A DNA stretch of 64,000 nt from Haloactinopolyspora alba (GTDB taxonomy: Bacteria; Actinomycetota; Actinomycetes; Jiangellales; Jiangellaceae), in the NCBI RefSeq assembly GCF_003014555.1, contig NZ_PYGE01000009.1, positions 124,001-188,000 of the forward strand. The letters are read 5' to 3'. The position numbers and the translations under genes are program-made. A model generated the notes under the pieces. The model made no database searches. It was not told the origin of the DNA and was given only the letters and a program-made list of their open reading frames with translations. Positions within the stretch are counted from its first letter, which is position 1. Each line of letters opens with the position of its first letter. Positions 1-64,000 of this stretch are shown one piece after another.

Positions 1-1
1 C

Positions 2-358
2 TTCCCGTTCGCCTTCACCGCCGTGTGCACCGACGAGCTGGCGGCTCTGCGCGACCATGTCGTGCCTGCGGTGGGTGGCGAGGCGGCGGTTCTCGCCGTG
101 TCGTGCGACACCATGGTCGGCCTGCGCGTGTTCGGTGACCAGAACGGGCTGGATTTCCCGCTGCTGTCGGATTTCTGGCCGCACGGACGGGTAGCCTCGT
201 CGTACGGCGTCTTCGACGACGACCGTGGGTGTGCCTTGCGGGGCACCTTCGTGGTCGACGCGGCCGGAGACGTCCGATGGACCGTCACCCACGCCCTACC
301 CGAAGCCCGGGACGTCGCCGCGTACCGGCGCGTCCTGGCCGATCTCGGCGCCGCCTGA
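2..358 (+). CDS. ahpE: AhpE-like 1-Cys peroxiredoxin, 5' end missing
   Basis: This reading frame is already open at the window edge and ends with TGA at 356-358, so the N-terminus lies outside. The visible part starts FPFAFTAVCTDEL, which holds the peroxidatic cysteine in the usual peroxiredoxin F-T-x-x-C-T/x-x-E-L context. It continues with FPLLSDFWPHG, a stretch typical of the mycobacterial AhpE group, and ends in a beta-strand RGTFVVDAAGDVRW and a C-terminal helix. No second (resolving) cysteine is placed as in 2-Cys enzymes. The protein would reduce hydroperoxides in the cytosol. A GTG at 23 is an internal codon, not the start. The zinc-ribbon gene follows after 25 bases. Confidence 0.9.
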   Translation, partial: FPFAFTAVCTDELAALRDHVVPAVGGEAAVLAVSCDTMVGLRVFGDQNGLDFPLLSDFWPHGRVASSYGVFDDDRGCALRGTFVVDAAGDVRWTVTHALPEARDVAAYRRVLADLGAA

Positions 359-383
359 GTCGCGGAGCAGGAAGGAGTTCCCC

Positions 384-830
384 GTGCCGTGCTATCGGTG
401 TGGTGCCCGGCAGTCCGATCCTGCCCGGGGCGCCAATCTCTGGGTCCGCGGTGTGCGCGCGGACGAGCAGGTGCTCGTGTGCCCGGACTGCCAGCAGAGC
501 CGTGGCTGGTCCTCCGACCTGGACCACTGTTCGGTCTGCGGCGCGACCACGCTGGTCCGGCGGCTCGGGCGGACGGTCTGCCGTTCGTGTGAGGCTTCGG
601 CGACGGCGGAGTTCCTGGCCGTCGAGAGCACCATGGACCGAGGCATCGCCGTGCGGTCGCAGGACACCGGCCCCGGCCGGCACCGGCGCTCCGACGGCCG
701 CGACCTGTCGGCCGACGTGGCCACCGCGATCGACCGGGTGCTCGGGCGTGCGGAGGCGAGCTCCGACGACGCTCCGCCGCAGGTGACGACGGAGGAACAG
801 GAACGCGTGCCACCCGACGGCGCCGCCTAG
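384..830 (+). CDS. Small protein with four CxxC zinc-ribbon motifs
   Basis: The GTG at 384 is chosen because AAGGAG lies 7 bases upstream (372-377) and the protein then begins PCYRCGARQ. The 148-residue product has four CxxC pairs within its first 70 residues (CYRC, CPDC, CSVC, CRSC), enough ligands for two zinc ribbons. A hydrophilic, Arg/Asp/Glu-rich tail without cysteines follows. There is no signal peptide or membrane segment. It is probably a cytosolic metal-binding or nucleic-acid-binding protein, but no specific role can be read. It could be cotranscribed with the peroxiredoxin just upstream, which would suit a redox-linked job; that part is inference. Confidence 0.7.
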   Translation: MPCYRCGARQSDPARGANLWVRGVRADEQVLVCPDCQQSRGWSSDLDHCSVCGATTLVRRLGRTVCRSCEASATAEFLAVESTMDRGIAVRSQDTGPGRHRRSDGRDLSADVATAIDRVLGRAEASSDDAPPQVTTEEQERVPPDGAA

Positions 831-910
831 TTCAGGACACGGCCCGTGCTGTGCCCACGATTGTGGGGCACGGCCGCGGTGGCGGTACTCTGTGGGCTCG
901 CATGGCCCGA

Positions 911-982
911 GGGCGTATAGCTCAGCGGTAGAGCACTGGTCTTACAAACCAGGGGTCGCTGGTTCGAACCCAGCTGCGCCCA
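911..982 (+). tRNA. tRNA-Val (anticodon UAC)
   Basis: The sequence folds as a full cloverleaf. The acceptor stem pairs GGGCGTA (911-917) with TGCGCCC (975-981). The D-arm is GCTC...GAGC. The anticodon stem is CTGGT/ACCAG with loop CTTACAA, giving anticodon TAC at 943-945. The T-arm is GCTGG-TTCGAAC-CCAGC. The discriminator base is A at 982 and CCA is not encoded. Anticodon UAC reads GUA valine codons. Confidence 0.95.
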
Positions 983-1028
983 CCCTTTGTGAACACTGTC
1001 CTGCCCGCGTGGCGCCACAGCAGACCCC

Positions 1029-1051
1029 GGCCGCCGTCGCGCGGCCTTTTT
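1029..1051 (+). terminator. Intrinsic terminator after tRNA-Val
   Basis: A perfect 6-bp stem GGCCGC (1029-1034) / GCGGCC (1041-1046) with a 6-base loop is followed by five T residues. It sits 47 bases after the tRNA. Confidence 0.75.
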
Positions 1052-1336
1052 AATCCAAGGATTCGGATTCGATCCCACCCCGGCGGTCACCCTTCCAACG
1101 TGATCGTCAGCGACTCATGATGATCTTCGGCAGTCGGCGACTGTCCGCGCTACGTCAGGTCTGATCACCGGGAATTATGCAATCTCTCACGTTGGAGATG
1201 AAGTCACACGGTATAGGTGTTCAGCGGCTCCTTCGCCGGCGATTCGTGGTGTCGTCGAAAGGCGGACGGACGTCGTCGCGTGGTGAGCCGCAATTGTTGG
1301 AATCTGCTCGTGGATGCCGGAGTTCGTGGCTAGAGT
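1052..1336. promoter_or_regulatory. Leader region of the LuxR/LAL regulator gene
   Basis: No convincing gene is visible in these 285 bases. At 1087-1103, just inside, lies TCACCCTTCCAACGTGA. This matches the regulon dyad TCACCC-N5-GGGTGA at 10 of 12 positions with the right spacing, but it is about 240 bases upstream of the regulator start. It is a weak candidate operator for autoregulation. No other dyad or obvious promoter stands out. Confidence 0.25.
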
Positions 1337-4018
1337 GTGTTTGTGGCCGCCGCAGACGCCGCAGGGTGGGGGCGTGCGCGGATACTCGAGCAGAAGCTTC
1401 GCGTTCCGCGTATGCCGGCCAGTGTTGTGCCGCGAACTCGGCTGCTTCGCGAGATCGAATCGGCGGATTCGAACGGGCACGCCGTGACCCTGGTTTCGGC
1501 GCCGGCAGGTGCCGGCAAGACCATGTTGCTCAGTCAGTTCTGGCGGAGTCTGCGCCCGGAGGGCGTGTCGGCGGCGTGGCTTTCTCTCGACGAGCACGAC
1601 AACGACCCGTACGTGCTGTGGTCGGGAATCCTGCGTGCTTGCGGGCGCGCGGTCCGTGGCCTCGACACGCCGGCCGAGGTGCGGCTCGGCGCGCTGAGTC
1701 CGCCGGCCGATGGAACGTACCGGGGATTCCTCACCGCGTTCGTCGACGCGCTCGACTCGTTGCCGGGCGTGCTCTGGATCATCCTGGACGATGTGCACGT
1801 CGTTACCTCAGGCAGCGCGTTGGACGGCCTGGCGGCGCTGCTCAAGTACCGGCCGTCGACCCTTCGACTGGCTCTGGGCAGCCGCATGGATCCGCCGTTG
1901 CCGACGGCGCGGCTGCTGCTGGACGGGCATGCGTGGGCCCTGCGTGCGGCCGATCTCGCGTTCGACCGTTCCGAGGCTGATCAGCTGCTGCGCGGTCATG
2001 CGATCGAGTTGGACGAGCACGACCTGGCGGTGCTGATGGCGCGGACAGAAGGCTGGGCGGCGGGGCTGAGCCTGGCGGCGCTGTCGCTGGCGTCGCAGGA
2101 CGACGTGAGCAAGTACATCGCCGGGTTCGCCGGTGACGAGCGGCCGCTGGCGGACTATCTCGTCGCGGAGGTGCTGGCCTCGTTGTCCGAGGAGACCGTG
2201 GATCTGCTGCTGGCCACGTCGGTGGCCGAGACACTGACCGCCGACCTGGCCAGCAGGCTGTCGGGCCGTGACGACGCCGGCGCGGTGCTGGCCAGGCTGG
2301 CGCGGGACAACGCGTTGGTGTATCGGGTGGGTCGTGGGCCGACGTCGTATCGCCTCCATGGCCTGCTGCGCAGCTTCCTGCTGGCCGAAGGGGCCCGGCG
2401 GAATGCGCAGGCGCAGCGCCGCCACCATCTCGTCGCGTCGGAGTGGTTCGCCGACCACCACATCCCTGGCTCGGCGCTCGATCACGCGGTGTCGGGTGAG
2501 GACTGGCCGCGGGTGGCCGAACTGGTCCACCGTGAGGGGGTACGGCTGCTGCTGGACAGTGAAGCGCCGAGCCTTCGGCGCGCCTTCCGGTCGATGCCCG
2601 AGGACGTCCTGGCCCAGCCGACAACCGCGTTGATCGGCGCACTCGCTGCGCTGGAGAAGGGGGCTCTGTCCTCGGCGCGGCGCTACATCGACCGGGTCGG
2701 GCGGCGCCCGGAGGCGCACGAGTCTCCCCGGCTGCGCCTGTTGCACGCCACGGCACTGTTGTACGAGGCGCGGCTGTGCGGTGACCGGAGCGCCCGGCTC
2801 GTGGAGCTGATCGACCTGAGTGACCGCCCGGCAGGCGCGGAGCCGGACTTGGAGCTGCTGGCCGCCGTCAACCGCGGGATCCTGCGTATCTGGTTCACCG
2901 AGTACCGCCGCGCCGAGGCGGATCTCGTGGCGGCATTGCGGATGGCCAGGCACGACGGACGAGACGCCCTCACCCTGGAGTGCCTGTGCTATCTGGCGGT
3001 GAGCGCCGCCGCCCGTGGTGACTTCGTGGCGCTGGCCGGATACTGCGACGAGGCCATCGAGTTCGCGGGCCGGAAGGGATGGTCGTCCGCAGCCCGGATG
3101 GCGCCGGTCTATCTGCTCGGCGCGGGTGTCGCGTGGCAACGCTTGGACGACACCGAGGCGGCCCGGCTGCTGTCGCTGGTCGCGACGGTCGACGCCGACC
3201 TGGAACCAGAGGTGGACCTGTCGGCCCGGCTGTTGGAGGCGTGTCTCGCCGCCGCCGAGGCGCCCAGCCGCCGGGACGCGGTCCGCCGGCTACGGCAGGC
3301 GTGGCCACCGCACGACGAACTGCGGCTGCTGCCGGTGAGCGTGAGCTCGGTCTGCCTGACAGAGCTGCAGCTGGCCCTGTCCGCGGGCGACCGGTTCGGG
3401 GCGGCCGAGGCGTTGGGCCGGGCCGAACGCGTGCTCGGCGATGCCGGGGACGTGCGGGTCATGCGTGCCCTGTTGCACGCGCGCGCCGGTCGAAAGGCCG
3501 CGGCGCGCAGTGCGCTCGGTCCGGTGCTGTCCGGCACCATCGAGTGTCACGTGGTGAGTTCGGAGATCACCGGCTGGCTACTTTCGGCACATTTCGCGGC
3601 GGAGTCGGACGAACAGGCCCGCGCACACGAGGCGCTGCTGTGTGCGCTCGACCTGGCCGCGCCGCGACAGATGTTCCGCGAGCTGATCGCGGCGTCGGCG
3701 CGGGTGAAGTCGATGCTGATCCACAACGACGGGCGGTTCGGCGAACACGACGAGTTCGTGCGGAGGGTCGTGGCCGCGACAGCGGTGCCGGACCGGGCCG
3801 TCGAGGGGGCGGCGATGGTCTCGGGGGAGGCGCTGACGGCGCGTGAGCTGGACCTGTTGCGCGACCTGCCGTCCCTGCTGTCACTCGAGGAGATCGCCGA
3901 CGCCCACGTGCTCAGCGTGAACACGGTGAAGACGCATCTGAAGGCGATCTATCGGAAGTTCGACGTCGGCAGCCGTCGGCAGGCGGTCGACCGAGCACGG
4001 GAGCTGGGATTGTTGTAG
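1337..4018 (+). CDS. MalT/LAL-type LuxR-family transcriptional regulator
   Basis: This 893-residue protein has the layout of large ATP-binding LuxR regulators. The N-terminus reads LEQKLRVPRMPASVVPRTRLL, the usual MalT-like opening, followed by a Walker A loop APAGAGKT (about residues 55-62) and a Walker B-like strand LWIILDDVH. A long helical, TPR-like middle follows. The C-terminal LuxR HTH (about 830-893) reads LTARELDLLRDL...SLEEIADAHVLSVNTVKTHLKAIYRK. GTG at 1337 is used; the next GTG at 1343 is also possible. Such proteins activate transcription when a ligand and ATP drive oligomerisation. It is a lone gene facing the cluster of dyad-controlled operons that begins right after its stop, so it is the best local candidate for their regulator, though this is not shown. 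Confidence 0.9.
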   Translation: MFVAAADAAGWGRARILEQKLRVPRMPASVVPRTRLLREIESADSNGHAVTLVSAPAGAGKTMLLSQFWRSLRPEGVSAAWLSLDEHDNDPYVLWSGILRACGRAVRGLDTPAEVRLGALSPPADGTYRGFLTAFVDALDSLPGVLWIILDDVHVVTSGSALDGLAALLKYRPSTLRLALGSRMDPPLPTARLLLDGHAWALRAADLAFDRSEADQLLRGHAIELDEHDLAVLMARTEGWAAGLSLAALSLASQDDVSKYIAGFAGDERPLADYLVAEVLASLSEETVDLLLATSVAETLTADLASRLSGRDDAGAVLARLARDNALVYRVGRGPTSYRLHGLLRSFLLAEGARRNAQAQRRHHLVASEWFADHHIPGSALDHAVSGEDWPRVAELVHREGVRLLLDSEAPSLRRAFRSMPEDVLAQPTTALIGALAALEKGALSSARRYIDRVGRRPEAHESPRLRLLHATALLYEARLCGDRSARLVELIDLSDRPAGAEPDLELLAAVNRGILRIWFTEYRRAEADLVAALRMARHDGRDALTLECLCYLAVSAAARGDFVALAGYCDEAIEFAGRKGWSSAARMAPVYLLGAGVAWQRLDDTEAARLLSLVATVDADLEPEVDLSARLLEACLAAAEAPSRRDAVRRLRQAWPPHDELRLLPVSVSSVCLTELQLALSAGDRFGAAEALGRAERVLGDAGDVRVMRALLHARAGRKAAARSALGPVLSGTIECHVVSSEITGWLLSAHFAAESDEQARAHEALLCALDLAAPRQMFRELIAASARVKSMLIHNDGRFGEHDEFVRRVVAATAVPDRAVEGAAMVSGEALTARELDLLRDLPSLLSLEEIADAHVLSVNTVKTHLKAIYRKFDVGSRRQAVDRARELGLL

Positions 4019-4023
4019 ACACC

Positions 4024-4040
4024 TCACCCGATGCGGGTGA
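4024..4040. promoter_or_regulatory. Regulon dyad 1
   Basis: TCACCCGATGCGGGTGA is a perfect inverted repeat that extends to 9-bp arms (4022-4030 / 4034-4042). It lies between the LuxR/LAL gene and the DUF6325 operon, with its centre 68 bases before the ATG at 4100. Confidence 0.75.
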
Positions 4041-4099
4041 GGCGTGGTGTGCTGGGTAGTACACACCCTGGAACGGGCGGACTGGGGGAAGAGGCACAA

Positions 4100-4552
4100 A
4101 TGGGGGACCATTCCGGTGGGCTGGATTCGCCCCCGGGTCCAGTCGAGTTGGTGATTCTGACATTTCCCGGCGAGCGGGTGGATCCGGCCACCGTCGACGT
4201 GCTCCGGGACGTGAGCGGCAAGGGCGACGTCACGCTGCTCGACATCGTCTTCGTCACCCGCGAGCCGAACGGTGATCTCCAGGTGGTCGAGTTCGACCAG
4301 GGCTCGGAAACCTACGGCTTCGACGACATCGACGTCAGCGGTAAGGATCTCGCGAACGACGAGGACATCGCCGTCATCGCCGACGTGCTCGACCCGGGCA
4401 CGTCGGCGGCGCTGATCGTATACGAGCGGACCTGGATCCGCCGGCTCTCCGAGGCGATCGACCGGTCGTCCGGAGAAGTGGCGTTGCAGGTGCGTATCCC
4501 GGCGGAGGTAGCAGGTGACGCACTCCGGGCGGCCGACAGCGGGCCGAGATGA
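4100..4552 (+). CDS. DUF6325-family protein (copy 1)
   Basis: The ATG at 4100 is preceded by a GGGGGAAGAGG purine tract, and an earlier in-frame ATG at 4031 lies inside the operator, so it is rejected. The 150-residue protein has the DUF6325 pattern: GPVELVILTFPG near the start, then LLDIVFVTREPNGDLQVVEF and, after an acidic stretch, DVLDPGTSAALIVYERTW. There is no signal or membrane segment. The biochemical role of this family is unknown to me; the alternating beta/alpha pattern suggests a small ferredoxin-like fold (inference). It is first in an operon with two tiny basic genes and shares its family with genes at 9808 and 16231. Confidence 0.8.
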   Translation: MGDHSGGLDSPPGPVELVILTFPGERVDPATVDVLRDVSGKGDVTLLDIVFVTREPNGDLQVVEFDQGSETYGFDDIDVSGKDLANDEDIAVIADVLDPGTSAALIVYERTWIRRLSEAIDRSSGEVALQVRIPAEVAGDALRAADSGPR

Positions 4553-4562
4553 GGGGGAGTAC

Positions 4563-4814
4563 GTGACGACGGGACGATTCGACCGGCCCGGGCTGCTGGG
4601 TTCCATCACGCCGGTCGCCGTCATCGGCGGCGCGCCGAAGGTGATCACCAAGGTGATCCGGCATCCGGACCGGCCGGCGAGAGAAGAATCGCGGAAGCCC
4701 CGACGCGGCCGCTGCGATCAGAACTCACCTGTCGGAGGTGAGGCCCGGGCGCGACCGACGGCACGAGCCTGGAGGGGACGTAGCCGTTCAGCAGAAGGAG
4801 AGCATCATGCCTAG
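4563..4814 (+). CDS. Small basic protein of the regulon, unknown function
   Basis: A GTG at 4563 follows GAGGGGGAG at good spacing, 10 bases after the DUF6325 stop. The 83-residue product begins TTGRFDRPGLLGSITPVAVIGG, an R/P-rich start plus a short hydrophobic segment, then becomes strongly basic (many Arg). That opening resembles the start of many SHOCT-type actinobacterial proteins, but no SHOCT motif follows. Its stop overlaps the next start by 8 bases, so the genes are probably coupled. The long Arg-rich tail may be a read-on into non-functional sequence. No function is known. Confidence 0.5.
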   Translation: MTTGRFDRPGLLGSITPVAVIGGAPKVITKVIRHPDRPAREESRKPRRGRCDQNSPVGGEARARPTARAWRGRSRSAEGEHHA

Positions 4815-4968
4815 ACGATGGCAGCGCACCAAACGGGTACATCGGTCGAGGCGGCGCCGGCTGGTACTCGCCTCCGGGCTGGCCGCGGGTGCGACCGCGG
4901 CGATCGTCGGCCGGCAGAAGCGGTCCAGACGTACCGCACCGGACGACTCGGAACTCAGCGAGACGTGA
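4807..4968 (+). CDS. 53-residue basic protein with one hydrophobic segment
   Basis: The ATG at 4807 has AAGGAG 7 bases upstream. The product opens with a very basic stretch (PRRWQRTKRVHRSRRRRL), then an Ala/Gly-rich hydrophobic segment VLASGLAAGATAAIVG, then RQKRSRR and an acidic end. This is a possible small membrane-anchored or nucleic-acid/lipid-binding peptide. It is the last gene of the operon starting at 4100, and the next gene converges on it. A comparable tiny basic gene sits at the head of the operon at 16097. Function unknown. Confidence 0.6.
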   Translation: MPRRWQRTKRVHRSRRRRLVLASGLAAGATAAIVGRQKRSRRTAPDDSELSET

Positions 4969-5019
4969 GCGCCGCCGTTCCGTGAGTGGCCGGACACGGG
5001 TTCGAGGCCCGGCCGCCGG

Positions 5020-5502
5020 TCACGCGGACGGGTGAGGCGGGCGGTCGCGACGTTGCCGGGCAGTCCGCATCGCGCTGTGCGCGGAGCCGGAGACGAGACT
5101 GCCGATCGCGACCCCGATGACGACGTTGATGGCGCTGGTCGCCAGCTGCGCGGACAGTTCCGCGTCGGGGGTGAACGGCGCCACCGCGGCGATGACGGTC
5201 ACCAGCCCGATCACCCAGCCGAAGAAGCGCAGCGGGCGCGGCGTGGTGTTCACCAGCACGTGCACCAGGCCGGTGGCCGCGAGCGCCGCGACGGCGGCAC
5301 CGATGGCGTACCACCAGGTGTTCGCGTTGCCCCACACGCCGTCGCCCTCGGGCGCCAGCACGGGCACGTCGAACAAGGCCCGCACGATGACGATGCCTGC
5401 GACGGCGATCAGCGCCGCGACGAGTGCCGAGGCGCCGCCGCCGGCCCACAGCCGACCGGCGTCGACACTCTGACGGGCAGGGTCGTTCGGCGTGTCACTC
5501 AT
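5020..5502 (-). CDS. DUF6069-family integral membrane protein
   Basis: The 160-residue protein starts at ATG 5502. It shows four hydrophobic segments: GGASALVAALIAVAGIVIVRALF, AIGAAVAALAATGLVHVLV, FFGWVIGLVTVIAAVAPF and AINVVIGVAIGSLVSG. The stretch RALFDVPVLAPEG after the first segment and TTPRPLRFFGWVIGL before the third are typical of the DUF6069 family. Function is unknown. It is transcribed away from the gene at 5628, and the palindrome at 5575-5591 lies between them, 81 bases upstream of this start. Confidence 0.8.
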   Translation of the reverse strand: MSDTPNDPARQSVDAGRLWAGGGASALVAALIAVAGIVIVRALFDVPVLAPEGDGVWGNANTWWYAIGAAVAALAATGLVHVLVNTTPRPLRFFGWVIGLVTVIAAVAPFTPDAELSAQLATSAINVVIGVAIGSLVSGSAHSAMRTARQRRDRPPHPSA

Positions 5503-5574
5503 GGTTGATACCTCCGTGCCGCGTCGGTGCGGACTACTCGGTACGACTATCGGCCGCCGACGCCGGTGTGCGGA

Positions 5575-5591
5575 TCACCCGTCGTGGGTGA
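5575..5591. promoter_or_regulatory. Regulon dyad 2 (14-bp arms)
   Basis: TCACCCGTCGTGGGTGA sits in a longer perfect inverted repeat with 14-bp arms (5567-5580 / 5586-5599) and a 5-base spacer, the longest of the set. It lies between divergent genes: 45 bases from the start at 5628 and 81 bases from the start at 5502. Confidence 0.8.
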
Positions 5592-5627
5592 TCCGCACAT
5601 CCGTCCCGCGGGACGACGCTGACGGGC

Positions 5628-6911
5628 GTGGACGAACGGGCGGAACTGGAACGGCTACGGGCGGAGGTCGCCGAGCTGCGCGCTCGCGAACGGCCACGCA
5701 CCCGGCCGCGGGGGCGGGCCGTGCTCGCCGGGGTGCTGATCGGGCTGGGTTCGATCACGGTGTTGCCGGCGACGGTCGCGGCCTGGATGGATTCCACCGT
5801 CACCGACACCGACCGCTACGTCGACACGGTGGCGCCGCTGGTCGACGATCCGGCGGTGCAACGGGCCGTGACCGATCGCGTCACCGCGGAGCTCGTCGCG
5901 GCGACCGACGTGGCTGGTGTCGTCGAGGACATCGCCGACCGGCTGGCCGCACAGGGGGCACGCCAGCAGGTCACGTCGACGCTCACCGGACTCGCCGATC
6001 CGATCGCCGGCGGGGTGGAGTCCTGGGTGCATGACCACGTCGGCACGGTCGTCGCCGGCGATCGGTTCGCGGCCGCTTGGGTGCGGGCGAACCGAGCCGC
6101 CCACGTCGAGGTGGTCGCGCTGATGACCGGCGAGAACGGCGACGGCGCGGTGCAAGCGGAGAGCGACTCGGTCACCCTGGACCTGGCACCGGTGATCACT
6201 GCGGCCAAGGAGCGGCTGGCCTCGGCCGGATTCGAGCGGGCCGCGAACCTGCCGGTCGTCGACGCCGAGGTGGTGTTGTTCCAGTCCGACGACATCACCA
6301 CGGCGCAGCGGTGGTTCGACGTCATCGACCGGCTGAGCACCTGGCTGATCGCCGTGGCCGTCGCGCTCATCAGCGCCGGTGTGCTGGTGGCGCGAGGCCG
6401 TCGCCGCGCGCTGACCGCAGCGGGCATCGGCGCGGCCCTGGCGATGCTCGCGCTCGGGATCGTCCTGACGATCGCCCGGCCGCTGTACCTCGACGCCCTG
6501 CCGCCCACCGTGGACGCCGGCGCCGCCGGTGCCGTCTTCGATCAGGTCATGTCGCCGCTGCGCACCATGCTGCGCATGGTGCTCGCCGTCGGCGTGGTGG
6601 TGGCGCTGATCGCGTACCTCACCGGTCCGTCCGCCCGGGCGGCCGCGCTACGCGGCAGCGCCTCCACGGCGGCGTCGCGGCTGGGGCGCGGGCGCTGGCA
6701 GGACGCCGCCGCGGCGGTCTGGCTCCGGCGGAACAAGCGGCCGGCGCAGATCGCCGTCGTGTCTGTGGCCGTGCTGGTTTTCGTGTTCTGGGACTATCCG
6801 AGCGCCGGCGTCGTCGGCGGCATCGTGCTGGTGGCGGGTGCGTTACTGGCGGCCGTCGAACTGGTCACCGGTCCGCGGCCGCCGGCGCCGATGCCGTCGG
6901 AGCGCTCGTAG
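5628..6911 (+). CDS. Six-TM membrane protein with cytosolic coiled-coil start
   Basis: The GTG at 5628 opens a 427-residue protein that begins with a charged helix (DERAELERLRAEVAELRARER). A first membrane segment follows (about residues 29-48). A roughly 170-residue soluble domain probably lies outside the membrane, and then five more hydrophobic segments run to the C-terminus: STWLIAVAVALISAGVLVA, GAALAMLALGIVLTIA, MVLAVGVVVALIAYL, IAVVSVAVLVFVFW and GGIVLVAGALLAAVELV. I do not recognise a named family. The position beside the long palindrome places it in the dyad regulon and suggests an envelope role. Confidence 0.75.
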   Translation: MDERAELERLRAEVAELRARERPRTRPRGRAVLAGVLIGLGSITVLPATVAAWMDSTVTDTDRYVDTVAPLVDDPAVQRAVTDRVTAELVAATDVAGVVEDIADRLAAQGARQQVTSTLTGLADPIAGGVESWVHDHVGTVVAGDRFAAAWVRANRAAHVEVVALMTGENGDGAVQAESDSVTLDLAPVITAAKERLASAGFERAANLPVVDAEVVLFQSDDITTAQRWFDVIDRLSTWLIAVAVALISAGVLVARGRRRALTAAGIGAALAMLALGIVLTIARPLYLDALPPTVDAGAAGAVFDQVMSPLRTMLRMVLAVGVVVALIAYLTGPSARAAALRGSASTAASRLGRGRWQDAAAAVWLRRNKRPAQIAVVSVAVLVFVFWDYPSAGVVGGIVLVAGALLAAVELVTGPRPPAPMPSERS

Positions 6912-6921
6912 CCGGTGCCGC

Positions 6922-7599
6922 TCACCCGAACGCGCCCGCGATACCGTCGCCGACGAGCTTCGCGCCGATGACCAGCATGACGACGGTCATGATGGCGGAG
7001 TTGTGCCGGGCCATCCAGGTCTGCAGGTCGTTCAGCGCTCGCGCGGCGCGCTCACCCAGCACCAGCGAGATCACCACCGGAACGCCCGGCCCCAGCGCAC
7101 CGACCACCACGAACACGGCCAGAGCTGCAGCCTGTCGACCGGCAGGGATGCCGGTCTGGGCGACAGCGACGCCGGCGCTGAGCGTGAGCACGAGGTTCTT
7201 CGGATTGACGGCGGCCAGCAGGACACCCAGGCCGGCGGATTTGACGGCGGTGAACGTGTCCAGCGCGGACATCCAGGACGGCATCGGAGCCGGCTCGTCG
7301 CCCCGGGCACGGCCGCGCCAAGTCTTCGCGGCCAGCAGCAGCACGAGCGCGCCGAGAGCCAGCTTGACCCACGACACCCAGGCCGCCGGTTCGCCGTCGC
7401 CGCTCGCGTCGGCGCCGCCGGCGACCAGGATCGCGGCGGTGCCGACGGCGGCCAGCCCGACCAGCCATCCCAGCAGGAACGACAGCCCGTTCGAGCGAGC
7501 TCGCCGTGTCCCCAGCATCAGCACCACGACGATGACGGGCAGCGGGCTCAGCGTGACACCGACAGCCAGCGGCAGCACCTGCCCGACAGCATCGCCCAT
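6922..7599 (-). CDS. GAP-family (Sap-like) membrane transporter
   Basis: The ATG at 7599 is chosen because GGGAGG lies just upstream on this strand and the protein then begins GDAVGQVLPLAVGVTLSPLPVIVVVLML, the standard opening of the GAP/Sap (sulfolipid-1-addressing) family. The 225-residue product has about six hydrophobic segments with the RARSNGLSFLLGWLVGL motif after the first and AVNPKNLVLTLSAGV in the middle, both usual for the family. The M. tuberculosis relative Sap helps sulfolipid export; others are uncharacterised. It is divergent from the SulP gene with one palindrome midway. Confidence 0.85.
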   Translation of the reverse strand: MGDAVGQVLPLAVGVTLSPLPVIVVVLMLGTRRARSNGLSFLLGWLVGLAAVGTAAILVAGGADASGDGEPAAWVSWVKLALGALVLLLAAKTWRGRARGDEPAPMPSWMSALDTFTAVKSAGLGVLLAAVNPKNLVLTLSAGVAVAQTGIPAGRQAAALAVFVVVGALGPGVPVVISLVLGERAARALNDLQTWMARHNSAIMTVVMLVIGAKLVGDGIAGAFG

Positions 7600-7667
7600 C
7601 CAGGCCTCCCAGGTCGGTGGTCCGAAGAACCGTGTGATCATCGTCATCGGCCGCACCGAGCACGTCT

Positions 7668-7684
7668 TCACCCGCCTCGGGTGA
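7668..7684. promoter_or_regulatory. Regulon dyad 3, midway between divergent genes
   Basis: TCACCCGCCTCGGGTGA has perfect 6-bp arms. Its centre (7676) is 77 bases from the GAP start at 7599 and 76 bases from the SulP start at 7752, so a single site could serve both promoters. Confidence 0.78.
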
Positions 7685-7751
7685 GGCACCGGCCGAGTGC
7701 CGGTACCGACGATGAGGGCTGAGACTCGACGCGGTGCCGGCGGGAGTGGTC

Positions 7752-9482
7752 ATGCCAGGGTGGTTGTTCGCCTCGTTCCAGGGTTATCAGCGCGCCTGGC
7801 TGCGCAGGGACGTCCTCGCCGGGTTGACCGTCTGGGCGGTGTTGATCCCGGAGTCGCTGGCCTACGCCTCGATCGCCGGGGTCTCACCCGTGGTCGGCCT
7901 CTACGCCGCCATCCCGGCGCTGTTGCTGTATCCGCTGTTCGGCAGCTCGCGGCACCTGGTCGTCGGCCCGATGTCGGCGACGGCGGCGCTGTCGGCCAGC
8001 GTGGTGGGTGGCATCGTGACCAGCTCCTCCGACGACTTCACCGCCTACACCGCCGGCCTGGCACTGGCCGTCGGCGTCGTTGCGGCCCTGGCCGGGCTGC
8101 TGCGACTGGGGTTCCTCGCCACCTTCATCTCCGAACCGGTGCTGAAGGGGTTCATCGTCGGGATGGCCCTGGTGATCATCGTGGGGCAGCTGCCCAAGCT
8201 GTTCGGTGTCGAGGGCGGCGACGGCAACTTCTTCCAGAAGCTCTGGGCGGTCGTCAGCGCGCTCGGAGACACGAACGGCTGGTCGCTGCTGGTCGGCGGG
8301 TCGTGCCTGGCGCTGGTGCTGTTGCTCAAGCGGGTCGCCCCGCTCGTGCCGGCGGCGCTGGCCGGGGTCGTTCTCGGGATCGTGCTCGTCGCGTTCCTCG
8401 ATCTGCAGAACCGCGGGGTCGATGTCGTCGGTGAGATCGAGGCCGGCATGCCGAGCGTGGGTGTGCCCGAGGTCGCGGCGGGGGACGTGTCGCTGCTGCT
8501 GTCCGGCGCCGCCGGCGTGATGCTGGTCGGGTTCACCGAAGGGCTCGGCGCGGCCAAGAGCTACGCGCAGAAGTACGGCTACCGGATGGACGCGAACCGC
8601 GAACTGATCGGACTGGGAGCTGCCAACGTCGGCAGCGGGCTCGCGGCTGGCATGGTCGTGAACGGGAGCCTGTCGAAGACGGCCGTCAACGGCGGCGCGG
8701 GCGCTCGATCGCAGCTCTCGGGTTACGTGGTCGCCGCGCTCACCGTCCTGACGTTGCTGTTCCTGACGCCGCTGTTCGAGACACTGCCCGACGCTGCTCT
8801 GGGGGCGGTGGTCATCGCCGCGCTGATCGAGTTGGTCGACGTCCGGTCGCTGCGGCAGCTCTACAACATCCACAGCCCTGAGCTCGTCGCCATCTACGGC
8901 CGGGCGGCGCGGGCGGACTTCATCTGTGCCGTCGCCGCGCTGCTCGGCGTTCTCGTCTACGACACCCTGCCGGGCCTGATCATCGGTGTGGCGCTGTCGG
9001 TCCTGCTGCTGCTCTATCGAGCCTCGCGGCCGCACGTGGCGGTGCTGGGCCGGGTACCGGCGATCGACGGGCAGTGGACGGACGTCGGGCGGCACCCGGA
9101 GAACACGACGGTGTCACACGTCGTCGTCGCGCGGGTCGAGAGCGGCCTGTTCTTCGCCAACGCCGAAGTCGTGGGGGACCGGCTGCGGGAGCTGGCGTCG
9201 GCCGACGGCGTCGAGGCCCTGATCCTGGACGCAGGAAGCGTGCCCGTCGTCGACGTCAGCGCCGCCCGGATGCTTGGCGAGACGGCCGACGAGATGCGCA
9301 GGCGCGGCGTGCGATTCGTGGTCGTCGGCGACGTGGGTCAGGTCCGCGACGTGCTGCGCAGGACGGGCGCCGCGGACGATCGCCGGCCGGTCTTCCCGAC
9401 GATCGAGGCCGCCGTCACGGCGGTGAGTGGCGACGGCCGGCCCGCCGATCCGGACTCCACCGCTACAGAGGAGGAACGATGA
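7752..9482 (+). CDS. SulP-family anion transporter with STAS domain (copy 1)
   Basis: The ATG at 7752 has CGGGAG at 7741-7746, better than the GTG at 7734. The 576-residue protein has the SulP signature near its start (LAGLTVWAVLIPESLAYASIAG, then GLYAAIPALLLYPLFGSSRHLVVGPMSA), about 10-12 hydrophobic segments to residue 430, and a C-terminal STAS domain (about 455-550: VVARVESGLFFANAE...LILDAGSVPVVDVSAARML). SulP proteins carry sulfate, bicarbonate or other anions; the substrate cannot be read. It heads an operon with the SHOCT gene (ATGA overlap) and a DUF6325 gene. Neighbouring sulfatases make sulfate plausible, which is inference. Confidence 0.9.
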   Translation: MPGWLFASFQGYQRAWLRRDVLAGLTVWAVLIPESLAYASIAGVSPVVGLYAAIPALLLYPLFGSSRHLVVGPMSATAALSASVVGGIVTSSSDDFTAYTAGLALAVGVVAALAGLLRLGFLATFISEPVLKGFIVGMALVIIVGQLPKLFGVEGGDGNFFQKLWAVVSALGDTNGWSLLVGGSCLALVLLLKRVAPLVPAALAGVVLGIVLVAFLDLQNRGVDVVGEIEAGMPSVGVPEVAAGDVSLLLSGAAGVMLVGFTEGLGAAKSYAQKYGYRMDANRELIGLGAANVGSGLAAGMVVNGSLSKTAVNGGAGARSQLSGYVVAALTVLTLLFLTPLFETLPDAALGAVVIAALIELVDVRSLRQLYNIHSPELVAIYGRAARADFICAVAALLGVLVYDTLPGLIIGVALSVLLLLYRASRPHVAVLGRVPAIDGQWTDVGRHPENTTVSHVVVARVESGLFFANAEVVGDRLRELASADGVEALILDAGSVPVVDVSAARMLGETADEMRRRGVRFVVVGDVGQVRDVLRRTGAADDRRPVFPTIEAAVTAVSGDGRPADPDSTATEEER

Positions 9483-9787
9483 TGTTCAGATCAGTGCTCC
9501 CGCCCAGGAGGCGACTGCGTACGGCGACGATGCTCGGGTACGCGTCCGTCAGCGGGGAACGGTGGGACCGTTCCCACGATGACCGGCACGGTGACCGGCA
9601 CGATGAGTACCAGGGGCAGCGCCCGGCCCGGTCGGCGCCGGGCATGTCCCGGCCGCCGGCACAGTCAGCGGCTTTCGGTGGTCTGGACGTCGTGGCCCTG
9701 CTGGCAGAACTCACGAGCCTGCGTGACGAGGGCGTGCTGAGCCAGCAGGAGTTCGACGTGGCCAAGCGGCAGCTCCCCGCCCCTTGA
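9479..9787 (+). CDS. SHOCT-domain protein
   Basis: Two consecutive ATG codons at 9479 and 9482 overlap the SulP stop (ATGA), with AGAGGAGGAA just upstream. The 102-residue product starts with a basic stretch (FRSVLPPRRRLRTATMLGYASVSG), passes through a polar, His/Arg/Asp-rich linker and ends with a SHOCT motif, LAELTSLRDEGVLSQQEFDVAKRQL (about residues 75-99). SHOCT is a short C-terminal module that often sits on membrane-linked or oligomeric proteins. Its partner is unknown. Translational coupling to the SulP gene suggests a connected function. Confidence 0.8.
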   Translation: MMFRSVLPPRRRLRTATMLGYASVSGERWDRSHDDRHGDRHDEYQGQRPARSAPGMSRPPAQSAAFGGLDVVALLAELTSLRDEGVLSQQEFDVAKRQLPAP

Positions 9788-9807
9788 ATCATGCGGAGGG
9801 CACCATC

Positions 9808-10290
9808 ATGACCTTGGGACCCGTGCAACTGATCATGCTCGGTTTCGACGACCCCCAGTGCTCCGGCGAGATCCGCGCAGAGCTGGACTGGCTGCGCGAC
9901 AGCTACGTGGTGCGGCTGCTGGATGCCGTCGTCGTGGGCAAGGGCGCGGACGGCAACGTCGTGCTTGTCGAGGAGAACGACCTCAACGATGACGAGTACG
10001 ACGATCCGGGGGCCGTCCTCGGGGCGCTGATCGGTCTGGTCGACGACGCGGGCGAGGTCGACGACGGGTCCGGCGAAGGCCGCGAGCCGGGGTCGGTCGC
10101 CGGAGCGGGGGACTCGTGGGTTCTCGACGACCTGCTGCCGGCCGGCATGTATGCCGCGATCGTGCTGGTCGAACACCGCTGGGCATCCGGGCTGCGCGAT
10201 TCGATCCGGCGCGCCGGCGGCGTTCACCTGATCGACGCGTGGATCCATCCCGAAGACCTGGTGACCATCGGCGCGTCGGAGCCGAGCTGA
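9808..10290 (+). CDS. DUF6325-family protein (copy 2)
   Basis: The ATG at 9808 has GCGGAGGG at good distance; an in-frame TTG at 9784 would overlap the SHOCT stop. The 160-residue protein reads GPVQLIMLGFDDPQCSGEIRAELDWLRD, then VVRLLDAVVVGKGADGNVVLVEEND, an acidic loop, and LLPAGMYAAIVLVEHRWASGLRDSIRRAGG. This is the same layout as the protein at 4100 and the broken one at 16231, where the first 25 residues are nearly the same (GPVQLIMLGFDDP). It is the third gene of the SulP operon. Function unknown. Confidence 0.8.
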   Translation: MTLGPVQLIMLGFDDPQCSGEIRAELDWLRDSYVVRLLDAVVVGKGADGNVVLVEENDLNDDEYDDPGAVLGALIGLVDDAGEVDDGSGEGREPGSVAGAGDSWVLDDLLPAGMYAAIVLVEHRWASGLRDSIRRAGGVHLIDAWIHPEDLVTIGASEPS

Positions 10291-10329
10291 GGCCGATGAG
10301 CCGTGAACCGATCCTCATCCTGACGGAGA

Positions 10330-10346
10330 TCACCCGATTGAGGTGA
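10330..10346. promoter_or_regulatory. Regulon dyad 4 (one mismatch)
   Basis: TCACCCGATTGAGGTGA matches the dyad with a single change in the right arm (AGGTGA). Its centre is 88 bases before the DUF1269 start at 10426. Confidence 0.65.
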
Positions 10347-10425
10347 GGCAGCCGGCCAGGAGGCACAACGACGATGAGTGAATCGTCAACGACCATCCCA
10401 CTGACGTCGGACCAGGAGACGCATC

Positions 10426-10917
10426 ATGGCAACCTTCACCGTCTGGAAGTTCGACGACCCGACGGGCGCCGACCGTTCGGTCACGCTGTTGGAGTCGCTG
10501 CAGAAGCAGGAGCTCATCCAGATTCACGACGCCGCCACCGTGTCGTGGCCGGAGGACAGGAAGAAGCCGAAGACCCGTCAGCTCGCAGGCCTGACCGGTG
10601 CCGGCGCCCTGGGCGGCACGTTCTGGGGCCTGCTGTTCGGGCTGCTGTTCTTCGTGCCGCTGCTCGGTGCCGCGATCGGCGCCGCAGCCGGCGCCCTCGG
10701 CGGGGCACTGACCGACGTCGGCATCGACGACGACTTCATCAAGCAGACCCGCGAGAAGGTCACCCCGGGTACGTCCGCCCTGTTCGCGCTGACCAGCGAC
10801 GCAGTCCAGGAGAAGGTCCTGGACGCGTTCGAGGAGTCGGGGCTGAGGCCGCACCTGATCCACACCAACCTCACCACCGAGCAGGAGGAACTGCTACGCG
10901 AGGCCTTTGCCGAGTGA
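10426..10917 (+). CDS. DUF1269-domain protein
   Basis: The ATG at 10426 follows GGACCAGGAGACGCATC. The 163-residue protein begins ATFTVWKFDDPTGADRSVTLLESLQKQELIQIHDAATVSW. It has a central glycine-rich hydrophobic hairpin (AGALGGTFWGLLFGLLFFVPLLGAAIGAAAGALGGAL) and ends DDDFIKQTREKVTPGTSALFALT plus a helical tail. This is the usual DUF1269 layout, with two membrane-inserted segments between soluble halves. Function is unknown; such genes often sit with stress genes in actinobacteria. It is a single-gene unit facing a convergent neighbour. Confidence 0.85.
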   Translation: MATFTVWKFDDPTGADRSVTLLESLQKQELIQIHDAATVSWPEDRKKPKTRQLAGLTGAGALGGTFWGLLFGLLFFVPLLGAAIGAAAGALGGALTDVGIDDDFIKQTREKVTPGTSALFALTSDAVQEKVLDAFEESGLRPHLIHTNLTTEQEELLREAFAE

Positions 10918-10927
10918 ACCGTCGAGT

Positions 10928-10969
10928 GTCGGGCGGGGTTCCGGTGCGGGGACCGGAGCCGCGCCCGAC
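10928..10969. terminator. Long hairpin between convergent genes
   Basis: Two 18-base arms (10928-10945 and 10952-10969) pair at 16 of 18 positions around a 6-base loop. There is no T-run, but the position between two converging genes suits a two-way terminator. Confidence 0.6.
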
Positions 10970-10992
10970 TGCGGTCTGCCCGCTGGGAACGG

Positions 10993-11409
10993 TCATGACT
11001 CCAACATGCCCGACCTGGCGACCGCCCAGACGACGAAGACACTGATCGCGATGATCAGCAGTGACCAGAACGGGAAGTACGGAATGAACAGGAAGTTGGA
11101 GATCGCGCTCAGTGCGGCGAGACCGATGGCGACACCGCCGGCGATCGCGCTCCCCGAGAAGAGGTACAGCCCGACGACGGCCACCACGGCCCCGAGCACG
11201 ATGTGGACCCAGCCCCACGCGGTGGTGTCGATCTCGAAGGTGTAGTTGGGCAGCATGACGAAGAACTCGTCGTCGATGATCGCCGCCAGACCCTGCACGG
11301 CTTGGAACACACCGGCCAGGATCATCATCGTGGCGGCGAAGACGACACCGCCGGTGGCCCAGCTCGATACCGGACCCTTGTCGTCGCTCACGGATCGCAC
11401 GTCAGTCAT
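10993..11409 (-). CDS. DUF7144-family four-TM membrane protein
   Basis: The ATG at 11409 is preceded on this strand by GAGGAGGAG. The 138-residue protein has four hydrophobic segments: GGVVFAATMMILAGVFQAVQGLAAI, WGWVHIVLGAVVAVVGLYLF, AIAGGVAIGLAALSAISNFLFI and FWSLLIIAISVFVVWAVA. The first segment with VFQAVQGLAAIIDDEFFV and the WGWVHIVLG start of the second are typical of the DUF7144 family. Role unknown. The dyad at 11523-11539 lies 122 bases upstream. Confidence 0.82.
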   Translation of the reverse strand: MTDVRSVSDDKGPVSSWATGGVVFAATMMILAGVFQAVQGLAAIIDDEFFVMLPNYTFEIDTTAWGWVHIVLGAVVAVVGLYLFSGSAIAGGVAIGLAALSAISNFLFIPYFPFWSLLIIAISVFVVWAVARSGMLES

Positions 11410-11522
11410 GGCACTCCTCCTCGGTACTGAAGCGGCCGCCTGGTGGCGAAGCCGGCCCTGCCCGGACGCCGTTCGGGCGCGGCGCCCAGACTCACGATCG
11501 CCGCCGATCGCGCGGTCGGGCA

Positions 11523-11539
11523 TCACCCACCGCGGGTGA
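11523..11539. promoter_or_regulatory. Regulon dyad 5
   Basis: TCACCCACCGCGGGTGA is a perfect inverted repeat that extends to 7-bp arms (11522-11540). Its centre is 122 bases before the DUF7144 start at 11409. The sulfatase gene on the other side ends at 11602, so only the leftward gene is downstream. Confidence 0.72.
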
Positions 11540-11601
11540 TCTCCCCACACATCGCGGAGCAGGCGCCATCGCCGGTGCGATCGCCGGCACCGTCCGTTCC
11601 C

Positions 11602-13494
11602 TCACGGCGTGACGATGTCGAACCAGAAGTCGAACTCGTCCAGCAGGCCGAGGAACTCGGTGAACGCATCGCGGTCGCCGTCGACGGTGATCGCACCGGA
11701 GCCGACCTGGTCAGCCAGCGTCGTCCGGCCGAGCAGGACGGCATCGATCGCGGACCGGGCGCAACTGATCGTCGCTGTCGGCGCGTTCACGATCGTGTCC
11801 CTGGTGTAGTTGAGAACACCGTTGCCGACCTCCAGGACGTACTTCTCGTCGGGCCCGGTGAGGTTCAGGTTGAAGGCCCACTCCTTGTGCGCCGCTTTGG
11901 GCCCGTTGAGGCGGACACCGAGGTAGTCGAGCAGCATTTCCGTCGTCATCGCGGTGACGGTGTCCGCGCTCACGGTCGTGGGCGTCGGCGCGACTGTCAC
12001 GCCGTCGCGTAGCTCTTTGGCACCGGACAGATAGAAATCCCGCCACGGGCCGCTCTCGGCCTGGTAACCGAGCTGCTCGAGGGTGTCCGCCTGCAGCTGT
12101 TTGGCATCGTCGTTGTCCGGGTCGGCGAAAACGACGTGGTTGACGGCCTGGGCCACCCAGCGGTACTCGCCGTTGTCGTAGTCGTGGCGCGCCTTCGCCA
12201 GAACCGCCTCGGTGCCGCCCATGTACTCGACGGTCTTCCGTGCCGTCTCCACGGGAGGCAGCGGGTGCAGATTGGCCGGGTTCCCGTCGAACCATCCCAG
12301 GTAGTAGACGTATATCGCCTTCACGTTGTGGTTGACGGACCCGTAGTAGCCGCGGTTGGCGAAGCTTTCGGCGATGCCGTCGGGAAGTTCCAGGATCTCG
12401 GCGATCTCGGTGTGGTTGTAGCCGTGATTGGCCAGCCGCAGTGTTTCGTCGTGCAGGTATCGATAGAGGTCACGCTGGCCCTTCATGAACCTGACGATGT
12501 TCGCGTTGCCCCACGTGGGCCAGTGGTGCGACGAGAACACCACCGAGGCGTCGTCGCACCAGAGACGTACCGCATCGTTGATGTGCCGCGACCATGCCAG
12601 CGAGTCGCGGATCTTGGCGCCGCGCAAGGTGTACACGTTGTGCAGCGTGTGGGTCGCGATCTCGGCCATGCACAACGCCTTGAATGCCGGCAGGTAGAAG
12701 CACAGCTCCGCCGGCGCCTCGGCCCCCGGAGTGTGCTGGAACTGGATGCGCAGCCCGTCGATGGTGAGTTCCTGGCCGGTCTCCGAGACGATGTCGGTCG
12801 GCGGAACCAGCGTGATCGTGCCGCTCGACGTCAACTGACCGAGACCCGCGCCGAGTCCGCCACGCGGATCCCACCCGACGAGGTTGCCGTACATGTACGA
12901 GGAACGCCTGGACATGGCGTTGCCGAGCATGACGTTCTCGCTGATCGCTTCGGTCATGAAGTCCACCGGAGCGACGATGCGCACCCTCCCGGAAGTGACG
13001 TCGTCGTCGGAGACGACCGCCCGCACGCCGCCGAAGTGGTCGACGTGACTGTGCGTGTAGATGACGCCCACGACCGGGCGATCGTCGACGTGCTCCTTGA
13101 CCGCGGCGAACGCCGCTTCCATTGTCTCCAGAGTCAGCAGCGGGTCGACCACGATCCAACCGGAGTCGGTGCGCAGGAAACTCGTCACCGACAGGTCGTA
13201 ACCGCGGACCTGGTAGACGCCTTCGGTGACCTCGAACACGCCCGCGATCGAGGCCAGCCGGCCCTGCCGCCACAGGCTGGGATTCGCGGTGTCCGGGGCA
13301 GCGCCGTCGAGGAAGTTCCACCGATCGAGGTCCCACACCACCTGGCCGTCGGCGTTGGTGATCTTCCCGGTGCTTTCCGAGATCAACCCACGGCGCGCGT
13401 TCTCGACGTCGGTGCCGTCGGCGAACGGCAAGGTTTCCAGGATTCGAGCGTTCGCGACCGTGGTCGCCGACGTCGCGGGCTTTCGGTCAGACAT
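11602..13494 (-). CDS. Alkyl sulfatase, metallo-beta-lactamase fold (SdsA1/BDS1-like)
   Basis: The 630-residue protein carries the metal motif THSHVDH at residues 147-153 (VIYTHSHVDHFGG). Further expected histidines lie in AEIATHTLHN and in SSHHWPTWGN, all hallmarks of the SdsA1-type alkyl sulfatases. A helical dimerisation domain follows, and an SCP2-like C-terminal domain starts near residue 505. There is no signal peptide. These enzymes split primary alkyl sulfates such as dodecyl sulfate into alcohol and sulfate using two zinc ions. With the arylsulfatase at 16654 and two SulP transporters, it gives the dyad regulon a sulfate-ester theme. The dyad lies 84 bases upstream. Confidence 0.9.
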   Translation of the reverse strand: MSDRKPATSATTVANARILETLPFADGTDVENARRGLISESTGKITNADGQVVWDLDRWNFLDGAAPDTANPSLWRQGRLASIAGVFEVTEGVYQVRGYDLSVTSFLRTDSGWIVVDPLLTLETMEAAFAAVKEHVDDRPVVGVIYTHSHVDHFGGVRAVVSDDDVTSGRVRIVAPVDFMTEAISENVMLGNAMSRRSSYMYGNLVGWDPRGGLGAGLGQLTSSGTITLVPPTDIVSETGQELTIDGLRIQFQHTPGAEAPAELCFYLPAFKALCMAEIATHTLHNVYTLRGAKIRDSLAWSRHINDAVRLWCDDASVVFSSHHWPTWGNANIVRFMKGQRDLYRYLHDETLRLANHGYNHTEIAEILELPDGIAESFANRGYYGSVNHNVKAIYVYYLGWFDGNPANLHPLPPVETARKTVEYMGGTEAVLAKARHDYDNGEYRWVAQAVNHVVFADPDNDDAKQLQADTLEQLGYQAESGPWRDFYLSGAKELRDGVTVAPTPTTVSADTVTAMTTEMLLDYLGVRLNGPKAAHKEWAFNLNLTGPDEKYVLEVGNGVLNYTRDTIVNAPTATISCARSAIDAVLLGRTTLADQVGSGAITVDGDRDAFTEFLGLLDEFDFWFDIVTP

Positions 13495-13569
13495 CCGTCG
13501 CCTCCTGTGATCGGGCCGTTCCGGGCCGAGGTGCCTGCTCGATCGTCGTCCGACCGGCGCGGGCGTGCC

Positions 13570-13586
13570 TCACCCGAGCCGGGTGA
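13570..13586. promoter_or_regulatory. Regulon dyad 6
   Basis: TCACCCGAGCCGGGTGA has perfect 6-bp arms. Its centre is 84 bases upstream of the alkyl sulfatase start at 13494. Confidence 0.75.
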
Positions 13587-13618
13587 ACCGCCCGGACCGA
13601 GTCTCGGCCGGCTCGCGG

Positions 13619-14014
13619 TCAGGCCAGTAGCTTCGCCTTCTGGGACTCGAACTCGGACGCGGTGATGTCGCCCGCGTCGCGGAGCCGGGCCAGCTTCGTC
13701 AGTTCGTCCGCGGGGCTCGTCCCGGCGCCTGCGGCGATGCCACGGACACGGGACTCGAATTCGTGCTCACGGCGCTCGAACTCGTCGGCCATCCGGCCGG
13801 TCATCCCGGCGCCACGGGCGATCAGATACACCAGCGCGCCGACGATCGGGAGGACGACGATGAACAGCGTCCAGAGCGCCTTGCCCCATCCGGGCAGGTC
13901 GCGGCTGCGGAAGATGTCGGTCACCAGCGCGATCAGCAGCCAGATCCAGGCGACGAAGAGGAAGAACCAGAAGATCGTGACGAACAGGCTCAGGAGCGGG
14001 TAGTCGTCGTCCAT
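13619..14014 (-). CDS. PLDc_N-like membrane protein with SHOCT tail
   Basis: The ATG at 14014 follows GGAG at 7 bases on this strand; longer in-frame starts would run into the palindrome region. The 131-residue protein has two membrane segments (FVTIFWFFLFVAWIWLLIALV and LWTLFIVVLPIVGALVYLIA) separated by DIFRSRDLPGWGKA, the phospholipase D N-terminal-type (PLDc_N) signature. A charged stretch and a SHOCT motif (DELTKLARLRDAGDITASEFESQKAKLL) follow. No catalytic domain is attached. It is probably a small membrane scaffold or stress protein. It is divergent from the second SulP gene with a separate dyad for each gene. Confidence 0.82.
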   Translation of the reverse strand: MDDDYPLLSLFVTIFWFFLFVAWIWLLIALVTDIFRSRDLPGWGKALWTLFIVVLPIVGALVYLIARGAGMTGRMADEFERREHEFESRVRGIAAGAGTSPADELTKLARLRDAGDITASEFESQKAKLLA

Positions 14015-14111
14015 GCGGACTCCTTCGTCTGCGCGGCCGCGACACGCGGGGACGACCCACGGCGCGACGATACGGTTCACCCCAACGTCCGCCATGACTC
14101 CGCCGGAGTCC

Positions 14112-14128
14112 TCACCCTGCGAGGGTGA
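14112..14128. promoter_or_regulatory. Regulon dyad 7
   Basis: TCACCCTGCGAGGGTGA is a perfect repeat that extends into the spacer (arms of 7 with a 3-base centre). Its centre is 106 bases upstream of the leftward gene at 14014. Confidence 0.75.
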
Positions 14129-14239
14129 ACCCGCGCCCGCTCCCGTCGCGAGACAGTCGGTGACGATGAGCTCGACATAGTCGTCCGGTGGGCCGTCGAC
14201 GACGGGTGCACTGGTGTCGTACTCCTCGGCGATGCGCCT

Positions 14240-14256
14240 TCACCCCAACGGGGTGA
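14240..14256. promoter_or_regulatory. Regulon dyad 8
   Basis: TCACCCCAACGGGGTGA is a perfect repeat 128 bases from dyad 7. Its centre is 44 bases before the SulP start at 14292. Confidence 0.75.
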
Positions 14257-14291
14257 GGACCGCGACGGCCGCCGCGGCGGATGGTGCGGGC

Positions 14292-16019
14292 ATGGCGGGG
14301 CAGGGTGACCGAGTGTCGCGAGCTGTCTCGGCGATCGGCGCGTGGCTTCGGTCGGTGCGTCCGGATCGGCGGAACCTGCGCGCAGACACCGTCGCGGCGG
14401 TGCCGAGTGCGGTTGGCAGCGTCCCCGACGGTATGGCGTCGGCGGCATTGATCGGCGTGAACCCCGTGATCGGGCTCTACGCGAGCATCGTCGGGCCGGT
14501 CGCCGGCGGGCTGGCCACGAGTACCCGGATGATGGTCGTGGCGACGACCACAGCCGCCGCGCTCGCGGCGGCATCGGCCCTGGAGGGTGTGGACGCTGCG
14601 GACCGGCCGTCCGCGCTGTTCTTGCTGACGATCATCGTCGGGGTGCTGATGATCGTGGCCGGACTGCTGCGGCTGGGGCGGTACACCCGCTTCGTCTCCC
14701 ATTCGGTGATGACGGGCTTCCTGACCGGTGTCGCAGCCAGCATCTTCCTCGGCCAGTTGTCCGGACTCACCGGAGCCGAGGTCTCGGGCTCGACGAACGT
14801 GAGCAAGGCCGTCGACCTGGTCACGCACCTGAGCCGCATCGATCTCGCATCCTTCGGTATCGGGCTGGGGACACTGGGAATCCTGTTCGGACTCATGAGT
14901 ACGCGGTGGGGATCACTGAGCGCGCTCGTCGCGTTGGTCGCACCCACTCTTGTCGTCATGGTGTTCGGGCTGGACAGCGTGGCCCAGGTGCGCGACTCGG
15001 GGGACATCCCGCGTCAGGTCCCGCTCCCGGCGCTCCCGGAACTCGAGCTGCTCTCGCTCGACCTGGTCGTGGGTGCTGCAGCGGTAGCGGTGATCGTGCT
15101 CGTTCAAGGCGCCGGTGTGAGCGAGGCGGCCCCGAACCCCAGCGGGACACCGTCGAACATCAATCAGGACTTCGTGGCGCAGGGTGTTGCGAACGTCGCC
15201 GTCGGGTTCTTCCGCGGTCAACCGGTCGGCGGCTCGGTCAGTGGCACCGCCCTGAGCGTGGCCATGGGCGCGCGCAGCCGGTGGGCGGCCATCATGTCCG
15301 GCGCGCTCCTCCTGCCGCTCGTGGTGCTTTTCGCCGGGTTGGTCGGCCTGGTGCCGATGCCGATCCTGGCGGGAGTTCTGATCTTCGCGGCCATCGGCTC
15401 GATCAAGCCGGGCGTCATCGCGGCGATCTGGCGGACCGGCGGGACGTCGCGGATTGCGCTGGTCACGACGTTCGTCGCAACCCTGTTCCTGCCGGTGGCG
15501 GCCGCCGTAGGCATCGGAGTGGCGTTGTCTCTGTTGCTCCAGTTGAACCAGGAGGCGATGGATCTCAAGGTCGTCGAACTCGTGCCGCAGCCGGACGGAC
15601 GGTTCCTCGAGCGGCCGGCGCCGGGCCGCCTGACCAGCGGCACGGCGACCGTTCTCGATGTGTACGGAAGTCTGCTCTACGCCGGTTCCCGGACGTTGCA
15701 GGCCCGGCTGCCGGATCCGACGGGTGCCGAGGGCGCCGCCGTCGTCATCAGGCTCCACGGCCGCACGGCTCTCGGTGCCACGTTCTATCGCGTGGTCGGG
15801 GACTACGCGCGCAAGCTCGCCGCCGGAAATGGTCGCCTGTATCTGTCCGGGCTGGACGCGGACCTGCTCGACCAGCTCCGACGCGCCGGGGGTCTGGATC
15901 TCGCCGGTCCGGTACGGGCGGTGGCGGCGACAGGCATCGTCGGTGAGTCCACCCAACGGGCACTTCACGACGCCGATGCCTGGCTGATCCGTCACGAGGC
16001 GGACAAACACTCACCCTGA
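14292..16019 (+). CDS. SulP-family anion transporter with STAS-like tail (copy 2)
   Basis: An ATG at 14292 is preferred because earlier in-frame ATGs (14214, 14232) lie upstream of or against the dyad. The 575-residue protein shows the SulP signature (LRADTVAAVPSAVGSVPDGMASAALIGVNPVIGLYASIVGPVAGGL), repeated hydrophobic segments to about residue 430, and an STAS-like end (ATVLDVYGSLLYAGSRTLQ...VVIRLHGRTALGATFYRVV). It differs clearly from the protein at 7752, so it is a diverged second transporter rather than a fresh duplicate. The anion is not known. Its stop codon lies inside the next dyad. Confidence 0.88.
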   Translation: MAGQGDRVSRAVSAIGAWLRSVRPDRRNLRADTVAAVPSAVGSVPDGMASAALIGVNPVIGLYASIVGPVAGGLATSTRMMVVATTTAAALAAASALEGVDAADRPSALFLLTIIVGVLMIVAGLLRLGRYTRFVSHSVMTGFLTGVAASIFLGQLSGLTGAEVSGSTNVSKAVDLVTHLSRIDLASFGIGLGTLGILFGLMSTRWGSLSALVALVAPTLVVMVFGLDSVAQVRDSGDIPRQVPLPALPELELLSLDLVVGAAAVAVIVLVQGAGVSEAAPNPSGTPSNINQDFVAQGVANVAVGFFRGQPVGGSVSGTALSVAMGARSRWAAIMSGALLLPLVVLFAGLVGLVPMPILAGVLIFAAIGSIKPGVIAAIWRTGGTSRIALVTTFVATLFLPVAAAVGIGVALSLLLQLNQEAMDLKVVELVPQPDGRFLERPAPGRLTSGTATVLDVYGSLLYAGSRTLQARLPDPTGAEGAAVVIRLHGRTALGATFYRVVGDYARKLAAGNGRLYLSGLDADLLDQLRRAGGLDLAGPVRAVAATGIVGESTQRALHDADAWLIRHEADKHSP

Positions 16020-16027
16020 TGGGGTGA
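16011..16027. promoter_or_regulatory. Regulon dyad 9, overlapping a stop codon
   Basis: TCACCCTGATGGGGTGA is a perfect repeat whose spacer contains the TGA stop (16017-16019) of the SulP gene. Its centre is 78 bases before the small gene at 16097. Confidence 0.75.
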
Positions 16028-16096
16028 TGATCCCCGCGACCGGCAAACGAACGATGGAAGGTACCGCGTTGGCTGGTGACGGGAAAGGAACCGACG

Positions 16097-16255
16097 ATGC
16101 TCAGACGAATGGTGCGGCCACGTCGCCCGATCCTCCGGGCCGGCATGGTTGGCGGCGCTGCCTACATGGCCGGGAAGAGCCGACTGCAGGCGCAGACGCG
16201 CGAGCAAGAGGAGGAAGAGAAGGGCACGCCATGGATACAGGACCTGTGCAACTGA
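16097..16255 (+). CDS. 52-residue basic small protein
   Basis: The ATG at 16097 follows GGGAAAGGAACC. The product starts with basic, proline-containing sequence (LRRMVRPRRPILR) followed by a short hydrophobic segment AGMVGGAAYMAG and a charged Gln/Glu-rich tail. It resembles the N-terminal part of the SHOCT protein family without the SHOCT motif, and the gene at 4807 in charge pattern. It is the first gene of the operon that holds the broken DUF6325 gene and the arylsulfatase. Its 3' end overlaps the start of the DUF6325 gene by 25 bases. Function unknown. Confidence 0.55.
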   Translation: MLRRMVRPRRPILRAGMVGGAAYMAGKSRLQAQTREQEEEEKGTPWIQDLCN

Positions 16256-16654
16256 TCATGCTGGGATTCGACGACCCGCACTTCACCGGTGAGATCAAGG
16301 CTGAACTCGCCCGGCTTCGCGACGCTGACATCGTCCGGCTGCTCGTTGCTGGAGGACGACGGCATGCCCACGGGCGACGCGGACGGTGTCGTCGCGGCGC
16401 TGATCGGCCTGGTCGAAGCCGAGACCGAGGTGCTGGCCGCGGCGGCCGCAGCGGCGGCCGATGACCTCGACGCGTGGATGGTGGACGACCTGCTTCCCGA
16501 CGACACCGCTGCCGCCATCGCATTGATCGAGCACCGCTGGGCCGTCGGGTTGCGTGGTGCGATCACCCGTGCGAACGGCTTCTTGCTGAACGACACCTGG
16601 ATCAGCCCGGACGACCTCGAACTGATCGGTGTCACCGAGAACGGAGCAGGCTGA
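16231..16654 (+). pseudogene. DUF6325-family gene (copy 3) broken by a frameshift
   Basis: From ATG 16231 the frame reads DTGPVQLIMLGFDDPHFTGEIKAELARLRDADIVRLL, closely matching the intact gene at 9808. After about 16350 this frame turns into Arg-rich nonsense and ends at 16464. The +1 frame then carries the matching second half: LLEDDGMPTGDADG, ALIGLVEAE, DDLLPDDTAAAIALIEHRWAVGLRGAITRANGFLLNDTWISPDDLELIGV, ending at 16654. Compared with the gene at 9808, about 50 bases between RLL and ALIGLV are missing, which accounts for the shift. Either the gene is dead or a split product is made. Its last base is shared with the sulfatase ATG, so translation coupling may be affected. Confidence 0.8.
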
Positions 16655-18996
16655 TGACCAAGAAGTTCAACGGCGCTGTCGACGTCGACGTTCGTGACTC
16701 GACGCCGGACTGGGAACCGTATCTTCAGCCGGTGGCACCGGACGGTGCGCCGAACGTGCTCTACATCGTGCTCGACGACGTCGGGTATTCGGCCATGGAG
16801 CCGTGGGGTGGGCTGATCGAGACGCCGAACATCAGGCGGCTCGCTGAGCGAGGCCTGACGTACACCAACTGGCACACGACGGCGTTGTGCTCGCCGACCA
16901 GGTCGTCGTTGCTGACCGGACGCAACCACACGACCAACGGGATGGCGTGCATCGCCGAAGCCACTGTCGGGTTCCCCAACGGGAACGGTCACATCCCGTT
17001 CGAGTGCGCCACGATCGCCGAGGTGCTGAGCGAACGTGGCTGGAACACGTACATGCTCGGCAAATGGCACCTGTGCCCGTCCGACGAGATGAACATGGCC
17101 TCGTCGAAACGGAACTGGCCGGTCGGCCGCGGTTTCGAGCGCTACTACGGCTTCCTCGGCGGCGAGACGAATCAATGGTATCCGGACCTGGTCTACGACA
17201 ATCACCCGGTGGAACAGCCGGCGTTGCCCGAGGACGGCTACCACCTGACCACCGACCTGACCGACAAGGCGATCGAGTTCATCCGCGACGCCAAGATGAT
17301 CACGCCGGACAAGCCGTTCTTCATGTACTTCTGTCCCGGTGCCACGCACGCTCCGCACCACGCTCCGGAGGAGTGGATCGAGAAGTACCGCGGGAAGTTC
17401 GACGAGGGCTACGAGGCCTACCGCGAGCGGGTGTTCGCCCGGCAGAAGGAGATGGGGATCTTCCCGGACAGCGCCGAACTGTCACCGCTGAATCCCTACG
17501 CCGACCAGCAGTCCCCGGACGGGGAGCCGTGGCCCCCACTGGATGTGGTGCGGCCGTGGGATGCGCTGTCGGACGACGAGAAGCGGCTGTTCGCCCGCAT
17601 GGGCGAGGTGTATGCGGGCTTCCTGTCCCACACCGACCACGAGATCGGTCGGTTGCTGGACTACCTCGACCGGTCCGGCGAGTTCGACAACACGATCATC
17701 GTGCTGGTGTCGGACAACGGCGCCAGTGGCGAGGGCGGACCGAACGGTTCGGTGAACGAGAACAAGTTCTTCAACGACATCCCCGACGACATCGAGGAGA
17801 ACCTGCGTCAGCTGGAGGAGTTGGGCTCGCCCGCGACGTACAACCACTACGCGGTGGGTTGGGCGTGGGCGTTCAACACCCCGTTCAAGATGTGGAAACG
17901 GTACAACTTCGAAGGGGGCGTGGCCGACCCGTTGCTGGTGTCGTGGCCGCGCGGCATACAGGCCCGGGGCGAACTACGGCACCAGTTCCTGCACGCCACC
18001 GACGTCGTCCCGACGGTGTACGACCTGCTCGGCGTGGAGCTGCCGGAGGTGGTCGACGGGTTCCCGCAGATTCCCTTGGAGGGCGTCAGCTTCCGATCGA
18101 CGTTCGAGAGCGACGACGTCCCGACCCCGAAAGAGTCGGCGTTCTTCTCGATGCTCGGATCACGGGCGGTGTGGCACAAGGGCTGGAAGGCTGTCAGCGT
18201 CCATCCCACGATCGCGGGTTGGGGACGGTTCGACGAGGATCGCTGGGAGCTCTTCCACACCGATGCGGATCCCACGGAGAGCCACGACCTCGCCGCCGAG
18301 CACCCCGTGAAGCTGCAGGAGATGATCGGGCACTGGTTCCACCTGGCCGGAATGTACAACGGCCTGCCGCTGGTCGACCGCACCGCGGCAGAGGTTCTGG
18401 CGGACCCGACCCGACCTCAGGTGGCGGCGCCGCGCGGGCGGTATGTCTACTATCCGGGAACCGCCGAGGTGCCCGAATCTGCTGCGGTGAATGTCCGCAA
18501 CCGCGATTTCACCATCGCTGTCGAGACGCACATCGAGACCCCGGACGCCGAGGGTGTGTTGTTCTCTCACGGCGCCCGCTTCGGGGGACATGCGCTCTAC
18601 GTCAAGGCCGGCAGGTTGCACTACGTCTACAACTTCGTCGGCAGCAAGGTACAGACGATCGTCGGCGACGTTCCCGTGCCCACCGGCGATGTCGTGCTGT
18701 CGGCGGCGTTCGTCAGCGAGGGCGACGGGCGCCCGACCACGGGCACGGTCAGCCTCTACGTCGACGAGGGGAAGGTCGGGGAGGGGACGATCGTCACCCA
18801 GCCGGGCAACTTCTCCCTTGTCGGCGAAGGGCTCAACGTCGGCAAGGACCCGGCATCCCCGGTGACCGAGGACTACCCCGGAACGAGCCCGTTCACGTTC
18901 ACAGGTGGCACCATCAAGGCCGCCATCGTCGACGTGTCCGGTGAGCCGTTCGTCGATCTCGAGAAGGAAGCCGTGGCCATGATGGCCCGCGAGTAG
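16654..18996 (+). CDS. Type I arylsulfatase (copy 1)
   Basis: The ATG at 16654 overlaps the upstream TGA (TGATG). The 780-residue protein begins with the sulfatase strand NVLYIVLDDVGYS (metal ligands D41/D42) and has the formylglycine motif CSPTR at residues 79-83, followed by SSLLTGRN. Later come GKWHL, the CPGATHAPHHAP histidines and VLVSDNGASGEGG, the standard alkaline-phosphatase-fold metal site. From about residue 600 a beta-rich, LamG-like C-terminal domain follows. There is no signal peptide, so it should act on sulfate esters in the cytosol after a formylglycine-generating enzyme modifies C79; no such enzyme is in this window. It is in the dyad-9 operon. Confidence 0.92.
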   Translation: MTKKFNGAVDVDVRDSTPDWEPYLQPVAPDGAPNVLYIVLDDVGYSAMEPWGGLIETPNIRRLAERGLTYTNWHTTALCSPTRSSLLTGRNHTTNGMACIAEATVGFPNGNGHIPFECATIAEVLSERGWNTYMLGKWHLCPSDEMNMASSKRNWPVGRGFERYYGFLGGETNQWYPDLVYDNHPVEQPALPEDGYHLTTDLTDKAIEFIRDAKMITPDKPFFMYFCPGATHAPHHAPEEWIEKYRGKFDEGYEAYRERVFARQKEMGIFPDSAELSPLNPYADQQSPDGEPWPPLDVVRPWDALSDDEKRLFARMGEVYAGFLSHTDHEIGRLLDYLDRSGEFDNTIIVLVSDNGASGEGGPNGSVNENKFFNDIPDDIEENLRQLEELGSPATYNHYAVGWAWAFNTPFKMWKRYNFEGGVADPLLVSWPRGIQARGELRHQFLHATDVVPTVYDLLGVELPEVVDGFPQIPLEGVSFRSTFESDDVPTPKESAFFSMLGSRAVWHKGWKAVSVHPTIAGWGRFDEDRWELFHTDADPTESHDLAAEHPVKLQEMIGHWFHLAGMYNGLPLVDRTAAEVLADPTRPQVAAPRGRYVYYPGTAEVPESAAVNVRNRDFTIAVETHIETPDAEGVLFSHGARFGGHALYVKAGRLHYVYNFVGSKVQTIVGDVPVPTGDVVLSAAFVSEGDGRPTTGTVSLYVDEGKVGEGTIVTQPGNFSLVGEGLNVGKDPASPVTEDYPGTSPFTFTGGTIKAAIVDVSGEPFVDLEKEAVAMMARE

Positions 18997-19002
18997 CCCG
19001 GC

Positions 19003-20166
19003 TCAGGACTCGGTGTCGCGGCGACGCCGCCACTTCCGCCCTGCACGCGCGGGCCGCGGAGGTGGCGGAGCCGCCGCCACCGCTTCGGGTACGGCACGGG
19101 CTTCCATCGTCGCCAGGCTGCGCCGGAACGCATACCGGAACACGACCGTCAGCGTGGCCGCGACCGGCAACGCGAGTATCGCCCCGACGAAGCCGGCGAG
19201 AACGCCGCCGACGAGCACGGCCAGGTAGACCGTCATCGGCGTCAGTGACACGGCCGAGGCGAAGACACGCGGCGCGATGACGAAGTTCTCGAACTGTTGA
19301 TAGGCGACGAAGAACACAGCGACGACCACGGCCGTCCCCACGCTGACGGTCAGGGCAACCAGGACCGCCACGACGGCCGCAAGTGTGGCGCCCACCTGCG
19401 GTACGGCGTCGAGCACGGCGACGACCATGGCCAGCAGAGCCGCGTACGGCATCCCGATGATGAGGAAGAAGATCGCCGAGGTGATCCCGGCACTGGCGCA
19501 GATGCCGAGCTGGCCGGTCACGTAGCCGCCCACGCGGCGGAACACCTCGGCGACCATGTCGACCTGGTCGGGGTCTCCGGCGGCCCGGCCGGCGAACGCC
19601 TTGATCCGCGGGAGCGCGAGCATCGTGTAGACGGTGGTGGCGGCGACGGTGAACCCGGTGAACACCGCGCCCCCGACGCTGGCGAGGAAACCGATCACCG
19701 CACCGATGGAACCGGCGGCAAAGGCCACGACGTCATCGATCGCGCTGCGCAGCTGCTGTTCGACCTCGGGACTGGCGAGGAAGTCGGCGACGGTCGAGCC
19801 GCCGAAGTGTCGGGACATCCGGTCGAGCATTTCCGGCAGGTCGGCGACGAACTCGCCGGCCTGCGCGATCGCGGGCCGCACGGCCACGGTGACGAAGACG
19901 GCGCCGCCCACCACCAGGGCCATGACGACGACCAGCACGGCCAACCCGCGCCGGCGCACCCGACGCTGCACCCTCCGCACCAGCGGGTCGAGGCCCGCGG
20001 CGAGAAGGAAGCCGACGATGACCATGACGATCACACCCCGGGTCACCCACGCCACCGCCGCCAGGGCGACAACCGTGATGACGACCGCGGCGGCCCGAGC
20101 CACGTAGCCCATCGGTGGCAGCACCGGGTCGACGCTCGTGGTGTCGCCCTCATCCGCTGTGGTCAT
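19003..20166 (-). CDS. AI-2E-family (PerM-like) transporter
   Basis: The ATG at 20166 is the first plausible start; further upstream sequence is Arg/Pro-rich and holds the dyads. The 387-residue protein has two N-terminal hydrophobic segments (AVVITVVALAAVAWVTRGVIVMVIVGFLLAAGLDPLV), then a long soluble helix region (VRPAIAQAGEFVADLPEMLDRMSRHFGG), and then a block of membrane segments including QLGICASAGITSAIFFLIIGMPYAALLAMVVAVLDAVPQVGATLAA. The DAVPQVGATLA and later GFVGAILALPVAA motifs are typical of the family. Members export AI-2 or act as Na+/H+ antiporters; the substrate here is unknown. A charged C-terminal tail ends WRRRRDTES. Confidence 0.87.
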   Translation of the reverse strand: MTTADEGDTTSVDPVLPPMGYVARAAAVVITVVALAAVAWVTRGVIVMVIVGFLLAAGLDPLVRRVQRRVRRRGLAVLVVVMALVVGGAVFVTVAVRPAIAQAGEFVADLPEMLDRMSRHFGGSTVADFLASPEVEQQLRSAIDDVVAFAAGSIGAVIGFLASVGGAVFTGFTVAATTVYTMLALPRIKAFAGRAAGDPDQVDMVAEVFRRVGGYVTGQLGICASAGITSAIFFLIIGMPYAALLAMVVAVLDAVPQVGATLAAVVAVLVALTVSVGTAVVVAVFFVAYQQFENFVIAPRVFASAVSLTPMTVYLAVLVGGVLAGFVGAILALPVAATLTVVFRYAFRRSLATMEARAVPEAVAAAPPPPRPARAGRKWRRRRDTES

Positions 20167-20326
20167 GCCGGTCCTGGGCAGGTTCGATCGGGGCCGTCGG
20201 ACGTGGCAGAGGGCCGGACGATACGCCTCGGGTTCATATCTCGTCGCTCCTTCAACGGGCCGGAGACCACACTCGTCGGCGTTGCGTACCCGCCGACAGC
20301 ATCGGTCGCCGCACGTCGCGAGGCCC

Positions 20327-20343
20327 TCACCCGGGCGGGGTGA
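20327..20343. promoter_or_regulatory. Regulon dyad 10
   Basis: TCACCCGGGCGGGGTGA is a perfect repeat. It lies 169 bases upstream of the leftward transporter start at 20166, the longest distance in the set, and 31 bases from dyad 11. Confidence 0.7.
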
Positions 20344-20357
20344 GATGTCGTCGGACT

Positions 20358-20374
20358 TCACCTCGGCCGGGTGA
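20358..20374. promoter_or_regulatory. Regulon dyad 11 (one mismatch)
   Basis: TCACCTCGGCCGGGTGA differs from the dyad at one base in the left arm. Its centre is 68 bases before the small ORF at 20434. The centre-to-centre distance to dyad 10 is 31 bases, close to three helical turns. Confidence 0.65.
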
Positions 20375-20433
20375 GGTCGCCGTGAGGCGGGCCGGCGGAT
20401 CCTGGCGGTGCCTGGTCGGATCGAGGAGGCAGC

Positions 20434-20505
20434 ATGGTGGCGTTCGGGCACGTCCGGAAGCGCAAACGTCAGGGCCAGCGGTCGCGAGCCGAGCGCGGCA
20501 GATGA
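20434..20505 (+). CDS. 23-residue basic leader ORF coupled to the MscS gene
   Basis: An ATG at 20434 sits behind a strong GAGGAGG Shine-Dalgarno tract and reads 23 codons rich in Arg and Lys (VAFGHVRKRKRQGQRSRAERGR). Its TGA at 20503 overlaps the MscS ATG at 20502 in an ATGA junction. The MscS start has no good ribosome site of its own. The ORF start is 68 bases from the dyad centre, the same as the first gene at other dyads (68-88). It may be a coupling leader or a true small basic protein like those at 4807 and 16097. Confidence 0.5.
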   Translation: MVAFGHVRKRKRQGQRSRAERGR

Positions 20506-21308
20506 GGGACTTCTTCTCCGGGTTCTCGTTCACGGGCTGGGACGCGGTCCTGGCCCTGGCGATCGTCGTCGGGGCCTGGTTCCTCGCGCGGTATGCCCGT
20601 CGGGCTGCCGACAGGATCCTGTCCCAGGTCAAAGTGCCCCACGACCTCCGCGACCTCGGTGTCCAGGCCACCGGATACGTCGTCATCTTCCTCGGGGTCG
20701 GTGTCGCGCTCAGTTTCCTCGGCGCGTCGATCCAACCGGTCCTCGCCGTCGTGGTCATGGCTGCCGCCGTCACGTTCCTCGCCCTGCGCGGCATCGCGGA
20801 CAACGTCGCTGCGGGCGTGATCATCCAGACTCGCCGCCCGGTGCGCCTCGACGACTCGATCGAGGCGATGGGATTCGCCGGCCGGGTTCGCGAGATCAAC
20901 AGCAGGTCGGTGATCATCGAGGCGCCGGACGGCCGCATCGTTCACCTGCCGAACCGACGGTTGCTCGACGACCCGCTGGTCAATCACACGGTGATGGGCC
21001 GGCACGCGTCCGCGATCCAAGTGCGGATCGGTGCCGGATATCGTGCGGACGTGGTGGCGATCATCACCGAGGTCCTGTCGCAGATGCCGAGCGTGCTCGC
21101 CGAGCCGGCCCCGACGGTACTGGTCTCGGCCGTCGAGACGGAGCGCACCATCATGACGGCGACATGCTGGCACCATCCGGCCGAAGGGCCGGTCGTGACA
21201 TCCGCGGCGGTGGTGGCGATCAGCGACAGCTTGGCCGATCTCGGTCCTCCGGTGTCGGTCGTCGCGCCGCCTGTCGAGCCGGCGGTCCTCTCACCTGCGG
21301 ACGTCTGA
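20502..21308 (+). CDS. MscS-family mechanosensitive channel protein
   Basis: The 268-residue protein starts at ATG 20502 with FFSGFSFTGWDAVLALAIVVGAWFLARYARRAAD. A second membrane segment follows (YVVIFLGVGVALSFLGASI), then the pore-like third one (VVVMAAAVTFLALRGIADNVAAGVII) with Ala/Gly spacing. The beta domain has RPVRLDDSIEAMGFAGRVREINSRSVIIEAPDGRIVHLPNRRLLDDPLVN, a classic MscS signature, and a C-terminal alpha-beta domain follows. It would open on membrane tension to release solutes during osmotic downshock, or act in signalling. It is shorter than E. coli MscS by a few residues only. It is divergent from the AI-2E-family gene. Confidence 0.9.
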   Translation: MRDFFSGFSFTGWDAVLALAIVVGAWFLARYARRAADRILSQVKVPHDLRDLGVQATGYVVIFLGVGVALSFLGASIQPVLAVVVMAAAVTFLALRGIADNVAAGVIIQTRRPVRLDDSIEAMGFAGRVREINSRSVIIEAPDGRIVHLPNRRLLDDPLVNHTVMGRHASAIQVRIGAGYRADVVAIITEVLSQMPSVLAEPAPTVLVSAVETERTIMTATCWHHPAEGPVVTSAAVVAISDSLADLGPPVSVVAPPVEPAVLSPADV

Positions 21309-21379
21309 GGAACGGATCAGGCCCGAGCCCGCGGGACGTCCACCGAACTCGCGGAGTTCGCCAGCTGATCGCCGCAGTA

Positions 21380-21396
21380 TCACCCGCTGAGGGTGA
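21380..21396. promoter_or_regulatory. Regulon dyad 12
   Basis: TCACCCGCTGAGGGTGA is a perfect repeat. Its centre is 69 bases before the ATG at 21457. It is the last dyad of the set in this window. Confidence 0.75.
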
Positions 21397-21456
21397 GGGG
21401 GCAGCGGTCGACGGGGGCGACCCTGACAGGTATCGGCGGTGCGTGGGAGGTGGGTC

Positions 21457-21657
21457 ATGCGGTACGAGTTCCTGGTCGCAGGCAGCGTCTCCGAGACCGT
21501 CGAGGCCGCGTTCCCGGAGCTGACGGCGACCAGAGCCCGGGCCGGTGGCACATCGTTGCACGGCCCTGTCGAGGACGACGCCCGCGTCCGGGAACTGTTG
21601 GCGCGCTTCGAGGACCTCGGCATCACGGTCGTGGAGATGCGTCAGCTGCCCGACTGA
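21457..21657 (+). CDS. 66-residue conserved small protein of the regulon
   Basis: The ATG at 21457 follows GGGAGGTGGGTC. The product reads RYEFLVAGSVSETVEAAFPELT, then a linker with GGTSLHGPVEDDARVRELLARFEDLGITVVEMRQLPD. The pattern is a small alpha/beta fold of strand-helix-strand-helix-strand type. It has no membrane segment and no cysteines. I recall similar short proteins in other actinobacteria but no function. It is first in a two-gene unit with the DUF1269 gene 70 bases downstream. Confidence 0.7.
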   Translation: MRYEFLVAGSVSETVEAAFPELTATRARAGGTSLHGPVEDDARVRELLARFEDLGITVVEMRQLPD

Positions 21658-21727
21658 ACGCACGCCAGCGATGGGCCGCCACGACCACGGCCCTCGGCAC
21701 CACCCAGCATGAGCGAAGGGACCGGAC

Positions 21728-22240
21728 ATGAGCGACACCCAGATCGAGGTCTTCGTCGCCACCTTCAACGAAGAACACGAGGCCGGAGCCGCTCTGGAAC
21801 ACTTCCGGGCGATGAGCCACGAAGGGTCGATCGAAATGATCGATGCCGCGGTTGTCGTCCGCGGGACCGACGGTGAGGTCACGTTCGAGGAGACCGCAGA
21901 CCCGAGCGGCAGGAAATGGGCCAAACGAGGCACCGTCGCCGGTGGCTTGATCGGCCTGATCTTCCCACCCAGCCTTCTCGCGTCAACCGCCATCGGCGCC
22001 GCGGGCGGCGGCATCTGGGGCCGTATCAGAGACAAAGGTCTCCAGGACGACGACCTCCGCGCCATCGGTGACCGCCTCGAACCGGGGACTTCCGCGATCA
22101 TCGCCGTCGCCGAGGACCATATGATCGAGCGGCTGTCGAGGAGCGTGGAGGGGTACAGGAACGTCGCCCGGCACGCGGTCAGCTCGGAGGCCGCCGCGGC
22201 CATCGTCGCCGCCGACCCTGAAGGGCAGACACCCGCATAG
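21728..22240 (+). CDS. DUF1269-domain protein (second)
   Basis: The ATG at 21728 follows GAAGGGACC. The 170-residue protein begins DTQIEVFVATFNEEHEAGAALEHFRAM and continues IEMIDAAVVVRGTDGEVTFEE. It then has the glycine-rich hydrophobic hairpin GTVAGGLIGLIFPPSLLASTAIGAAGGGIWG and closes with DLRAIGDRLEPGTSAIIAVAEDHMIERL. This is the DUF1269/DUF6325-like pattern also seen at 10426. Role unknown. It is the last gene of the dyad cluster; accessory sequence of a different character starts right after its stop. Confidence 0.82.
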   Translation: MSDTQIEVFVATFNEEHEAGAALEHFRAMSHEGSIEMIDAAVVVRGTDGEVTFEETADPSGRKWAKRGTVAGGLIGLIFPPSLLASTAIGAAGGGIWGRIRDKGLQDDDLRAIGDRLEPGTSAIIAVAEDHMIERLSRSVEGYRNVARHAVSSEAAAAIVAADPEGQTPA

Positions 22241-22242
22241 GA

Positions 22243-22341
22243 TTGGGCCGGCCACTGCTGAAGCTCCTCTCCCGACGACTGCCCGCGGTCACCGCCGGCG
22301 GTCGCGAGTTCATGACGAACCTGTATGCAGCTGGGACGTGA
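22243..22341 (+). pseudogene. Possible C-terminal remnant of a toxin-like gene
   Basis: A frame without its start reads LGRPLLKLLSRRLPAVTAGG and then EFMTNLYAAGT before TGA at 22339-22341. The stop overlaps the next gene's GTG by four bases (GTGA). This tail-then-immunity arrangement is what polymorphic toxin loci leave behind after losing the toxin body. The piece is only about 33 codons, so it may be chance. Confidence 0.3.
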
Positions 22342-22919
22342 GTATGAGTACCGATCCCGACAACGACGACGTGGATGACGACCTCGCAAACAAGTCTGAC
22401 GCAGAGCTACAAACGGAGCTCCTCAGAAGAATGAAACGTGCCGGGGACAGTGCGAGGGTCCGACACGACCAGGTTTTCCAGCTGGACATGGACAATCTGT
22501 CGGCAGCACCAGACGATCCACTCCTGCAGATCGGGTACGCGCTGGTCCCTCAGCTCCCAGGGCACTGGGACGACGTGCTCCTCGATCTGACGTCGGCCGC
22601 GGACGACGTCAGGACGATGGCCATGGTCCGCATGCAAGAAGAAGGCGACGAACCGCCCGACAACCGAATCCACTTCTTCTCTGACCTTACTGAGCCGGCC
22701 TTGGCGTTGCGCCGGTCGACGTACGAACCCAACGGGCGGGGCGCGTGGTACACCGCCATGATCAGACTCGCGCGAGATGGCACGATCACCGCCAAGTTCG
22801 AATTCGATCTCCCGCCGTTCGGACTGTGGGGGCCGAACGAGGTCGCCCTGGTGTCGCGTGACCAGGAGCTCTACCCCCGCGATCCTGCACGCCTACCGCG
22901 GTGGCATCCCGCGCGCTGA
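22338..22919 (+). CDS. Orphan immunity-like protein (YezG/DUF600-like?)
   Basis: GTG at 22338 overlaps the stop of the upstream remnant; ATG 22344 is an alternative with a slightly better ribosome site. The 193-residue protein has an acidic start (DPDNDDVDDDLANKSDAEL), then IGYALVPQLPGHWDDVLLDLTSAADD and, near the end, GAWYTAMIRLARDGTITAKFEFDLPPFGLW. The 'W-t-x-x-x-x-l-x-x-d-G-x-x-x-x-x-F-x-x-d' pattern recalls YezG-type immunity proteins, but the match is weak. There is no membrane segment. Codon use is less GC-biased than in the neighbours (for example AACAAGTCTGACGCAGAGCTACAAACG), which points to acquisition by transfer. Confidence 0.55.
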   Translation: MSMSTDPDNDDVDDDLANKSDAELQTELLRRMKRAGDSARVRHDQVFQLDMDNLSAAPDDPLLQIGYALVPQLPGHWDDVLLDLTSAADDVRTMAMVRMQEEGDEPPDNRIHFFSDLTEPALALRRSTYEPNGRGAWYTAMIRLARDGTITAKFEFDLPPFGLWGPNEVALVSRDQELYPRDPARLPRWHPAR

Positions 22920-22982
22920 TTTACGTCGTACAAGGGACAACGTCACCGACGGATCCACAGCAGACCTCGCTCAGGTCGACCG

Positions 22983-23069
22983 GGCTGGGCCGAGTACCGC
23001 GACCGCCTCATCGGCACCGATGGTGGACCCAAGCCCATTCTGAAGATCCGGCTCGGCTACCTGGGGTGA
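22983..23069 (+). pseudogene. Second toxin-tail-like fragment
   Basis: In the frame ending TGA 23067-23069 the sequence reads GWAEYRDRLIGTDGGPKP, followed by ILKIRLGYLG. It looks like a folded protein C-terminus, but no start is visible in the 60 bases upstream. It lies 4 bases before the start of the gene at 23074, again a tail-then-immunity layout. Its central 39 bases are identical to part of the ABC ATPase gene at 26528-26566, so the apparent coding sense may be an accident of a DNA duplication. Confidence 0.3.
22987..23025 (+). repeat. 39-bp exact direct repeat, copy A
   Basis: These 39 bases, starting GGGCCGAGTACCGCGACCGC, are identical and in the same orientation as 26528-26566, where they code (on the minus strand) for the stretch before the Walker A loop of an ABC ATPase. 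The identity stops sharply on both sides. Confidence 0.85.
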
Positions 23070-23073
23070 CCTG

Positions 23074-23682
23074 ATGACGCACTTTGCGGCTGACGAAGCG
23101 GCCTTCAACGAACTGAAAGAGCAGGTTCACGGCACCTTGCACATCGGACGTCGACTCCCCGAGTGGCCGTTCAGGGCGCCGGCAGGATACGTAACGGTTT
23201 ACGAGTACGACCGTGTGCTGGGGCTCGATTTCGGGTCGGTTCTGGACGCCTTGGCTCGTGGGCACGATGACGACAGCGTCGTTGTTCTGGGGCTTGAGCC
23301 CACACCTGCCTACTACCGAGACGAGTACGGGTTCCTTCCAGGACTACAGTTTGATCGGGGCGTGATCGTTGAAGGCTTTGCGGCTGGCCTCAGCCACGAG
23401 CCCGACGACGACCCGACCGGGAGGCTTGGTGACACGCTCGACGTCGTTGCCATCGCCGGATCGTCTGGGGCCTGGGGTATATGGGGGCAGCGAGACTGGG
23501 AGATCGGGCTGCTGCTCACGCCCGAGGAACGCGGGGCGTGGCTGGAAACCGGCGTTCCGTGGTTCGATCGCGACGTAGACCTCGACTCGATTCGATCACC
23601 TGCTGGGTGGGGAACAACTCTGAGCGCAGCGGATCGCGAAGAGTTCGCGAGGCAGCTTCGAGAACGCGGGGGCGGACCGTGA
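23074..23682 (+). CDS. Uncharacterised protein, possible immunity protein
   Basis: The ATG at 23074 opens a 202-residue soluble, acidic protein with YVTVYEYDRVLGLDFGSVLDALARGHDDDSVVVLGLEP, then a DVVAIAGSSGAWGIWGQRDWEIGLLLTPEERGAWLETGVPWFD stretch and a charged helical end. No family or motif is recognised. The many aromatic and acidic residues and the place right after a tail-like fragment fit an immunity protein. Its stop overlaps a GTG (GTGA at 23679) that opens a further, truncated reading frame. GC content appears lower than in the flanking regulon. Confidence 0.6.
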   Translation: MTHFAADEAAFNELKEQVHGTLHIGRRLPEWPFRAPAGYVTVYEYDRVLGLDFGSVLDALARGHDDDSVVVLGLEPTPAYYRDEYGFLPGLQFDRGVIVEGFAAGLSHEPDDDPTGRLGDTLDVVAIAGSSGAWGIWGQRDWEIGLLLTPEERGAWLETGVPWFDRDVDLDSIRSPAGWGTTLSAADREEFARQLRERGGGP

Positions 23683-23773
23683 TCGACGCGCACTTGGGAG
23701 GACGGCTCGACGAGTACGAACTGTCCAAGGTTTTGCGTCGTGGTAACGCAGGCTTGGCGAGTGGCCAAGTCCT
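23679..23773 (+). pseudogene. Truncated gene start abutting the ABC permease gene
   Basis: A GTG at 23679 overlaps the upstream TGA by four bases and reads IDAHLGGRLDEYELSKVLRR, then GNAGLASGQVLHHWSLDAF. After this the frame runs antiparallel through the permease gene, whose end is at 23774, with no protein-like pattern. It seems that the 3' part of a coupled gene was replaced when the ABC exporter arrived. The evidence is short. Confidence 0.33.
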
Positions 23774-25981
23774 TCACCACTGGTCTCTTGATGCGTTCGC
23801 GAGGATGCGTCCTCCGATGTTTCCGCTGATGGCAGCAATGACAACGGCGGCGAGCGTGGCGCTGAGCAGGAAGCCGGTGGGGAGGTCGAAGGCGTTGTTG
23901 GTGATGTGCGGGGCGAGGAGCCATCCGGTGGCGGCGGCGCCGCCGAGGCCGCCGATGGCGACGGGCCAGGTGAGGCGGACGGTGGCGATCGATTCGAAGA
24001 CGTCGTGGCGTCCGACCAACAGCGGGTTGCGCACGAGGCCACGGCTTTCTTCGATGACGACGGCGGCCCAGGTCAGTGCAGCGACGATGAGCAGGGTCAG
24101 CACGCCGGGGACGCCGAAGACGTAGATCCATTGGGACTTGTCCTGTAGGTCGAGCGCACCAATGATGGCGTCGACGCCGATACGTTCCAGGCGGGCATCA
24201 AAGCCGACGGCGCGCTCGAGGTCACGGCCGAGTTCGACGTCGGGCAGATCCGTGCCGTCGTGACTGGCGAGAACGACGGTGGCCATGGACCCAGCCGACG
24301 ATCGCTCGACATTCTCCGGTGGGGTGGGGCGGATGTCGACGCCTGGGGCGTCCCAGGTGAGCACCGCGGCCAGTCTGGGTGGGAGCTCGGCCGGCGTCAG
24401 GGTGGCGTCTGCGCACTCGACACCGAACGCCTGCAGGTCAGCGCATTCTCCCAGCACGACGGACGGATCGTCGCGCTCGACGCTCTCGTGGATGGTGATC
24501 GCAGCAATGCCACGGTCGCTGGCGAACCGGAGCACCTCGCTGATGCGGTCTTCATCGGCTCGCACGTTCAACGCCGAAGTACCGATCTGCTCGGAGGGTC
24601 GGCTCTGCGCCTCGGCGGGGGCAGTGAACAGGGCCAGGACGACAGCGGCGTGGCCGACGACGAGGACCAGTGACGTGATCGTTCCGGTGAGCCGGGCAAT
24701 CGCTCGCGAGCGGTACGCCGTGATCCGCCAGCCCAAGAAGACACCGATGCCGCGACGCTGCAACGTGGGAATTCCACGACGACGCGCGATCAGTTGCAGC
24801 AACGTCGCCAGGGCGGCGGGAAGACAGATCACCGCGAGACCGGCGGCAGTAAGGGTCGACAGCGCCTGAACGACCCGATTGTCGAAGAAGACGATGATCC
24901 ACGGCTGAACCGCCAGGACAACCAGCAAGACGACGGTCCGCCGCCAGGACGGCTTGTCGGCCGGCACCTGCAGCCGGGATGCCTCCAGGTCGTCTTTGCG
25001 ACCGAGCGATCCGGCGGTCATGCGGTTCAGCGCGGCCCCGGAGAGCACGTGAGCGGCGACGATCACGACCGCGAGCAGCCAGGCGACGGGCCGCACCACC
25101 TCGGCCTGCAGGACGAAACCGGTGAACGGCAGCGTCGTGTCTGCCGCGGTGATCCGGGCCAGCACTCCGAGGCACAGGACGAGCGAGACCGAGCCGACGA
25201 GTCGGGTCCGCGGCGCTGCGATCCGGGCTCGGGCCCATCGGTCGGCGCCGAGGCGCACGAGCAGGCGGTGCCGGCGCCGGGTCTCGTCGTCGGCCACCCG
25301 CGCGGCCGAGGTGAGCGCGATCAGCCCCGGCAGGACGCACAAGAAGCCAGCCATCGCCCAGAACTCCTGCACGTCCCGGTCGTAGAGGTCTTCCCCCAGG
25401 CGCTGATAGACGGGGCTGCTGTCAGTCACACCAATGGTGCTGATCTGCCTTAGGCCGTGGTCAGCCTGAGCGTCGGTGCCGACGTAGGCGAACAACTCGG
25501 TGGCCGACACGAGACCGTCCTGACCGATCAGCCCGATGTCCTTGCCGAACCGGTCCGGCACCCCGTGCTCGGCGAGCAGATCACGCAAGGCCGGGCTGAC
25601 CAGCGCCTCGCCCGGCTCCGGAAGTGCCGACACCCCCGGCGGCAGCGGCGGGTCAGCCCCGGTCTGCTGGAGGAAGACCACCGGCACTTGCTCGAAACCG
25701 ACGGAGAGCCCATCAATGCCCCACAACAGTGGCGTCACCGTGCCGGCGCCAGAGTCCGTGACCGGCGCTCGTGCGCGGCCGACGTCTTCGCGGTGGTCAT
25801 AGACCGCACTGGCGAGCACAGCGGCCGCTGCGCCCAGCGAGATCGTGACAAACGCCAGCAACGCCAGGACCGCGCCGAACCCGTTGACCCCGCGCAGCGA
25901 TGTGCTGCGCCGGCCGATCCTCGCCAGGTTTCGCCGCAGTTGGCGTGGCGACGCAGCCTGGTGTCGTGTGCGAGCCGTCAC
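23774..25981 (-). CDS. FtsX/MacB-type ABC transporter permease
   Basis: GTG at 25981 overlaps the ATPase stop by four bases (GTGA). The 735-residue protein has a first membrane segment (VLALLAFVTISLGAAAAVLASAVY), a roughly 150-residue outer domain, a group of segments in the middle (WAMAGFLCVLPGLIALTSAARVAD, LVGSVSLVLCLGVLA, WLLAVVIVAAHVLSGAAL), then further pairs and a second outer domain before the last three segments. This two-domain layout suits single-chain FtsX permeases of exporters for peptides, lipids or antibiotics. The substrate is unknown. A final SRDQW tail ends in the accessory patch. Confidence 0.82.
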   Translation of the reverse strand: MTARTRHQAASPRQLRRNLARIGRRSTSLRGVNGFGAVLALLAFVTISLGAAAAVLASAVYDHREDVGRARAPVTDSGAGTVTPLLWGIDGLSVGFEQVPVVFLQQTGADPPLPPGVSALPEPGEALVSPALRDLLAEHGVPDRFGKDIGLIGQDGLVSATELFAYVGTDAQADHGLRQISTIGVTDSSPVYQRLGEDLYDRDVQEFWAMAGFLCVLPGLIALTSAARVADDETRRRHRLLVRLGADRWARARIAAPRTRLVGSVSLVLCLGVLARITAADTTLPFTGFVLQAEVVRPVAWLLAVVIVAAHVLSGAALNRMTAGSLGRKDDLEASRLQVPADKPSWRRTVVLLVVLAVQPWIIVFFDNRVVQALSTLTAAGLAVICLPAALATLLQLIARRRGIPTLQRRGIGVFLGWRITAYRSRAIARLTGTITSLVLVVGHAAVVLALFTAPAEAQSRPSEQIGTSALNVRADEDRISEVLRFASDRGIAAITIHESVERDDPSVVLGECADLQAFGVECADATLTPAELPPRLAAVLTWDAPGVDIRPTPPENVERSSAGSMATVVLASHDGTDLPDVELGRDLERAVGFDARLERIGVDAIIGALDLQDKSQWIYVFGVPGVLTLLIVAALTWAAVVIEESRGLVRNPLLVGRHDVFESIATVRLTWPVAIGGLGGAAATGWLLAPHITNNAFDLPTGFLLSATLAAVVIAAISGNIGGRILANASRDQW

Positions 25982-26661
25982 GTCGCGTCGACCGATCGCA
26001 CCGTGGCCAGTTCGATGGTCCGGTCCGCTGAGGCGGCGACCTGCTCATCGTGGGTGACGATCACTGCGGCCATCTGTTCGGAGCGGATCTTGGCGAACAT
26101 CACCTCGAGGACTTCGTCGCGTGTCGCCCGGTCCAGCGCCCCGGTCGGCTCGTCAGCCAGCAGTAACGATGGCCGGGTGATCAACGCACGCGCCAGCGCC
26201 AGCCGCTGGGCCTCGCCACCGGACAAGTAGGCAGTGTCGGCAGCGGTCCGGACGCCGAGGTCCGCGATCAGCCACTCGGCATCCGCACGCACGCCATCCG
26301 GGTCACCACCTTTGAGCAGTCCCGGCAGCATGACGTTCTCCACGGGGCTCAGCTCAGGTAACAGATCGGCGTGCTGGAAGACGAAACCGATCGAGTCCAG
26401 CCGCACCTGCGCCCGTTGGGTGGAACTCATCTCGGTCAGCTCACGGTCAAGCAACCGAACCGATCCCGACGTCGGGATCCGCAGACCTGCCAGGCACGCC
26501 AAGAAGGTCGTCTTTCCGGACCCCGACGGGCCGAGTACCGCGACCGCCTCATCGGCACCGATGGTGAGGTCAGTCTGGGCGAGAAGCTGACGATCGCCCA
26601 GACTGACCTGCACCGACGAGGCCGTCAGCAACGCCGGTCGCTCTTCGACGGACTCAGACAA
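25978..26661 (-). CDS. ABC transporter ATP-binding protein (LolD/MacB type)
   Basis: The 227-residue protein has Walker A GPSGSGKTT (about residues 39-47), the Q-loop FVFQHADLLPELSPVENVMLP, signature LSGGEAQRLALARAL, Walker B LLLADEPTGALD and the switch histidine in VIVTHDEQVA. EPTGALD and the 'ENVMLP' stretch are typical of ATPases that pair with FtsX-like permeases. It sits between a four-TM protein (45 bases upstream) and the permease, so it is the middle gene of an export operon. A 39-bp part of this gene (26528-26566) recurs at 22987. Confidence 0.92.
   Translation of the reverse strand: MSESVEERPALLTASSVQVSLGDRQLLAQTDLTIGADEAVAVLGPSGSGKTTFLACLAGLRIPTSGSVRLLDRELTEMSSTQRAQVRLDSIGFVFQHADLLPELSPVENVMLPGLLKGGDPDGVRADAEWLIADLGVRTAADTAYLSGGEAQRLALARALITRPSLLLADEPTGALDRATRDEVLEVMFAKIRSEQMAAVIVTHDEQVAASADRTIELATVRSVDAT
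26528..26566 (+). repeat. 39-bp exact direct repeat, copy B (inside ATPase gene)
   Basis: This copy codes on the minus strand for T-I-G-A-D-E-A-V-A-V-L-G-P, immediately before the Walker A loop, so it is most likely the source copy. The other copy is at 22987-23025. Confidence 0.85.
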
Positions 26662-26705
26662 AAGGCCTCCGCCAAACAGGTTCGGTGACTAGCGGTAGAG
26701 TGCGG

Positions 26706-27140
26706 TCACAGCTCCTCACCGTGCACCCAGACAGCCCCCCAGCCCGCGAGTGCGCCCACAACGCTGGCCAGCACAATGAGGGCGAGCAGCGGCGGGGAGA
26801 ATACTCCAACAAGTATGCCGATGGCGATGCCGACACGGGCGAACGTGGCCCCATAGCTCCGGTGGCGCTTGGCGGCACGCTGACGAGCGTGGAGCAGCGA
26901 TGCAACGACACTAGACACGACAGACCAGCCGAACGCCAACAAGCCGATCAATAGGACAAATCCGGGGAAAGAATTCCAGAACCCGGAATAGAAGTGCATG
27001 TCCGCCAGCCACGCGTACCCGGCGGCTGCGAGCGCAACGCCGAACGTTGCGCCCAAGGCCGCGAGGACCACGGAAAATCGCATGTATTGAGTCTGGTCCA
27101 CACCCAACTCCACCTCGGTATCGCCTTTAGACCCCGCCAC
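26706..27140 (-). CDS. Four-TM membrane protein upstream of the ABC exporter
   Basis: The 144-residue protein begins with a polar stretch (AGSKGDTEVELGVDQTQYMRF). Four hydrophobic segments follow: SVVLAALGATFGVALAAAGYAWLA, FPGFVLLIGLLAFGWSVVSSVVASLL, ARVGIAIGILVGVFSPPL and LALIVLASVVGALAGWGAVWV. No family is recognised. An internal Met (residue 20) is an alternative start. The ATPase gene starts 45 bases after its stop on the same strand, so it may be an accessory subunit of that exporter. Confidence 0.65.
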   Translation of the reverse strand: MAGSKGDTEVELGVDQTQYMRFSVVLAALGATFGVALAAAGYAWLADMHFYSGFWNSFPGFVLLIGLLAFGWSVVSSVVASLLHARQRAAKRHRSYGATFARVGIAIGILVGVFSPPLLALIVLASVVGALAGWGAVWVHGEEL

Positions 27141-27167
27141 CGAAGGGTGACGGGTCGTCGTGCGTCG

Positions 27168-28049
27168 CTACAGGTGCCGGAGCAGGGCCTGTTTGGCCTC
27201 CGCGAACTCGCTGTCCGTCAGGATGCCGTCTCGGTGCAGCTCGCCGAGTTCCCGTAGGCGTCTCAGGACCGTTTCCTGGTCGGGTGGGGTGTCCGTGGTG
27301 CCTGGGTGCTCGGTTCCGGTAGTGCCGGGAGAAACGGCCGTGTCGGTCACGGCGGCGGGATGGGGCAGCCGAGCGACCACGGCAGCCGCCAACAGGGAGA
27401 TCGTGCCACCTTCGCGTCGCATGCCCCACGTGACGCAGTTCGGGTCGTGCTTGGGCAGCAGGGCCGAAGCGCCGCTGACTCGGAACCGGAGGAACCCGTT
27501 GGTGAATCCGATGATCGGTGTCCACTCGACGCCGTGGACGTCGTCCAGGGTGAACTCGCGTGCGCCGCTGGCCTTTTTCACCTGTTCGGCCCAGTCGGTC
27601 CACTCGATCCGGATCCGCGATCCGTCGAACGAGACCGTGCCGTCGCCGGCGCTGGCGGTGATCGGCACGGCGGGCGAACCCAGCAGGTAGCCGTCGGCGG
27701 CGCCGGGAGGGATCTGCTCGATGGTCAGCGCATTGCGCACCTCGTCGACGAGGTACTCGGCCACGCCCGTGGAGTCCTTGTCGACGCGCAGTCGGTACGG
27801 ATCGGCGTCGTCGGCGAGCTTCCCGCTGGTGACCTGCAGGAACGGGTCAGCCCTCTCGCGGAGCCGCAGGCGCAACTGACCACCCTTGCGGCGCGGTTCG
27901 TAGGCGATACCGGAAATGGCGGCCAACGGGATCACGCGCTCACCGAGGGCCTGGCGCAGCGCGTGGACACGGCGATCTCCGCTCGGAACGACGCGCAGCG
28001 TGTCGCCGTCGAACGTCCACGTGCCGTCCTGCACCACTACCTCGGCCAT
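27168..28049 (-). CDS. DUF4429 protein with C-terminal SHOCT motif
   Basis: ATG 28049 is preferred to much longer in-frame starts, whose extra sequence is low-complexity Gly/Asp and antisense to the GH76 signal region. The 293-residue product starts AEVVVQDGTWTFDGDTLRVV, contains two similar beta-rich DUF4429 units (GISGIAYEPRRKGGQLRLRL-like and VHGVEWTPIIGFTNGFLRFRV), a Thr/Pro linker and a C-terminal SHOCT motif (VLRRLRELGELHRDGILTDSEFAEAKQALL). DUF4429 resembles lipid-binding PH-like folds; the function is not known. It is divergent from the GH76 gene. Confidence 0.85.
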   Translation of the reverse strand: MAEVVVQDGTWTFDGDTLRVVPSGDRRVHALRQALGERVIPLAAISGIAYEPRRKGGQLRLRLRERADPFLQVTSGKLADDADPYRLRVDKDSTGVAEYLVDEVRNALTIEQIPPGAADGYLLGSPAVPITASAGDGTVSFDGSRIRIEWTDWAEQVKKASGAREFTLDDVHGVEWTPIIGFTNGFLRFRVSGASALLPKHDPNCVTWGMRREGGTISLLAAAVVARLPHPAAVTDTAVSPGTTGTEHPGTTDTPPDQETVLRRLRELGELHRDGILTDSEFAEAKQALLRHL

Positions 28050-28221
28050 CCCCGTGATCGTAGTGGGTCCGTGCGCGCCCGAGGCGGGGCCGCTGCCCTC
28101 GGCGCCGGACGGGCGACGCCACGATGCCGTCGGCGACGCGACCGTGAGGATTCCGGCAGATCGCGAGTCCGTGTAGGGTGCCGAGCACGCCAGCGGGGGA
28201 GACGGTCGGCTGGAAGCAGAG

Positions 28222-29805
28222 GTGTGCACCGTGACGTCGCCCTTCCTCGAGACTGACACCACCACCGGCTCGACACCGCGACGACGAGGTCTGGCCGGTG
28301 TCGCCTTGGCCGCTGTCCTGATCGGGCCGGGTGCCGCGGTTCTGTCGTCCGAACCGGCAGCGGCGGCGTCGCCGTCTCCTGTCACTCCCTCGCCGTCCCC
28401 GGCCACCCCGCCGCCATCGCCTGCGGTGTCGTCCGAATCCGCGGTGAACGACACCATCTGCAACCGCTACTGTGACGGCCGCGACCCGGCTCTCGCCGCC
28501 GACGACCGGGTCGCGGTCACGGCGCCGCTCTCGGGTCGCACACTTCAGCTGCATCTCAGTGACTCCGGCCCCATGGGGTGGGCCGCGATCGAGAACACGC
28601 AACCGGGAGACGAGGTCTGGCTGGACAGGTCCTTCGACGGCGGCGCCACCTGGGATTCGGGGAGCAGGCTCGGCGCGACCACGGCCCCGGAGGGCGTGGG
28701 CGCCTGGCGCACTCTGATGTACAACAACGACGACTGGGCAGATCGTGGTGTCGGTGCGCTACGCGCATGCGGACGTGCCGTCGACACCGGCGCGATCGCG
28801 TGCACCGAGTGGGCGCGGACGCGCTGGAACGCGTCAAACCGGGCCGAAGCCGCCGCAACCGCGATGATGGCGCTGTACGACACGGCGAACGGCACCTTCC
28901 GCGGCGCGGGCTGGTGGGGGTCCGCGGTCGCGCTGTCCGGGGTCATCCGCAACATCGAGGTCACGGAGATGGCGAGCTACGAATACGCCGTCTCCACGAC
29001 GTACGACCAGAACGTCGGCGAGCGCCGCGGGCACTTCCGCAACGAGTTCTCGGACGACACCGGCTGGTGGGCGATGGCGTGGCTCGACGCCTACGACCTC
29101 ACCGGCGAGCGCCGCTATCTCGTCACCGCGCGCCGGGCGGCCGACCACATGCACACCTTCCGGACTCCGGCGTGTGGTGGTGGAATCCGGTGGAAGGAGG
29201 GGGAGCCCTACAAGGCGGCGATTTCGAACGCGCTGTACGTCCAGGTCAACGCCGCTGTCGCCAACCGCACCGGGGACGCGGCCTATGCGGATCGCGCTGT
29301 TGCCGGCTGGTCGTGGATCCGGAACAGCGGTCTCGTCGGCGCGGACGGTCTGGTGCGCGACGGCGTCGGGGCCGATTGCACGGCGGGCGGTACGATCCAT
29401 ACCTACAACCAGGGCGTACTGATGTCCGGCCTGGTCGAGTTGTCCCGGGCGACCGGGGACGGCAATCTGCTCCAGCGGGCTCGCGAACTCGCCGACGCCG
29501 CCACCCGTCCGGGGTCGTATCTCACCGACGACGACGGCATCGTGCACGACCCGGCCGAAGGCTGGGACGACTGCTCCGACGACGGCGCGTACTTCAAGGC
29601 CGCGTTCGCGCGAGGGCTCGACGAGCTCGGCGACGAAGTGGCCGGCGATCCCTACGCGGACTACCTCTCCCGGCAGGCGGACAGCGCGTACACCACCTCG
29701 CGGAACGCGTTCGACCAGTACTCGCTGTCCTGGTCCGAGTGGACGAAGCCGCAGGGGCCGGGCTGTCAGGCCAGCGCACTGGCGCTGATGAACGCTGCTC
29801 ACTAG
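28222..29805 (+). CDS. Secreted GH76-family glycosidase (alpha-1,6-mannanase-like)
   Basis: The 527-residue protein starts at GTG 28222 (GTG 28231 possible). It has a Tat-like RRRG followed by a hydrophobic export segment (LAGVALAAVLIGPGAAVL) and a Ser/Pro linker. The catalytic region begins near residue 190 (NRAEAAATAMMALYDTANGTF) and includes the GH76 acid pair in EFSDDTGWWAMAWLDAY, then WKEGEPYKAAISNALYVQVNAAV and TYNQGVLMSGLVELSRATGD. GH76 enzymes cut alpha-1,6-mannan chains, as in mannan-type polymers of cell walls. The N-terminal part before the catalytic domain is longer than usual and has four cysteines near CNRYC and CGRAVD..CTEW. Confidence 0.88.
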   Translation: MCTVTSPFLETDTTTGSTPRRRGLAGVALAAVLIGPGAAVLSSEPAAAASPSPVTPSPSPATPPPSPAVSSESAVNDTICNRYCDGRDPALAADDRVAVTAPLSGRTLQLHLSDSGPMGWAAIENTQPGDEVWLDRSFDGGATWDSGSRLGATTAPEGVGAWRTLMYNNDDWADRGVGALRACGRAVDTGAIACTEWARTRWNASNRAEAAATAMMALYDTANGTFRGAGWWGSAVALSGVIRNIEVTEMASYEYAVSTTYDQNVGERRGHFRNEFSDDTGWWAMAWLDAYDLTGERRYLVTARRAADHMHTFRTPACGGGIRWKEGEPYKAAISNALYVQVNAAVANRTGDAAYADRAVAGWSWIRNSGLVGADGLVRDGVGADCTAGGTIHTYNQGVLMSGLVELSRATGDGNLLQRARELADAATRPGSYLTDDDGIVHDPAEGWDDCSDDGAYFKAAFARGLDELGDEVAGDPYADYLSRQADSAYTTSRNAFDQYSLSWSEWTKPQGPGCQASALALMNAAH

Positions 29806-29923
29806 CCGGTCGGCGTGGGAGGGTCTGGCAGTACCGGCCTCGTCGGTCACTCCCCACGGGTGGCCGCAGTGCGGTTCCATGAGGCGCGAAGTAGCGATCG
29901 ACCGAGCAGAAAGAGAATCACCG

Positions 29924-30961
29924 ATGCGAGCAACACTGATGTACGGCGCCGGCGACGTGCGCGTCGAGAACGTCCCTGATGCGGCCGTCCAGCACCCCAC
30001 CGACGCGGTCGTCCGAGTCGTCCGGACGTGCGTGTGCGGGTCGGACCTGCACCCGTACCGCAGCATGCCGGCCGGTTCGGGCCCGGCACCGATGGGCCAC
30101 GAGTTCGTCGGCGTCGTGGAGGAGACCGGCTCGGACGTCTCCACCGTCAAAAGGGGTGACTTCGTCGTATCACCGTTCGCGTTCAGCGACAACACCTGCG
30201 CCTTCTGCGGCGACGGCTTCCACACGGCGTGCGTCAACGGCGGCTTCTACGGCGCCGGCGGCGTGGGCGGCGCCCAGGCCGAGGCGATCCGCGTCCCGCA
30301 GGCCGACGGCACACTGGTCACGGCCCCGGTGGACGAGAACTCCGAGCTGCTCGACTCGCTGCTGGCGATCACCGACGTCTACCTGACCGGCTACCACGCC
30401 GCCGTCATGGGCAAGGTCGACGAACGCACCACGGTCACTGTCATCGGTGACGGCGCCGTGGGCGTGTCCGCCGTGCTCGCGGCGAAGCAGCTCGGCGCGT
30501 CCCGGATCATCCTGATGGGCCGCCATTCCGGCCGCACCGACCTCGGCCGCGAGTTCGGCGCCACCGACGTCGTCGCCGAGCGTGGCGCGGAGGGTGTCGC
30601 GAAGGTCCGCGAACTCACCGGCGGCGAGGGAAGCCACGTCGTGCTCGAGGCCGTCGGATACCTGCCCGCCTACGAGCAGGCCTACGGCGTCGTGCGGCCC
30701 GGCGGTGTCATCAGCCGCGTCGGCGTGCCTCAGTACGACGAGGCCCCCGTGGGGTTCGGGTCCCTGTTCGGCAAGAACGTGACGCTGAACGGTGGTCCGG
30801 CTCCGGTCCGGGCCTACATCGAGCAGGGTCTCGCCGACGTTCTCGAGGGCCGGATCGAGCCGGGACGGGTGTTCGACCGCGTCGTCGACCTGGACGATGC
30901 GGCCGAGGCCTACCGCGCCATGGACGCCCGGGAGTCGCTCAAGGTCGCCGTGACGCCCTGA
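29924..30961 (+). CDS. Zinc-dependent alcohol dehydrogenase (MDR family)
   Basis: ATG 29924 follows AGAAAGAG. The 345-residue protein begins RATLMYGAGDVRVENVPD. It has the catalytic zinc cysteine in RTCVCGSDLHPYR, GHEFVGVVEETG, a loop with only part of the structural-zinc cysteines (TCAFCGDGFHTAC), and a Rossmann glycine motif TVIGDGAVGVSAVLAAKQLGA. It would oxidise an alcohol or reduce an aldehyde with NAD(P). The HxlR regulator follows 122 bases downstream on the same strand and has its own operator, so the pair may form a redox- or aldehyde-response unit. Confidence 0.9.
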   Translation: MRATLMYGAGDVRVENVPDAAVQHPTDAVVRVVRTCVCGSDLHPYRSMPAGSGPAPMGHEFVGVVEETGSDVSTVKRGDFVVSPFAFSDNTCAFCGDGFHTACVNGGFYGAGGVGGAQAEAIRVPQADGTLVTAPVDENSELLDSLLAITDVYLTGYHAAVMGKVDERTTVTVIGDGAVGVSAVLAAKQLGASRIILMGRHSGRTDLGREFGATDVVAERGAEGVAKVRELTGGEGSHVVLEAVGYLPAYEQAYGVVRPGGVISRVGVPQYDEAPVGFGSLFGKNVTLNGGPAPVRAYIEQGLADVLEGRIEPGRVFDRVVDLDDAAEAYRAMDARESLKVAVTP

Positions 30962-31045
30962 TCGGCTCGGGCGCATCGTCGCGGACGTGGTCGACACCGG
31001 CGACCGGTTCCCTCACCTTCCCCGGGGAGGGGTGCAGCGGTTACC

Positions 31046-31065
31046 GTAGGTGACCAAACACCTAC
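31046..31065. promoter_or_regulatory. Likely HxlR operator
   Basis: GTAGGTG (31046-31052) and CACCTAC (31059-31065) form a perfect inverted repeat with a 6-base spacer, 18 bases before the HxlR start codon. The spot and form fit autoregulation by an HxlR dimer. Confidence 0.65.
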
Positions 31066-31083
31066 TCGGAGAGAAGGCAGGTT

Positions 31084-31503
31084 GTGGTGACCGCATCCGT
31101 CGACCAGCCGGCTGCCGTACGCTTGAGCATCCCGGAACCGGGTGATCCCTACGCGGCAGCGTGCCCGAGCCGCCGGGTCCTGGACCTCATCGGCGACAAG
31201 TGGACCGTGCTCGTGGTCGGGATCCTGGCGGAGGGGACGGCGCGGTTCTCCGAGCTGCGCCGCCGCATCGACGGCATCAGCCAGAAGATGCTGACCCAGA
31301 CGCTGCGCATGCTCGAGCGTGACGGGCTCGTGCACCGGACGGTTCACGCCGAGGTCCCGGTCCGCGTGGAGTACTCACTCACCGAGGCAGGGCGCACCCT
31401 CGTCGTCCCGCTCAAGGCGCTGCAGGAGTGGGCGGTCCAGCACTTCGGGGACGTCCTGACCGCACAGGCCGAGCACGACGCCCGTTCGGCGCAAGACGAA
31501 TAG
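31084..31503 (+). CDS. HxlR-family transcriptional regulator
   Basis: GTG 31084 follows GGAGAGAAGGCAGG (GTG 31087 is the next codon). The 139-residue protein has the family core: CPSRRVLDLIGDKWTVLVVGILAEGTARFSELRRRIDGISQKMLTQTLRMLERDGLVHRTVHAEVPVRVEYSLTEAGRTL. The conserved cysteine near the start of the winged helix (C28 in AAACPS) is the thiol used by some HxlR members to sense quinones or aldehydes. It probably binds the palindrome just upstream and may control the dehydrogenase gene before it. Confidence 0.93.
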   Translation: MVTASVDQPAAVRLSIPEPGDPYAAACPSRRVLDLIGDKWTVLVVGILAEGTARFSELRRRIDGISQKMLTQTLRMLERDGLVHRTVHAEVPVRVEYSLTEAGRTLVVPLKALQEWAVQHFGDVLTAQAEHDARSAQDE

Positions 31504-31576
31504 CCCGGGAGCCCGGGCGCTCACGGGTACTGGCAGTGCCTCCCACCCGGCCGTGCACAGACCTACGGTGGTCGGT

Positions 31577-32482
31577 ATGGGCCGGATCGACCACCGCACC
31601 GAGGTACGCGAGTTCCTCAGCTCGCGGCGGGCACGCATCACGCCGGAGCAGGCCGGGCTGCCCGCGTACGGCGGCAACCGCCGCGTCACCGGGCTGCGCC
31701 GGGAGGAGGTCGCGATGCTCGCCGGCGTCTCCGTCGACTACTACGTCCGGATGGAACGCGGAAACCTCGCCGGTGCCTCGGACGGCGTCCTCGATGCCCT
31801 CGCCACCGCGTTGCAGCTCGACGACGCCGAGCGCGAGCACCTGTTCGCGCTGTCCCGGTCTGCGGGCCAGGCCGGGCCTCGCAAGCGCGCTGCACCGCCG
31901 AGCACCGTGCGTCCGGCGGTGCAGCAGGTGCTCGACGCGATCACCGAAGCGCCCGCGTGGGTGCGCAACGGCCGCCACGACATCGTCGCGACGAACCGCC
32001 TGGGCAGAGCCCTCTACGCGCCGGTGTTCGCCTACCCGCGCCGCCCGGTGAACGCCACCCGGTTCGTCTACCTGGACCCGGCCGCCCGCGAGTTCTTCGT
32101 CGACTGGGAGCGGGTCGCCAACGACGCCGCGGCCATGTTGCGCCTCGAGGCGGGCCGCAACCCGCACGACCAAGCGCTGATCGAGTTGGTCGGCGAGCTG
32201 TGCACGCAGAGCGACGTGTTCCGGCAGCGCTGGGCCTCGCACGACGTGCAGTACCACCGCAGCGGACAGAAGCGGCTCCGGCACCCGGCGGTCGGCCAGC
32301 TGGACCTGAGTTACGAGTCCATGGAGCTGCCGTCGGAGCCCGGCCTCGTGCTCAACGTCTACACCGCCGCGGCCGGTTCACCGACCGCGGACGGGCTCAA
32401 GCTGCTCGCATCGTGGGCCGCGACTCAGGGGTCCGCCGGTCTCGGCGCGCAACCAGAAGCGGCGGAGGAGCGCCACGGCTGA
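31577..32482 (+). CDS. XRE-family regulator with MmyB-like ligand domain
   Basis: ATG 31577 is used; the upstream GTG at 31553 adds a less conserved tail. The 301-residue product has an N-terminal HTH (EFLSSRRARITPEQAGLPAYGGNRRVTGLRREEVAMLAGVSVDYYVRMERGNL) and a C-terminal MmyB-like domain (VRPAVQQVLDAITEAPAWVRNGRHDIVATNRLGRALYAPVF...RFVYLDPAAREFFVDWERVANDAAAMLRLEAG), which binds fatty-acid-like ligands in the one known structure. Such regulators are common in actinobacteria and often sit next to a dehydrogenase they repress. Here the nearest is the one at 29924. Confidence 0.92.
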   Translation: MGRIDHRTEVREFLSSRRARITPEQAGLPAYGGNRRVTGLRREEVAMLAGVSVDYYVRMERGNLAGASDGVLDALATALQLDDAEREHLFALSRSAGQAGPRKRAAPPSTVRPAVQQVLDAITEAPAWVRNGRHDIVATNRLGRALYAPVFAYPRRPVNATRFVYLDPAAREFFVDWERVANDAAAMLRLEAGRNPHDQALIELVGELCTQSDVFRQRWASHDVQYHRSGQKRLRHPAVGQLDLSYESMELPSEPGLVLNVYTAAAGSPTADGLKLLASWAATQGSAGLGAQPEAAEERHG

Positions 32483-32500
32483 CGACGGCCGCCGTGGGTC

Positions 32501-32794
32501 TCAGTCGAGCTTCACGTAGTCGAGCTCCAGGAACTCCTCGACCTCCACCAGCCACCGCTCGGCCACGAACGCCGTGTGCACGGGGTGCTCGTTGTAGCTG
32601 GTGTAGGTCTGCTGGTCGGCGAACTCCATCGAGAATCCGAAGTCGAACCCGTTCTTGTCACTGGTCTGGCGCAGCTGTTCGAAGCGCTGCACGCCCGGGA
32701 TGTCCGCGAGTGCGAGCGCCGCGTTCAGGAACTCTCGCTCCTGCTCGGAACCGGCGGCGTGGTGCAGGCGGAAGGCGACGGTGTGACGGATCAT
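32501..32794 (-). CDS. Dabb (stress-responsive A/B barrel) protein
   Basis: The 97-residue protein reads IRHTVAFRLHHAAGSEQEREFLNAALALADIPGVQRFEQLRQTSDKNGFDFGFSMEFADQQTYTSYNEHPVHTAFV. These are the Dabb hallmarks: the opening V-x-F-r/k-l strand, the 'IPGV' turn and the 'Y-x-x-H-p-x-H' motif. Dimers of this fold serve as stress proteins or cyclases; no specific role can be given. It is a single gene convergent with the XRE regulator. Confidence 0.9.
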   Translation of the reverse strand: MIRHTVAFRLHHAAGSEQEREFLNAALALADIPGVQRFEQLRQTSDKNGFDFGFSMEFADQQTYTSYNEHPVHTAFVAERWLVEVEEFLELDYVKLD

Positions 32795-32914
32795 GACCGG
32801 AGCCTAATCGACGCATTCGGCTCAGAATCCCGCAAGGGGGTCCCACGGGTCGTCGTTGGTGTCTCGGGTCATCGGTCAGCGTTGCCTGTCCGAGGGTTCG
32901 ACTGGCCGGGGGGT

Positions 32915-33652
32915 TCACTCGGGTCGGCGGCGGTCCAGCTCGGCGGCCTCCTCGGGCGTCGGCGCGCTGCCGCCGAGGTGTGCCGGCAGCCACCAGGGAG
33001 CGGCGTCGTTCTCGGGCGGCTCCGGGTAGCCGGCCTGCGCGGTGTCGAGCAACTGCTGCATCCGCGAACGCAGCTGCGTCGTCGCCTCGTCGACGGAGGC
33101 GTCACTGTCCGGCGTCATCGGCTCGCCTACCAGGATCGACACCGGCACGTGTCGTTGGGTGAGGTTCTTGGGGCGACCCTTCGTCCAGAACCGCTGGGTC
33201 CCCCAGACGGCCATCGGCACGATCGGCACTCCGGCGTCGACGGCCATCCGCACGGCGCCCGACTTGAGCTCCTTCACCGTGAACGACCTGCTGATCGTCG
33301 CCTCCGGAAAGACCCCGACCACCTCGCCGACCCGTAACCGCCGCACGGCCTCGTCGTAGGACTGCTTGCCCGCGTCGCGGTCGACCGAGATGTGTCGCAT
33401 GCCGCGCATCAGCGGTCCGGAGATCCGGCTGGCGAACACCTCTCGCTTGGCCATGAAGCGCACCAGGCGTTTGGCCGGCTGGGCTCCGAGGCCGCAGAAG
33501 ATGAAGTCGAGGTAGCTCTGGTGCGTGCAGGCGATCACGGCGCCGCCGTGCCGCGGGATGTGCTCGGTGCCCTGGATGTCGAGTTTGACGTCCAGCGCCC
33601 GGAGCATGGCCTTGCAGGTGAGCACGACCGGCGGGTAGACGAGTTCAGCCAT
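32915..33652 (-). CDS. 1-acyl-glycerol-3-phosphate acyltransferase-like protein
   Basis: The 245-residue protein has the acyltransferase motif I in IACTHQSYLDFIF (H-x4-D), motif II-like FMAKREVFASRISGPLMRGMRHISVDRD, motif III FPEATIS and motif IV VPIVPMAVWGTQR. It is a membrane-associated enzyme that would acylate lysophosphatidic acid or a related lipid. The initial AELVYPPVVLTCKAMLRALDVKLDIQG segment could lie on the membrane. It stands alone, with an 80-base gap to the dehydrogenase gene on one side and 120 bases to the Dabb gene on the other. Confidence 0.9.
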   Translation of the reverse strand: MAELVYPPVVLTCKAMLRALDVKLDIQGTEHIPRHGGAVIACTHQSYLDFIFCGLGAQPAKRLVRFMAKREVFASRISGPLMRGMRHISVDRDAGKQSYDEAVRRLRVGEVVGVFPEATISRSFTVKELKSGAVRMAVDAGVPIVPMAVWGTQRFWTKGRPKNLTQRHVPVSILVGEPMTPDSDASVDEATTQLRSRMQQLLDTAQAGYPEPPENDAAPWWLPAHLGGSAPTPEEAAELDRRRPE

Positions 33653-33729
33653 GTCGCAGAGGCTACGCGAGCCCGCGTGGTGCTGGTCACGTCACCGCGC
33701 GGTCGTCGTGCCGTGCCCGTACCGACGGC

Positions 33730-34770
33730 TCAGGGATTCACCACGCCCGGCGGGCGCTCGCCCGCCAGGAACGCCCGGACCGCGTCCGCGCCCATCGCGG
33801 CCGCGCGGTGAGCCGTCTGCCTGGTCGCGCCGGCCAGGTGCGGCGTCAACACGACCTTCTCCGAGGACAGCAGCGGCCACCCGGCCGGCAGCGGCTCGGA
33901 CGGGAACACGTCCAGCCCGGCTCCGGCGAGCCGGCCGGATTCCAGCGCGGCGGCCAGAGCGTCGTGGTCGACAAGTCCGCCCCGAGCGGTGTTGACCAGG
34001 TAGCTGCCGGGACGCATCGCCGCGAAGCTCTCGTGGCCGAACAGGTTCGCGGTGTCAGGTGTCAGCCGGACGTGCAGGCTGACCACGTCGCTGCTGGCCA
34101 GCAACGTCGGGAAATCGACAAGCCGCACCCCCGGCTCCAGGGCGTCGGCGCCGACGAAGGGGTCGCTCACCACGACGTCGGCGTCGAACGCGCGAAGGAT
34201 CCGCGCCACCCGCCGCCCGATGGCCCCGTAGCCGACCAGGCCGACGGTGCAGCCGCTCAGTTCGAGCCCACACAGGTCGTAGGCGTACAGGTCGCTGCGC
34301 CACTCGCCGGCAGCCACACTCGCGTGGACGCGCGGGACGGAGCGCAGCGTGCCGAGCATCAACGTCACCGCGTGCTCGGCCGCCGCGACCGCGTTCCGAC
34401 CGGGCGTGTTGCACACGACGACGCCGCGTTCGGTCGCCGCGTCGACGTTGACGTTCACCGGGCCGCCGCGGGTGCACACGATGAGCCGCAACGACGGCGC
34501 GGCTTCGAGCACCCGTCTGGTGAACGGCGCCATCTGGGTCACCGCCACCTCGACGTCGCCGACCGTCCCGGCCAGCTCGTCCTCGACGTCGGAAGCCTCG
34601 TCGACTTCGCTCACCGGCCCGAACGGCACGTGCGGCCACGGCAGGGTCATGGTGCGCACGTCGAGGGCCCGGGTGTGCTCGGCGGTGAGAGCCCGGCGCA
34701 GCTGGTCGTCCAGGAGATCGTTGCGCACGAAATCGTCGCCGGCCAGCAGTATCCGATGGTGCGCAGCCAT
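33730..34770 (-). CDS. D-2-hydroxyacid dehydrogenase (phosphoglycerate dehydrogenase-like)
   Basis: ATG 34770 shares a base with the upstream kinase stop (TGATG), so this start is preferred to the GTG at 34791. The 346-residue protein has the NAD motif VGLVGYGAIGRRVARIL, catalytic Arg in VCTRGGPVNVNVDAATERGVVVCNTPGRNAVAAAEHAVTLML and in VNTARGGLVDHDAL, and the Glu/His pair with ...LTPHLAGATRQT. It is last in the five-gene carbohydrate operon. It would oxidise or reduce a 2-hydroxy acid, perhaps a product of the pathway fed by the two kinases. Confidence 0.92.
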   Translation of the reverse strand: MAAHHRILLAGDDFVRNDLLDDQLRRALTAEHTRALDVRTMTLPWPHVPFGPVSEVDEASDVEDELAGTVGDVEVAVTQMAPFTRRVLEAAPSLRLIVCTRGGPVNVNVDAATERGVVVCNTPGRNAVAAAEHAVTLMLGTLRSVPRVHASVAAGEWRSDLYAYDLCGLELSGCTVGLVGYGAIGRRVARILRAFDADVVVSDPFVGADALEPGVRLVDFPTLLASSDVVSLHVRLTPDTANLFGHESFAAMRPGSYLVNTARGGLVDHDALAAALESGRLAGAGLDVFPSEPLPAGWPLLSSEKVVLTPHLAGATRQTAHRAAAMGADAVRAFLAGERPPGVVNP

Positions 34771-36227
34771 CACGTCCACCTGTCCTTCCACTCGTCGCGG
34801 GCGCGGTCGACCCGTCGTCGATAGTCGTCGTAGGCCTCGTCGTAGTGCCGCCGGGTCGTGGACGCCGGCTCGACCGTGTGCGCCGGGACCGGCCAGCCCG
34901 GCCGCTCACCGCGCGCCTCGAGCGCGGAGAGCACCGCGCCGTACGCACCCGTCTGTGGCACGTCGACCACGTCCAGCGGGCGGCCGAGGACGTCGGCGAA
35001 CAGCTGCGTCCATGCCGTGCTCTGGGCTCCGCCCCCGCTGACCGCCAGCCGGCCGGTGAGCCCGGCGGCTTCGAAGCAGTGGCGGGCGGCGAAGGCCAGA
35101 CCTTCGCACAGCCCACGGACCAGGTCGGCCCTACTCGTGCCGAGGTGCAGCCCGTCGATCCGCCCACGCGCCGCGCCGTCGACGAACGGCGCCCGTTCGC
35201 CGGACTGCGACCAGTACGGCAGCACCCGCACGCCGCGTGCCCCGGGTGGTGACCCGGCGACCAGCTCGCCGAACTCGTCGAACGTCGATCCGGTCGTCGT
35301 CAGCAGCCAGTCCATCGACGCGGTGCCGACCATGGCCGGCATCGCCCGCATCCACCGGTTCTCCTGCCACATGGCGAGCAACAGACCGGCCCGGTGCGGA
35401 GACGACGGCACCCGGTCGGTGACCACCTGGCAGGCGAGCGTGGTGCCGATGATCAGCAGTCCGTCGCCCGGGTCGACGACGTCGCTGCCGCGCGCCGCCG
35501 CCAGCAGGTCGTACGGGCCCGCGCTGACGGTGACCCGCGAGGCCGCCGCGGGGGACAGGCCGAGCGCGGCGGCCGCGTCCGGGCTGAGCGGAGCGGACGG
35601 ACCGGCCGGGCCGACGACCGGGGGCAGCAGGTCGCGCCGGTGCTCCAAGCCGCACGCACGCAGGATGCCGGCGTCGTAGTCGCGCCGCCGCGGGTCGAGG
35701 AAGGGAAACGACGCGTCCGACACGTCGACGGCCCGATGCCCGGTCAGCCGGTGATACGTGAGGCCGACGCAGTGCGTGGCCGTGCTCGCCCGGTCGAGTG
35801 TCGCCGGCTCGTCCCGGTCGAGGGCGGCCAGGATCGCCGCGGACGCTCCCGGGAAGACCATGCCGCCGTTGCGAGCGAGGATCTCGTCGGCGGTCCCGTC
35901 GGCATCCCACACCCCCACCACGTCCGACGCCCGCGCGTCGAGCCAGGACGCCGCCGGGCGCACCGGCCTGCCCGCGTCGTCATGCAGCCAGCATCCGTCG
36001 CCCTGCCCGGTCAGCGCGACGAGCGTCGGCGGCTCCGGCAGCCGGGTGACGACGGCACGCACCACCTCGAGCACCGAGGCGAGCACGCCGTCGGCGTCCT
36101 GCTCGACCCGGCCGTCTCCGGGATACCTCAGCTCGGTCGGCACGCTGTGCACGCAGAGCTCGGCGCCGTCGGGGTCGTACGCGGCGGCCTTGGTCAGTGA
36201 TGTTCCGATGTCGACGCCGATGTACAT
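34770..36227 (-). CDS. FGGY-family carbohydrate kinase (copy 1)
   Basis: The 485-residue protein starts YIGVDIGTSLTKAAAYDPDG, the FGGY phosphate-1 motif. It has VALTGQGDGCWLHDDAGRPVRPAASWLDARA in the first domain and LAVSGGGAQSTAWTQLFADVLGRPLDVVD in the second, the usual adenosine and sugar-binding signatures. The GQGDG-containing stretch resembles kinases for tetritols and pentuloses, but the substrate cannot be fixed. It is the fourth gene of the operon, 16 bases after the DeoR gene, and overlaps the dehydrogenase gene. Confidence 0.9.
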   Translation of the reverse strand: MYIGVDIGTSLTKAAAYDPDGAELCVHSVPTELRYPGDGRVEQDADGVLASVLEVVRAVVTRLPEPPTLVALTGQGDGCWLHDDAGRPVRPAASWLDARASDVVGVWDADGTADEILARNGGMVFPGASAAILAALDRDEPATLDRASTATHCVGLTYHRLTGHRAVDVSDASFPFLDPRRRDYDAGILRACGLEHRRDLLPPVVGPAGPSAPLSPDAAAALGLSPAAASRVTVSAGPYDLLAAARGSDVVDPGDGLLIIGTTLACQVVTDRVPSSPHRAGLLLAMWQENRWMRAMPAMVGTASMDWLLTTTGSTFDEFGELVAGSPPGARGVRVLPYWSQSGERAPFVDGAARGRIDGLHLGTSRADLVRGLCEGLAFAARHCFEAAGLTGRLAVSGGGAQSTAWTQLFADVLGRPLDVVDVPQTGAYGAVLSALEARGERPGWPVPAHTVEPASTTRRHYDEAYDDYRRRVDRARDEWKDRWT

Positions 36228-36243
36228 GTGCGTCTCCCACGCA

Positions 36244-37044
36244 TCAGTTTTCGGTGACGTGCACGTTGACGTGGTGGTCGCGCAGCTTGCGGACGAACTC
36301 CTCGGACGCGCCGCCGTCCACCACGACGTCGTCGAAGTCCGTCAGGGGAGCGAGCTGGTGCAGCGCCGACCCGCCCAGCTTGGTGTGGTCGACCAGCAGC
36401 ACCTTGCGCCGTGCGCAGCGCATCATCGCCCGTTTGACGAGGACGATCTCCTGCTCCTGGTGGAACGCGTCGGTGGTCGAGACCGCCGACGTCGACGTGA
36501 ACAGGATGTCCGCCCGCAGCGACTCGATGGCCTCGATGCACGGCACGCCCAGGAACGAGTCGTGGGTGGGGTAGTACTCGCCGCCCAGCGAGATCAGCCG
36601 GACGCCGGGCATCCGGCTGACGGACTTGATCACCTCGAGGAAGTTGGTGATGACCGTCAGCGGTGACAGGTCCGGCAGCAGGTGCGCGACCTCGAGCGTG
36701 GTGGTGGAGTCGTCGAGCATCACCGCCATGCCCGGCTCGATCATGGAGCGGGCGTGCCGTGCGATGGACTCCTTCTCGCTCTTCGCCGTTCGCAGCCGGA
36801 ACGCGACGTTGCTCTCGAACACGCTCGACGGCTGCGCGCTGACGCCGCCGCGGAACTTGCGCACCACGCCCTGGCGTTCCAGCTCGTCGAGGTCGCGGTG
36901 GATGGTCATGAGGCTGACGCCGAACAGCTCCGCCAGATGGTTGGCCGACTCGGAGCCCTCGCGGAGCACGTGATCGGCGATCTGTCCCTGCCGGGTCGTC
37001 CGCGGACTGCGTCCGGCGGAAAGCTCGTCGTCAGACCTGGACAC
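36244..37044 (-). CDS. DeoR-family transcriptional repressor
   Basis: The 266-residue protein has a DeoR HTH: RQGQIADHVLREGSESANHLAELFGVSLMTIHRDLDELERQGVVRKFRGG. The sugar-phosphate isomerase-like effector domain follows, with VMLDDSTTTLEVAHLLPDLSPLTVITNFLEVI and VLLVDHTKLGGSALHQLAPL. The effector is likely a phosphorylated sugar made by one of the kinases. Its start overlaps the phosphatase stop by 14 bases. It is the third gene of the operon and probably controls the promoter upstream of 39159. Confidence 0.92.
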   Translation of the reverse strand: MSRSDDELSAGRSPRTTRQGQIADHVLREGSESANHLAELFGVSLMTIHRDLDELERQGVVRKFRGGVSAQPSSVFESNVAFRLRTAKSEKESIARHARSMIEPGMAVMLDDSTTTLEVAHLLPDLSPLTVITNFLEVIKSVSRMPGVRLISLGGEYYPTHDSFLGVPCIEAIESLRADILFTSTSAVSTTDAFHQEQEIVLVKRAMMRCARRKVLLVDHTKLGGSALHQLAPLTDFDDVVVDGGASEEFVRKLRDHHVNVHVTEN

Positions 37045-37681
37045 CCGGGATCTCCTCCTGTGGGGTGGACGGCTTCTGGTTGTAGTGGTCGAGTGTCACC
37101 GCGCCGTCCGGGCGGAACGACAGCTGGGTCGTCGCCGTCGGCGTGACCGCGCGCAGCGCCACCCGATACATGCCGAGCGGGATGCCCACGTAGGCGCACA
37201 CCACCAGTCTGATCAGCGTGTTGTGGGCGACCACCAGCACGTTCTCCCCGGAATGCCGGCCGGCGATCTCGCGCAGCGCGGTGCACGCCCGGTCGGCGGC
37301 GTCCTCGGGATGCTCACCGCCGGGCAGATGGTGCGCGGCTGCGTCGTGTTCGAACAGCTCGACCGAGCGCGGGTGGGTGACGCGCATCTCCGCCAGCGTG
37401 CGTCCCTCCGCTTCGCCGTAGTCCACCTCACGCAGCCGCGCGTCGGTGTGCACGGCCAGGCCCAGCGCCCGCGCCACCGGCGCGGCGGTCTGGCGGGTCC
37501 GCGTCATCGGGGAGGCGTAGACGGCACTCGGACCGGTTCGCCGGGCCCACGCGGCGAGCACCTGCGCCTGCCGTACGCCCTCGTCGTCGATGCCGATGTC
37601 GCTGGAGCCGGTGTAGCGGTTGTCCTCGTGCCAGGGTGTGCGGCCGTGGCGCACCAGCGTCACCGTCGTCCCAGCCGTCAT
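37031..37681 (-). CDS. Histidine phosphatase family protein
   Basis: ATG 37681 overlaps the kinase stop in an ATGA junction; much longer in-frame sequence upstream belongs to an antisense frame. The 216-residue protein has the LVRHGRTPWHEDNRYTGSSDIGIDDEG phosphohistidine motif, YASPMTRTRQTAAPVARALG, the acid in LREVDYGEAEGRTLAEM and VLVVAHNTLIRLVV. It is likely a sugar-phosphate or related phosphatase. Two kinases plus one phosphatase in one operon suggests tight control of phospho-intermediates, which is inference. Confidence 0.9.
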   Translation of the reverse strand: MTAGTTVTLVRHGRTPWHEDNRYTGSSDIGIDDEGVRQAQVLAAWARRTGPSAVYASPMTRTRQTAAPVARALGLAVHTDARLREVDYGEAEGRTLAEMRVTHPRSVELFEHDAAAHHLPGGEHPEDAADRACTALREIAGRHSGENVLVVAHNTLIRLVVCAYVGIPLGMYRVALRAVTPTATTQLSFRPDGAVTLDHYNQKPSTPQEEIPGVQV

Positions 37682-39159
37682 CGGGCACTCCCCACCGCGT
37701 CCCCCGAGAATCCGGCCGTGATGTAACCACGGTTCACCAGTTCTCGCACCAGGCGCTCGTACCCGGTGGTGAACCGCTCGTGCAGCTCCGGGCGCGGATG
37801 CACGACGGCCAGCCGCGTCACCATGCGCGCGGCCCGCGAGGTGACGCTGTCGTCGCGCGCCGACGCCAGTACCGCCATCCCGAACGCCGGCTCGGGCGTC
37901 GCCGGCAGCGCCAGCGCACGGCCGAGCACGTCGGCGCGCAGCTGATTCCAGTACGCGTTGCGGGTCCCGCCGCCGGTGATGGCGATCTCGCCGGTGACGT
38001 CGGCGCCGATGGCCGCCAGGTGTTCGAAGGACAACCGCTCCACGTACGCGATGCCCTGCAGCAGCGCCGCGTAGCGCTCCGGGCGGCCCTCGTCGCCGCG
38101 CGTGCCGATCTCGAACCGGGTCGCGTCCGGCCGGACGAACGGGAATCGCTCGCCCCTCCCGGAGAGCGGGTAGATCACCGCGGATGCGGGCTCGAAGTCG
38201 CGAGCGGCGGAGTCGAGCGCGTCGAATTCGGCCTGCGCGAACTCCTGGCCGAGGACGCCGGCGCCCACGTTGGACGCTCCGCCCGGGAGCCAGCCGCGGT
38301 CCGGGTGCCGGTGGCTGTACACGGCGCCGTCGGGGTCCTCGATCAGTTCGGCGGACACCCCCTTGAGCACGAGGGTGGTGCCCAGAACCGAGTTCCACGA
38401 TCCCGGTGTGAGCGCGCCCGCCGCGATCTGCGCCGCGCAGCCGTCCGTCATGCCGGCCACGACCGGTGTGCCGGCGGGGACGCCGGTCATCGCGGAGGCC
38501 TCGGCGGTGACGGTGCCGAGCTCGGATCCGGGAGGCACGACGCGCGGCAGCACGGCGGCGTCCACCCCCGCGGCCTCGAGCAGTGCACCGTTCCAGCGCC
38601 GGTTCACCACGTCGTAGCCCGACTTCAACGCGTGGCTGAAGTCGGTGTCCACCCGGTGGCCGACCAGGCGCGTGGCGACGTGGTCAGCGCTGTGCGCGAT
38701 CCGCGGGCCGGACAGCGGGCGGTCGTGATGCCGCAGCAGCCAGGCGATCTTCGGTAGGGCCCAGGACACCTGCACGTCGGCCGCGCCGGGGACGGCGTCC
38801 CGGACGGCGTGCAGCTGCGCCAGTTGGTCCTCGGCACGGGCGTCGTCGTACATCAACGCCGGTGAGAGTGGCGTCCCGTGATCGTCGGTCAGCACGATCG
38901 TCCCCGACGTGCTGCAGATGGACAGGCCGGCAACGCCGGCGTCCGATCGTCCCTCGGGGATCGCGGAGAACGCCTGTCGCGCTGCCGCGCCGACGGCCTC
39001 CCACCACCGCCGCGGGTCCTGCTCGTGTCGTCCCCCGGACGATCGCTCGCTGTCCAGCGACGCCGAGCCGAAGGCCGCCACGGCGCCGGTGTCATCGACG
39101 ACCGCCACCCGCGCGCTCTGGGTGCCGAGGTCTACACCGACCCAGAGGGCCTCATCCAT
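37678..39159 (-). CDS. FGGY-family carbohydrate kinase (copy 2)
   Basis: ATG 39159 has GGAGGTG at 6 bases, better than the GTG at 39165. The 493-residue protein begins DEALWVGVDLGTQSARVAVVDDTG, has GLSICSTSGTIVLTDDHGTPLSPALMYDDARA and VVAGMTDGCAAQIAAGALTPGSWNSVLGTTLVLKGVS, and the C-terminal EIAITGGGTRNAYWNQLRADVLGR. These are FGGY features; the substrate is likely different from that of the kinase at 34770. It heads the operon of kinase, phosphatase, DeoR, kinase and dehydrogenase. No sugar transporter is in the operon. Confidence 0.9.
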   Translation of the reverse strand: MDEALWVGVDLGTQSARVAVVDDTGAVAAFGSASLDSERSSGGRHEQDPRRWWEAVGAAARQAFSAIPEGRSDAGVAGLSICSTSGTIVLTDDHGTPLSPALMYDDARAEDQLAQLHAVRDAVPGAADVQVSWALPKIAWLLRHHDRPLSGPRIAHSADHVATRLVGHRVDTDFSHALKSGYDVVNRRWNGALLEAAGVDAAVLPRVVPPGSELGTVTAEASAMTGVPAGTPVVAGMTDGCAAQIAAGALTPGSWNSVLGTTLVLKGVSAELIEDPDGAVYSHRHPDRGWLPGGASNVGAGVLGQEFAQAEFDALDSAARDFEPASAVIYPLSGRGERFPFVRPDATRFEIGTRGDEGRPERYAALLQGIAYVERLSFEHLAAIGADVTGEIAITGGGTRNAYWNQLRADVLGRALALPATPEPAFGMAVLASARDDSVTSRAARMVTRLAVVHPRPELHERFTTGYERLVRELVNRGYITAGFSGDAVGSAR

Positions 39160-39490
39160 GATCACCTCCGTCCCTCCCTGACACTGCGCCGCAGAGTTAA
39201 CAGCTCTGTCCGATCATCTAACACAAACAGTCGTTAACTGTACACCATCGCTGTGCGGACCCTCGGGCTGGCGCGGCGGATATCCCTGCTCACCACGGTC
39301 TCGGGATGTCATCTGATGCAGCGCACCGAGGTGACAAGGGTGGTCGGGAGGTGCGGAACCGCGTGGTCAGAGGTCTTGCGCTCGTCGGGAGGCGTAGTTA
39401 AGGTCAACCGATAATGTAACAGTGATTGTGTGAGATATCGCTTCGCTCGATCCTGTGCCACCTTCGACACGCCGAGGAGATGACGCCCGA
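39160..39490. promoter_or_regulatory. Divergent promoter region with GTTAAC repeats
   Basis: This 331-base AT-richer gap separates the kinase operon and the organosulfur operon. GTTAAC occurs at 39196-39201 and 39233-39238. The first lies in an inverted repeat CAGAG (39192-39196) / CTCTG (39204-39208). The first copy is 37 bases from the kinase ATG. They are the best candidates for DeoR sites. No gene is visible. The rightward start at 39491 has GAGGAG at 39474-39479. Confidence 0.45.
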
Positions 39491-40261
39491 GTGACCGGAA
39501 GACGCACCGCTGCGATCGGCGCCGTCTCGGTGCTGGTCGCCATCGGCGTGTGGTATCTCGCGACAGAGCGTCTCGAGCTCGTGAGCCCGCTCGCACTGCC
39601 CAGCCCGGTCGCCGTGGCCGACCGGCTCGTGGCGCTCCACGACACCGCGTATCTCGGGGAGACGATCTGGGGTCACACCCTCGCCAGCATCCAGGTGATG
39701 TTCGCCGGATGGCTGCTCGCCGGGGTGGTCGGGGTGCCGCTCGGCGTCGCCATGGCGTGGTCGACGCCGGTGCGCCGCCTCGTCTATCCGACGTTCCAGC
39801 TGCTGCGCAGCATCTCGCCGATCGCGTGGATCCCGCTCGCCATCATCTGGCTCGGCATCGCGAGCAGCGCACGGATCTTCATCGTGTTCATCGCCGCCGT
39901 CGTGCCGTGGGTCGTCTCGTCGATGGACGGCGTCACGGGCGTGAACCCGTTACTGATCAAGGCGGCGCGCACACTCGGAGCCGGCCGCCGCACCATGACC
40001 GACGTCGTGCTGCCGGCCTCGCTGCCCTCGTTGCTGGCCGGGGCCCGCATCGCCATGGGCAACGCCTGGACGGCCATCATCGCCGCCGAGTTGCTGGCCG
40101 CCACGGCGGGGCTCGGCTTCGTCGCCCTGAACTCCTCGCGCACGCTCGACACTCCGACGCTGCTGGCCGCCATGGCGGTCATCGGGCTGCTGGGCATGCT
40201 GCTTTCGTACGCGCTGCAGTGGCTGAGCGCAGTGCTCGCACCATGGGCGAGGAAAGCGTGA
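39491..40261 (+). CDS. Ssu/Tau-type ABC permease 1
   Basis: GTG 39491 is preferred because GAGGAG precedes it; GTG 39455 is the other option. The 256-residue protein has six hydrophobic segments and the permease signature EAA-like loop NPLLIKAARTLGAGRRTMTDVVLPASLPSLLAGARIAMGNAWTAIIAAEL, typical of the taurine/sulfonate/nitrate group (SsuC/TauC). It overlaps the second permease by four bases (GTGA), so the two probably form a heterodimer. Confidence 0.9.
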   Translation: MTGRRTAAIGAVSVLVAIGVWYLATERLELVSPLALPSPVAVADRLVALHDTAYLGETIWGHTLASIQVMFAGWLLAGVVGVPLGVAMAWSTPVRRLVYPTFQLLRSISPIAWIPLAIIWLGIASSARIFIVFIAAVVPWVVSSMDGVTGVNPLLIKAARTLGAGRRTMTDVVLPASLPSLLAGARIAMGNAWTAIIAAELLAATAGLGFVALNSSRTLDTPTLLAAMAVIGLLGMLLSYALQWLSAVLAPWARKA

Positions 40262-41088
40262 CCGCCCCGGAAGCCGCCACCGTCGCGCGCACGGGCTCCC
40301 TGACGCCCGCGCGGGCCACGGCGCGAAACGCCCAGTGGGCCGCCGCTTCGGTGGCCCTGTTCGTCGCCCTCTGGTGGCTGGCGTCCGCCTGGACCACCGA
40401 AGGACTCGTGCCGAACCCGTGGGAGGTGGCCCAGACCTTCTGGGAGCTGTGCACCACCCCGTTCGCCGAGCTGACCCTGCCCGGCCACGTGCTCTCCTCG
40501 CTGTCCCGCTGGGGTGTGGGGTTCGCCTGGGCGGCGGTGCTGGGCGTCCTGCTGGGGCTCTCGCTGGGAGCCTTCGCGACCGTGCGTGCGGCCGTCACGC
40601 CGATCTTCGAGTTCCTGCGCTACATCCCTCCGTTCGCGTGGATCCCGCTGGCCGTGCTGTGGCTGGGTGCGGCGCAGTCGTCGGCCGCGCTGATCGTGTT
40701 CATCGCGGCGTTTCCGCCTGTGGTCATCAGCACCCAGGTCGGCGTGGCCGGGGTCGATCCGGCGTTGCTCCGCGCCGCCCGCTCGCTCGGAGCGGGCCGG
40801 CTGCGGACGATCACGCAGATCGTCGCCCCGGTGTCGGTGCCGGAGATCTTCACCGGCATCCGCATCGCCGTCAGCAACGGATGGATGGCGCTGATCGCGG
40901 CCGAGCTGATCAGCGGGACCGAAGGCGTCGGGTTCCTGATCATCCAGGGGCAGGAGAGCAACAACGTGACGATCGTGATGGCGGGGATGGTCGCGATCGG
41001 GATCACCGGAGCGGTCGTCACCGGCGCCGTCAACCTGCTGGGCACACGTTTGACGCGATGGAGGAAGACAAGTGAGACGGCCAACTGA
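40258..41088 (+). CDS. Ssu/Tau-type ABC permease 2
   Basis: GTG 40258 overlaps the upstream TGA; ATG 40243 is an alternative. The 276-residue protein has six membrane segments and the loop DPALLRAARSLGAGRLRTITQIVAPVSVPEIFTGIRIAVSNGWMALIAAELI. LPGHVLSSLSRWGVGFAWAAVLGVLLGLSLG early in the chain is also typical of this group. Two different permeases rather than one homodimer is somewhat unusual for SsuC-type systems. It overlaps the ATPase gene by 17 bases. Confidence 0.9.
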   Translation: MTAPEAATVARTGSLTPARATARNAQWAAASVALFVALWWLASAWTTEGLVPNPWEVAQTFWELCTTPFAELTLPGHVLSSLSRWGVGFAWAAVLGVLLGLSLGAFATVRAAVTPIFEFLRYIPPFAWIPLAVLWLGAAQSSAALIVFIAAFPPVVISTQVGVAGVDPALLRAARSLGAGRLRTITQIVAPVSVPEIFTGIRIAVSNGWMALIAAELISGTEGVGFLIIQGQESNNVTIVMAGMVAIGITGAVVTGAVNLLGTRLTRWRKTSETAN

Positions 41089-41968
41089 GACCGTGCGGGA
41101 CCCGTCCGCGGCGACCGGGTCCACGCCGAAGCTCTCCATCCAGGACGTGTCGAAGACGTTCGAGTCCTCCCGCGGCTCGGTCCAGGCGCTGACCGCCACC
41201 GACCTGGACGTCCAGGAGGGCGAGTTCGTCACCATCGTCGGGCCGTCCGGATGCGGGAAGTCGACGCTGCTGATGATCGCCAGCGGGCTGGAGACGCCGT
41301 CGAGCGGGCGGGTGCTGATCGACGACGACCCGGCCGGTCCGCCGGGGCCGCGACGCAGCGTCGTCTTCCAGCAGTTCGCCCTGTTCCCGCACATGACGGC
41401 CGAGCAGAACATCGGATTCGGGCTGCGCATGCGCGGCGGGCTCACACGGGCCCGGAAGCAGGAGCTGGTGGCGGCGCAGGTCGAGACGATGCGACTCACC
41501 GGGTTCGAGAAGGCGTACCCGTCCGAGCTCTCCGGCGGTATGCAGCAACGCGTGGCGATCGCCCGCGCCCTCGTGCTCGACCCGGAGATCCTGCTCATGG
41601 ACGAGCCGTTCGGCGCGCTCGACGCGCAAACCCGCACCGCGATGCAGGACGAGATGGCGGCCATGCGCTCGCGGCTGAACTGCACGATCCTCTTCGTCAC
41701 GCACAGCGTGGAAGAGGCCGTCTTCCTGGGCGACCGGATCGTGGTGATGTCCGCGCGCCCGGGCCGGATCAGCCACGAGTTGAGCGTGTCGAGCGACTTC
41801 GAGTGGAAGCGGCACCAGATCGAGCACGCGATGAGCGAGCGGAGTTTCAACGAGCTGCGCGAGGAGGTCTGGCGGCATCTGCACGCCGGCGGCACTCGCC
41901 GCGCAGTGCACGACGCTCCGGACGGCGGGCACGACGACGCCCCGGACGACGCCCCGGGCGGCGGCTGA
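41072..41968 (+). CDS. SsuB/TauB-type ABC ATPase
   Basis: The 298-residue protein starts at GTG 41072 inside the permease gene. Its motifs are Walker A GPSGCGKST, Q-loop VFQQFALFPHMTAEQNIGFGL, signature LSGGMQQRVAIARALVLDP, Walker B LLMDEPFGALDAQTR and FVTHSVEEAVFLGDRIVVMSARPGRI, the last typical of the taurine/nitrate ATPases. An Asp/Ala-rich C-terminal tail (DAPDGGHDDAPDDAPGGG) is an odd addition without known function. Confidence 0.93.
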   Translation: MRRPTETVRDPSAATGSTPKLSIQDVSKTFESSRGSVQALTATDLDVQEGEFVTIVGPSGCGKSTLLMIASGLETPSSGRVLIDDDPAGPPGPRRSVVFQQFALFPHMTAEQNIGFGLRMRGGLTRARKQELVAAQVETMRLTGFEKAYPSELSGGMQQRVAIARALVLDPEILLMDEPFGALDAQTRTAMQDEMAAMRSRLNCTILFVTHSVEEAVFLGDRIVVMSARPGRISHELSVSSDFEWKRHQIEHAMSERSFNELREEVWRHLHAGGTRRAVHDAPDGGHDDAPDDAPGGG

Positions 41969-42045
41969 CGGGCTCGTCCCGCTCACCCGCCGCCGAGCAA
42001 AGCACGCACACGAGCGAACCACGACACCGTAGTCGGGAGAACGAC

Positions 42046-43116
42046 ATGCCAGGGACGACGCAGCACCGGCGGGCACGTGTGCTCGCAGCGGTATCCGCGC
42101 TCGCACTCGCGCTGAGTGCGTGCGGCTCGGACGACGGCTCCTCCACCGACGCCGACGCGGGCGGCGACGGCGGATCCGGTCTGACCGAGATCACGGCGGC
42201 CTCGCAGCCGAACGGCGCCGGGCTCGCCATGTACATCGCCAACGAGCTCGGGTATTTCGAGGAGGAAGGGCTCAGCGTCGACGTCGAGAACTACGCCAGC
42301 GGGCCCGCCTCCCTGACGGCAGGAGCAGCGGGGCAGTGGCAGGCCGGCTGGCTCGGCGCACCGCCCGCCCTGACCGGCGGCAACCAGTTCGGGCTGATCA
42401 TGGCCGGGCTGATGATCACCGAGGACGCCAACCACGTCATGTACATGTCGAAGGACGTGCTGCAGGGAAGCAGCCCGGCCGAGGTCCTGCGGGACAACCG
42501 GGTGGCCACCGGGCAGAACACGCTCGCCGAGCAGGTGATGCGCGGTTGTGCCGAACACCTCGGCGTGGATCCGGCCGCCGTCCAGATCGTGCCGCTCGAC
42601 GGCGGCCAGATCGTCCAGGCGCTCACGTCCGGCCAGGTGAACGTGGTCAACACCTGGTCGTCGCCGGGATACGGCCTGATCGAGAACCCCGACTACGAGG
42701 CGGTGTGCGACGGCGAGCAGGCCGGTGTCTCCGTCGTCGACCCGTACGTCGTCACACCGGAGTTCGCCGAGCAGAACCCCGAGGGCGCGGCCGCGTTCCT
42801 GCGCGCGGTCTACCGGGCCAACGAGTTCATCAACCAGAACCACGAGAAGGCCGTCGACCACATGGAGGACTACTTCCTGTCCATCGGTGTGGACGCGTCC
42901 CGCGCGCAGGCCGACTACGAGACCAGCGTGCGCAACTGGCTGACGCTCGACGAAGCGATCAAGAGCATCGAGTCCGGTGAGACGGCCGGAGCGCTCAAGG
43001 CCAGCGCCGAGTTCTTCGTCGAGGCCGGTGTGTATCCGCAGGCTCCGCCGATCGACGACCTGCTGGCCCAGGGGAAGGAACTGCTGGTGAAGGCCCGCGA
43101 CGGAGCCGGTTCGTGA
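42046..43116 (+). CDS. ABC substrate-binding lipoprotein (SsuA/NMT1-like)
   Basis: ATG 42046 opens a 356-residue protein with a lipoprotein signal: basic start, hydrophobic core AAVSALALALSAC with the lipobox cysteine at residue 26, then a Ser/Asp/Gly linker. The mature part begins LTEITAASQPNGAGLAMYIANELGYFEEEGLSVDVENYASGPASLTAGAAGQWQAGWLGAPPAL, the pattern of SsuA/TauA binding proteins. It would capture the organosulfur or similar ligand outside the membrane. Its stop overlaps the sulfatase GTG by four bases, linking uptake to desulfation. Confidence 0.92.
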   Translation: MPGTTQHRRARVLAAVSALALALSACGSDDGSSTDADAGGDGGSGLTEITAASQPNGAGLAMYIANELGYFEEEGLSVDVENYASGPASLTAGAAGQWQAGWLGAPPALTGGNQFGLIMAGLMITEDANHVMYMSKDVLQGSSPAEVLRDNRVATGQNTLAEQVMRGCAEHLGVDPAAVQIVPLDGGQIVQALTSGQVNVVNTWSSPGYGLIENPDYEAVCDGEQAGVSVVDPYVVTPEFAEQNPEGAAAFLRAVYRANEFINQNHEKAVDHMEDYFLSIGVDASRAQADYETSVRNWLTLDEAIKSIESGETAGALKASAEFFVEAGVYPQAPPIDDLLAQGKELLVKARDGAGS

Positions 43117-45347
43117 CCGAGGACGCCTTCCGCGGGCACGTCGGCCGGACGGTGACGGAGTCCACCCCGTGGTGGGAGCCGCCGGTCCGTCCGGCCGCGG
43201 GAGCGCCGAACATCGTCGTCATCGTCCTGGACGACGTGGGGTTCGGCCAGCTCGGCTGCTTCGGCTCGTCGATCGACACGCCGGCGATGGACGCACTGGC
43301 GGCCGGCGGGCTGCGCTACACCAACTTCCACGCCACCGCACTGTGCTCGACCACCAGGTCGTGCCTGCTCACCGGGCGCAACCACCATGCCGCCGGGGTC
43401 GGTTTCCTGGCCGACTTCGACACCGGTTATCCGTCCTACCGTGGAACGGTGACGCCGCGTGCGACCACGGTGGCCGAGATGCTGGGCGGGCACGGCTACG
43501 GCACTTACCTCTCCGGCAAGTGGCACGTCGTGCCGCCGTCCGCGATGACACCGGCCGGCCCGTTCCACCAGTGGCCCACCGGCCGCGGATTCGACCGCTA
43601 CTACGGGTTCCTCTGGGGCGACGACGACCAGTGGGCCCCGGAACTGTGGTCCGACCAGCACCACGTCGAGCCGCCGGACCGGCCCGACTACCACCTCAGC
43701 GCCGACCTGGTCGACCAGGCCGAACGCTTCATCGCCGACCATGTGAGCGCCGCGCCGGACCGGCCGTTCATGCTCCAGCTCGCCTTCGCGGCCTGCCATG
43801 CTCCGCACCAGGCGCCGCGCGAGTTCATCGACCGGTACGGCGGCGCGTTCGACCACGGCTGGGACGTGGAGCGCGAACGGGTGCTCGCCCGTCAGATCGA
43901 GCTCGGCGTGGTGCCGCCGGGCACGCGGATGCCGGGGGCCAACCCGGGCGTGGCCGCATGGGCGGAGCTCACCGTGGACCAGCGGCGCGTCTACGCCCGG
44001 CTGCAGGAGGCGTTCGCCGGATTCATGGAGCACACGGACGTGCAGATCGCCCGGCTCGTCGACTTCCTCCGCCGGCACCGGCTGTTCGACGACACGATGA
44101 TCGTGCTGCTGTCCGACAACGGCGCCAGCGGGGAGGGCGGCGCGGACGGGTCGATCAACGAGTACCGCTACTTTCTGGACCTGCCCGACGACCTGGCGGA
44201 CAGCCTCGCCGCACTGGACGACATCGGCGGGCCGCACACGCACAATCACTATCCGAGCGGCTGGGCGCAGGCGGGCAACACGCCGCTGAAGTTCTACAAG
44301 AAGCACACGTACGGGGGAGGCGTCCGCACACCGCTGATCGTGCACTGGCCCGGCCACATCAGCGATCCCGGTACCGTCCGCACCCAGTTCCACCACGTCA
44401 TCGACGTGGTGCCCACGCTCCTGGAGGTCGCGGGCGCCGAGGCACCGGACACGTACCGCGGCGTGCCGCAGCTGCCGATGCACGGAACCTCGATGGCGTA
44501 CACGTTCTCGGATGCCGAGGCGGCGAGCGCCCGCCGGCTGCAGTACTTCGAGACGGCGGGGCACCGGGGCCTGTACCGGGACGGCTGGAAGATCGTCACC
44601 AACCATGAGCCGGGCACCGACTTCGACGCCGACCGCTTCGAGCTGTACCGGCTGTCCGACGACTTCTCGGAGTCCGACGACCTCGCAGGTCACCATCCCG
44701 ACGTCGTCGCCGGGATGGTGGACGCCTGGTGGAAGGAGGCCCGGAAGTACGACGTGCTGCCGCTCGACGACCGGATGCAGGAACGCGTCGCCTCGCGCGA
44801 TCCGGCGACCGAGCGGAACCACTACCGTCTGCTGCCCGGTGCGCGGCTGTCGAACGGCTCGGCCGGGCCGAACTTCGCCGGCCGGCCGTTCCGCGTCGTC
44901 GCGCGCCTCGGGCCGAGAGGGGCCGGCGACGGCGTCCTGCTCGCATACGGCCGCCGCGCAGCCGGGTTCTCGCTCTTCGTGCGCGACGGCCGGCTGGTCT
45001 ACGACCTGAACCTTGCCGGCCGGCACACCGTCGTGCGCACACCCGAGCAGCTGCCGTCCGACGCCACGACCCTGGGCATGAGCCTGATCACGACGGGCGA
45101 CGATGCACGGGTCGAGCTGCTGGTCGACGGAACGACAGCCGGCAAGGCCGCGATCCCCCGTGCGTTACCCGCCGGACTCGGCTGCCTGAGCACGCAGTGC
45201 GGGCACAACTCGCCGTCACCGGTCTCGACGCACTACGACCCGCCGTTCACCTTCGGCGGCGACCTGCTCGACGTGGTGATCGAGTTCGGCGACCCGGACG
45301 AGACGGACGGGATCGCGGTCTGGCGATCGGCCCTGGGCGCCGACTGA
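43113..45347 (+). CDS. Arylsulfatase-family protein with atypical CSTTR motif (copy 2)
   Basis: GTG 43113 overlaps the binding-protein stop. The 744-residue protein is a relative of the one at 16654: NIVVIVLDDVGFGQLG (metal ligands D40/D41), SGKWHVVP, AFAACHAPHQAP, VLLSDNGASGEGG and a beta-rich C-terminal domain. The formylglycine site reads CSTTR at residues 78-82, with Thr where the consensus has Pro or Ala (C-x-P/A-x-R), so efficient conversion is uncertain. There is no signal peptide. Being last in an import operon, it probably releases sulfate from an imported sulfate ester inside the cell. Confidence 0.9.
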   Translation: MTEDAFRGHVGRTVTESTPWWEPPVRPAAGAPNIVVIVLDDVGFGQLGCFGSSIDTPAMDALAAGGLRYTNFHATALCSTTRSCLLTGRNHHAAGVGFLADFDTGYPSYRGTVTPRATTVAEMLGGHGYGTYLSGKWHVVPPSAMTPAGPFHQWPTGRGFDRYYGFLWGDDDQWAPELWSDQHHVEPPDRPDYHLSADLVDQAERFIADHVSAAPDRPFMLQLAFAACHAPHQAPREFIDRYGGAFDHGWDVERERVLARQIELGVVPPGTRMPGANPGVAAWAELTVDQRRVYARLQEAFAGFMEHTDVQIARLVDFLRRHRLFDDTMIVLLSDNGASGEGGADGSINEYRYFLDLPDDLADSLAALDDIGGPHTHNHYPSGWAQAGNTPLKFYKKHTYGGGVRTPLIVHWPGHISDPGTVRTQFHHVIDVVPTLLEVAGAEAPDTYRGVPQLPMHGTSMAYTFSDAEAASARRLQYFETAGHRGLYRDGWKIVTNHEPGTDFDADRFELYRLSDDFSESDDLAGHHPDVVAGMVDAWWKEARKYDVLPLDDRMQERVASRDPATERNHYRLLPGARLSNGSAGPNFAGRPFRVVARLGPRGAGDGVLLAYGRRAAGFSLFVRDGRLVYDLNLAGRHTVVRTPEQLPSDATTLGMSLITTGDDARVELLVDGTTAGKAAIPRALPAGLGCLSTQCGHNSPSPVSTHYDPPFTFGGDLLDVVIEFGDPDETDGIAVWRSALGAD

Positions 45348-45423
45348 CGCCGGAAGCGCGGTTGCCCACCCGGCGGTCACAGCCGCGCGCTGATCACGAC
45401 GGCGACGGCGACGGCGACCGATC

Positions 45424-45525
45424 CGGGCCGACCTGACGGCGCTCGCGCTCGAGGCCGGCTCCGCGGCGGACGGGACGGTGAGCAACGACTGGGAGTATCT
45501 GCTGACCACCGCCACCCGGGCGTGA
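45424..45525 (+). pseudogene. Possible gene-end remnant
   Basis: Between the sulfatase and VOC genes one frame reads IRADLTALALEAGSAADG, then TVSNDWEYLLTTATRA before TGA. It resembles a helical protein C-terminus but has no start; upstream it meets a (GGCGAC)n simple repeat near 45398-45420. No family is recognised. Confidence 0.25.
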
Positions 45526-45533
45526 GGGCGGAT

Positions 45534-45938
45534 TCACGACCCGTCGAGGCGGGCCTCGGCGCGGATGGGCTCGAAGAGTTCGACCGGGTTGCCCGACGGA
45601 TCCTCGACGAGCACCTGCTTGCCGCCGACACCGGTGACGATGTCGTTGCGGAAGCGCACCCCGGCCGAGCGGAGCGACTCGGCGGTGCCGGCGAGGTCGG
45701 AGACCTCGATGGTGAACCGGTTCCAGCCGCCCGGGGCCGGCAGCGTGCCGTCGGGCATGGCCTGTCCGCCTCCGCCGGGGCCGCCGGGTGCGTTGAGGGC
45801 GAGACGGAGGTCGCCGCGGGCCAGCATGGCGAAGGTCGGGGCCGGGTGCTGCTGTTCCTCGAACCCGAGATGCCGGCAGTAGAAGTCGATCGCGGCGTCG
45901 ACGTCGTCGACGATGTACCGGAAGCTCACAGTAGCCAT
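45534..45938 (-). CDS. VOC-family (glyoxalase-like) protein
   Basis: The 134-residue protein reads ATVSFRYIVDDVDAAIDFYCRHLGFEEQQHPAPTFAMLARGDLRLALNAPGG, with GGWNRFTIEVSDLAGTAESLRSAGVRFRNDIVTGVGGKQVLVEDPSGNPVELFEP in the second half. These two beta-alpha-beta-beta-beta units are the VOC fold, and the final PSGNPVELFEP carries the usual metal-binding Glu. Its reaction is not known; members include lyases, dioxygenases and resistance proteins. It stands alone. Confidence 0.92.
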   Translation of the reverse strand: MATVSFRYIVDDVDAAIDFYCRHLGFEEQQHPAPTFAMLARGDLRLALNAPGGPGGGGQAMPDGTLPAPGGWNRFTIEVSDLAGTAESLRSAGVRFRNDIVTGVGGKQVLVEDPSGNPVELFEPIRAEARLDGS

Positions 45939-46028
45939 CGGCTTCTCCTTCGCGGTTCGGCCGTGCTCACTCGGATCGTCCCGCTTCGCCGCCCTCGGCG
46001 CAACGGCCAGGTCCGTGCCTGTCCGGCG

Positions 46029-46385
46029 TCAGCAGCAGTGCTCTAGGTAGGCCTGCAGGTCTGCCAGCGCCTGGCGGGTCCGTTCGTTGTCGCCGCGGTA
46101 GAGCACGACCTTCCCGTCGCGGCGCGAGGTGACGATGCCACCGCGACGGAGCAGGGCGAGCTGCTGCGACGCGGTGGACTGGCTGATGCCGGCCTGCTCG
46201 GCGATCTCGCCGACGGACAGCTCCGCGCCACGTGAGAACAGCTGCATGATCTGCTGCCGGGTGGGGCTCGCCAGCGCTTTCAGGAAGTCGTGTGTCTGCG
46301 GGGCGAGCTCTGGCGCGTCACCAGGGGACCCGCAGGTCGGCGCGGGCTCGGTGGCTGCCGCGTGCTCGTCGGTCGGGTCCGGCAT
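46029..46385 (-). CDS. ArsR-family repressor with C-terminal CC pair
   Basis: The 118-residue protein has the ArsR winged helix: FLKALASPTRQQIMQLFSRGAELSVGEIAEQAGISQSTASQQLALLRRGGIVTSRRDGKVVLYRGD. It ends EHCC and has another cysteine near the start (CGSPGD); these three could bind arsenite or a soft metal. It lacks the ELCVCDL metal motif of classical ArsR. A near-perfect AT-rich palindrome (46429-46460) lies between its start and the divergent flavoprotein gene, a standard self-regulated pair. Confidence 0.9.
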   Translation of the reverse strand: MPDPTDEHAAATEPAPTCGSPGDAPELAPQTHDFLKALASPTRQQIMQLFSRGAELSVGEIAEQAGISQSTASQQLALLRRGGIVTSRRDGKVVLYRGDNERTRQALADLQAYLEHCC

Positions 46386-46428
46386 CGACTGGCTCCTCCC
46401 TGTGCCGTCCCTCGAAGCCTAGTCATCC

Positions 46429-46460
46429 ATCGTCATTTTGGCATATTAGAAAATAACGAT
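46429..46460. promoter_or_regulatory. Palindrome between ArsR and flavoprotein genes
   Basis: ATCGTCATTTT (46429-46439) and AAAATAACGAT (46450-46460) pair at 10 of 11 positions around an AT-rich 10-base spacer. It ends at the ATG of the rightward gene and is 44 bases from the ArsR start, as expected for an ArsR operator that blocks both promoters. Confidence 0.7.
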
Positions 46461-47570
46461 ATGTTGTCCGGCATGGACGACAAGACACCAGTGGTGATCA
46501 TCGGTGGCGGGCAGTCGGGGCTCGCGGCAGCCGCGGCGGGCCGTCGGCACGGCACGGACGTCGTGGTTCTGGAGGTCGGCGACCGGCCGGTCGGCACCTG
46601 GCCCGCGTACTACGACAGCCTCACGTTGCTGTCACCGGCGCGATACAGCGCGTTGCCGGGCCTCGAGTTTCCCGGAGACCCGGACCACCACCCGCACCGC
46701 GACGACGTCGTCGCCTATCTCGAGCGGTATGCGTCGACGCTGGGCGTGCCGATCCGGACGGGCGTCGAGGTCGAGGCCGTCGAGCACGCGGACTCGGGCT
46801 TCCTCGTGCGGACGGCGGACGGGCAGTCCCTGCCGGCCTCCGGGGTCGTCTCCGCGGCGGGCTCGCGTCCTGTGCTCCCCGAACTGGCCGGTCAGGACAC
46901 CTTCCGCGGAGAGCTGACGCACATCGCGGACTATCGCAACGTCAAGCCGTACGTCGGCCGGAGGGTGGTCGTCGTGGGGTCCGGCGAGTCCGCGGTGCAG
47001 ATCGCCCACGAACTGGGCGACGTCGCCGACGTCACGTTGACCTCACGTCGTCCGGTCCGTTTCCTGGCGCGCCACCAGCGTGGACAGGACGTGCACCATT
47101 GGTCGGTGACCAGCGGCTTCGACCGGCTGCCGCCGGAGTGGCTGGCACAGGTCGTGCCGGGCCGGCTGGTCAACGACGCGGGGGAGTACGAGCGGGCATT
47201 GGGCGACGGGCGGCTCGAGCGCCGGGCGATGTTCAGCGCCCTGGACGGCGATGCAGTGGTCTGGGCCGACGGCACGCGCGAGCACGTCGACGCGGTCCTG
47301 CTGGCCACGGGGTACGCGCCGCGAGTGGACCACCTGGCCGGGCTCGGCGCGCTGGACGAGCACGGCCTGCCGCTGCACAGCGGTGGTCTGTCGACGACGA
47401 CGCCCGGGCTCGGGTATCTCGGGCTCGAGTTCCAGCGCTCGTTCGCGTCCAACACCCTGCGCGGCGTCGGCCGGGACGCCGAGTACGTCATGGACGCCGT
47501 GGCGGCCTACGCCGGTGGTGCTGCGGCGGCGGTCGGTCTTTCCTCACGCGGCGCGGCGCGGGCGAGATAG
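46461..47570 (+). CDS. Flavin-dependent NAD(P)H monooxygenase-like (CzcO/ArsO-type)
   Basis: ATG 46461 directly follows the palindrome; ATG 46473 also fits and may be the real start, since it begins DDKTPVVIIGGGQSGLAAAAAGRR with the FAD motif. A second dinucleotide motif reads RRVVVVGSGESAVQIAHEL. A GTWPAYYDSLTLLSPARYSALPGLEFPG stretch is usual in class B flavin monooxygenases and CzcO-like proteins. The 369-residue product pairs with an ArsR repressor, which recalls ArsO in arsenic operons; this is a possibility, not a proof. Its 3' end overlaps the methyltransferase gene by 64 bases tail to tail. Confidence 0.9.
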   Translation: MLSGMDDKTPVVIIGGGQSGLAAAAAGRRHGTDVVVLEVGDRPVGTWPAYYDSLTLLSPARYSALPGLEFPGDPDHHPHRDDVVAYLERYASTLGVPIRTGVEVEAVEHADSGFLVRTADGQSLPASGVVSAAGSRPVLPELAGQDTFRGELTHIADYRNVKPYVGRRVVVVGSGESAVQIAHELGDVADVTLTSRRPVRFLARHQRGQDVHHWSVTSGFDRLPPEWLAQVVPGRLVNDAGEYERALGDGRLERRAMFSALDGDAVVWADGTREHVDAVLLATGYAPRVDHLAGLGALDEHGLPLHSGGLSTTTPGLGYLGLEFQRSFASNTLRGVGRDAEYVMDAVAAYAGGAAAAVGLSSRGAARAR

Positions 47571-48268
47571 CTGGCCACGACCCCGTCCGGAGAACGGCTG
47601 ACGTCGTCGACGACGAATCCGGCCCGCTGGAGCATCGGCTCGAACAGCCAGGTGAACGTCGAGTGCTCGTCGCGTACGTGCTCCTCGACGTCCGCCCGGT
47701 GCCATTCGTCGTCGCCCCTGCCGTCGACGGACGCGCACCAGGCCTCGATGCGTTCCTCGGCATCGGCCGGATCGAAGCCGAAGATGACGTCCGACACCCG
47801 GAGGACACCGCCGACGCGGAGCATGCGCCGCGCTCGGTCCAGTGCGATCGCCTTCCAGAAGTCCGGCAGATGGTGCAGTGCATACCGGGTGTACACGAAG
47901 TCGGCGAGTGGCCCGGTGTGCTGGTACGTGAGGAAGCCGGCGCGCACGACCTCGACGTTGGACGCGCCCGCCGCCGACACTTTCGCCCGCAACTGCTCCA
48001 GCATCACGTCCGAGACGTCCACCGCGACCACCCGGGCACATTCCGCCGCGGCCGCCAGCGTGAACTGGCCGGTGCCCGCGCCGAGGTCGACGACCACCGA
48101 CGTGTCGGTCAGCCCGTGCGCGCGCAGCACGGGGACTTCGTCGTCGGCGCCGGCGTCCTCCTTCGCGTCGTACCGCCGGGCGTGCGTGGCGTCGAGGTTC
48201 TCGCGCCCGGCACTGGCCACCTCGTCGAGCAACCACGCTGGACGTCGCGGTTCGTTCGTGATGTCCAC
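47507..48268 (-). CDS. Class I SAM-dependent methyltransferase
   Basis: GTG 48268 is chosen because longer forms read through Arg-rich antisense sequence. The 253-residue protein has the SAM motif VVVDLGAGTGQFTLAAAAEC, acid-loop VVAVDVSDVMLEQL and YALHHLPDFWKAIALDRARRMLRVGGVLRVSDVIFGF, a methyltransferase-11-like core. The substrate is unknown. It overlaps the end of the flavoprotein gene antisense, so it may be tuned against it. It is divergent from the GNAT gene. Confidence 0.88.
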   Translation of the reverse strand: MDITNEPRRPAWLLDEVASAGRENLDATHARRYDAKEDAGADDEVPVLRAHGLTDTSVVVDLGAGTGQFTLAAAAECARVVAVDVSDVMLEQLRAKVSAAGASNVEVVRAGFLTYQHTGPLADFVYTRYALHHLPDFWKAIALDRARRMLRVGGVLRVSDVIFGFDPADAEERIEAWCASVDGRGDDEWHRADVEEHVRDEHSTFTWLFEPMLQRAGFVVDDVSRSPDGVVASYLARAAPREERPTAAAAPPA

Positions 48269-48310
48269 GGGCCCATCATGCAGTAACCGGCCCGGCGTGG
48301 ATCGGCCACG

Positions 48311-48823
48311 ATGGAGGGCGTGAACGCGAGCGTGACGCTTCGGGTCCTGACCGTCGACGACTGGCCGGCGTGGCGCGACGCGCGTCTGGCCGCGCTGGCG
48401 GACGCTCCGCACGCCTTCCGGTTCGGCGTCGAGGGTTGGCGCAACGGCGGTGAGCAGCAGTGGCACGAGCGCTTTCTAGTGCCGGGCACGTACAACCTGC
48501 TGGCGGAGATGGACGGCCGGCTGGCCGGTATGGCACGGGGCGTCCGCGCCGACGACGGTGTCCGTGAGCTGCGGTCGGTGTGGGTCGCGCCCGCGGCCCG
48601 GGGTCGCGGTGTCGGCGACCGGCTGATCGAGGCCGTCGTGTCGTGGGCGACGACCTTCGGGGCGACCGCGTTGCGGCTCAGCGTGGTCCCGGCGAACGAG
48701 GCGGCGATCGCGCTGTACCGGCGCCACGGGTTCGCCGACACGGACGAGCCCGATGCCCTGTTGCCCGACGGCGTCACCCGCGAGCAGGTGATGGTGAAGC
48801 CGCTTCCGAAGGGGCCGACGTGA
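48311..48823 (+). CDS. GNAT-family N-acetyltransferase
   Basis: The 170-residue protein starts at ATG 48311 and reads SVTLRVLTVDDWPAWRDARLAALADAP, then the acetyl-CoA binding motif in ELRSVWVAPAARGRGVGDRLIEAVVSWA (V-x-P-x-x-R-G-x-G-x-G/A pattern), followed by LRLSVVPANEAAIALYRRHGFADT. These match the RimI-like GNAT fold. The acceptor is unknown. Its end lies next to the VapB promoter. Confidence 0.92.
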   Translation: MEGVNASVTLRVLTVDDWPAWRDARLAALADAPHAFRFGVEGWRNGGEQQWHERFLVPGTYNLLAEMDGRLAGMARGVRADDGVRELRSVWVAPAARGRGVGDRLIEAVVSWATTFGATALRLSVVPANEAAIALYRRHGFADTDEPDALLPDGVTREQVMVKPLPKGPT

Positions 48824-48837
48824 TATCGTAAGATATC
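48822..48837. promoter_or_regulatory. GATATC repeat before vapB
   Basis: GATATC-GTAA-GATATC forms an inverted (and direct) repeat 15 bases before the vapB ATG. Its first bases overlap the GNAT stop codon. The position suits an operator bound by VapB or the VapBC complex. Confidence 0.5.
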
Positions 48838-48851
48838 GGAGGTGATCGGTG

Positions 48852-49073
48852 ATGACTGACGTTCTGATCCGCAACGTAGACGATCATGATCTCGCCCGCA
48901 TCGACGAGCGAGCAGCCCGGCTGGGGCTCTCCAGGGGGGAGTACCTGCGGCGTCGTATCACCCAGGCTGCCGGGCATGAAGATGCACACCTGACGGTCAA
49001 GGACCTGCAGCGTGCCGCGGACTTGACGGAGGACCTTCTCGACGACGACGTCATGCGCGAGGCGTGGTCGTGA
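48852..49073 (+). CDS. vapB: VapB-type antitoxin (ribbon-helix-helix)
   Basis: ATG 48852 follows a near-ideal GGAGGTGAT. The 73-residue protein reads [35 protein letters not shown], a ribbon-helix-helix DNA-binding start, followed by a charged C-terminal tail ([26 protein letters not shown]) that would wrap and block the toxin. Its stop overlaps the toxin GTG by four bases. It would bind the GATATC repeat upstream to repress the operon. Confidence 0.88.
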
Positions 49074-49489
49074 CGTTCGAGGGGCCGTGGCTCATCGACA
49101 AGTCCGCTTATGCGCGACTCGGTCGGTCGTCGGGCGCCGAGTTGTGGGCAGATCGGATCGAGCGTGGCCTGGTGCACATAGCCACACCGACCGTCCTCGA
49201 AGTCGGGTACTCGGCTCGCTCCGGCGACAGCTGGGCTGCGTCGGTGACGGCGCCGCCTCTCGCCCTCATGCCGGTGGAGAACGCCACGCCGGCGATCGAG
49301 GCACGCGCGGTCGAGATTCAAGGCGTTCTGGCGCGCCAAGGTCACCACCGCGCACCATCAGTGCCGGACTTGCTGATCGCGGCCACTGCCGAGCTTGCAG
49401 GGCTCGTCGTCCTCCACCAGGACAAGGATTTCAGTCTGATCGCCGAGGTCACCGGGCAACCGCTCGAAGAGCTGGCGACCGCTGGATAG
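49070..49489 (+). CDS. vapC: VapC-type PIN-domain ribonuclease toxin
   Basis: GTG 49070 overlaps the antitoxin stop (GTGA); an earlier in-frame GTG at 49064 adds two residues. The 139-residue PIN protein has the catalytic acids in [10 protein letters not shown] (first Asp), TVLEVGYSA (Glu), [15 protein letters not shown] (Asp) and [10 protein letters not shown] (Asp). VapC toxins cut specific tRNAs or rRNA when the antitoxin is degraded. No other toxin gene is linked. Confidence 0.92.
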
Positions 49490-49500
49490 CACGCGAACGA

Positions 49501-49615
49501 TCATGGTTCGCTCGCGTCGACGATGCCGGCGTCGTGCGCGATCAGCCCGGCCTGGGTGCGGTTGGCGCAGTCCAGCTTCTCGAGCAGCTTGGAAACATAC
49601 CCCTTGATCGTGGCC
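49501..49615 (-). pseudogene. 3' fragment of a NarL/LuxR-type response regulator
   Basis: On the minus strand, ending TGA at 49501-49503, the frame reads ATIKGYVSKLLEKLDCANRTQAGLIAHDAGI and a short tail. This is the second half of a NarL-type HTH (recognition helix V-K-x-Y-V-S-K-L-L-x-K-L). The rest of the gene is missing. The break falls exactly at the hairpin element at 49617-49667, after which the glycosidase gene follows. The regulator was truncated by an insertion or deletion. Confidence 0.8.
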
Positions 49616-49616
49616 G

Positions 49617-49667
49617 TTGATCATCGGCACTTACCCGTCGTATGGGCGGGAAAGTGCCGATGATCAA
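49617..49667. repeat. 51-bp hairpin element
   Basis: Perfect 16-bp arms, TTGATCATCGGCACTT (49617-49632) and AAGTGCCGATGATCAA (49652-49667), enclose 19 bases that can pair further (CCCG/CGGG). It directly joins the truncated HTH fragment and lies 26 bases from the glycosidase stop. It may be a REP/MITE-like mobile palindrome or a strong terminator for the leftward glycosidase gene. Confidence 0.75.
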
Positions 49668-49692
49668 GCGGGAGGTCTGGTGGCCGGGCTGC

Positions 49693-52600
49693 TCAGCCGA
49701 CGGCGAGGGCGAACAGGTGCATCCCGGTGACGCGGCCGGGACCGGTCGACCCGCCCGCCGGCAACGTCACCGCCTCGACGGTCTTGGCGGGGTCCAGCGG
49801 CGCCGAGGCGGCGAAGATGCGCACCGTGTGGTCGCGCTGGCCGCGCGGGCGTCCGCCGAGGCCCTGCGAGTTGACGTACGGCGTGGCGGCGACGATCTCG
49901 TTGGCGGGACCCGGCTCGTACCACCAGTCGTCGAGTGTCAGCGTGAACGTCGCGGTCGACCCGTCCGTGTAGTGCACGACGCCCGGCCCGGAGACCGAGC
50001 CGCTGCTGCTGGCGCCGAGCACGCCGAGCCGTTCACCGGCGCCGTCGACGAAGACCGTCTGCCCGGTGGCGACGATGTTGTCCGGCTGCCCGGGCGGCAC
50101 GTCCGGCCACGAGAAGTCGAGCCCGTCATGGCGCACGGTCGCGCCGGCGTCGAGCCCTTCCGCCGCGAGCGCCTGCCGCGAGTAGCTGTTGCCGACACCG
50201 TCCAGGTTGCCCTGGTCGACGTCGTCGTCGCTGCTCGTGCCGGTGTTGTTGCGCGCCGCGGCGACGGTCGACGCGATGACGACGCTCGCGGCCGAGCTGA
50301 CCGACGTCCGGCTGGTGCGCAGCGTGAACGTCGCTCTGGTGTCGACGACGGCGTTGCCGGGCGCGGCGTCGGCGGGCACGTCCACCTCCCAGCGCACCGT
50401 CGCGCTCTGTCCCGGCTGCAGGGCGGCGATCGTGGTCGGTGTGGCCGGGCGGGCCGTCCAGCCGTGCGGCACGGCGACGGAGACGTCCACGTCACGCAAC
50501 GCCGGCTGTTCCTTGTTCGTCACCCGCGCGGTGACGGTCGTCGTGCGGCCGGGGACGATCAGCGCCCGCTCCGCGTGCGTGCCGACGGAGACCGCGGGCG
50601 GGGGCGGCCCGCCCGGAGGGACGTTTCGGGTGTGGATGGTGACCTGGTCGCTGCCCAGCTCGGGGTGGGTCACGGTGACGGTGACCGGCCCGGGCGTGTT
50701 GCGGCGCGAGCGGACCCACACTGCTCCGACGCCACCGCTGTCGCCGAACGCGAACGGCGACTCGCCCACGAGGTCGGCCGGCCCGTCGACCTCGATGCCG
50801 ACTTCGCCCTGCACGTACGGGCGGGTCGCACCGTGCCGGTCGAGGACCTCGAACGAGATCCGGGTCGCGTCCGTGCCGTCGGCGTCCAGTTCGGCGTCGT
50901 CGGCGCGGACGGTCAGCGCGTCCCCGCTCGGATCGGCGGAGAACGAGCGGGACAGGACCAGCTCGTCCCCGACGTAGCCGTCGATGCGCAGCTCGGGAAG
51001 CGCGCTGCCGTCGACGGTGAGGTCGACCAGGAACGGCGGATGCGCCAGATGCGGGAAGCGCTCACGGTCGGGCTGCGCGGTCGCGTGGTGCTCGCCGCCG
51101 ACGAACAGCTCCAGCCGGTCGCAGTTGGAGCAGACGACGGCGTCGGCGCCGGGCCCGTCCGGTGGCGACTGCGGGCCGAAGTCCCACGTGAACGCGGGAA
51201 CGATGACCGGGCGCACCTGCGGGTCGACCTGGGAGCGGTAGAACGCGGCCCCCGGCTTGGGGAAGCGGAACAGGTCGACGACACCGGGCGTCTTGATGCC
51301 CTGGTGCTGGTTGCCCGTCCCCGAGGGGTAGTCGAATCCGCACCAGGCGATCAGCCCGCAATACCGCTCGTCGGAGGCGGCGATGTCGTGCACGTACGCG
51401 TGTGACACGGCCTGGTCCTGCTGAACCGCGACCGGGTCGGTGCGGCGGTAGAAGCGCGCGCCTCCGCTGAGGGTGCCGACCGCCTCGGTGACCAGGTACG
51501 GACGGTCCGTCCGCGGTGGTTGCAGCGAGGCGTGACCGTCGTGCCGACGGTAGTCGTTGTACGAGAACACGTCCTGGACGAACTCCGTGCTGCCGTGCCG
51601 GAACGCGATCATCGAGCCGGTGGTGGGCCGCGAGTCGTCCAGCGAGTGCGCGAGATCGCGGGTGGAGCCGTAGAAGTCGGCGTGGTCGCGGGTCTCGTTC
51701 AGCCGCGCACCCCAGATGATCACGGACGGGTGGTTGCGGTCGCGCACCACCATGTCGTGCACGTCGCGGTAGGCGAGCTCGCGCCAGGACTCGTCACCGA
51801 GGTACTGCCACCCGGGAACCTCGTCGAAGACCAGCAGGCCCAGCTCGTCGCAGGCATCCAGGAACGCCTCTGCCTGCGGATAGTGCGAGCACCGGACGAT
51901 CGTGCAGTTCAGTTCGTTGCGCAGCATCTCCGCGTCCTTGCGCTGGACGCGGTCGGGCATCGAGCCACCAGCGAACGGATAGAACTGGTGCCGGTTGAGC
52001 CCGAACAGCTGGTGCCGCCGCCCGTTCAGCAGGAACCCCTGACCGGTGAACTCGGCCTGGCGCAGGCCGATCCGGCGGGTGTGGTCGTGCACCGCGCGCT
52101 CGTCGACGACCAGCGTGGCCACGACCGTGTACAGGTACGGGTCGTCCACGTCCCACAGCCGGACGTCACCCAGACCGGTCAGCGACGCGCGCACCACGTT
52201 GCTGCCGGCCTCGCTGATGTCGGCGTCGACGCTCGTCGTGGCCACCTGGCGGTCGCCGTCCAGGAGCGCGATCTCGACACGGACCGGTCGATCGGGCACC
52301 GACGCGGCGTCGACGGTGCACTCCACGTCCACCCGCGGGGTGTCGGAAAGCACGTCCACCGGCTTGGCGAACACGTCGGCCAGGAACGTGTGCGGAACGG
52401 CGCGCAGGCTCACCGAGCGGTAGAGACCGCCGGGCTGCCAGAAGTCGACCGCGGTGGGCGAGCCGTCCGGGACGTTCGGCGGGACATCGAGATTGAACCG
52501 GGAGTCGAGCTCGACAGCCAGGACGTTGTCGCGGTCGCGCACATGGTCGGTGAGCTCGACCCCGAAGGGCAGGTAGCCGCCGAGGTGCTCACCGACGGGT

Positions 52601-53028
52601 TCACCGTTGATGCTGACGGTCGCGCCGGTGAGCGCGCCGTCGAAGTCGGCGAACAGCCGGAGTCCGTTCAGTTGCGGGTCGACGTCGAAGTGTTTGCGGT
52701 AGGACCAGGTGCGTTGCCACGTCGTTGGGTCCCACTGTCGCCAGGACAGCTCTGTGACCGTGTGTGGCAGCGTGACCAGGGTGAATGACTGGTCGCCCTG
52801 GTCGCCGAGGCTCATCGGGGCGAACAGCCAGTCCTCGTTCAGCGGCAGCGTGCGTGCCGCGGGGCCGCGTGTGGTGTCCGCGGTCCGCGTCGTGGCCGCT
52901 GCTCCGGCGGCGCCGATGCCGCCGTGGCCCAGTACGGCCAGGCCGCCCGCGCCCACCATGCCCGCCATGCCCGTCTTCAGTAGTCGTCGTCGTGAGATGC
53001 CGTCGTGCGCTCCGGACTCCGGGTGCAT
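49693..53028 (-). CDS. Tat-exported glycoside hydrolase family 2 (beta-galactosidase-like)
   Basis: The 1111-residue protein begins with a twin-arginine signal (SRRRLLKTGMAGMVGAGGLAVLG). The ATG at 53028 has AGGAGG upstream on this strand. GH2 domains follow: sugar-binding (LPLNEDWLFAPMSLGDQGDQSFTLVTLPHTV), an immunoglobulin-like domain, then a TIM barrel with HYPQAEAFLDACDELGLLVFDEVPGWQ and the acid/base Glu in WGARLNE (E445). The likely nucleophile is in YLVTEAVG (E515). The C-terminal half holds Ig-like and NEW3-type beta domains. It would remove a beta-linked sugar outside the cell; the exact linkage is unknown. The gene stands alone. Confidence 0.9.
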   Translation of the reverse strand: MHPESGAHDGISRRRLLKTGMAGMVGAGGLAVLGHGGIGAAGAAATTRTADTTRGPAARTLPLNEDWLFAPMSLGDQGDQSFTLVTLPHTVTELSWRQWDPTTWQRTWSYRKHFDVDPQLNGLRLFADFDGALTGATVSINGEPVGEHLGGYLPFGVELTDHVRDRDNVLAVELDSRFNLDVPPNVPDGSPTAVDFWQPGGLYRSVSLRAVPHTFLADVFAKPVDVLSDTPRVDVECTVDAASVPDRPVRVEIALLDGDRQVATTSVDADISEAGSNVVRASLTGLGDVRLWDVDDPYLYTVVATLVVDERAVHDHTRRIGLRQAEFTGQGFLLNGRRHQLFGLNRHQFYPFAGGSMPDRVQRKDAEMLRNELNCTIVRCSHYPQAEAFLDACDELGLLVFDEVPGWQYLGDESWRELAYRDVHDMVVRDRNHPSVIIWGARLNETRDHADFYGSTRDLAHSLDDSRPTTGSMIAFRHGSTEFVQDVFSYNDYRRHDGHASLQPPRTDRPYLVTEAVGTLSGGARFYRRTDPVAVQQDQAVSHAYVHDIAASDERYCGLIAWCGFDYPSGTGNQHQGIKTPGVVDLFRFPKPGAAFYRSQVDPQVRPVIVPAFTWDFGPQSPPDGPGADAVVCSNCDRLELFVGGEHHATAQPDRERFPHLAHPPFLVDLTVDGSALPELRIDGYVGDELVLSRSFSADPSGDALTVRADDAELDADGTDATRISFEVLDRHGATRPYVQGEVGIEVDGPADLVGESPFAFGDSGGVGAVWVRSRRNTPGPVTVTVTHPELGSDQVTIHTRNVPPGGPPPPAVSVGTHAERALIVPGRTTTVTARVTNKEQPALRDVDVSVAVPHGWTARPATPTTIAALQPGQSATVRWEVDVPADAAPGNAVVDTRATFTLRTSRTSVSSAASVVIASTVAAARNNTGTSSDDDVDQGNLDGVGNSYSRQALAAEGLDAGATVRHDGLDFSWPDVPPGQPDNIVATGQTVFVDGAGERLGVLGASSSGSVSGPGVVHYTDGSTATFTLTLDDWWYEPGPANEIVAATPYVNSQGLGGRPRGQRDHTVRIFAASAPLDPAKTVEAVTLPAGGSTGPGRVTGMHLFALAVG

Positions 53029-53203
53029 CCGTGACCTCCTCGTCGTCGAGTCAAGGTGAGTTGACTTCAGACCCTTGACGTCTGACCACTGTTCTTATCG
53101 GCAGCGGGGCGGGCTGTCAACGGGGCGATCAAGACAAACCGCCCTGCCCCTGGCGCCGGTGGGCGCGTCTCGACGCGAGGTGGTGGGCGGCGACGAAACC
53201 GGG

Positions 53204-53536
53204 CTACGTGCAGGTGCAGCCTTCCGGGCCGCAGCATGTGGGGTCGACGAACAGCACGACCCGCAGCAGCTCGCTCAGGGCGGGCGCCAGGTGCGGGTCG
53301 GCCAGCCGGTACCACGTGTGCCGGCCCTCGCGCTCGGTCGCGACGAGCCCGCATCCGCGCAGGCAGGCGAGCTGATTGGACATCACCTGGCGGGAGACGC
53401 CCAGGGCGTCGGCCAGGTCCGAGGGGTAGGCGGGTGCCTCGCGCAGCGCCAGCAGGATCCGCGTGCGGGTCTCGTCCGAGAGGGCGTAGCCGAGGCGGGC
53501 CACGGCTTCGGTGTGCGACATCGTCACGGTGTTCAC
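53204..53536 (-). CDS. ArsR-family metal sensor with Cys-rich tail (CmtR-like)
   Basis: The 110-residue protein has the ArsR core ARLGYALSDETRTRILLALREAPAYPSDLADALGVSRQVMSNQLACLRGCGLVATEREGRHTWYRLADPHLAPAL. The end FVDPTCCGPEGCTCT holds four cysteines close together, and two more lie in LACLRGCG. Cysteines in the recognition-helix region plus a C-terminal cluster are what cadmium/lead sensors of the CmtR type use. No efflux pump is next to it. The GATACA palindrome (53546-53565) sits 10 bases before its start. Confidence 0.9.
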   Translation of the reverse strand: MNTVTMSHTEAVARLGYALSDETRTRILLALREAPAYPSDLADALGVSRQVMSNQLACLRGCGLVATEREGRHTWYRLADPHLAPALSELLRVVLFVDPTCCGPEGCTCT

Positions 53537-53545
53537 AACCGCAAC

Positions 53546-53565
53546 GATACATGGTTCCCTGTATC
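53546..53565. promoter_or_regulatory. Operator-like palindrome before the ArsR gene
   Basis: GATACA (53546-53551) and TGTATC (53560-53565) form a perfect repeat with an 8-base spacer that itself contains GG..CC. It is AT-rich against a GC-rich background and close to the ArsR start at 53536, so self-repression is likely. Confidence 0.6.
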
Positions 53566-53658
53566 AGTATCCGTAGGTCGGCCGTGGTCCGGCGCCCCCG
53601 GTGCCGCGCCGGTCACGGCCACCGCCCGGTGGGCGCTCGCGTGGTGGACACTGGGGCG

Positions 53659-54699
53659 ATGAGCGCGGACACCTCGCCCGCCGCCGTCCTCCGGCGCATC
53701 GCGTACCTGCTCGAGCGCGCCCACGAACCGACGTACCGCGTCCGTGCGTTCCGGCAGGCCGCGGCGAGCGTCGACGCCCTCGGCCCGGACGAGCTCGCGG
53801 CCCGCGCGCAGGCGGGGACGCTGACCGAACTGCGCGGCATCGGCAAGGTGACGGCCCAGGTCGTCTCGGAGGCGCTCGCGGGCGAGACGCCGGTGTACCT
53901 GCGCCGCCTCGAGGCCACCGGCGGCGTGCCCGTCGCCGAGGGCGGCGCCGAGATCGCCGCCGCGCTGCGCGGCGATCTGCACACCCATTCGGACTGGTCC
54001 GACGGCGGCAGCCCGATCCCGGAGATGCGGGCCGCGGCCGCTGGGCTCGGGCACGAGTACGTCGCCCTGACCGATCACTCGCCGCGACTGACCGTGGCCA
54101 ACGGACTGTCGGCGGAACGGCTGCACGCTCAGCTCGACGTCGTGGCCGAGTTGAACGCGCGTGCCGACGGCCCACGGGTGCTGACAGGAATCGAGGTGGA
54201 CGTCAACGAGGACGGCTCGCTGGACCAGTCCGACGACGTGCTGGAGCGGCTCGACGTCGTGGTGGCCAGCGTCCACTCGAAACTGCGGATGCCGTCCGAC
54301 GACATGACGCGCCGGATGGTCACCGCGATCGCTCATCCGCAGGTCGACGTCCTCGGCCACTGCACCGGCCGGCTGGTCACGGGCGCGCGCGGCACCCGGC
54401 CGGAGTCCACGTTCGACGCGGAGATCGTCTTCGCCGCGTGCGTCCGGTTCGACGTGGCCGTGGAGATCAACTCGCGCCCCGAACGGCTGGACCCGCCGAA
54501 GCGGCTGCTGCGGCTGGCGGTCGAGGCGGGGTGCCGCTTCAGCATCGACACCGACGCGCACGCGCCCGGCCAGCTGGACTGGTTGCCCTACGGCTGCGAA
54601 CGGGCCGCGGCCTGCGGCGTGCCGGTCGACGCGATCGTCAACACCTGGCCGGTCGAGGACCTGCTCGACTGGACTCGCGGGCCCGCTCGGGCCTCGTGA
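53659..54699 (+). CDS. PHP-domain phosphoesterase with helix-hairpin-helix start
   Basis: ATG 53659 opens a 346-residue protein. The first 90 residues are an HHH-type DNA-binding region (ILLERAHEPTYRVRAFRQAAASVDAL-like helices and LRGIGKVTAQVVSEAL). The PHP domain begins with the metal motif DLHTHSDWSDGG and continues with ALTDHS, IEVDVNEDGSLD, VVASVHS, HPQVDVLGHCTGR and SIDTDAHAP. It resembles the C-terminal part of PolX DNA polymerases without the polymerase domain. It may trim DNA ends or act as a histidinol-phosphatase-like phosphoesterase. Confidence 0.9.
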   Translation: MSADTSPAAVLRRIAYLLERAHEPTYRVRAFRQAAASVDALGPDELAARAQAGTLTELRGIGKVTAQVVSEALAGETPVYLRRLEATGGVPVAEGGAEIAAALRGDLHTHSDWSDGGSPIPEMRAAAAGLGHEYVALTDHSPRLTVANGLSAERLHAQLDVVAELNARADGPRVLTGIEVDVNEDGSLDQSDDVLERLDVVVASVHSKLRMPSDDMTRRMVTAIAHPQVDVLGHCTGRLVTGARGTRPESTFDAEIVFAACVRFDVAVEINSRPERLDPPKRLLRLAVEAGCRFSIDTDAHAPGQLDWLPYGCERAAACGVPVDAIVNTWPVEDLLDWTRGPARAS

Positions 54700-54715
54700 T
54701 CCCGCGCTGGCCCGA

Positions 54716-54991
54716 TCATGGGCTCGGCTCGCCACGTTGCCGCCCGCGCTCGATCTCGTCCGCCAGTTCGGCGAGGACAGCGGCCACCGCACGGGCCTCG
54801 GACGGGTCGAGGCCCGGGAGCCTGCGGCCGGTGGCGCTGCGGCCGAGTGACACCACGACGGTCGGGCTCCGGCCGCCCTCGATCCAGGTCGCGCCCGCGC
54901 CGGGCAGGCGTCGTACGTCACCCAGGCACGTGCCGTTGGGGTCGTGCTCGGCGCACCACGGGTCGTGCCCGGGGGCGTGGTCTTCGGTCAC
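54716..54991 (-). CDS. Small protein, DUF6907-like
   Basis: The 91-residue protein reads TEDHAPGHDPWCAEHDPNGTCLGDVRRLPGAGATWIEGG, followed by PTVVVSLGRSATGRRLPGLDPSEARAVAAVLAELADEIERG. The cysteine/His start, the 'CLG' and the 'L-x-P-x-E-A-R-A-x-A-x-x-L' helix recall DUF6907-type actinobacterial proteins. Function unknown. It is convergent with the PHP gene. Confidence 0.6.
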   Translation of the reverse strand: MTEDHAPGHDPWCAEHDPNGTCLGDVRRLPGAGATWIEGGRSPTVVVSLGRSATGRRLPGLDPSEARAVAAVLAELADEIERGRQRGEPSP

Positions 54992-55457
54992 GGCGACTAC
55001 CTCCTGACGTCATCGCGGAGCGACAGTTCCCTACGAGCCGGCTGTTCGGGCTGGTCGGGGCGAGCGGGCCGGGTGCCGACGACGGTGGCGCGTGCCGCGC
55101 ACCGGCCTCGACGGGACTCCGTCGGCTCCCGCCGTGCCGTCACCTGTTTCAGTGCGGTACGGCGCGGAGGAAGACGAGACACGGCACCACGCCGACCGGG
55201 CGTGACCCGGAGCGGCGGATGCCGACCTCACAAGACGCGACGCGAGCCACCGTCGTCCGGCGCTCGCGTCACACCAAAGAGTTACACCGGTGTGCTTCGC
55301 CGTCAACGAGCAACCGGGCCGGGCGTCGTCGGCCGGTGTCGCGGGCCGGTCTTGCGGGCTGAGGTCGCGCCGGACGTGCGGGCTGACGTCGCGCCGGGCA
55401 CGGTGTCGCCACGGCCCGGCCTCCGGACCGGACGCGGTGCCGATAGGGTCGGTGTCC
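54992..55457. other. Intergenic region with a 24-bp tandem repeat
   Basis: No convincing gene is seen in 466 bases. Two near-identical copies of a 24-base unit (55353-55376 and 55377-55400, about two differences in the first 21 bases) lie 57 bases before the Nif3 start. The promoter of the Nif3 operon should be here, but no clear -35/-10 boxes or dyads can be named. Confidence 0.4.
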
Positions 55458-56345
55458 ATGCCCGCACTCGCCGACGTCGTCGCGGTCCTCGAGCGGCACT
55501 ATCCGCCACGTCTGGCCGAGTCGTGGGACGCGGTCGGGCTGGTGTGCGGAGACCCGGGAGCGGACGTGCGCCGTGTGCTGTTCGCCGTCGACCCGGTGCA
55601 GTCCGTGGTCGACGAGGCGCTCGAGACCGGCGCGGACCTGATCGTCACGCATCACCCGCTGTTCCTGCGTCCGGTCCACGGTGTCGCGGCGACGACGCCG
55701 AAGGGCCGGCTGGTGCACCGCCTCGTCACCGGCGGCGTCGCCCTGTACACGGCGCACACGAACGCCGACAAGGCCGTGCCGGGCGTCAACGACGCGCTGG
55801 CCGACGCGCTGGGGCTGGGCGTCGTGGGCCCGCTGGCGCCGGACCGGCCCGACCATGGCCCGGATCATGCGGCGGACGGGGCGGTGGGGCTCGAAGGGCT
55901 CGGCCGGATCGGCACGCTTCCCGCTCCGGAGACGCTGAGTGCGTTCGTCCGCCGAGTCGCCCGGGCGTTGCCGCCCACCGCGTCCGGGGTGCGGACCAGC
56001 GGCGATCCCGGCGCGACCGTGCGTACCGTCGCGGTGTGCGGGGGAGCGGGCGACGCCCTGCTCGAGACGGCGCGGTCGGCGGGCGTCGACGCGTACGTCA
56101 CCGCTGATCTGCGCCACCACCCGTCGTCGGAGTCCGACGAGGCCGAAGGGCCGGCGTTGGTCGACGTCGCGCACTGGGCGAGCGAGTGGCCGTGGCTGGC
56201 CCCCGCGGCCCGCCGGCTCGTCGCGGGGTTGTCGGAGCAGGGACCTACGGTGGAGACTCACATCTCCGACACACCGACGGATCCGTGGACCGTGCACCAG
56301 CCGTCCCGCGAGTCTGGTGCGACCGATGAAGGGAGCCCCTCCTGA
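55458..56345 (+). CDS. Nif3-like dinuclear metal-centre protein
   Basis: ATG 55458 is chosen; the sequence before it in frame is Arg-rich. The 295-residue protein reads ALADVVAVLERHYPPRLAESWDAVGLVCGDPGADVRRVLFAVDPVQSVVDEAL, with the metal site in LIVTHHPLFLRPVHGV, VALYTAHTNADKAVPGVNDALADALGL and, at the end, DAYVTADLRHH and ALVDVAHWASEWP. This is the NIF3/YbgI GTP-cyclohydrolase-like family; the real reaction is not settled. Gene order with the next two genes matches the mycobacterial Rv2230c-Rv2229c-Rv2228c block. Confidence 0.93.
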   Translation: MPALADVVAVLERHYPPRLAESWDAVGLVCGDPGADVRRVLFAVDPVQSVVDEALETGADLIVTHHPLFLRPVHGVAATTPKGRLVHRLVTGGVALYTAHTNADKAVPGVNDALADALGLGVVGPLAPDRPDHGPDHAADGAVGLEGLGRIGTLPAPETLSAFVRRVARALPPTASGVRTSGDPGATVRTVAVCGGAGDALLETARSAGVDAYVTADLRHHPSSESDEAEGPALVDVAHWASEWPWLAPAARRLVAGLSEQGPTVETHISDTPTDPWTVHQPSRESGATDEGSPS

Positions 56346-57085
56346 ACGCTGATCCCGCCGCCCAGCTGCGGCTGCTCGACCTCCAGGCCGCCGACAGCAA
56401 GCTCGACCACCTCGCGCACCGCCGGTCGACGTTGCCCGAGGCCGCCGAGCTCGAGTCGCTGGCCGCCGAGCACGCCCGCCTGCGCGATGCCGAGGTCGTG
56501 GCCAGTACGACCGTCAGTGATCTCGAGCGCGAACAGAAGCGCGCCGACACCGACGTCGAGCAGGTCCGCACCCGCAAGGCGCGTGACCAGAAGCGTCTCG
56601 ACGACGGACAGGTCGCCTCGCCCAAGGAGCTCGAGAACCTGCAGAGCGAGATCGCCTCGCTCGAGCGCCGCCAGAGCGTGCTCGAGGACACCGAGCTCGA
56701 GGTCATGGAAAGGCTCGAGCAGGCGCAGCGCGAGGCCGAGTCGACGGCCTCCGAACGCGAGAGCGTGGGCCGCAAGGCGCAAGAGGTGCAGGCCGCCCGC
56801 GACGCCGCCTGGGCCGAGATCGACCAGGAGGCCGCGTCGGTGCGCGACGAGCGCGCCGCCATCGCCGCCGAGATGCCGGACGAGCTGCTGTCGCTGTACG
56901 AGAAGATCCGCTCCGAGCGTGACGGCGTCGGCGCCGCCGCGTTGCACCAGAAGCGCTGCGAGGGCTGCCGCCTCCAGCTCGACGCCGCGGAGCTCAACCA
57001 CATCCGCGGGCTGGCGCCCGAGGTCGTCGTCCGGCACGAGGAGTGCCGCCGCATCCTGGTGCGCACCGCCGAGTCGGGGGTGTGA
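56342..57085 (+). CDS. Coiled-coil protein with C4 zinc ribbon, probable CTG start
   Basis: The protein frame continues upstream of any ATG, GTG or suitable TTG: NADPAAQLRLLDLQAADSKLDHLAHRRSTLP is conserved-looking sequence directly after CTG 56342. CTG overlaps the Nif3 stop as CTGA, with GAAGGGAG at the right distance, so CTG is the likely start. The 247-residue product is a long coiled coil rich in Glu, Arg and Gln, followed by a C4-type zinc ribbon (CEGCRLQLDAAELN...HEECRRILV, with C-x2-C and a third Cys in this reading). It overlaps the next gene by four bases. Its role is unknown. Confidence 0.85.
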   Translation: MNADPAAQLRLLDLQAADSKLDHLAHRRSTLPEAAELESLAAEHARLRDAEVVASTTVSDLEREQKRADTDVEQVRTRKARDQKRLDDGQVASPKELENLQSEIASLERRQSVLEDTELEVMERLEQAQREAESTASERESVGRKAQEVQAARDAAWAEIDQEAASVRDERAAIAAEMPDELLSLYEKIRSERDGVGAAALHQKRCEGCRLQLDAAELNHIRGLAPEVVVRHEECRRILVRTAESGV

Positions 57086-58197
57086 CCGTGCGCCGACTCG
57101 TCGTCGAGGCCGATGGCGGTTCCCGCGGCAACCCGGGGCCGGCTGCCTACGGCGCACTCGTCCGCGACGCCGACACCGGCGAGGTGCTGGCCGAGGTCGC
57201 CGAAGCCATCGGGGTGGCGACGAACAACGTCGCGGAGTACCGCGGCGTGCTCGCCGGCCTGCGCGCCGCGCACGACATCGCCCCGGACGCCCTGGTCGAG
57301 GCCCGCCTCGACTCCAAGCTCGTCGTCGAGCAGATGTCCGGCCGGTGGAAGATCAAGAACCCCGACCTGCGTCCGCTGGCGCTCGAGGCCCAGCGCGTCT
57401 ACCCGCCGGCGAGCGTCACCTACACGTGGGTCCCGCGCGAACGGAACAAGCACGCGGACGAGTTGGTGAACCAGGCTCTGGACGGCAAGCCCGTCGGCGT
57501 GGCGTCGATCGTCGCGGCCGGCGACGAGGACGCCGCGAGCGAGCCCGCTGGGGTCGCGGCGCAGGTGGCGTCGTGGAGCCCGGAGCTGGCCACACCCACC
57601 ACCCTCATCCTCGTCCGGCACGGCCAGACCCCGATGACCGCTGCGCGCCGGTTCAGCGGCAGCAGCGTCGAGGGCCCGCCGCTGGACGAGACCGGCCGGG
57701 CGCAGGCACAGCGGGCCGCGCAGATGCTCGCGCCCTCCGGTGCGGTCGCGGTGGTGGCGTCACCCATGCTGCGCACCCGGCAGACCGCCGAGGCCGTCGC
57801 CGAGGGCCTTGGCGTCGAGGTCCGGGTGGACGACGGCTGGCGTGAGGTCGACTTCGGCGAGTGGGAAGGGCTCACGCTGCAAGAGATCACCGAGCGGTAC
57901 CCGGAGCAGGTCGCCGAGTGGTACGGCTCGTCCAGCGTCCGTCCGCCCGGTGGCGAGACCCTCGACGAGGTGGCGCGGCGGGTGGCGCTGGCGCGGGACA
58001 AGACCGTCGCCCGCCATCCGGGTCAGGCCGTCGTCGTCGTGACGCACTCCATGCCGGTCCGGTCGATGATGCGGATGGTGCTGGATGCGCCTCCGGAGGC
58101 GATGTACCGCTTGCAACCGGCGACCGGGTCGGTCACCGAGCTCCAGATCTACCCGGACGGCAACACCGTGATCAGCGGGTTCGGTCAGCGCCCGTAG
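57082..58197 (+). CDS. Bifunctional RNase HI / histidine phosphatase
   Basis: GTG 57082 overlaps the upstream TGA. The first 130 residues are RNase HI: LVVEADGGSRGNPGPAAYGALV (first Asp), VAEYRGVLAGLRAA (Glu), ARLDSKLVVEQMSGRWKIKNPDL (Asp) and RERNKHADELVNQAL. From about residue 170 a histidine phosphatase follows: LILVRHGQTPMTAARRFSGSS, ASPMLRTRQTAEAVAEGLG, WREVDFGEWEGLTLQEI and VVVVTHSMPVRSMM. This is the mycobacterial Rv2228c architecture, in which the phosphatase domain acts on alpha-ribazole phosphate-like substrates. Confidence 0.95.
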   Translation: MTVRRLVVEADGGSRGNPGPAAYGALVRDADTGEVLAEVAEAIGVATNNVAEYRGVLAGLRAAHDIAPDALVEARLDSKLVVEQMSGRWKIKNPDLRPLALEAQRVYPPASVTYTWVPRERNKHADELVNQALDGKPVGVASIVAAGDEDAASEPAGVAAQVASWSPELATPTTLILVRHGQTPMTAARRFSGSSVEGPPLDETGRAQAQRAAQMLAPSGAVAVVASPMLRTRQTAEAVAEGLGVEVRVDDGWREVDFGEWEGLTLQEITERYPEQVAEWYGSSSVRPPGGETLDEVARRVALARDKTVARHPGQAVVVVTHSMPVRSMMRMVLDAPPEAMYRLQPATGSVTELQIYPDGNTVISGFGQRP

Positions 58198-58204
58198 AGG
58201 GGTG

Positions 58205-58996
58205 TCAGCGGGCGGGCACGTGGCGGACGATCACGTCGACCGTCGTCGGGGTGGTGGGCCGCGGGCCGGGCGTCGACTCGACCGACCAGCCGTCGGCCGA
58301 GAGCAACTCGGCCAGCTCCCGCGGCGTCGCCGGGTCGTTGTCCAGCTCGAGCAGCCGGCGGGCGATATGGCCCTTGGTGGCCTTGTTGTGGTGGCTGACG
58401 ACGGTGCGCTTGCCGTCGTGCTCGTGCAGGACGCGCACGGCTGCGGTGCGGGACGCGGCGTCCACATCGGGGCGCCAGAAGCCGGCGTAGGTGCTGGAAC
58501 GCAGATCCACGATCAGGCCGTCGTCGGTCGGCGGCAGTGCGGTGCGCAGCACGGAGCGCCAGAACGTCGAGACCTTGCCCACGCCGGGCAGGGTGACGTC
58601 ACCGCCGAGCCGGTAGGCGGGGATGGTGTCGGACGGGCGCAGCGCTCCCCAGAGTGCGCTCATCAGCACGAGCGCCGAGTCGGCACGCGCCGCGGCGGCA
58701 CCGCCGAGCTCGGCCAGCCCGAGTGCGTCGTGCAGTACACCGGAATAGATCAGCCGTGCGGGTGCGGCCGGGGCATGCGGAAGCGCGCCGTTGCGGGCGA
58801 CGTCGTCGGCCTGCTGCGGGCCGAGGCCCAGGGTGCGTACCGCCGCGTCCGGCTGCTCGCGGCACAGCCGGACCAGCGCGGCCATCATGTCGACACGGTC
58901 GCCGGTCAGCTGCGGGAACGACAGCGCGTCCAGATCGACGGGTGCGCCACTCGTCGGCGCCGTCTTCCCCTCTGACGGCGGGAGCAGGATCAGCAC
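58205..58996 (-). CDS. yaaA: YaaA-family peroxide stress protein
   Basis: GTG 58996 is chosen because the protein then begins LILLPPSEGKTAPTSGAPVDLDALSFPQL, the standard YaaA opening. The 263-residue product continues LIYSGVLHDALGLAELGGAAAARADSALVLMSALWGALRPSDTIPAYRLGGDVTLPGVGKVSTFWRSVL. YaaA binds DNA and lowers free iron after hydrogen peroxide stress in E. coli. Length agrees with the family. It is convergent with the RNase H gene, only 7 bases away. Confidence 0.93.
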   Translation of the reverse strand: MLILLPPSEGKTAPTSGAPVDLDALSFPQLTGDRVDMMAALVRLCREQPDAAVRTLGLGPQQADDVARNGALPHAPAAPARLIYSGVLHDALGLAELGGAAAARADSALVLMSALWGALRPSDTIPAYRLGGDVTLPGVGKVSTFWRSVLRTALPPTDDGLIVDLRSSTYAGFWRPDVDAASRTAAVRVLHEHDGKRTVVSHHNKATKGHIARRLLELDNDPATPRELAELLSADGWSVESTPGPRPTTPTTVDVIVRHVPAR

Positions 58997-59089
58997 GACG
59001 GCCAGGGTACGTGGCCGTGCCGGCACGGCCACCGCGTGGTGCGCCGGTGAGCGTCCGGAGCGTTCACGGCTGTCTTGTAGCGTTCCGGC

Positions 59090-59899
59090 ATGGCCGGATC
59101 AGCGCAGTACACCCATGGTCACCACGAGAGCGTGCTGCGCTCGCACGCATGGCGCACTGTCGCCAACTCCGCCGCGTACGTGAGCCCGTGGCTGGTCCCG
59201 GGCACCGAGGTGCTCGACGTCGGTTGCGGTCCCGGCACGATCACCACCGAGATGGCGTCGCTGGTCTCGCCCGCACGGGTGGTCGGGGTGGACGATGCCG
59301 ACGTCGTGCTGGCCGGCGCACGGGAGCACGCGGCCGCGGCAGGGGTGCGCAACGTGGAGTTCCGCGCCGGCGACGCGTTCGGGCTCGAGTTCGCGGGCGC
59401 GTCGTTCCACGTGGTCCACGCGCATCAGGTGCTGCAGCACGTCCCGGACCCGGTGGCCGTCCTCGGTGAGATGGCGCGGGTGTGCCGGCCGGACGGTGTC
59501 GTCGCGGCCCGCGACTCGGACTACTCGGGAATGTTCTGGTTCCCGCAGATCCCGGAGCTGGACGAGTGGTTGCGGCTGTATCGGACGCTGGCCCGGCACA
59601 ACGGAGGCGAACCGGACGCCGGCCGCCGGCTGAAGTCGTGGGCCCGAGCGGCGGGCCTCGACGAGGTCACCGCGTCCGCGAGCGTGTGGTGCTTCGCCGA
59701 GGACGCCGACCGGCAGTGGTGGGCCGCGATGTGGGCGGACCGGGTGCGCGAGTCGTCGTTCGCCCACCAGGCCGTCGAACAGGGACTGGCCACGGTGGCC
59801 GACCTGACGAGGATCGCCGACGGGTGGCGGGCGTGGGCCGAGCACGACGACGGCTGGTTCATGGTGCCGCACGGCGAGATCGTCGCGGCGGTGGGGTGA
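59090..59899 (+). CDS. SAM-dependent methyltransferase (UbiE/type 11-like)
   Basis: The 269-residue protein has SAM motif I VLDVGCGPGTITTEMASLV, VVGVDDADVVLAGAREHAAAAGVRNVEFRAGDAFGL, and VVHAHQVLQHVPDPVAVLGEMARVCRPDGVVAARDSDYSGMFWFP. The start AGSAQYTHGHHESVLRSHAWRTVANSAAYV is typical of a group annotated as class I methyltransferases of unknown substrate. It is a single gene 100 bases upstream of glyQS. Confidence 0.92.
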   Translation: MAGSAQYTHGHHESVLRSHAWRTVANSAAYVSPWLVPGTEVLDVGCGPGTITTEMASLVSPARVVGVDDADVVLAGAREHAAAAGVRNVEFRAGDAFGLEFAGASFHVVHAHQVLQHVPDPVAVLGEMARVCRPDGVVAARDSDYSGMFWFPQIPELDEWLRLYRTLARHNGGEPDAGRRLKSWARAAGLDEVTASASVWCFAEDADRQWWAAMWADRVRESSFAHQAVEQGLATVADLTRIADGWRAWAEHDDGWFMVPHGEIVAAVG

Positions 59900-59999
59900 C
59901 CGGCCGCCGATCGTGACGCGGGCCACGACCTGTATTCTGGCGGGGACGAGTACGGGCATCGGATTAGTGCCGAAGCCCGAGCGATACTAGGGTCTCCCT

Positions 60000-63017
<3,018 letters not shown>

Positions 63018-63039
63018 CTCCACGGGGGACGTGGCGCGG

Positions 63040-63405
63040 TCAGCCGATGTCGTGCTGGTGCCGCGGATCGTCTTCGTCGGGGTGTTCGCCGCGCGCGTGG
63101 TCGGCGTGGAACAGCGCCTGTTCGAGCAGCTGACGCACGTGCGTGTCGGCCGCGTGGTAGTACACGAACGTCCCGTCGCGGCGGCTGGACACCAGCCCGG
63201 CGAGCCGGAGCTTGGCGAGGTGCTGGCTGACGGCGGTCGACGTCGAGCCGACCAGCTCGGCGAGGCAGTTGACCGACGACTCGCCCTGCAGCAGCGCCCA
63301 CATGATCTTGACGCGGGTGGGCTCCGCCAGCATCCGCATGGCATCGGCAGCCCGGTCGACCTGCTCGGTGCTGGGCATCTGAAAGCCGGTCAGCGATTCG
63401 TGCAC
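63040..63405 (-). CDS. ArsR/SmtB-family metal-responsive repressor
   Basis: GTG 63405 gives the family-like start HESLTGFQMPSTEQVDRAADAMRMLAEPTRVKIMWALLQGESSVNCLAELVGSTSTAVSQHLAKLRLAGLVSSRRDGTFVYYHAAD; ATG 63378 is an alternative and longer forms are less likely. The 121-residue product ends HVRQLLEQALFHADHARGEHPDEDDPRHQHDIG, whose His/Asp residues fit alpha5-type zinc, cobalt or nickel sensing. It is divergent from the cation-efflux gene, with overlapping palindromes between them. Confidence 0.92.
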   Translation of the reverse strand: MHESLTGFQMPSTEQVDRAADAMRMLAEPTRVKIMWALLQGESSVNCLAELVGSTSTAVSQHLAKLRLAGLVSSRRDGTFVYYHAADTHVRQLLEQALFHADHARGEHPDEDDPRHQHDIG

Positions 63406-63434
63406 GAGCGCGAGCGTAACGCTGTGAACACTAG

Positions 63435-63458
63435 TTGCGCATCTACGCAATTACGTAG
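63435..63458. promoter_or_regulatory. Overlapping palindromes between ArsR and CDF genes
   Basis: TTGCG-CATCTA-CGCAA (63435-63450) and CTACG-CAATTA-CGTAG (63443-63458) are two perfect 5-bp inverted repeats that share eight bases. They lie between the ArsR start at 63405 and the transporter ATG at 63470, as expected for a shared operator. Confidence 0.65.
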
Positions 63459-63469
63459 ACAATGCATCG

Positions 63470-64000
63470 ATGACGGATCACCACACCGGGGACGGTCACG
63501 AACACGAACACGAACACCCCGACGGGGCCGTCCGGCGCGTCCTGCACGCGCTCAAACCACACAGCCACGACTCGGCGACGGCCATCGAGAGCGCGGAGAG
63601 CAGCGCCGGCGCCGGGGTCCGGGCGGCCTGGATCAGCCTGATCGGCATGATGGCGACCGCCGCGGTGCAGCTGGCGATCGTGGCGATCAGCGGCTCGCTG
63701 GGGCTGCTGGCCGACACCGTGCACAACCTCGGACACGCGATCACGACCATCCCGCTGCTCGTGGCGTTCAGGCTCGGCCTGAGGCCGCCGACCAGCAGGT
63801 TCCCGTACGGTTACCGGCGCGCCGAGGACGTCGCCGGCATCCTGATCGCACTGGTCATCGCGCTTTCGGCCGCTCTGATCGTCGCCGAGTCCGTGGGTGC
63901 CCTGCTCGACCCACGGGCGATGACGAACACCGGCTGGGTACTGGCGGCCGCGCTCGCAGGTGCCGTAGGCAACGAGCTCGTGGCGGTGTACCGCATCCGG
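63470..64000 (+). CDS. Cation diffusion facilitator (zinc-type efflux), 3' end missing
   Basis: The ATG at 63470 opens a frame that stays open to the window end (177 codons). It starts with a His-rich stretch (TDHHTGDGHEHEHEHP), then a first membrane segment AAWISLIGMMATAAVQLAIVAISGSLGLLADTVHNLGHAITTIPLLVAF. The H-N-x-x-H pattern (usually H/D-x-x-x-D) in the second segment is the transport metal site. PYGYRRAEDVAGILIALVIALSAALIVAESV follows. It is a proton-coupled metal exporter, probably zinc, under the divergent ArsR. Confidence 0.93.
   Translation, partial: MTDHHTGDGHEHEHEHPDGAVRRVLHALKPHSHDSATAIESAESSAGAGVRAAWISLIGMMATAAVQLAIVAISGSLGLLADTVHNLGHAITTIPLLVAFRLGLRPPTSRFPYGYRRAEDVAGILIALVIALSAALIVAESVGALLDPRAMTNTGWVLAAALAGAVGNELVAVYRIR

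Follow-up and report, generated by a model that had tools for sequence, protein, structure and literature searches.

The window examined here, a 64-kb stretch of the Haloactinopolyspora alba genome, contains a large glycosidase gene whose 3' end lies next to the remnant of a regulator gene, with a palindromic hairpin between the two (Table 1). Candidate toxin and antitoxin genes follow on the other side of the remnant; against FitA-like_RHH the antitoxin candidate scores 23 bits, under the cut-off of 27. Translated on the minus strand, the remnant reads STATIKGYVSKLLEKLDCANRTQAGLIAHDAGIVDASEP and then stops. It aligns with positions 30-55 of the 57 in the GerE model (PF00196; E 6.5e-4, 19.7 bits, below the Pfam cut-off of 23.5) and so corresponds to the latter half of the helix-turn-helix of a LuxR-type protein. 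A sequence-only reading of this DNA had claimed that only the end of a regulator remains and that the break coincides with a perfect 16-bp inverted repeat. Both claims are borne out: the outer 16 bp of the hairpin pair without mismatch and, because the first codon of the remnant (TCA) lies inside the palindrome, gene break and element edge agree to about one codon.

Table 1. Features of the locus in window coordinates, and copies of the repeat at the PTS EIIC/ptsI gap by locus
Feature	Position	Strand	Remarks
Ribbon-helix-helix (VapB/FitA-like) protein, antitoxin candidate	48849..49073	+	RHH_1 22.9 bits (above the cut-off of 20.5)
PIN-domain (VapC-like) protein, toxin candidate	49064..49489	+	PF01850 E 2.9e-8; ends beyond the regulator remnant
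LuxR/NarL-type regulator remnant	49501..49620	-	39 codons and stop; predicted second half of helix-turn-helix; broken at the element edge
Whole repeat element, window copy	49614..49671	.	Match to covariance model R1 minus its 7-base flanks
Core palindrome with TTGATCATCGGCACTT arms	49617..49667	.	51 bp; inverted repeat, exact arm, folding
Glycoside hydrolase family 2 protein, 1111 aa	49693..53028	-	Stop 21 bp from the element
PTS EIIC/ptsI copies	L069:1501, L070:1501, L071:1501, L111, L145:5010		

Compared with loci L001-L297 and the window, the 39-residue fragment matched its own place alone, with no intact homologue there, and one pattern for the front half of the helix-turn-helix had no match in L116-L175. 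Homologues of the glycosidase, PIN and GNAT proteins were found in nine genomes of relatives, where no contig carries two of them and no syntenic locus appeared. Two histories would explain the locus: the element may have inserted into the regulator, whose front half was later lost, or copies of the element may have recombined with each other. The sequence-only reading's suggestion that the hairpin promoted a rearrangement bringing the glycosidase gene here is thus one that may or may not hold.

The core of the element consists of two 21-nt arms (49617-49637 and 49647-49667), 95% complementary and 9 nt apart, which form the longest hairpin in the window (scan for stems of at least 16 bp, loops of 3-8 and at most two mismatches). 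Folded as RNA, it reaches -44.9 kcal/mol on the plus strand (z -9.48, matched by 0 of 200 shuffles) and -38.8 kcal/mol on the minus strand (z -8.40). With intrinsic terminators it has in common that a stable hairpin stands shortly behind a stop codon; the window copy has no U-tract behind it and is thus not a textbook intrinsic terminator, and no terminator-like site was detected between 49300 and 49900. By eye, the flanks read for other copies show no U-tract either. At gathering score, Rfam models found only a tRNA in the window, and microRNA models scored far below gathering. The window also holds further strong hairpins with sequences unlike the element, at 26567-26609, 10928-10969, 5563-5603 and 46138-46177.

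We then asked how often the hairpin occurs in the H. alba genome. The exact 16-bp arm is present seven times, two of these being the arms in the window, against none for the reversed control. A 14-bp arm with up to two mismatches gives 97 + 85 matches where the reversed control gives 7 + 7; strict palindromes number 39 against none. We built a covariance model, R1, from 35 copies of this genome that were picked by exact outer arms and oriented for most G-U pairs; because of how they were chosen and oriented, arm conservation and pairing in their alignment (A1) are partly selected. Across the 5.54-Mb genome R1 yields at least 120 strand matches, that is at least 60 places, the weakest at E 5.1e-6, and its copy numbers are lower bounds, at most 150 candidates having been scored in each genome. 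The window copy is matched at G000:C9:173607-173678 with 69.1 bits and E 9.9e-19 (window coordinates are C9 minus 124000). In this genome the full unit of about 57 bp is composed of CCCATGATCAT, CGGCACTT, an inner stem of variable sequence and a loop, after which the arm returns as its mirror image; it thus has terminal inverted repeats and consists of almost nothing else. Its bare pattern, TGATCATN{34,50}ATGATCA, occurs 73 times. The sequence-only reading had suggested a REP- or MITE-like palindrome repeated in the genome and proposed counting the 16-bp arm; the hairpin is indeed dispersed and multicopy. Its opposite case, a unique hairpin with the same neighbours in relatives, does not apply to an element found at 60 or more places and, at most of the sites compared, not shared with relatives (see below).

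The repeat extends over the whole family. At E 0.01, R1 matches all 22 Jiangellaceae genomes with 2 to at least 150 strand matches each; the match in G004 has no TGATCAT foot, and the best one in the congener G001 is degenerate (L113, L114). Bare-pattern counts in these genomes run from 0 (G004) and 5 (G001) up to 212 (G008). The TGATCAT foot is constant across lineages while the stems vary: H. alba has CGGCACTT, G010 has GTGCACTT, several Jiangella-genus genomes have CGGCGATCGACC and G020 has CGACGGTTGGC. Different stem types also occur side by side, as in G008, which alone holds several (GAACACTT, TGGCACTT, TGGCTTTT), and in G016, where an old CGGCACTT copy (L071) is found together with a CGGCGCTT copy (L105).

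The hairpin is kept despite these stem changes. Among 12 copies from G008, 324 of 324 pair cells are standard and four pairs are changed on both sides, which none of 500 shuffles equals; these copies, like 40 rows from relatives (39 places, L095 and L298 being identical), were taken from the best matches to R1, a model that rewards pairing. The signal is weaker in the H. alba genome, where 90.7% of cells are paired, compared with 89.1% for shuffles (4 of 500 reach the observed value), and a covariation score of 0.105 against 0.076 (0 of 500). In the 56 rows where genes end at just one side of the element, the transcribed strand has 46 G-U pairs and 40 A-C oppositions (22 and 24 in H. alba, 18 and 8 in relatives, 6 and 8 in others). 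Since G-U is hardly commoner than A-C, these counts lend no support to selection on the RNA strand.

Beyond Jiangellaceae, 15 of 274 genomes, spread over ten families of Actinomycetes, have at least five bare-pattern matches, while the reversed pattern finds one match in each of 6 of 296 genomes. The sequences examined for seven of these 15 genomes (G050, G077, G092, G101, G134, G152 and G168, covering five of the ten families) contain many good hairpins with a stem common within the genome, less perfect ones in G101, G134 and G152. Where a genome has a single match, as do G232, G141, G201 and G264 among others, those read lack a palindrome and lie mostly inside genes. Twenty-one outside hairpins on 20 stretches have a mean of 85% Watson-Crick pairs, seven pairs being fixed by the pattern. 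In L186-L205 and in genomes G050, G077, G092, G101, G114, G134, G152, G168, G179 and G256 the hairpins start with TGATCATGCA, TGATCATGAC, TGATCATGGG or TGATCATCGCG, depending on the genome. To go by these stems, the hairpins outside Jiangellaceae look like separate expansions. On viral contigs TGATCATN{34,50}ATGATCA matched at least 120 stretches, and none of the 80 loci examined had arms more than 75% paired. A distant blastn search with the window element against plasmid and phage records gave no match, nor did the L192 element against plasmid records.

We further investigated where copies lie relative to genes, which were called with a codon-usage finder made for this analysis that misplaces some starts. 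The 60 copies in H. alba comprise 25 in convergent gaps, 21 in tandem gaps, four in divergent gaps and ten called inside a gene. Convergent gaps account for 25 of the 50 intergenic copies but only 49 of 285 background gaps (Fisher P 3e-6), and divergent gaps for 4 of 50 against 75 of 285 (Fisher P 0.004); the background gaps, of at least 60 bp, were taken from the 60 stretches around the copies, which overlap in part, and gaps holding the element are counted among them. A gene 3' end is found within 60 bp of 48 of the 60 copies, the remaining 12 having none that near, and of 20 copies in tandem gaps, 19 are closer to the upstream stop (P 1e-5; one gap below 20 bp dropped). The element often supplies the stop codon itself: its TGA is the stop in 19 copies, and for 21 of 71 nearby gene ends the stop is the TGA within TGATCAT, which in L137 and L138 is true of the genes on either side. 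A C-terminal proline is carried by 14 of the 21 proteins that stop in the element, against 5 of 50 others. Relatives show a similar placement, with 17 convergent, 20 tandem and one divergent among the 38 of 40 rows that were classed (one place counted twice) and a gene end within 60 bp in 38 of 40 rows; outside the family this holds for 14 of 21. Of the ten copies called inside genes, only those of L154, L155 and L159 look like true in-frame inserts. In all of these the element (around 5008-5064) lies in one open frame and would encode PMIIGT..SADDHG-like peptides; by eye, the host genes code for a 1050-residue protein, an acyl-CoA-synthetase-like and a dihydrolipoamide-acyltransferase-like protein.

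Only a minority of the positions compared is shared with relatives. For 24 C-terminal segments, 21 of them with the stop in the element, we read the 110 bases behind the corresponding genes of the congener G001; the own-type element is absent at all 19 readable 3' ends, 18 of which correspond to genes with the stop in the element. This points to recent spread or recent loss, and with five pattern matches in the congener and none in G004, loss explains the result as well as gain elsewhere. Most protein pairs between the two species differ in the last few residues alone (exceptions include L121, L138 minus, L148 and L169), as would be expected had the element replaced the end of the gene. The element-free congener sites are too diverged for a target-site duplication to be read, and two of the 19 carry another repeat of about 80 bp, likewise ending in ATGATCAT.

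Two genes were followed across the family by reading 80 to 200 bases behind the stop in 21 loci each, of which G011 was unreadable for leuB and G004 for panB. Behind leuB, a hairpin is present in 3 of 20 readable genomes, with three stem types and with TGATCAT at the stop (H. alba), 5 bases behind it (G006) or 26 bases behind it (G014); the other 17 have none within 130 bases. Behind panB, it is present in 2 of 20 (H. alba at 10 bases, G014 at 100 bases). The gap between PTS EIIC and ptsI, in turn, holds a hairpin of the own type, with CGGCACTT arms, that is common to H. alba and four Jiangella-genus genomes; the other copies examined in that genus have arms other than CGGCACTT. That this copy is common across genera indicates that some copies are old and inherited. 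As read from these stems, the pattern is one of old copies apparently persisting while new types amplify.

The REP-associated transposase that the sequence-only reading proposed to look for did not turn up, and no other mover was identified. Y1_Tnp (PF01797, E 0.001) was found in 0 of 22 Jiangellaceae genomes and in 5 of 14 control genomes, and the consensus of the 35 H. alba copies has no unpaired GTAG or CGTC end tag. With no Y1_Tnp in 22 genomes, the element is therefore not a RAYT-type REP by membership; what it shares with these is being a multicopy palindrome located mostly 3' of genes. No autonomous relative with the same ends was seen in the loci examined, just the longer repeat with the ATGATCAT end. 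Open-licence PMC literature yielded no description of the repeat among the matches listed.

The TRIT terminator motif of Mycobacterium tuberculosis (Gardner 2011, RNIE) is reportedly a conserved hairpin behind stop codons. The likeness to the present element, a hairpin behind stops in an actinobacterium, is one of description and not of sequence; TRIT is named in PMC3526491, as far as its accessible part goes. The nearest described repeats are REPs, SPRITE and the Rickettsia palindromic elements. The accessible part of PMC3733652 describes the GTAG and CGTC super-families of REPs as small multicopy palindromes with a constant end motif, 20-40 bp long, that mostly follow genes in gaps of the convergent or tandem kind and are sometimes found inside genes, with CGTC-type REPs apparently having no dedicated transposase; the word "Actinobacteria" is absent from its main text. 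Our element resembles both in forming multicopy palindrome families with a constant end motif, in its placement downstream of genes and in some in-gene copies. It differs in that TGATCAT is paired on both arms, where REPs have an unpaired tag at one end, and in its length of about 57 bp. SPRITE of Streptococcus pneumoniae, as far as PMC3049150 is accessible, is likewise a terminator-like repeat family enriched in convergent gaps and at CDS 3' ends, for which co-option as terminators has been suggested; it includes a tract rich in uridines and ends in AAAA/TTTT, whereas the present element is a symmetric hairpin with no U-tract that supplies stop codons. Finally, the Rickettsia palindromic elements, given in the accessible part of a MITE review (PMC10969869) as about 150 bp with many in-gene copies, share with our repeat the occurrence of palindromes in frame within unrelated genes, here 3 of 60, all in one open frame; they differ in that most copies here sit at stop codons.

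Altogether, we lean towards a dispersed REP-like palindromic repeat of about 57 bp that is copied about the genome, is retained where it meets stop codons and provides a hairpin for the 3' ends on either side. The element, which consists of CCCATGATCAT, a stem that varies with the lineage and a short loop, followed by the first half in mirror image, would be non-autonomous, and a putative factor would copy or transpose it by recognising the hairpin together with the conserved TGATCAT foot. A copy would survive if it landed at a stop codon or shortly after one, and would provide a new stop, the placement reflecting either target choice or survival. Surviving copies would offer one or two genes a symmetric 3'-end structure, as a terminator without a U-tract or as protection of the mRNA 3' end; such a two-way role is probable. 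At the window locus, a copy lies at the end of the glycosidase gene, against a regulator without its front.

Competing explanations account for parts of these results. Ordinary intrinsic terminators, inherited with their genes and alike by look only, would suit the strong fold, the position just behind stops, the convergent enrichment and even the copy common across genera. They would not lead one to expect identical 14-bp arms at dozens of sites in a lineage-dependent sequence, 19 of 19 readable congener 3' ends free of the element, a window copy lacking a U-tract and three copies in open frame within genes, and we consider this explanation quite unlikely. Somewhat less so, but still unlikely, are binding sites of a sequence-specific protein (a nucleoid, segregation or 3'-end RNA-binding protein), with arms selected site by site and lineage stems differing because the protein co-evolves. 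This would agree with arms far better conserved than the inner stem, in part an outcome of copy selection, and with several inner positions in H. alba that keep a palindromic consensus yet show C-C or G-G oppositions; it would, however, require many sites to change together, and several stem types coexist within one genome (G008; G016).

The copy number, the placement behind genes and the occasional in-gene copies all fit REP elements of the classical kind, moved by a RAYT transposase, as the accessible part of PMC3733652 presents them, but the absence of Y1_Tnp from the 22 family genomes, against 5 of 14 controls, and a consensus carrying neither GTAG nor CGTC tag make this reading very doubtful. 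Inverted pairs of DNA uptake signals, like those of Neisseria, would give each lineage its own dialect about a constant core, and the pairs would resemble terminators. Such signals are mostly single, and here we see no free single arms, the exact 14-base arm matches listed all falling, by eye, within R1 places; an uptake function is accordingly highly improbable.

The preferred reading, a mobile REP-like repeat kept at stop codons, can be extended to the class. We give an even chance to a third, class-wide super-family of TGATCAT-tagged palindromes in Actinomycetes, with the tag paired on both sides, that would move independently of Y1, target or survive at stops and rewrite them, give many genes their transcript ends and amplify different stems in each lineage. 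Should this hold, Actinomycetes, a large class of bacteria, would harbour a mobile hairpin so far undescribed, one that settles where genes end, supplies stops and probably 3' transcript ends, and spreads without the enzyme known to move similar repeats elsewhere. What moves REP-like repeats in RAYT-free genomes, and how actinobacteria end convergent transcripts without a U-tract, thereby become testable.

A second repeat was observed alongside the hairpin. It is about 80 bp long and ends in GTGAACATGATCATT or a diverged form, sharing the ATGATCAT end with the hairpin but having no mirrored arm. The congener G001 holds at least three full copies (L266:1495-1571, L270:184-264 and L273), and weaker copies of 74-81% identity occur in H. 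alba (L132:4061-4135, L145:6829-6915 and L158:2350-2427).
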